This document shows, in pieces, positions 1-13,874 of a DNA stretch of 13,874 nt. Position 1 is the stretch's first letter. Each line of letters opens with the position of its first letter. This stretch comes from Clostridiales bacterium (GTDB lineage Bacteria > Bacillota > Clostridia > Oscillospirales > Oscillospiraceae). Under the pieces are notes generated by a model that made no database searches, was not told where the DNA came from, and saw only the letters and a program-made list of their open reading frames with translations. The DNA lies in NCBI GenBank assembly GCA_902363045.1, contig CABIYX010000052.1:1-13874 (forward strand), in the 5' to 3' direction. Both the position numbers and the translations under genes were made by a program.

Positions 1-11
1 GGACAAAGTGG

Positions 12-33
12 TGTGCCCCCCGTCAAGTAGACA
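12..33. repeat. probable right terminal inverted repeat of the IS
   Basis: Begins with TGTG, followed by a C6 run and GTCAAGTAGACA. It lies 67 bp beyond the orfB stop, where an IS3 terminal repeat is expected. No matching inverted copy was found at the orfA end, so the call rests on family resemblance only. Confidence 0.45.
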
Positions 34-99
34 GCGAAATAATTTACACTTTATGCGCGAAATTTTCTGCTCACGTCCCGTATAGAGCAAACTGAACTG

Positions 100-963
100 T
101 TAAGCCGCCAGCAGGCGGTCATGAACCTCCATGGGTGTCCGGACACCCAGCCCACGCTGGAGGCGGCGGAAGTTGTAATAGACGATGTAACCCTGGATCA
201 TACGGATCAGTTCCTCCCGGCTGGTGAAGCGTCTGCCGTAGTACCGTTCCCGCTTGAGGATCCCCCAGAAGCCCTCCATGGGGCCGTTGTCGATGCATTT
301 TCCCACTCGGGACATGCTCTGCGTAATGCCGGCTGCGGCCAGCTTGTCGTGGAAGATCTGAGTGGTATAGGCGCTGCCCCGGTCGCTGTGGAGCAGGGGG
401 CGGACGCCTGGGGCGGCTTCCAGCGCCAGGTCCAGAGTGCTATGGACCAGCGCGGCATCGTTGGTATCCCGGATGACAAAGGAGACGATCCGCCGGTCGC
501 ACAGATCCAGAATGGCGCTCAGATAGAGCTTGCGCATGATGGGACCCACATAGTAATGAAACTCGGTCACATCGGTGAGCCACTTCTCATTGGGGCGGTC
601 TGCGTAAAACCGGCGCTTCAGCACATTCTCCGCCAGATGACGGGGTGAGGATGCCGCACGGGTGCAGCTCTGGGGAGCGTGTTTGATTGTGGACTGGATA
701 CCCAGGCAGCGGCAGATGCGCAGCGCCCGCTTGTCATTGATCGATGTGTGGTAATAGCGATCCAGGTCATCCCGAATGCGGCGGTACCCCTTGTCCGGGC
801 TTTCCTGATGGATCTCCTTCACCATCTGAGCGATACACTGGTTCTGGGCAACACGGGCTCCGGCTTTCCCGGAACGCCACTGATAGTAGCCAGCCCGGGA
901 AACATGCAGCGCACGGCACGCTGCGCCTATGGGGAAACCTTCCTCTTCTGCGCCGCGGCGCAC
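100..963 (-). CDS. IS3-family transposase OrfB (DDE integrase core)
   Basis: This is the catalytic part of the IS3 transposase, which cuts and joins IS ends. Seen: an N-terminal HTH_21-like stretch (VSRAGYYQW) and then an rve integrase core. The catalytic triad is D131 (WLTDVTEF), D194 (LHSDRGSAY) and E230 (NGPMEGFWG), with exactly 35 residues between the last two: the DD(35)E signature. The 287-residue length from the GTG at 963 is typical of OrfB. However, the frame stays open upstream (SLRQFRQERQYEAVRR...) past the orfA stop at 996-998, and this upstream part also looks like family sequence. The natural product is therefore probably an OrfAB fusion made by -1 frameshifting, not a protein started at the GTG. 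The core shows no internal stop or frameshift, so the transposase may be functional. Confidence 0.93.
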   Translation of the reverse strand: MRRGAEEEGFPIGAACRALHVSRAGYYQWRSGKAGARVAQNQCIAQMVKEIHQESPDKGYRRIRDDLDRYYHTSINDKRALRICRCLGIQSTIKHAPQSCTRAASSPRHLAENVLKRRFYADRPNEKWLTDVTEFHYYVGPIMRKLYLSAILDLCDRRIVSFVIRDTNDAALVHSTLDLALEAAPGVRPLLHSDRGSAYTTQIFHDKLAAAGITQSMSRVGKCIDNGPMEGFWGILKRERYYGRRFTSREELIRMIQGYIVYYNFRRLQRGLGVRTPMEVHDRLLAA

Positions 964-995
964 CGCCTCATACTGCCGCTCCTGACGAAACTGCC

Positions 996-1673
996 TCAGC
1001 GATCCCCCCTCTCCAGCTCCTTCACTTTTTTTCGCAGATACAGCTCCATCTTCAGCAGCTCATTCTCCCGCTTCAGACGGGCATTCTCGATCCGCAGCGC
1101 TTCCTCTTTGCCACGGGGCAGCTGCTCCGCCAAACGTTGGCCACGCCGGTCCTCCAAGCCTGCCGCCCCCATCTCCCGGTACTTTTTCACCCAGCTCCGC
1201 AGGGTCTGCACCTCTATCTGATGTGCCTGCGCCACATCCTCAAGCCGCTCTCCGCCGTCCAGGCAGGACAGTACCGCTTTCAGCCGTTCTTCCATGGTAT
1301 GATTGCGTCTCATGACAGAATCCCCCGTCCCTTTCTTAGAGTCTCTCTCATGATACGCCTTTACCCAGTCCAATACCAGATTCCCTGAGCGCAGCTGATA
1401 CTTTTCCGCAATGGCCATGCTGCTGCCATGGCCAGACAGGTATTCCTCCACCGCCTTACGCTTTACTTCCTCGCTATACCGCCGCTTTGCCCGGTTCCCA
1501 TTTTCCCGCAGCCCAGATACCCCCTCGGAGCGATACCGGCTAATCCAGTTCTCCATGGTGGAGTGACCCACCCCAGCTCGCCGCGCCGCCTCTCGCATCC
1601 GCAGCCGTCCCGCAAGATATTCCTCTACCAATGAGACCTTTTCCTCTACTCCCAGTTCTTTCCGCTTTCCCAT
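996..1673 (-). CDS. IS3-family transposase OrfA (HTH, leucine zipper)
   Basis: DNA-binding subunit of an IS3/IS150-type transposase, 225 residues. Seen: two tandem HTH_28-like modules at about residues 10-55 and 60-110 (motifs MREAARRAGVGHSTMENWI and SMAIAEKY), a third HTH-like segment at about 125-170 (LEDVAQAHQIEVQTLRSWVKKY), and a C-terminal heptad region (LRIENARLKRENELLKMEL), the zipper used for multimerisation. The start is the ATG at 1673-1671, with a GAGGGAG Shine-Dalgarno 5 bases upstream. The preceding TAG stop of the truncated VLP gene touches this ATG (TAGATG), so translation may be coupled. An A7 slippery run sits 28 bases before the OrfA stop. Confidence 0.9.
   Translation of the reverse strand: MGKRKELGVEEKVSLVEEYLAGRLRMREAARRAGVGHSTMENWISRYRSEGVSGLRENGNRAKRRYSEEVKRKAVEEYLSGHGSSMAIAEKYQLRSGNLVLDWVKAYHERDSKKGTGDSVMRRNHTMEERLKAVLSCLDGGERLEDVAQAHQIEVQTLRSWVKKYREMGAAGLEDRRGQRLAEQLPRGKEEALRIENARLKRENELLKMELYLRKKVKELERGDR
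1026..1032 (-). promoter_or_regulatory. probable programmed -1 frameshift site (A7) between orfA and orfB
   Basis: On the minus strand the OrfA codons read CGA AAA AAA GTG, so A-AAA-AAA falls in the zero-frame register required for tandem -1 slippage. After slipping, the -1 frame reads without a stop into OrfB. A GGAG, which can act as a Shine-Dalgarno-like stimulator, lies 11 bases upstream of the run. This matches the way IS3 elements make OrfAB. No downstream pseudoknot was worked out. Confidence 0.7.
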
Positions 1674-2030
1674 CTACGCTCCCTCACAATATGATTTTCT
1701 TGTCTGCATGATTGGGAGCATACCAAACACACCGCCGCACTCCGCACAGCGTTTCAAGTCCCTGTCCCGGTAAATCTCCGCTTCCAGCGTCCTGTCCAGC
1801 GGCAAGACCGCCCAGCGGAACCACTTGCAGCAGACGGAGAACGAAATCATCTGCGGACAGGCGCAGGTGTCGCCATCGTCCAGCGCAAGGCAGTTTCCGT
1901 CCTCGCAGTTGCAGCACTCCCGGCGTATCAGGCCGCTGGCTCGTCTCTTCTGGGGCGGGGTTATGCGGTAGGGGGAGCCGTCCGGCCTGTGTTCCAGCGG
2001 CGGCAGGTGTTGATAGGGTCTTTTGCTCAT
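1674..2030 (-). pseudogene. cysteine-rich VLP protein, 3' end probably lost at IS junction
   Basis: 118 residues with the hallmark RRECCNCEDGNCLALDDGDTCACPQ cluster broken over residues 37-62, then VCCKWFRWAVLPLD containing the VLP motif, then a CAEC pair and a final YCEG. This small zinc-ribbon-like family is common in mobilizable and conjugative elements of gut Firmicutes; its function is unknown. From memory the family continues after the last CxxC with a basic tail. Here the frame ends right after Cys-Glu-Gly with Ala-stop, at the base where the IS begins, so the fourth metal-binding cysteine pair is broken. Start ATG at 2030 has GGAGGG 4 bases upstream. It could instead be a naturally short variant. 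Confidence 0.75.
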
Positions 2031-2164
2031 GCGTCCCTCCGTTTTCTTTGGCGTGTTCTGTTTCCAAGGTGCTTGTCCATCGATGAACTATCCCAAGTCT
2101 ACACCTTTTTGACCGCCTGTGCCGTATATCCAAGAGGTAGGAAATCAGCCTGAAAAACTCCCTA

Positions 2165-2193
2165 TTTCCACGCTCTCGGATTTGTGATATAAT
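2165..2193 (+). promoter_or_regulatory. sigma-A-type promoter for the small gene at 2259
   Basis: Perfect TATAAT at 2188-2193 with an extended -10 (TG at 2185-2186) and a weak -35 (TTTCCA, 2165-2170) at 17-bp spacing. It lies 65 bp before the ATG of the next gene. Confidence 0.6.
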
Positions 2194-2258
2194 CAAAAAA
2201 AGACAAAAGACAAATTCAGGTTTCTGGTCTTCTTGCACAAAATAAAGGAGGAGCTATT

Positions 2259-2522
2259 ATGCAAATTGTTTATATTCCAAGCGAATCAATGTCTGTTCAA
2301 GGTAAAAAAGATGAAATCTATAAAAGATATGGGAAAGACTGGAATATTAGAGAACAGGGAGGAGGTAACGGAAATTGGTTGTTGACCAGAAAAAGTGATG
2401 TGCTTGTAGATGGAAAAAGTTATCGTACTTTTGTACTTGAACACTACGGTAAATCCAAGCTGACAGCGAAGCTTGTTGATAAATTTCGTGAAGATGTAGC
2501 AAATGGTAAAATAAAACTGTAA
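2259..2522 (+). CDS. small AT-rich hypothetical protein
   Basis: 87 residues, not recognised. It is supported as a gene by a strong Shine-Dalgarno (AAAGGAGGAG) 7 bases before the ATG, a promoter 65 bp upstream and a terminator immediately after the stop. The protein is lysine-rich and mixed alpha/beta in appearance (QIVYIPSES, WLLTRKSDVLVDGKSYRTFVLE), with no signal peptide, membrane span or cysteine. Its base composition is much lower in GC than the neighbouring genes and it has its own promoter and terminator, which suggests a separately acquired cargo gene. The VDGKSYRTFVLEHYGKSKLTAKLVDKF part looks like a small folded domain; I assign no function. Confidence 0.75.
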   Translation: MQIVYIPSESMSVQGKKDEIYKRYGKDWNIREQGGGNGNWLLTRKSDVLVDGKSYRTFVLEHYGKSKLTAKLVDKFREDVANGKIKL

Positions 2523-2530
2523 ATGCCTAT

Positions 2531-2567
2531 GCCGTTATGCTATGAGCATAGTACATAGCATAACGGC
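2531..2567 (+). terminator. intrinsic terminator after the small gene
   Basis: A 14-bp perfect stem (GCCGTTATGCTATG, 2531-2544, with its complement at 2554-2567), 9-base loop, followed by the pyrimidine-rich TTCTCTTTC. The T tract is imperfect, so some read-through to the XRE gene is possible. Confidence 0.7.
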
Positions 2568-2600
2568 TTCTCTTTCGTTGAGCTAGCAAGGAGGGTGAAT

Positions 2601-3401
2601 ATGTCTTTATCCATACAAGAGCGATTAAAAGACCTACGTGTGGAGCGTGGCTTGACGCTGGGGCAGCTTGCGGAGCAGACCGGGCTTTCCAAGTCTGCGC
2701 TGGGCAGTTACGAAACGGAAGACTTCAAGGACATCAGCCACTATGCCCTTATCCGGCTGGCGAAGTTTTACGGTGTGACCGCTGATTATCTGCTGGGGCT
2801 GTCTGAAATGAAAAATCACCCAAACGCCGATCTTGCAGACCTGCGTTTGAGTGATGAAATGATTGACCTGCTGAAAAGCGGGAGGATAGACAATACCCTG
2901 CTGTGTGAGCTGGCGGCGCACCCGGATTTCCCCCGGCTGATGGCTGACCTTGAAATCTATGTGAACGGAACGGCACTGAAACAGGCGCAGGGTGCAAACG
3001 CCATAGTGGACACGATGAGCGCAACTGTTATAAAAAAGCATAATCCTGGCATGAGTGATACGCAGTTAAGACAGCTTATCACCGCCCATATTGATGAGGA
3101 CGAGTTTTGCCGCTATGTGATACAACGGGACATAAACGGGATTGCCCTTGCTCTGCGGGAAACACACAAGGACGATTTTTTCAGCGTCCCAGAGGATAAC
3201 CCGCTAAAAGAAATGCTGGAAACTGCTGGTGAAATCGTCAGCCAGGACAGCGACACGGAACAAGCGTACTTGGCGTTTATCTGCAAACGGCTCAAGCTGA
3301 ATTTTAGGAAGCTGTCAGTAGAAGAACGGAAGTGGCTGAAAAAGATTGCGGAAAAATCCGACTTGCTGAAGAATCCAAAACCGCAGAGAGGACGAAGATA
3401 A
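2601..3401 (+). CDS. XRE-family HTH transcriptional regulator
   Basis: 266 residues. The N-terminal Xre/Cro-type HTH spans about residues 5-65 (RLKDLRVERGLTLGQLAEQ, with recognition helix SKSALGSYE, then the ADYLLGLSE end typical of the family). The remaining 200 residues have no recognised domain; they are acidic and helical and may serve oligomerisation or ligand sensing. The ATG at 2601 is preferred over the in-frame GTG at 2595 because the Shine-Dalgarno AAGGAGGG (2588-2595) overlaps that GTG and sits 5-6 bases before the ATG. It faces the efflux gene convergently across a shared terminator. Such regulators are usual in Firmicute mobile elements; its target is unknown. The 60-bp gap upstream holds mainly the preceding terminator, so it may rely on read-through. 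Confidence 0.9.
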   Translation: MSLSIQERLKDLRVERGLTLGQLAEQTGLSKSALGSYETEDFKDISHYALIRLAKFYGVTADYLLGLSEMKNHPNADLADLRLSDEMIDLLKSGRIDNTLLCELAAHPDFPRLMADLEIYVNGTALKQAQGANAIVDTMSATVIKKHNPGMSDTQLRQLITAHIDEDEFCRYVIQRDINGIALALRETHKDDFFSVPEDNPLKEMLETAGEIVSQDSDTEQAYLAFICKRLKLNFRKLSVEERKWLKKIAEKSDLLKNPKPQRGRR

Positions 3402-3453
3402 AAAATGCCTGAACGGCGGTTCTGGTTTTTCAGAACCACCATCCAGGCATTTT
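3402..3453. terminator. bidirectional terminator between XRE gene and efflux gene
   Basis: Two-part hairpin: outer stem AAAATGCCTG (3402-3411) with CAGGCATTTT (3444-3453), inner stem GGTTCTG (3418-3424) with CAGAACC (3431-3437). A run on one side and T run on the other allow it to act for both convergent genes. Confidence 0.85.
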
Positions 3454-3481
3454 GTTTAGTAATAGAAAAAGGTGCAGTTGA

Positions 3482-4702
3482 TTATTGCGTATTGTCAATC
3501 TCTCTCAAACCGGGTAGTAAAAATACGGCAAGCGCAACGATGATAATGCCAATTCCGCAAATGACAAACCATTTCTCAACTCCCAGCCGCTCCGCCAGAG
3601 GCCCGGAAATGACAAGGCCAAACGGCATGGCGAGGGAAGCGGCGCTTGTCAGTAGAGAAAAAACTCTCCCCAGATATTCTGGTTTGACCGTTTCTTGAAA
3701 AATCGCATTTTGCACACCGTAAAATGGAGCGGAAATTCCCATAACAGTACAGCACACAACAAAGACAAGAAATGCGTCTGGCGGCAAAAGCCCGGAGAGC
3801 ATATTGCTAACGCCCATCAGGAGAACGGAAAGACCGATGGTGTACCGCCGTTTCTTAAAACCGCCCCAAATGCTCAGAATGACTCCGCCAAGCAGCATAC
3901 CAACCGCAAAAGCAATTTCAGCGGCAGAGGCATGGGCCGGTGTTCCTTTGAAGTATGACATACAGATGAGAGGAAAAAGCGTACTGATTGGCATATAAAA
4001 GAACATATAAATTACACCAATCCAGAGCAGAGCAAAGAGGCCCCTGTTTTGCTTTAATACCACATACCCCTCTTTCATATCCTGTAAAAACTGTTGTCTT
4101 TTCGTTTCTGGACATAGTTCAGGCGTTGGTATGGACGAAATCGCAACAGTCACACAGGCAAGGATTGCACCCACAATATCTAACAATATAATTGCATTAA
4201 GAGGCCAAACAGCATATAAAAACGCTGCGGCAGCTGGACTGATAATCGCACTTACTGCTTGCATGGTCTGCGTGTAACCAGCGCATTTTGTAAGTTCCTC
4301 TTTTGGCACAATCATAGGTGTTGCTGCGCTGAATGCTGGAGAATGAAAAGCAGTTCCCGCACTTCGGATTAACAGGACAACCATAATAGACCATACGGGC
4401 AATTCCATGTAAAACGCCACCAGCGCCAGAATACCGCCAGCGGCGGCAATTATCAAATCCGCACCAATCATTACGCTTTTACGGCTGTGCCGGTCAACAA
4501 AAGCACCTGCAAACGGGCCTAAACAGGCTTGCGGCAAAAATCCAATCAGTGTTGCCGCCGTCAATATGATTGCAGAATTAGTTTTCGCAACCAAATAAAA
4601 GATAATGGCCATTTGCAAAATACCGCTGCTAATAAAGGATATTGCTTGTCCGGCAAGAAGTGTAAAATAAGTTTTTCTCCATGAATTGTTGTTTTGGGTC
4701 AT
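3482..4702 (-). CDS. mef: Mef-type macrolide efflux MFS transporter
   Basis: A proton-driven major facilitator with about 12 membrane segments, 406 residues, almost exactly the length of Mef(A) (405). From memory, long stretches match Mef(A): AGQAxSxIxSxILQMAIIFYL near the N-terminus, MIGADLIIAAAG, VAFYMELPVW, LTKCAGY, LNAII, and KPEYLGRVFSL near the C-terminus. The MFS loop-2 motif is present as GAFVDRHSRKSVM. Macrolide export is therefore the likely role, although substrate range of divergent relatives cannot be read from sequence. The start is the ATG at 4702 (MTQNNNSWRKTYF), with AAAAAAGGAGG 8 bases upstream. A longer in-frame extension to 4828 runs through an attenuator hairpin and is rejected. 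No msr(D)-type ABC-F partner follows; transcription ends at a shared terminator. GC content is clearly below that of the flanking mobilization genes. Confidence 0.88.
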   Translation of the reverse strand: MTQNNNSWRKTYFTLLAGQAISFISSGILQMAIIFYLVAKTNSAIILTAATLIGFLPQACLGPFAGAFVDRHSRKSVMIGADLIIAAAGGILALVAFYMELPVWSIMVVLLIRSAGTAFHSPAFSAATPMIVPKEELTKCAGYTQTMQAVSAIISPAAAAFLYAVWPLNAIILLDIVGAILACVTVAISSIPTPELCPETKRQQFLQDMKEGYVVLKQNRGLFALLWIGVIYMFFYMPISTLFPLICMSYFKGTPAHASAAEIAFAVGMLLGGVILSIWGGFKKRRYTIGLSVLLMGVSNMLSGLLPPDAFLVFVVCCTVMGISAPFYGVQNAIFQETVKPEYLGRVFSLLTSAASLAMPFGLVISGPLAERLGVEKWFVICGIGIIIVALAVFLLPGLREIDNTQ

Positions 4703-4753
4703 AATGCGAACCTCCTTTTTTATTGCATTGTTCCTTTGTTTCTGCAATAAAAA

Positions 4754-4788
4754 GCAGGCGTTGTCCCACAGAGAGGGCAGACGCCTGC
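4754..4788 (-). terminator. leader terminator (attenuator) nearest the efflux gene
   Basis: On the minus strand, GCAGGCGT pairs with ACGCCTGC over 8 bp. The stem is extended inward by TGCCC/GGG-A-CA with one bulge, and U5 (4749-4753) follows. It lies about 50 bases before the efflux ATG, between its promoter and its ribosome-binding site, so a stop here would silence the gene. Confidence 0.75.
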
Positions 4789-4813
4789 ATAACAACAAAG
4801 CACGAAAAAACAC

Positions 4814-4840
4814 CACGATACAGTTCAAAGACTGCTCGTG
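4814..4840 (-). terminator. second terminator-like hairpin in the efflux leader
   Basis: CACGA/TCGTG (5 bp) plus CAGT/ACTG (4 bp), separated by a small internal loop, closed by a 6-base loop and followed on the minus strand by U6 (4805-4810). Confidence 0.55.
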
Positions 4841-4880
4841 TCAAACCTACGTGTTCCTTTGCATACGCACGCAAAAAAAG

Positions 4881-4897
4881 CCCACCATCATGTGGAA
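4881..4897 (-). terminator. weak hairpin plus U7 in the efflux leader
   Basis: On the minus strand UCCAC pairs with GUGGG (one G.U) around a 6-base loop, followed shortly by U7 (4873-4879). The stem is short, so termination is uncertain; it may be a pause site. Confidence 0.35.
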
Positions 4898-4936
4898 AGG
4901 TACTTCTACTTTTTATTGCTTATTAGCGTACACAAA

Positions 4937-4959
4937 TTAACACACGTAAGCCTCCTTCC
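4937..4959 (-). promoter_or_regulatory. strong Shine-Dalgarno with a two-codon leader ORF
   Basis: GGAAGGAGG on the minus strand (4951-4959) is an excellent ribosome-binding site, but the only start at good spacing is GTG TGT TAA (4945-4937), a Met-Cys-stop peptide. A strong ribosome site with almost no coding sequence at the head of a resistance-type leader suggests ribosome-dependent attenuation. This is inference. Confidence 0.4.
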
Positions 4960-4977
4960 AATCTCAAACTGTCGCAC

Positions 4978-5007
4978 AGTATAACACACATCCGATAGAC
5001 TTGTCAA
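4978..5007 (-). promoter_or_regulatory. sigma-A promoter of the efflux gene
   Basis: Consensus -35 TTGACA (5007-5002) and -10 TATACT (4983-4978; or TTATAC one base upstream) at 17-18 bp spacing on the minus strand, about 270 bp before the efflux ATG. It leaves a long untranslated leader containing the hairpins at 4881-4897, 4814-4840 and 4754-4788. Confidence 0.85.
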
Positions 5008-5058
5008 CCATTTTTAACCTTGTTTTCCATCTTGTTTTTCCATCTCTTACGGGCAGTA

Positions 5059-5137
5059 GCAAAGCCAGGCGAGCCAGTCAACGGTCAAGATGAACGGCGC
5101 TTTCAGCGCCGCCGTTGACAGTCTCGCCCGTCTTTGC
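5059..5137. repeat. 79-bp nested inverted repeat
   Basis: Four co-linear stems close on one centre: GCAAAG (5059-5064)/CTTTGC (5132-5137), GGCGAG (5068-5073)/CTCGCC (5123-5128), GTCAACGG (5077-5084)/CCGTTGAC (5112-5119) and GGCGCT (5096-5101)/AGCGCC (5105-5110) with a TTC loop. Interruptions are small except on the left of the inner stem. No T tract follows, so it is not a simple terminator. Confidence 0.75.
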
Positions 5138-5151
5138 TAATGGGTAATCAA

Positions 5152-5182
5152 GGCGGGAAAGCCATTTTAGGGCTTTCCCGCC
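5152..5182. repeat. 12-bp perfect inverted repeat
   Basis: GGCGGGAAAGCC (5152-5163) pairs with GGCTTTCCCGCC (5171-5182) around a 7-base loop ATTTTAG. No strong T run follows on either side. Confidence 0.75.
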
Positions 5183-5287
5183 CATTTCAATTTTGGGAGA
5201 AGAAAGGCCCCAAAATGAACGAGTGCGGCCAAACACTTTTAGGGATTGGCCACCTTGTCCACCCATCCAGCGGGGCGGCGGGGAACG

Positions 5288-5326
5288 GTCAAGGCCGGGC
5301 GTCAGCCCATTCATTTCAGCCTTGAC
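5288..5326. repeat. two-part inverted repeat
   Basis: GTCAAGGC (5288-5295) pairs with GCCTTGAC (5319-5326). Inside it GGGC (5297-5300) pairs with GCCC (5305-5308) around GTCA. Confidence 0.6.
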
Positions 5327-5393
5327 GGTTTCCTGCCGTCCTGCTACTTTTCCCGGAGTGTGGCCACACATCTGGTCACGGTGTCCAGAGCTT

Positions 5394-5410
5394 TGGGACT
5401 TTTTGTCCCA
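5394..5410. repeat. short hairpin with T5 loop
   Basis: TGGGAC (5394-5399) pairs with GTCCCA (5405-5410) around five Ts. Confidence 0.5.
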
Positions 5411-5478
5411 TAGGCCGGGGGCGGAGGACGAGGGACGGGGGCTTTCATAATACGCCCTGTCTGCTGCTGAAATCAGCC

Positions 5479-5510
5479 CTTTGTTTCCGGCTTACCAGCC
5501 CCAAACAAAG
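5479..5510. repeat. 8-bp inverted repeat
   Basis: CTTTGTTT (5479-5486) pairs with AAACAAAG (5503-5510); the 16-base loop is GC-rich. Confidence 0.5.
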
Positions 5511-5586
5511 CCCTGCTTTCCTGCCGCGTCAAATGCCCTTGCCCTCCCCGGCGGCAACGGTATTTTCAGGGCAACGCCGACAGAGC

Positions 5587-5623
5587 GTATAACACACTAC
5601 ACTTTGCTCCGCAAAGTCGTGTG
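5587..5623 (-). other. oriT: MobV-type origin of transfer (oriT) with nic site
   Basis: On the minus strand a hairpin ACTTTGC-GGA-GCAAAGT (5617-5601) is followed by GTAGTGTG then TTATAC. This has the layout I recall for the pMV158 oriT: a hairpin ending in AAAGT, a short spacer and the core TAGTGTG|TTATAC, nicked at the bar. By analogy the nick falls between 5593 and 5592 on the minus strand. An outer stem CACAC (5593-5597)/GTGTG (5619-5623) extends the hairpin exactly to the nic position. The matching MobV relaxase is encoded at 6861-7820. Transfer from this nic would lead with lower coordinates (efflux gene, XRE) and bring the relaxase gene in last. Confidence 0.85.
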
Positions 5624-5648
5624 CCAAATGGGGCGCTGCCCCCTTTGG
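5624..5648. repeat. hairpin abutting oriT
   Basis: CCAAA (5624-5628)/TTTGG (5644-5648) and GGGGC (5630-5634)/GCCCC (5638-5642), one mismatch, GCT loop. It begins at the base after the oriT hairpin. Confidence 0.6.
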
Positions 5649-5657
5649 AAACCCCCG

Positions 5658-5706
5658 CAACAAACAGGTGCTATGCACCCAGCCGGGAGCATAGCGCCGT
5701 TTGTTG
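5658..5706. repeat. long hairpin beside oriT
   Basis: CAACAAAC (5658-5665)/GTTTGTTG (5699-5706), then GG/CC with a G.U pair, then GCTATGC (5670-5676)/GCATAGC (5689-5695). About 18 bp with one bulged A, 12-base loop. It may be an accessory-protein site or a structured RNA; no T tract follows. Confidence 0.7.
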
Positions 5707-5740
5707 TCAGCAGCCCGTTTCACGGTCTGCGTGTAGTTCC

Positions 5741-5769
5741 TTGTAAACTGACCTAACAAATAGTATATA
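5741..5769 (+). promoter_or_regulatory. promoter of the sigma-like gene
   Basis: -35 TTGTAA (5741-5746), 17-bp spacer, -10 TATATA (5764-5769), in an AT-rich patch 59 bp before the GTG start. Confidence 0.6.
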
Positions 5770-5827
5770 CTTATGCCGTAAATAAATGTAGAGATAGAAT
5801 AACCTGTTCAGAAAGGAGGTTTCTTTC

Positions 5828-6676
5828 GTGTCCGTTATCTACCGTTTCCCCTATGACAGCCCCGTCCGCTACCTACCGCTGGTCTACCTGCTCCCCTATG
5901 ACTTGATTTTCCGGTTTCCTACCCTCCGCAAATTGCCCCGGAGCATGGGGGCGCTGAACGCCTCCCCGGAGTGGGGCGAGGTCATTTTGAGCCAGCAGTT
6001 TTTCGGTGAAATCACGGACGCTGTGGCCTCGCTGGTGTTTCCCCACTTCGGCTTCGGCGGCTGGAAGGAGCATTACACAGGCTATTCCCCGGTGTGGCGT
6101 CTGTCCTACGCCCTGCCCCTGTGGGCCAAGGGGGTGGAGCAGGTGGGGAAATGGGGCGTGCAAACACTGTTCAGTCTGCCTCCCGGCTATGTCATTCCGT
6201 TTCCAGACCCGGAGAAGGTCGGGGGGCTGATGAAACTGGTGGTGGAGCAGACCATCGAGGAGCAGGGCTGGGGGCCAATGCTGGAAGTGGTGCGGGAAAT
6301 GCCCTGCGACGAGGACTTTGAGAAGTGGGACACCAATGTCCGCAAAGACTTCCTCCGAAAGTGGTATCACACCCGCTCCAAGCGGGTGCAGACCGTTTCG
6401 CTGGAGGAGTGCATGGAGGACGAGGACAGCAAGATCCATTCCCTGCCCGCCCCGGAGGGGGACTTCACGGGGCAGGTGGAGGGGGAGGACTTCTGCCAGC
6501 GTTTCAAGGCCACCCTGTCGGACAAGGATATGGCGATTTTGGAATTGCGGGTGGAGGGGTACACATTCGGGGAGATAGCGGACAGGCTGGGGTACAAGAC
6601 CCACAGCGCCGTAGTCAAGCGCATGGAGGCGATCAAAAAGCGGTTTATCCAGTACGAAAACGAAACAGGGCGGTAA
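5828..6676 (+). CDS. sigma-70 region-4-like HTH protein of mobile element
   Basis: 282 residues. Residues about 230-275 (LSDKDMAILELRVEGYTFGEIADRLGY, then a second helix with KRMEAIKKRF) form an HTH like region 4 of sigma-70 factors, which binds -35 DNA. The N-terminal 190 residues, rich in aromatic and proline residues (FPYDSPVRYLPLVYLLPYD), resemble no sigma region 2 that I can see, so it is unlikely to be a complete sigma factor. An acidic linker lies at about 195-225. The GTG start at 5828 is chosen for AAAGGAGG 8 bases upstream and the promoter at 5741-5769. A terminator follows directly. Related proteins accompany relaxase genes in gut-Firmicute elements, and a role in regulating mobilization is plausible but unproven. 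Confidence 0.85.
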   Translation: MSVIYRFPYDSPVRYLPLVYLLPYDLIFRFPTLRKLPRSMGALNASPEWGEVILSQQFFGEITDAVASLVFPHFGFGGWKEHYTGYSPVWRLSYALPLWAKGVEQVGKWGVQTLFSLPPGYVIPFPDPEKVGGLMKLVVEQTIEEQGWGPMLEVVREMPCDEDFEKWDTNVRKDFLRKWYHTRSKRVQTVSLEECMEDEDSKIHSLPAPEGDFTGQVEGEDFCQRFKATLSDKDMAILELRVEGYTFGEIADRLGYKTHSAVVKRMEAIKKRFIQYENETGR

Positions 6677-6713
6677 AGCCACGCAAGCCGGACACGGCGG
6701 GCGTGGCTTTTTT
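6676..6713 (+). terminator. terminator after the sigma-like gene
   Basis: AAGCCACGC (6676-6684) pairs with GCGTGGCTT (6701-6709), inner GCCG/CGGC stem, then T6 (6708-6713). The stop codon overlaps the first base of the stem. Confidence 0.85.
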
Positions 6714-6822
6714 GCGCCCAAAAGTGAACAGGCCAGCGTTACCATTTAGGGATCAAAAAGCATTGATTTTGCAAGGCTTCCCGGCCCCAGAACAGAGGAT
6801 GCCTGTGTAGTATCATTCCCAC

Positions 6823-6836
6823 CCCCGGAAACGGGG
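6823..6836 (+). promoter_or_regulatory. GAAA-tetraloop hairpin ahead of the relaxase ribosome site
   Basis: CCCCG-GAAA-CGGGG lies 14 bases before the AGGAGG of the relaxase gene. The rest of the 184-bp gap (6714-6860) shows only a possible -10 (TAGTAT, 6808-6813) without a good -35. Confidence 0.35.
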
Positions 6837-6860
6837 AAATACCGTCAACAAGGAGGTACA

Positions 6861-7820
6861 ATGGCACAAAAGGCACAGCACGCAATTTTGCGCTTCGCCA
6901 AGCACAAGGCGGGACCTGCCGGGGCGCTGGAAGCCCACCATGAGCGCACAAAGGAGCAGTACGCCAGCAACCCGGACATTGACACCAGCAGGAGCAGGGA
7001 CAACTTTCACATCATCCAGCCCACGCAGAAGTACCGGCGGGAGATCGACAGCCGTATCAAGGCGGCGGGGTGCCGCACCCGGAGGGACAGCACCATGTTC
7101 GTGGACACGCTGATAACCGCCAGCCCGGAGTTTTTCACGGGCAGGAGCAGGAAAGAGGTGCAAGCCTACTTCACGGAGGCGGCGGCCTTTATGGAAAAGA
7201 AGGTGGGCCGGGGCAATATCTTTTCCGCCGTGGTACACATGGACGAGAAAACGCCCCACCTCCACCTGTGCTTCACCCCCATCACGGAGGACGGGCGGCT
7301 GTCGGCAAAGGAGATTTTAGGCAACCGGGCGCAACTTTCCCAGTGGCAGGACGAGTTTCACGCCCACTTGAAAAAGGCGTTCCCCGTCCTCAAGCGGGGC
7401 GAGAGCGCCCTTGTCACCAGACGGAAGCACATTCCCACATGGCTGTTCAAGCAGTCCGTAGACCTGACCCGCCAGCAGCAGGCCATAGAAAAGGCGGTGT
7501 CTGAAATCGGGGTGCTGAACGCCGGGAAGAAGCGGGACGAGATCATGGAGATGGTGGGGCCGTATTTCTCCCGGCTGGAAAGGCATTTGGGGCAGATGAA
7601 GAAATATCAGGCCACCATCGACTATCTGACGCAGGAGAACGAGGGCTTGAAGGAAAAGGTCAACAGCGAAAAGAGCATACAGAAGCAGATGGAAGTCCTC
7701 ATGCTGAAAAAGGAAAACGAACAGCTCCGGCGGTTTGTCCAGCGCATACCCCCGGAGGTCAGGCAGGCACTCAAGGAACAGCAGCAGGGCCAGCGGCGGG
7801 GCAAAGACCGCCAGCGGTAA
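6861..7820 (+). CDS. mobV: MobV-family (Mob/Pre) relaxase
   Basis: The relaxase nicks oriT and pilots the single strand during conjugative mobilization. Seen: motif I-like GALEAHHERTKEQY (residues 21-34), where H26 aligns with MobM H22, followed by NPDIDTSRSRDNFH, and motif III HMDEKTPHLH at 126-135, the HxDE...PHxH metal/active-site signature. In my recollection of pMV158 MobM the same positions 126, 129, 133 and 135 carry the metal and catalytic residues. Residues about 225-300 form a coiled coil rich in Q, E and K. At 319 residues it is shorter than MobM (494) but keeps the whole catalytic domain. ATG at 6861 has AAGGAGG 5 bases upstream. The cognate oriT is at 5587-5623. A small gene follows 24 bp later, probably co-transcribed. 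No coupling protein or secretion genes are present, so transfer would need a helper. Confidence 0.95.
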   Translation: MAQKAQHAILRFAKHKAGPAGALEAHHERTKEQYASNPDIDTSRSRDNFHIIQPTQKYRREIDSRIKAAGCRTRRDSTMFVDTLITASPEFFTGRSRKEVQAYFTEAAAFMEKKVGRGNIFSAVVHMDEKTPHLHLCFTPITEDGRLSAKEILGNRAQLSQWQDEFHAHLKKAFPVLKRGESALVTRRKHIPTWLFKQSVDLTRQQQAIEKAVSEIGVLNAGKKRDEIMEMVGPYFSRLERHLGQMKKYQATIDYLTQENEGLKEKVNSEKSIQKQMEVLMLKKENEQLRRFVQRIPPEVRQALKEQQQGQRRGKDRQR

Positions 7821-7844
7821 AACTTTAGAAACACGGAGGTACAT

Positions 7845-8027
7845 TTGGGAAGAAGAAAAAAGCTGATTAACAACTCCGACATTCCCCAGCACCAGATCGA
7901 GGCGATAGCCCGCTGTATCATGCCGGACATTCTCGCTTTCTATGAGAGCGAGGAGGGGCAGCGGGAATTTGCCGAATGGAAGAAGCAACGGGAGGCGGAG
8001 AGGCAGGAGGCCAAAACGAAAAAGTGA
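7845..8027 (+). CDS. small basic protein downstream of relaxase
   Basis: 60 residues starting at a TTG (7845), chosen because GGAGGT lies 4-5 bases upstream and no ATG fits. It begins with GRRKKLINNSDIPQHQIEAI, followed by a helical core (MPDILAFYESEEGQREFAEW) and a charged, coiled-coil-like tail (KKQREAERQEAKTKK). I recognise it as a small conserved protein that often follows MobV genes in gut-Firmicute elements; function unknown, possibly a relaxosome accessory factor. It is separated from the relaxase by 24 bp and followed 4 bp after its stop by a very strong terminator, so relaxase and this gene form a two-gene unit. Confidence 0.75.
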   Translation: MGRRKKLINNSDIPQHQIEAIARCIMPDILAFYESEEGQREFAEWKKQREAERQEAKTKK

Positions 8028-8030
8028 CGA

Positions 8031-8073
8031 AAAGGGCGGGCGCACCGTACAAACGGCTGCGCCCGCCCTTTTT
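8031..8073 (+). terminator. strong terminator closing the mobilization unit
   Basis: A 14-bp perfect stem AAAGGGCGGGCGCA (8031-8044) with 8058-8071, an inner CCGT/ACGG stem, and T5. Confidence 0.92.
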
Positions 8074-8181
8074 GCGTTTATGGGGTTGCTTTCTTCTTCC
8101 GTGGGCCTCTCGGTTTGGAGGTGGGCCTCCGCCGTACCCCGTTGCGGAAATAGGTGGTTTCATAGCGGTCAAAGAAAAGCA
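8074..8181. other. probable right junction region of the mobile element
   Basis: Lies between the last element terminator and the tRNA terminator. It holds a 9-bp direct repeat GTGGGCCTC at 8101-8109 and 8121-8129 (two helical turns apart). It also has an open minus-strand frame of about 30 codons ending at 8078 in a basic tail (RRRPTSKPRGPRKKK), without start or ribosome site. No integrase is in the window. The exact boundary cannot be set from one end. Confidence 0.4.
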
Positions 8182-8223
8182 ATAATCCGAACCCATCGCC
8201 TATCGGAAACGGGTTCGGATTAT
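8182..8223 (-). terminator. terminator of tRNA-Leu
   Basis: ATAATCCGAACCC (8182-8194) pairs perfectly with GGGTTCGGATTAT (8211-8223), 16-base loop. On the minus strand it begins 7 bases past the CCA end and is followed by TGCTTTTCTTT. Confidence 0.8.
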
Positions 8224-8230
8224 ATTGGTT

Positions 8231-8317
8231 TGGTGCGCGAGGCGGGAGTCGAACCCGCACGCCCTTGCGAGCACTGGCACCTGAAGCCAGCGAGTCTACC
8301 AATTCCACCACTCGCGC
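8231..8317 (-). tRNA. tRNA-Leu(CAG)
   Basis: Complete type II cloverleaf on the minus strand: acceptor GCGCGAG/CTCGCGC, D arm with GTGGAATTGGTAGAC, anticodon stem CTGGC/GCCAG with loop TTCAGGT giving anticodon CAG (reads CUG). The long variable arm and T arm GCGGG-TTCGACT-CCCGC follow, and CCA is encoded at 8233-8231. Its 3' end faces the mobile element. Confidence 0.97.
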
Positions 8318-8354
8318 AAGTGGCTGAACTGCGCTGTTCCTCAGCGCGATGTTT

Positions 8355-8383
8355 ATATTACCATACAAGCGCCCGGATGTCAA
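8355..8383 (-). promoter_or_regulatory. promoter of tRNA-Leu
   Basis: -35 TTGACA (8383-8378), 17-bp spacer and -10 TAATAT (8360-8355) on the minus strand, 38 bp before the tRNA. Confidence 0.88.
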
Positions 8384-8464
8384 TCTTTTTTTGCCGGTTT
8401 TCTTCCGTAAATTTTGCTCGCCTGATGTTCGGGAATAGGGGAGGCGTCTCCCGCCGCGCCGCAC

Positions 8465-8493
8465 TTGAAATTTATCCCTTCGCCTGATAGAAT
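8465..8493 (+). promoter_or_regulatory. promoter of the VOC-acyltransferase unit
   Basis: -35 TTGAAA (8465-8470), 17-bp spacer, -10 TAGAAT (8488-8493), 50 bp before the VOC start; divergent from the tRNA promoter. Confidence 0.7.
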
Positions 8494-8543
8494 AAGATAA
8501 ATTTTCCGTTTCGGCGGAGGCACGCAAAGGAGAGCGAACCGCT

Positions 8544-8915
8544 ATGATCCAATTCAATCATTTCAACTTCAATGTCGTGGACCTGGACCGGAGTCTGACC
8601 TTCTACCGGGACGCCCTGGGCCTGGAGCCGGTGCGGCGCAAGACCGCGCCGGACGGCTCCTTCCAGCTGGTGTACCTGGGAGATGGGGAGACCGGGTTTC
8701 AGCTGGAGCTGACCTGGCTGCGGGACCGGGGAGCGAAGCCCTATGACCTGGGGGAGTGTGAGTTCCACCTGGCCTTTGTCACAGACCAGTATGACGCCCT
8801 CCATGCCAGGCACAAGGAGATGGGCTGTGTGTGCTTTGAAAATCCCGCCATGGGGATCTATTTCATCTCCGATCCGGACGGCTACTGGATCGAGATCGTG
8901 CCGGTGAAGGACTGA
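8544..8915 (+). CDS. VOC-family / glyoxalase I-like metalloenzyme
   Basis: 123 residues, the size of a single-unit bacterial glyoxalase I. Two beta-alpha-beta-beta-beta repeats are seen: HFNFNVVDLDRSLTFYRDALGLEP at the N-terminus and FHLAFVTDQYDALHARHKEMG in the second half. The four metal ligands expected for GloA-type enzymes are in place: H6, E55 (QLELTW), H75 (EFHLAF) and E117 (YWIEIV), with the SDPDGYWIEI end of the family. It may detoxify methylglyoxal through lactoylglutathione or another thiol adduct, but VOC enzymes vary widely and the substrate is not certain. ATG at 8544 has AAAGGAGAG about 9 bases upstream. Its stop overlaps the next gene's start (TGATG), so the two are translationally coupled. 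Confidence 0.9.
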   Translation: MIQFNHFNFNVVDLDRSLTFYRDALGLEPVRRKTAPDGSFQLVYLGDGETGFQLELTWLRDRGAKPYDLGECEFHLAFVTDQYDALHARHKEMGCVCFENPAMGIYFISDPDGYWIEIVPVKD

Positions 8916-9964
8916 TGGCCGGCGGACACAGCGGCAGCTGGCCCGGATTTTTCCGGGTCTTTGCCGTTTTTGCGGCCCTGATGCTGCTCCTGTCCCAGGG
9001 CGCTCAGGAGCTGGTCTCCCCATCCAGCGGGGCGTGGCAGGTCCTCTCCATCTATGAGGGGCTGACCCGCTGGTCCATGCCCGCCCTGTTCCTTCTGTGG
9101 GGGATGTCCGCCCTGGAGGGGGGCGGCCGGGGCGGGCTGTCCGGCGCTCTGCTGGGGCGGGCCCTGCCCGCCTTCTGTATGCTGGTGTTCTGGGGAGCGG
9201 TGTACGCGGCGGCGGCCCATCTGCTGGGGGACGGCGCGCTGAGCTGGAGCGGGCTCTGCTCCGCCCTGCTGTCCGCCGCCCGGGGAAACACCTATTTTCA
9301 TCTCTGGCCGCTGTACCCTCTGGTGGGCCTGTACCTCATCCAGCCTCTGCTGGCCCGGTTCACCGCCTCCGCCAGCCGGAGCGAGGCGCTGTACCTGCTG
9401 GGGCTCTCTTTTCTGGCGGCCAGCCTGCTGCCTCTGTGGGCCGCCTTCCACCCCAACCATGCCCTGGTGGTCCTGTTGGACCGCTTTCAGATCCACGCTG
9501 TGCTGGGATGGGTGGGCTACTACCTGGCGGGCTGGTACCTGCACCACTATGTGATCGGGCGCATCCCGGAGTTTTTGATCTATCTTTTGGGGATCCTTGG
9601 GGTGGTCCTCACATTGGCCGGTCCCAGGCTCATCGGCGGCGGGCGGGAGCTGTGGTACAGCTACACCGCGCCCGGCGTGGCCTGTACCGCGGTGGCGCTG
9701 TGCGTCCTGTTCCGCTATGTTCTGGGGGTCAGCGAGGAGCGCTCCCGCCGCGGCGCAGTGTGCGCCCTGGGGGAGTGTGTATTCGGCATCTATCTGATCC
9801 ACCAGCTCTGGGTCCTGGTGTTCCGGTGGTTCGGAGTGCCTCCCCTGGCCTTTGGGGCAGCCCTCTCCGTGCCGGTGTTTGCCGGGATCTATTTTCTGCT
9901 GTCCCTCCCCTTTGCCTGGCTGATCGCCCGGATCCCGGGGGTGGGCCGGTGGCTGACGGAGTGA
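8915..9964 (+). CDS. acyltransferase-3-like integral membrane protein
   Basis: 349 residues with about 10 hydrophobic segments across the protein. It resembles the acyltransferase-3 (OafA/WecH/YiaH) family, which moves acyl groups onto sugars at the membrane: YFHLWPLYPLVGLYLIQPLLARF (about 124-146) matches the conserved HLWYLY...GLYLI-P block, and GECVFGIYLIHQLWV (about 288-302) matches the conserved C-terminal helix. The N-terminal R-X10-H catalytic motif is incomplete: R14 is present but the histidine position is L25. It starts at the ATG that overlaps the VOC stop by one base. Activity is doubtful; it may be an inactive or specialised relative. GC and codon use match the core genes. Confidence 0.75.
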   Translation: MAGGHSGSWPGFFRVFAVFAALMLLLSQGAQELVSPSSGAWQVLSIYEGLTRWSMPALFLLWGMSALEGGGRGGLSGALLGRALPAFCMLVFWGAVYAAAAHLLGDGALSWSGLCSALLSAARGNTYFHLWPLYPLVGLYLIQPLLARFTASASRSEALYLLGLSFLAASLLPLWAAFHPNHALVVLLDRFQIHAVLGWVGYYLAGWYLHHYVIGRIPEFLIYLLGILGVVLTLAGPRLIGGGRELWYSYTAPGVACTAVALCVLFRYVLGVSEERSRRGAVCALGECVFGIYLIHQLWVLVFRWFGVPPLAFGAALSVPVFAGIYFLLSLPFAWLIARIPGVGRWLTE

Positions 9965-9974
9965 GCGGCCCCTG

Positions 9975-10003
9975 TCATATCTCTGTCCCCTGTCCCATAC
10001 AAT
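9975..10003 (+). promoter_or_regulatory. sigma-E-type sporulation promoter before yabP
   Basis: -10 CATACAAT (9996-10003) fits the mother-cell sigma-E consensus exactly, with a -35 TCATATC (9975-9981) 14 bp upstream. yabP and yabQ are sigma-E genes in B. subtilis. Confidence 0.75.
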
Positions 10004-10028
10004 GGGAAAAAACAAAGGAGTGGGGTCC

Positions 10029-10319
10029 ATGGGATATGACGAAGGCCGCCTGACGCCGGAGGCGGCGCACCACATACTGCTGGAGGGGCGGGAGCAGCTC
10101 ACCGTCTCCGGCGTGGAGGAGGTGGAGAGTTTTGACGAGAACACCATCGTAATGGTGACCTCCAAGGGGACGCTGGTGGTGCGGGGGGAGGATCTGCACA
10201 TTGAAAAGCTGTCCCTGGATGGCGGAGATCTGAAGGTGGAGGGGGCGGTGGACGCCCTCTCCTATGAGGATGACCGCGGGGGGAGGGGCGGACTGCTCTC
10301 CCGCCTGTTCGGCGGATGA
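10029..10319 (+). CDS. yabP: sporulation protein YabP
   Basis: 96 residues, close to B. subtilis YabP (about 100). The family core is visible: H-x-ILLEGREQLTVSGVEEVESFDENTIVMVTSKGTLVVRGEDLHIEKLSLDGGDLKVEG when read across residues 14-76, a beta-rich domain, with a Gly/Arg-rich tail GGRGGLLSRLFGG. It works in the mother cell in spore envelope/cortex formation. The ATG at 10029 is chosen because AAAGGAG lies 8 bases upstream; an in-frame ATG at 10002 would sit inside the promoter -10. The stop overlaps the yabQ start (ATGA), the usual coupling. Position next to yabQ, divIC and yabR confirms identity. Confidence 0.93.
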   Translation: MGYDEGRLTPEAAHHILLEGREQLTVSGVEEVESFDENTIVMVTSKGTLVVRGEDLHIEKLSLDGGDLKVEGAVDALSYEDDRGGRGGLLSRLFGG

Positions 10320-11008
10320 CGGTGGACATCGCCGCCCAGCAGGCGGCGCTTCTCCAGGCGGCGGCCCTGGGTCTGGCCGCCGGCCTGCTGTACGACCTGT
10401 TCCGCGTCCTGCGCTGCCGGGTGTGCCTCCCCCTGCTGGGTCCGGCGCTGGACCTGCTGTTCTGGCTGGTGCTGACCGGGGTGCTGTTCCTCTGGTCTCA
10501 GTGGGCCTGGGGCGGCCCAGTGCGGCTGTATGGGGTCGTGTTCCTCTTCCTGGGCGGGGTGCTCTATTTCCGGCTGTTCAGCCGTTGGATGCTGTTTTTG
10601 GGCTATCGTATCGCCGATTTGACAACCTTTTTGTTGGGGATCCTGGCCCTTCCGTTGTTTGCACTAAATCGGATGTTCAAAAAACTCAAAAAACTTGCAA
10701 AAAATATCTTCCTTTCTGCTGGGAAATGGTATAGAATAAATCAGATAACTCAAGAAATGGAGTCCACGGCCCGCCGTCGCGCGGACCGGGAGAGAGGGGG
10801 AGGGTCCAATGCGTCTGAAACGCGCCAGTCTGTTGACAAAGCTGGTGATCACAGTGCTTCTGATCTATATGGCCACTTCCCTTCTGGATCTGTGGGGGCA
10901 GATCCAGTCTGCCCAGAGTCAGAGAGAGGAGCTGGCCGTTCAGGTGGAACAGCAGCGCCTGGCCAATCAGGAGCTGCGGGACGCCATCGAAAACAGCGAC
11001 GATCCTGA
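10316..11008 (+). CDS. yabQ: spore cortex biosynthesis protein YabQ
   Basis: Membrane protein needed for cortex assembly. Residues 1-125 hold about four hydrophobic segments with the family features LGLAAGLLYDLFRVLR near the N-terminus and LYFRLFSRWMLFLGYRIADL near the end of the membrane part. A basic segment KKLKKLAKNIFLSAGKWYR follows. The ATG overlaps the yabP stop. The frame runs 200 bp into divIC (to 11008) and the last 66 residues are low-complexity G/S/A/R sequence that looks like an out-of-frame reading of divIC. Either the tail is a real overlap or a base change or sequencing error removed a nearer stop. The membrane domain is intact, so function is probably kept. Confidence 0.88.
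   Translation: MTVDIAAQQAALLQAAALGLAAGLLYDLFRVLRCRVCLPLLGPALDLLFWLVLTGVLFLWSQWAWGGPVRLYGVVFLFLGGVLYFRLFSRWMLFLGYRIADLTTFLLGILALPLFALNRMFKKLKKLAKNIFLSAGKWYRINQITQEMESTARRRADRERGGGSNASETRQSVDKAGDHSASDLYGHFPSGSVGADPVCPESERGAGRSGGTAAPGQSGAAGRHRKQRRS
10707..10735 (+). promoter_or_regulatory. possible divIC promoter inside yabQ
   Basis: An AT-rich island (about 10670-10745) in otherwise GC-rich yabQ holds an extended -10, TG-G-TATAGA (10727-10735), with only a weak -35. It would let the division gene be expressed outside sporulation. Confidence 0.35.
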
Positions 11009-11084
11009 CACGCTGGAGCGGGTCGCCCGGGAGAAGGGGTATGTCAAGCAGGGAGAGACCCTGTACATCGACGTGGCGGGCTGA
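10809..11084 (+). CDS. divIC: septum formation initiator DivIC (FtsB-like)
   Basis: 91 residues: short cytoplasmic basic N-terminus (MRLKRASLLTK), one membrane span (residues 12-29, LVITVLLIYMATSLLDLW), then an extracellular coiled coil (about 30-62, QSQREELAVQVEQQRLANQEL) and the conserved end DDPDTLERVAREKGYVKQGE typical of DivIC/FtsB. The protein joins FtsL and DivIB/FtsQ in the divisome and guides septal wall synthesis. ATG at 10809 has GGGGAGGG 5 bases upstream. It overlaps the annotated 3' end of yabQ by 200 bp in another frame; the strong domain match shows that this frame is the real one here. Confidence 0.94.
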   Translation: MRLKRASLLTKLVITVLLIYMATSLLDLWGQIQSAQSQREELAVQVEQQRLANQELRDAIENSDDPDTLERVAREKGYVKQGETLYIDVAG

Positions 11085-11157
11085 CTGCCTCCATTGGGGC
11101 TGCGGGGCCCCGGTCCGTGTCCGGCATGAGCGGGCGCGGCTTCGAGGGGAAATTTAC

Positions 11158-11179
11158 AAGGAGGATATTTTAGGAAATT
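11158..11179 (+). promoter_or_regulatory. widely spaced ribosome-binding site of yabR
   Basis: AAGGAGG (11158-11164) lies 15 bases before the ATG, beyond the usual range. A second weak AGGA (11172-11175) lies 4 bases before it. An in-frame TAG at 11171-11173 excludes any longer protein except through an ATT codon. Confidence 0.5.
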
Positions 11180-11653
11180 ATGGAGTTTGGTGTTGGGTCC
11201 ATTTTGGACGGTAAGGTAACGGGAATCACAAAGTTCGGCGCGTTTGTGGCGCTGCCGGAGGGGCGCTCCGGTCTGGTCCACATTTCGGAGATCGCCTATT
11301 CCTATGTCAACGAGGTTTCCGATTACCTCAAGGAGGGGCAGGAGGTCAAGGTCAAGGTCATTGGGATCGACCAGGCCAACCGGATCAATTTGTCCATCAA
11401 AAAGGTGAACGATCCCCCCCAGCGGCTCCAGGGCGGCTTCCAAGGCAGCCGTCCGCCCCGTCAGGGAGGTGCGCCCCGCTCCGGCGGCGGTCCCCGTTCC
11501 GGCGGATTTGCTCCCCGGCCCGCGGCCAAGGAGCCGGCGGACTTTGAGGACCGCCTCCGCCAGTTTATGCAGGCGTCCGACAGCAAGCTCTCTGAGCTCC
11601 GTTATCTGGAGAAGAAGGGCGGGAACCGCCGGGGCGGCGGCCGCCGCTCCTGA
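11180..11653 (+). CDS. yabR: S1 RNA-binding domain protein YabR
   Basis: 157 residues. Residues 3-75 are a single S1 domain (GSILDGKVTGITKFGAFVAL, then GLVHISEIA, VKVKVIGID and INLSIKKV), an OB fold that binds RNA, most like general stress protein 13/YabR. Residues 80-125 are a disordered Pro/Gly/Arg-rich linker with RGG-like repeats (PRSGGGPRSGGFAPRPA). The C-terminal part (FEDRLRQFMQASDSKLSELRY) is helical and ends in GGNRRGGGRRS, a basic tail that should add nonspecific RNA affinity. B. subtilis also has yabR directly after divIC. Precise role unknown; it probably acts in the cytosol with ribosomes or mRNA. Confidence 0.92.
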   Translation: MEFGVGSILDGKVTGITKFGAFVALPEGRSGLVHISEIAYSYVNEVSDYLKEGQEVKVKVIGIDQANRINLSIKKVNDPPQRLQGGFQGSRPPRQGGAPRSGGGPRSGGFAPRPAAKEPADFEDRLRQFMQASDSKLSELRYLEKKGGNRRGGGRRS

Positions 11654-11670
11654 TTGGACGGATCCGTTTT

Positions 11671-11701
11671 AAGGCCGTGGGGCTCTGCCCCGCGGCCTTT
11701 T
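11671..11701 (+). terminator. terminator after yabR
   Basis: AAGGCCGTGGGGC pairs with GCCCCGCGGCCTT (one G.T), TCT loop, followed by T4. Closes the yabP-yabR cluster. Confidence 0.88.
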
Positions 11702-11722
11702 GTCTGTTCCGGGTCCCCGGCA

Positions 11723-11747
11723 TAAAAAAAGCACCCCGGAGGGGCGC
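11723..11747 (-). terminator. minus-strand terminator in the yabR-amidohydrolase gap
   Basis: On the minus strand GCGCCCC-TCC-GGGGTGC (one G.U) is followed by T7 (11724-11730). On the plus strand the stem has an A-C mismatch and no T tract. No minus-strand gene lies upstream of it. Confidence 0.6.
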
Positions 11748-11875
11748 ACTGCCGCCGGGCAAGGACGTCCGCGGCACAGAATATTGGTTGAGCTGCCAGT
11801 GAAGGATACCATAAAATTACAGTTACGTCAACGGAAAGTTTTGTCGGATCCGGCCTTTCCGGGAAAGGAAACGAA

Positions 11876-13042
11876 ATGCTGATCATCAACGGAACGGTCC
11901 ACACCATGGAGGGCCTTACCATCCCCGGGGGCTATGTGGAGATCCGGGGGGACAAGATCGCCGGCTTCGGTCCCATGGAGGAGTGTCCCAAGCAGTGGGA
12001 GGGCGAGCTGTTTGACGCCCAGGGCGGGCATATCCAGCCCGGCTTTGTGGACGCCCACTGCCATCTGGGGATGTTCGGGGACGCGGTGGGCGTGGAGGGG
12101 GATGACGGCAATGAGGCCACCGATCCCTGCACCCCCCACCTGCGGGCGGTGGACGCCATCAACCCCATGGACCGCTGCTTTCAGGAGGCCCGGGAGGCCG
12201 GAGTGACCACCGTTCTCACCGGCCCGGGCAGCGCCAATCCCATCAGCGGCCAGTTTGCCGCCGTCAAGACCAACGGCCGCTGGGTGGACGCCATGGTGCT
12301 TCAGGCTCCGGCGGCCATGAAGCTGGCCCTGGGGGAGAACCCCAAGCTCACCTACCACGAGCGCCGGGAGACCCCCACAACCCGCATGGCCACCGCCGCG
12401 GTGATCCGGGAGAATCTGGCCAAGGCGGAGGAGTACCGGGAGAAGCTGGAGCGGGCCCTGGAGGATGAGGAGGAGGAGAAGCCGGACTATGACGCCAAGC
12501 TGGAGGCGCTGCTCCCCGTCCTCCGGGGGGAGCTTCCCGTCCACATCCACGCCCACCGGGCGGACGACATCGCCACCGGGATCCGGATCTGCAAGGAGTT
12601 CCACCTGCGCTATGTGATCGTCCACGGCACAGAGGGCCACCTGATCCCGGACCTGCTGGCGGAGGAGGGGGCGGGCGTGATCACCGGCCCCTGTTTGGGG
12701 GACCGCTCCAAGCCGGAGCTGGCCAACCAGTCCCTGGAGACCCCCGCCATCCTCCAGCGCCACGGCGTCAAAACGGCCATCTGCACCGACCATCCGGAGA
12801 CCCCCATCCAGTACCTCCCCCTGTGCGCCGCCATGGCGGTCCGGGGCGGGATGGACCCGGAGAGCGCGCTGGCCTGCATCACCATCCGGGCCGCGGAGCT
12901 GGCCGGGGTGGCCCACCGGGTGGGATCCCTGGCCCCGGGAAAGGACGCGGACCTCACTGTCACCAGCAGCCACCCCCTGAACTGGCTGAGCCGGGTCCGG
13001 CTGGTGGTCATGGACGGCAAGGTGGTCGTCAGCAGTCTGTAA
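11876..13042 (+). CDS. amidohydrolase (imidazolonepropionase-like)
   Basis: 388 residues of the metal-dependent amidohydrolase superfamily, cytosolic. A small beta-sandwich at both ends (LIINGTVHTM ... GDKIAGFG, and GKDADLTVTSSHP ... VVMDGKVV) flanks a TIM barrel. Metal and catalytic residues seen: H61/H63 in DAHCHLG, histidines 223-227 in VHIHAHRADD, H250 in IVHGTEGH and D305 in CTDHPETP. The AMKLALGENPK block (147-157) is a marker of the HutI/COG1228-like branch. An acidic insert (ALEDEEEEKPDYD, 194-206) interrupts the barrel. The substrate is not known: possibly a small cyclic amide or dipeptide; no hut genes adjoin it. ATG at 11876 has AAAGGAAA 6 bases upstream. It is a single-gene unit between two terminators. 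Confidence 0.9.
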   Translation: MLIINGTVHTMEGLTIPGGYVEIRGDKIAGFGPMEECPKQWEGELFDAQGGHIQPGFVDAHCHLGMFGDAVGVEGDDGNEATDPCTPHLRAVDAINPMDRCFQEAREAGVTTVLTGPGSANPISGQFAAVKTNGRWVDAMVLQAPAAMKLALGENPKLTYHERRETPTTRMATAAVIRENLAKAEEYREKLERALEDEEEEKPDYDAKLEALLPVLRGELPVHIHAHRADDIATGIRICKEFHLRYVIVHGTEGHLIPDLLAEEGAGVITGPCLGDRSKPELANQSLETPAILQRHGVKTAICTDHPETPIQYLPLCAAMAVRGGMDPESALACITIRAAELAGVAHRVGSLAPGKDADLTVTSSHPLNWLSRVRLVVMDGKVVVSSL

Positions 13043-13053
13043 CAGAGCATACC

Positions 13054-13095
13054 CCACTGTTCATAAATTTTTCACAAAAAACAGTGGAAATTTTT
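13054..13095 (+). terminator. weak terminator after amidohydrolase
   Basis: CCACTGT (13054-13060) pairs with ACAGTGG (13081-13087), 20-base AT-rich loop, then AAATTTTT. It overlaps the presumed -35 region of hpf. Confidence 0.5.
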
Positions 13096-13103
13096 AAGAG
13101 TTG

Positions 13104-13112
13104 TGGTATAAT
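13104..13112 (+). promoter_or_regulatory. hpf: extended -10 promoter of hpf
   Basis: TG-G-TATAAT (TATAAT at 13107-13112), a consensus extended -10, with no clear -35. The 86-bp leader that follows carries a GCCCCCTCGGGGGC hairpin (13169-13182) ending one base before the AAAGGAG ribosome site. Confidence 0.65.
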
Positions 13113-13198
13113 AAGACCATCGGAGGGGGACGGCCTCTCCCTGATGTGTTCGGCTCCCTCCCACTTATGCCCCCTCGGGGGCGAAAGGAGCGACAGTT

Positions 13199-13750
13199 AT
13201 GAAGTTTGTGTTTACAGACAAAAAGGTGAACCTGCCCAACTACATCCACAATTATGCGGAGAAAAAGGTCGGCAAGTTAGACCGTTTCTTTAAGGAGGAC
13301 GCCACCGCTGCGCTCACCTTTAGTATAGAAAAGGACCGGAACCAGGTGGAGGTCACCATCCGGTCCAGTGGGACCATCTTCCGCGTCTCTGAGAGCACCG
13401 CCGATATGCGCGCCTCCATCGACGCCGCCGTGGCCTCTCTGGAGCGTCAGATCCGCAAGAATAAGACCCGCCTGGAGAAGCGGCTGCGCCAGGGCGCCTT
13501 TGAGCGCACGGTGGACGCCGCCGCGGAGATCTCCTCCTTCGTCCCCGACGAGCCGGAGGAGGGGGAGTACAAGGTGGTCCGCACCAAGACCTTCCCCATC
13601 AAGCCCATGACCCGGGACGAGGCCATCCTTCAGATGAACCTGCTGAACCACAGCTTCTTCGCCTTTAAGAATGAGGACGCCGGCGGCGCCTTTGCCGTGG
13701 TCTACCGCCGCAATGATGGCGGCTATGGCCTGATCGAGGATGAGACCTGA
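13199..13750 (+). CDS. hpf: ribosome hibernation promoting factor, long form
   Basis: 183 residues, the long HPF type that drives 100S ribosome dimers in resting cells. Residues 1-100 are the RaiA/YfiA domain (MKFVFTDKKVNLPNYIHNYA ... KLDRFF ... VEVTIRSSGTIFRV ... DMRASIDAAVASLERQIRKNK) that sits in the 30S decoding region. Residues about 123-180 are the dimerisation domain (VVRTKTFPIKPMTRDEAILQ, then LLNHSFFAFKNEDAGGAFAV and YGLIE). A linker of about 25 residues joins them. The ATG at 13199 has AAAGGAG 8 bases upstream. The gene is single, with its own promoter and a 16-bp terminator. Complete, with no oddities. Confidence 0.96.
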   Translation: MKFVFTDKKVNLPNYIHNYAEKKVGKLDRFFKEDATAALTFSIEKDRNQVEVTIRSSGTIFRVSESTADMRASIDAAVASLERQIRKNKTRLEKRLRQGAFERTVDAAAEISSFVPDEPEEGEYKVVRTKTFPIKPMTRDEAILQMNLLNHSFFAFKNEDAGGAFAVVYRRNDGGYGLIEDET

Positions 13751-13778
13751 ACTGCATCACAATATCACAAAACGGAGC

Positions 13779-13793
13779 CGGCCCGAGGGGCCG
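13779..13793. repeat. short GC hairpin after hpf
   Basis: CGGCCC-GAG-GGGCCG, no T tract; may stabilise the hpf mRNA end. Confidence 0.45.
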
Positions 13794-13808
13794 TGCATCT
13801 GGTAAGCT

Positions 13809-13849
13809 AAAAGTAGACACTCACAAAGCGGGTGAGTGTCTACTTTTTT
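13809..13849 (+). terminator. strong terminator after hpf
   Basis: A perfect 16-bp stem AAAAGTAGACACTCAC (13809-13824) with 13832-13847, 7-base loop, T6 tail. The leading A run makes it usable from both directions. Confidence 0.92.
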
Positions 13850-13874
13850 ATATCTGTTAAAATAGGAATAGAGG

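Follow-up and report, generated by a model that had tools for sequence, protein, structure and literature searches.

A predicted transfer origin and the genes around it

The window, by which we mean the whole stretch of 13,874 nucleotides that was analysed, carries a predicted MobV-type origin of transfer (oriT) on the minus strand, in a block of DNA belonging to a mobile element that we call B. The DNA to the right of this block belongs to another element, A. The features of the window are:

9 to 1725, minus: IS3-family insertion sequence (IS) with two open reading frames, 996 to 1673 and 100 to 963 (match to NF033516, transpos_IS3), and putative ends TGGTGTGCC...GCATACCA
1726 to 5756, minus: an end of element B, in inverted orientation; full-length copies elsewhere end at the same base
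1726 to 2030, minus: Cys_rich_VLP gene of B (PF14194, E 8.8e-29), cut by the IS; the frame runs into the IS to 1674, and the longer frame is seen in locus L056 (8904 to 9317)
2595 to 3401, plus: HTH regulator of B (PF01381/PF12844), within the 4,031-bp B block
3482 to 4828, minus: Mef(A)-like MFS efflux gene, the cargo of B (NF000245, TIGR00900)
4978 to 5007, minus: sequence resembling a promoter, TTGACA-18-TATACT, for the efflux gene (11 of 12 positions match in a scan)
5587 to 5623, minus: predicted oriT of B, MobV type, pMV158-like, with an inner hairpin at 5601 to 5617, an outer CACAC/GTGTG stem and a predicted nick between 5593 and 5592 (sequence, core scan, relatives, pUB110 and pMV158 core)
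5740 to 5756, minus: terminal sequence of B, TTAGGTCAGTTTACAAG, its TT being the likely crossover dinucleotide
5757 to 8230, plus: resident element A, its right-hand portion with the sigma-like gene, MobV and the right end near tRNA-Leu, from blastn; the right boundary is approximate
5828 to 6676, plus: gene of A for a sigma-70-like protein (TIGR02937, E 1.8e-5, below the cut-off; no Pfam match)
6861 to 7820, plus: MobV relaxase of A, 319 aa, with the metal motif HMDEKTPHLH (profile matches, MobM alignment, tree)
8231 to 8317, minus: tRNA-Leu (cag), the likely integration site of A (tRNA prediction context, clade A loci)

Read on the minus strand, the oriT spells CACAC-G-ACTTTGC-GGA-GCAAAGT-GTA-GTGTG/TTATAC, where the last slash marks the predicted nick. 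Its parts are:

5623 to 5619, minus: outer left arm, CACAC
5618, minus: spacer, G
5617 to 5611, minus: inner left arm, ACTTTGC
5610 to 5608, minus: loop, GGA
5607 to 5601, minus: inner right arm, GCAAAGT
5600, minus: a G missed in an earlier description
5599 to 5593, minus: core TAGTGTG, then the predicted nick
5592 to 5587, minus: TTATAC, 3′ of the predicted nick

That preliminary description, made from the sequence before this analysis, had read a hairpin followed by TAGTGTG/TTATAC. The place and the letters are borne out, but the G at 5600 had been left out; the arm really continues as GTAGTGTG, and with this G counted the spacing from hairpin to nick is 8 nt. The likeness to the MobM nic core is borne out: the 13-nt core is identical in pMV158, whose letters are printed in PMC5863519, and in the pUB110 record. 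The outer stem ends at the predicted nick, as had been proposed, and this layout is the same in the pMV158 and pUB110 origins. The plasmid pE194, a third yardstick, offered a diverged candidate site only and was set aside. A GTGTG/TT nick core placed 8 nt after a hairpin is the mark of a MobV-type oriT, and the site has it. Together these comparisons support the reading of 5587 to 5623 as a pMV158-like predicted oriT of the MobV type inside a mobilizable element.

Elements A and B

In BLAST comparisons with the loci of relatives the window falls in two parts. Positions 1726 to 5756 align in inverted orientation to a block in, for example, L056, and are 1 to 3 nt apart in 4,031 from all 16 copies of B compared (1 nt apart for 9 of the 16). 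The complete element is 7,626 bp long (L056, 5178 to 12803) and is common to loci whose flanks differ. In all 13 loci that contain it in full, reaching both ends (11 other loci are partial), it begins with TTAGGTCAGTTTACAAGG and ends with CTTGTAAACTGTACTTT, with TT at both ends. All 13 start at the terminal sequence found in the window. So does a fourteenth copy, in G001, which has yet another flank. Full-length copies therefore number at least 14, in 12 differently named genome records, one viral contig and one further genome (G001), and among the named hosts are Negativibacillus, Emergencia, Butyricicoccus, Sellimonas, Gemmiger and Faecalibacterium. Of the 13 copies other than the reference copy, L072, twelve are 0 to 2 bases from it and one (L068) is 99 bases away. 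Thirteen of the 14, L072 included, are thus no more than 2 nt from L072; with such copies at different sites in many genera, B appears to have moved recently and frequently.

The gene order of B is the oriT core, which starts 157 nt from the end, the Mef-like gene, the HTH gene, Cys_rich_VLP, MobV and a large serine recombinase. The L056 copy encodes both the serine recombinase (PF00239/PF07508) and the MobV (PF01076) between defined ends, while the window shows one end only. By its predicted genes, B is an integrative mobilizable element (IME) with a MobV and a large serine recombinase. In the copies of B the element's own MobV is encoded on the nicked strand and starts about 4.66 kb from the nick. 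The efflux protein scores 541.7 bits against NF000245 (MefA), below the cut-off of 675, and 332.6 bits against TIGR00900, above the cut-off of 319.6; since the Mef match begins at residue 47, translation probably begins at the ATG near 4708. A phage-type search returned 79 records, each spanning less than 80% of the query, and 17 of the 20 rows listed match the mef region only. Among the papers listed, no title describes this mef element, which is not proof that it is unpublished.

The gene at 6861 to 7820 is a well-supported MobV relaxase. It scores 166.7 bits against PF01076 (E 7.4e-49, cut-off 25.5) and 155.9 against NF041497 (MobV, cut-off 100), and matches the solved MobM chains with E 1.7e-19. 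His26 and HMDEKTPHLH align with the 4lvi chain, so that the HxDE...PHxH motif is complete. We take the His26 column to be that of the catalytic histidine of MobM, His22. An uninterrupted MobV with this motif does lie close to the oriT, as had been described: the edge of the oriT is 1,238 nt, and the nick 1,268 nt, from the start of the gene.

The relaxase is 59% identical to the MobV of B. A tree of 33 rows places it in a clade of 11, which we call clade A (support 100/100), where the relaxase is sister to L013 (Pseudoflavonifractor; 97/94). Rows more than 97% identical were merged for this tree, so the arm or hexamer given for a merged row is that of one member; L024 (short), L106 to L115, and L049, L096 and L105 (stops in a simple read) were left out. 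Among the matches listed, every clade A locus with upstream DNA (11 of 11) has its own oriT on the relaxase strand, 2,090 to 8,069 nt upstream. In relatives of the relaxase's own element the conserved nic is thus at another place than in the window, an outcome that the preliminary description had named as refuting it. Scans for core and hairpin found no A-type oriT elsewhere in the window. In L013 and L015 a serine recombinase lies close to their own oriT.

Homology of clade A loci to the window begins, by blastn, at 5755 to 5757 in 6 of 11 (L013, L015, L017, L018, L019 and L023) and at 5762 to 6038 in the other five, and in all 11 it extends through the relaxase. The junction between 5756 and 5757 is exactly the end of B, and the relatives of A continue from 5757 with a conserved promoter-like stretch. 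Just before this stretch there is AA in 6 of the 8 relatives of A inspected and AG in L018 and L023. The TT at both ends of B and the AA in the relatives fit an insertion of B at a TT/AA dinucleotide.

Further features of A were noted. The sigma-70-like gene precedes the clade A relaxase, and a GTATATACTTATG-like stretch lies upstream of it in the relatives inspected (window 5757 to 6676); this gene may control element A. Nine of 12 clade A loci have a tRNA-Leu on the same side, 414 to 445 nt past the relaxase match in eight and 624 nt past it in L019. The relatives (L013 to L024) end near genes with the anticodons caa, tag, gag and cag, so A may target a segment that tRNA-Leu genes have in common and not a single isoacceptor. 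The scan of the window proteins turned up no genes for helper conjugation.

Conservation of the site and comparison with known systems

The core alone is only weakly special. The exact TAGTGTGTTATAC occurs once in the window. When up to 3 mismatches are allowed there are 4 matches, where 0.84 would be expected, and a count of 4 is also reached in 2 of 200 shuffles. When GTGTGTTA is combined with a hairpin of 6 to 7 bp at the right spacing a single site remains in the window (double-counted, with arms of 6 and 7), and none of 200 first-order Markov resamplings of the window contains a core with a correctly spaced hairpin. Folding of 58 nt as single-stranded DNA gives the drawn structure as the minimum, at -8.0 kcal/mol with a z-score of only -1.16, so the fold energy by itself is not exceptional. 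The z-score is -0.41 for the L013 oriT, which has a different outer stem, and -2.67 for that of pUB110.

A possible second oriT at 4979 to 4991, with 2 mismatches, was rejected. It has no hairpin, and we regard it as a nic look-alike because the promoter-like TTGACA-18-TATACT site overlaps there.

The question of chance is settled by the relatives, whose conservation is stronger evidence than the core scan. We scanned 103 relaxase loci, the best 80 of 543 relatives in genome_contigs and 23 in viral_contigs. Hairpin and core, with at most one mismatch, were found in 70 of 104 sequences, that is in these loci and the window. In 68 of the 103 loci (the best 80 of 543, and 23 viral) the oriT is upstream on the relaxase strand, at 974 to 8,227 nt, and in none of the 103 is it upstream on the opposite strand. 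The other two of the 70 are L053, where it is downstream on the opposite strand, and the window, which is alone among these sequences in having it upstream on the opposite strand. Of the 34 loci in the same set of 103 that are without hairpin and core, 10 are the distant relatives L106 to L115; just five of the remaining 24 have at least 5 kb of upstream DNA (L027, L047, L048, L067 and L099), and L099 has the exact core with a poorer hairpin. The exact core is still present with relaxases that are 45% (L103) and 46% (L099) identical. At a like distance L098, L100, L101, L102 and L104 have no core within 1.2 to 4.5 kb of upstream DNA.

Pairing in the arms is also conserved. In an alignment of 28 distinct origins, 98.5% of the cells pair, compared with 65.8% at most when the partner is slid along, and three pairs are altered on both sides (9 cells). 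Two imperfectly aligned rows were retained: pUB110, whose left arm is out of register, and L026, which is shifted. There is no excess of further pair types over shuffles (430 of 500 reach the number seen), a control that is lenient because the aligned rows are kin. The compensatory changes in the arms support the predicted hairpin as genuine.

In L053 the site, at 17354, lies over a serine-recombinase-like frame (17429 to 18751). This layout is perhaps another rearranged or nested case.

The predicted oriT resembles those of pMV158 and pUB110 (MobM, MOBV1) in the identical TAGTGTG/TTATAC, the 7-bp hairpin whose end is 8 nt from the nick and the outer stem that ends at the nick. According to PMC5863519, the IR1 hairpin of pMV158 is 8 nt from the nick, as here, and its IR3 stem is 12 bp, the number of pairs in the inner and outer stems of the window taken together; MobM cuts GTGTG/TT (PMC5090054). 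There are also differences. In pMV158 the oriT and the mobM promoters overlap, on the mob strand (PMC5863519), whereas in the window and its relatives it lies about 1 to 8 kb from the relaxase. The pMV158 group of MOBV1 has three overlapping inverted repeats; the window has IR1- and IR3-like stems, while the IR2 arms that span the nick are not kept and the IR2-like GTGTA/TATAC is too short. For this reason we file the site as a MobV-type oriT that would work like that of pMV158 but is outside the pMV158 group. The absence of IR2 agrees with an oriT that has ceased to overlap the relaxase promoter.

IMEs with a MobV and a serine recombinase are already known, also nested in ICEs of Streptococcus suis, from PMC5704250, PMC7168690 and PMC13089153. 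B is like the Tn4451-class and S. suis IMEs in having a MobV and a serine recombinase, in being small, in inserting with low specificity and very short target identity, and in nesting; it is unlike them in its efflux cargo, its TT ends and its host, which is a MobV element and not an ICE. The likeness to Tn4451 is one of described features (PMC5704250). B is a further case of these known IMEs, here nested in a mosaic. Relatives of B that carry AadE include L004 and L134, whose MobVs are 91% and 89% identical to that of B; they differ in cargo, and their DNA is 84% and 88% identical over 46% and 54% of B.

L134 (AP025982.1, 16905 to 24862) has the ends of B, a MobV, a recombinase and aadE in a conjugative plasmid of Campylobacter jejuni, and no exact nic core was found in it. 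Its presence in C. jejuni means that the family of elements to which B belongs spans phyla.

Proposed working and the partner of the oriT

With high confidence, although from sequence comparison, we read the oriT as that of B, a 7,626-bp efflux IME nested in inverted orientation in A, with the visible relaxase being that of A and the oriT presumably working as in pMV158. That the source genome also holds the relaxase of B and the oriT of A is something we infer from relatives. B would have arrived through insertion by its serine recombinase at a TT dinucleotide, and would excise to form a circle. A MobV relaxase would then bind the hairpin and cut GTGTG/TT on the minus strand through a histidine, as in pMV158, where cutting by MobM depends on a histidine (PMC5863519). 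The relaxase would remain on the 5′ end and the strand would be led through the conjugation pore of a helper element, so that the efflux gene, at the leading 5′ end, would enter the recipient early. The natural partner of the oriT would be the MobV of B, and the relaxase of A would normally serve the oriT of A.

Even so, the relaxase of A probably recognises the oriT of B too. The cores of three owners of A-type relaxases, L017, L019 and L022, whose relaxases are 82 to 88% identical to that of the window, are 1, 1 and 2 loop bases of 39 from the core of the window, and the arms in the clade A tree rows alternate between GCAAGGT and GCAAAGT. Compatible with the nested reading, and somewhat favoured by us, is therefore the idea that the relaxase of A acts on the oriT of B, in cis or in trans, and that the chimera would be mobilizable even if the relaxase of B were lost. 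The 59% identity between the two relaxases speaks against this, and the oriT of A itself would compete.

Homology to B stops at 1726, and the IS cuts B between 1725 and 1726; the MobV of B would lie either beyond the left edge of the window or be lost. That the insertion removed the relaxase and the recombinase of B, leaving beside the efflux gene an orphan oriT that moves in trans only, is in our view somewhat less likely than not; it is also compatible with the nested reading. There is no clear target repeat, as this would have it: the 8 bases left of the IS are GGACAAAG, whereas B would give GGACGAAC if the IS had simply inserted with a 3-bp repeat. However, eight bases are too few, 6 of the 8 agree, and the end of the IS is itself a deduction from two related copies in L132, with the L131 match two bases longer. 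Matches to the IS DNA in other genomes are weak (2/146 and 14/391) and allow the left end to be deduced but not the target repeat.

The preliminary description had joined the oriT and the relaxase at 6861 to 7820 into one active mobilization cassette. This is not supported, since the block around the oriT, up to its end at 5756, is almost the same as B, and the relaxase belongs to clade A. In a pMV158-type cassette the oriT is directly upstream, on the relaxase strand; here it is on the opposite strand, 1,268 nt away and in a different element. A single element with a cognate pair would agree with the uninterrupted MobV so near the nick, with the use of the same nic core by A-type relaxases, and with L005, an Enterococcus faecalis plasmid that has an oriT with one mismatch near 6010 (minus strand), 308 nt before a MobV at 6318 to 7244 (plus strand; 47% identical). 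L005 is either a natural opposite-strand layout or another mosaic, and because of it the opposite strand alone is no proof of a mosaic; what speaks for two elements is the near-identity to B and the exact end. Against a cognate pair stand also the 68 of 103 loci described above and the hexamer downstream of the oriT. This is GCTCTG in the window and CTGCCG or CTGCTG in the other 10 clade A tree rows, and within the tree GCTCTG is found in B-clade rows only, some of which have CTGCTG too. We consider a cognate cassette very unlikely. More improbable still is an assembly artefact that joined A and B: B is present in many genomes and could be misassembled, but the junction is precisely at its recombination end, with AA at the matching position in 6 of 8 relatives of A.

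The nested reading places a pMV158-like oriT in a 7.6-kb element with an efflux gene, of which at least 14 full-length copies occur at different sites. It also illustrates that an oriT need not be partnered by the relaxase closest to it, and that nesting and the flank of the nic site should be checked. With a nic core in common, co-resident elements allow a direct test of cross-mobilization. We would put at just under even the chances of a broader proposal, that the MobV elements of gut Firmicutes have one nick code over relaxases that are 45 to 60% alike, that a nested element gives its host a second, reverse-pointing oriT that can be used, and that either relaxase could send either element. 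If this is true, the window would be a case from nature of two elements served in common by a single relaxase.
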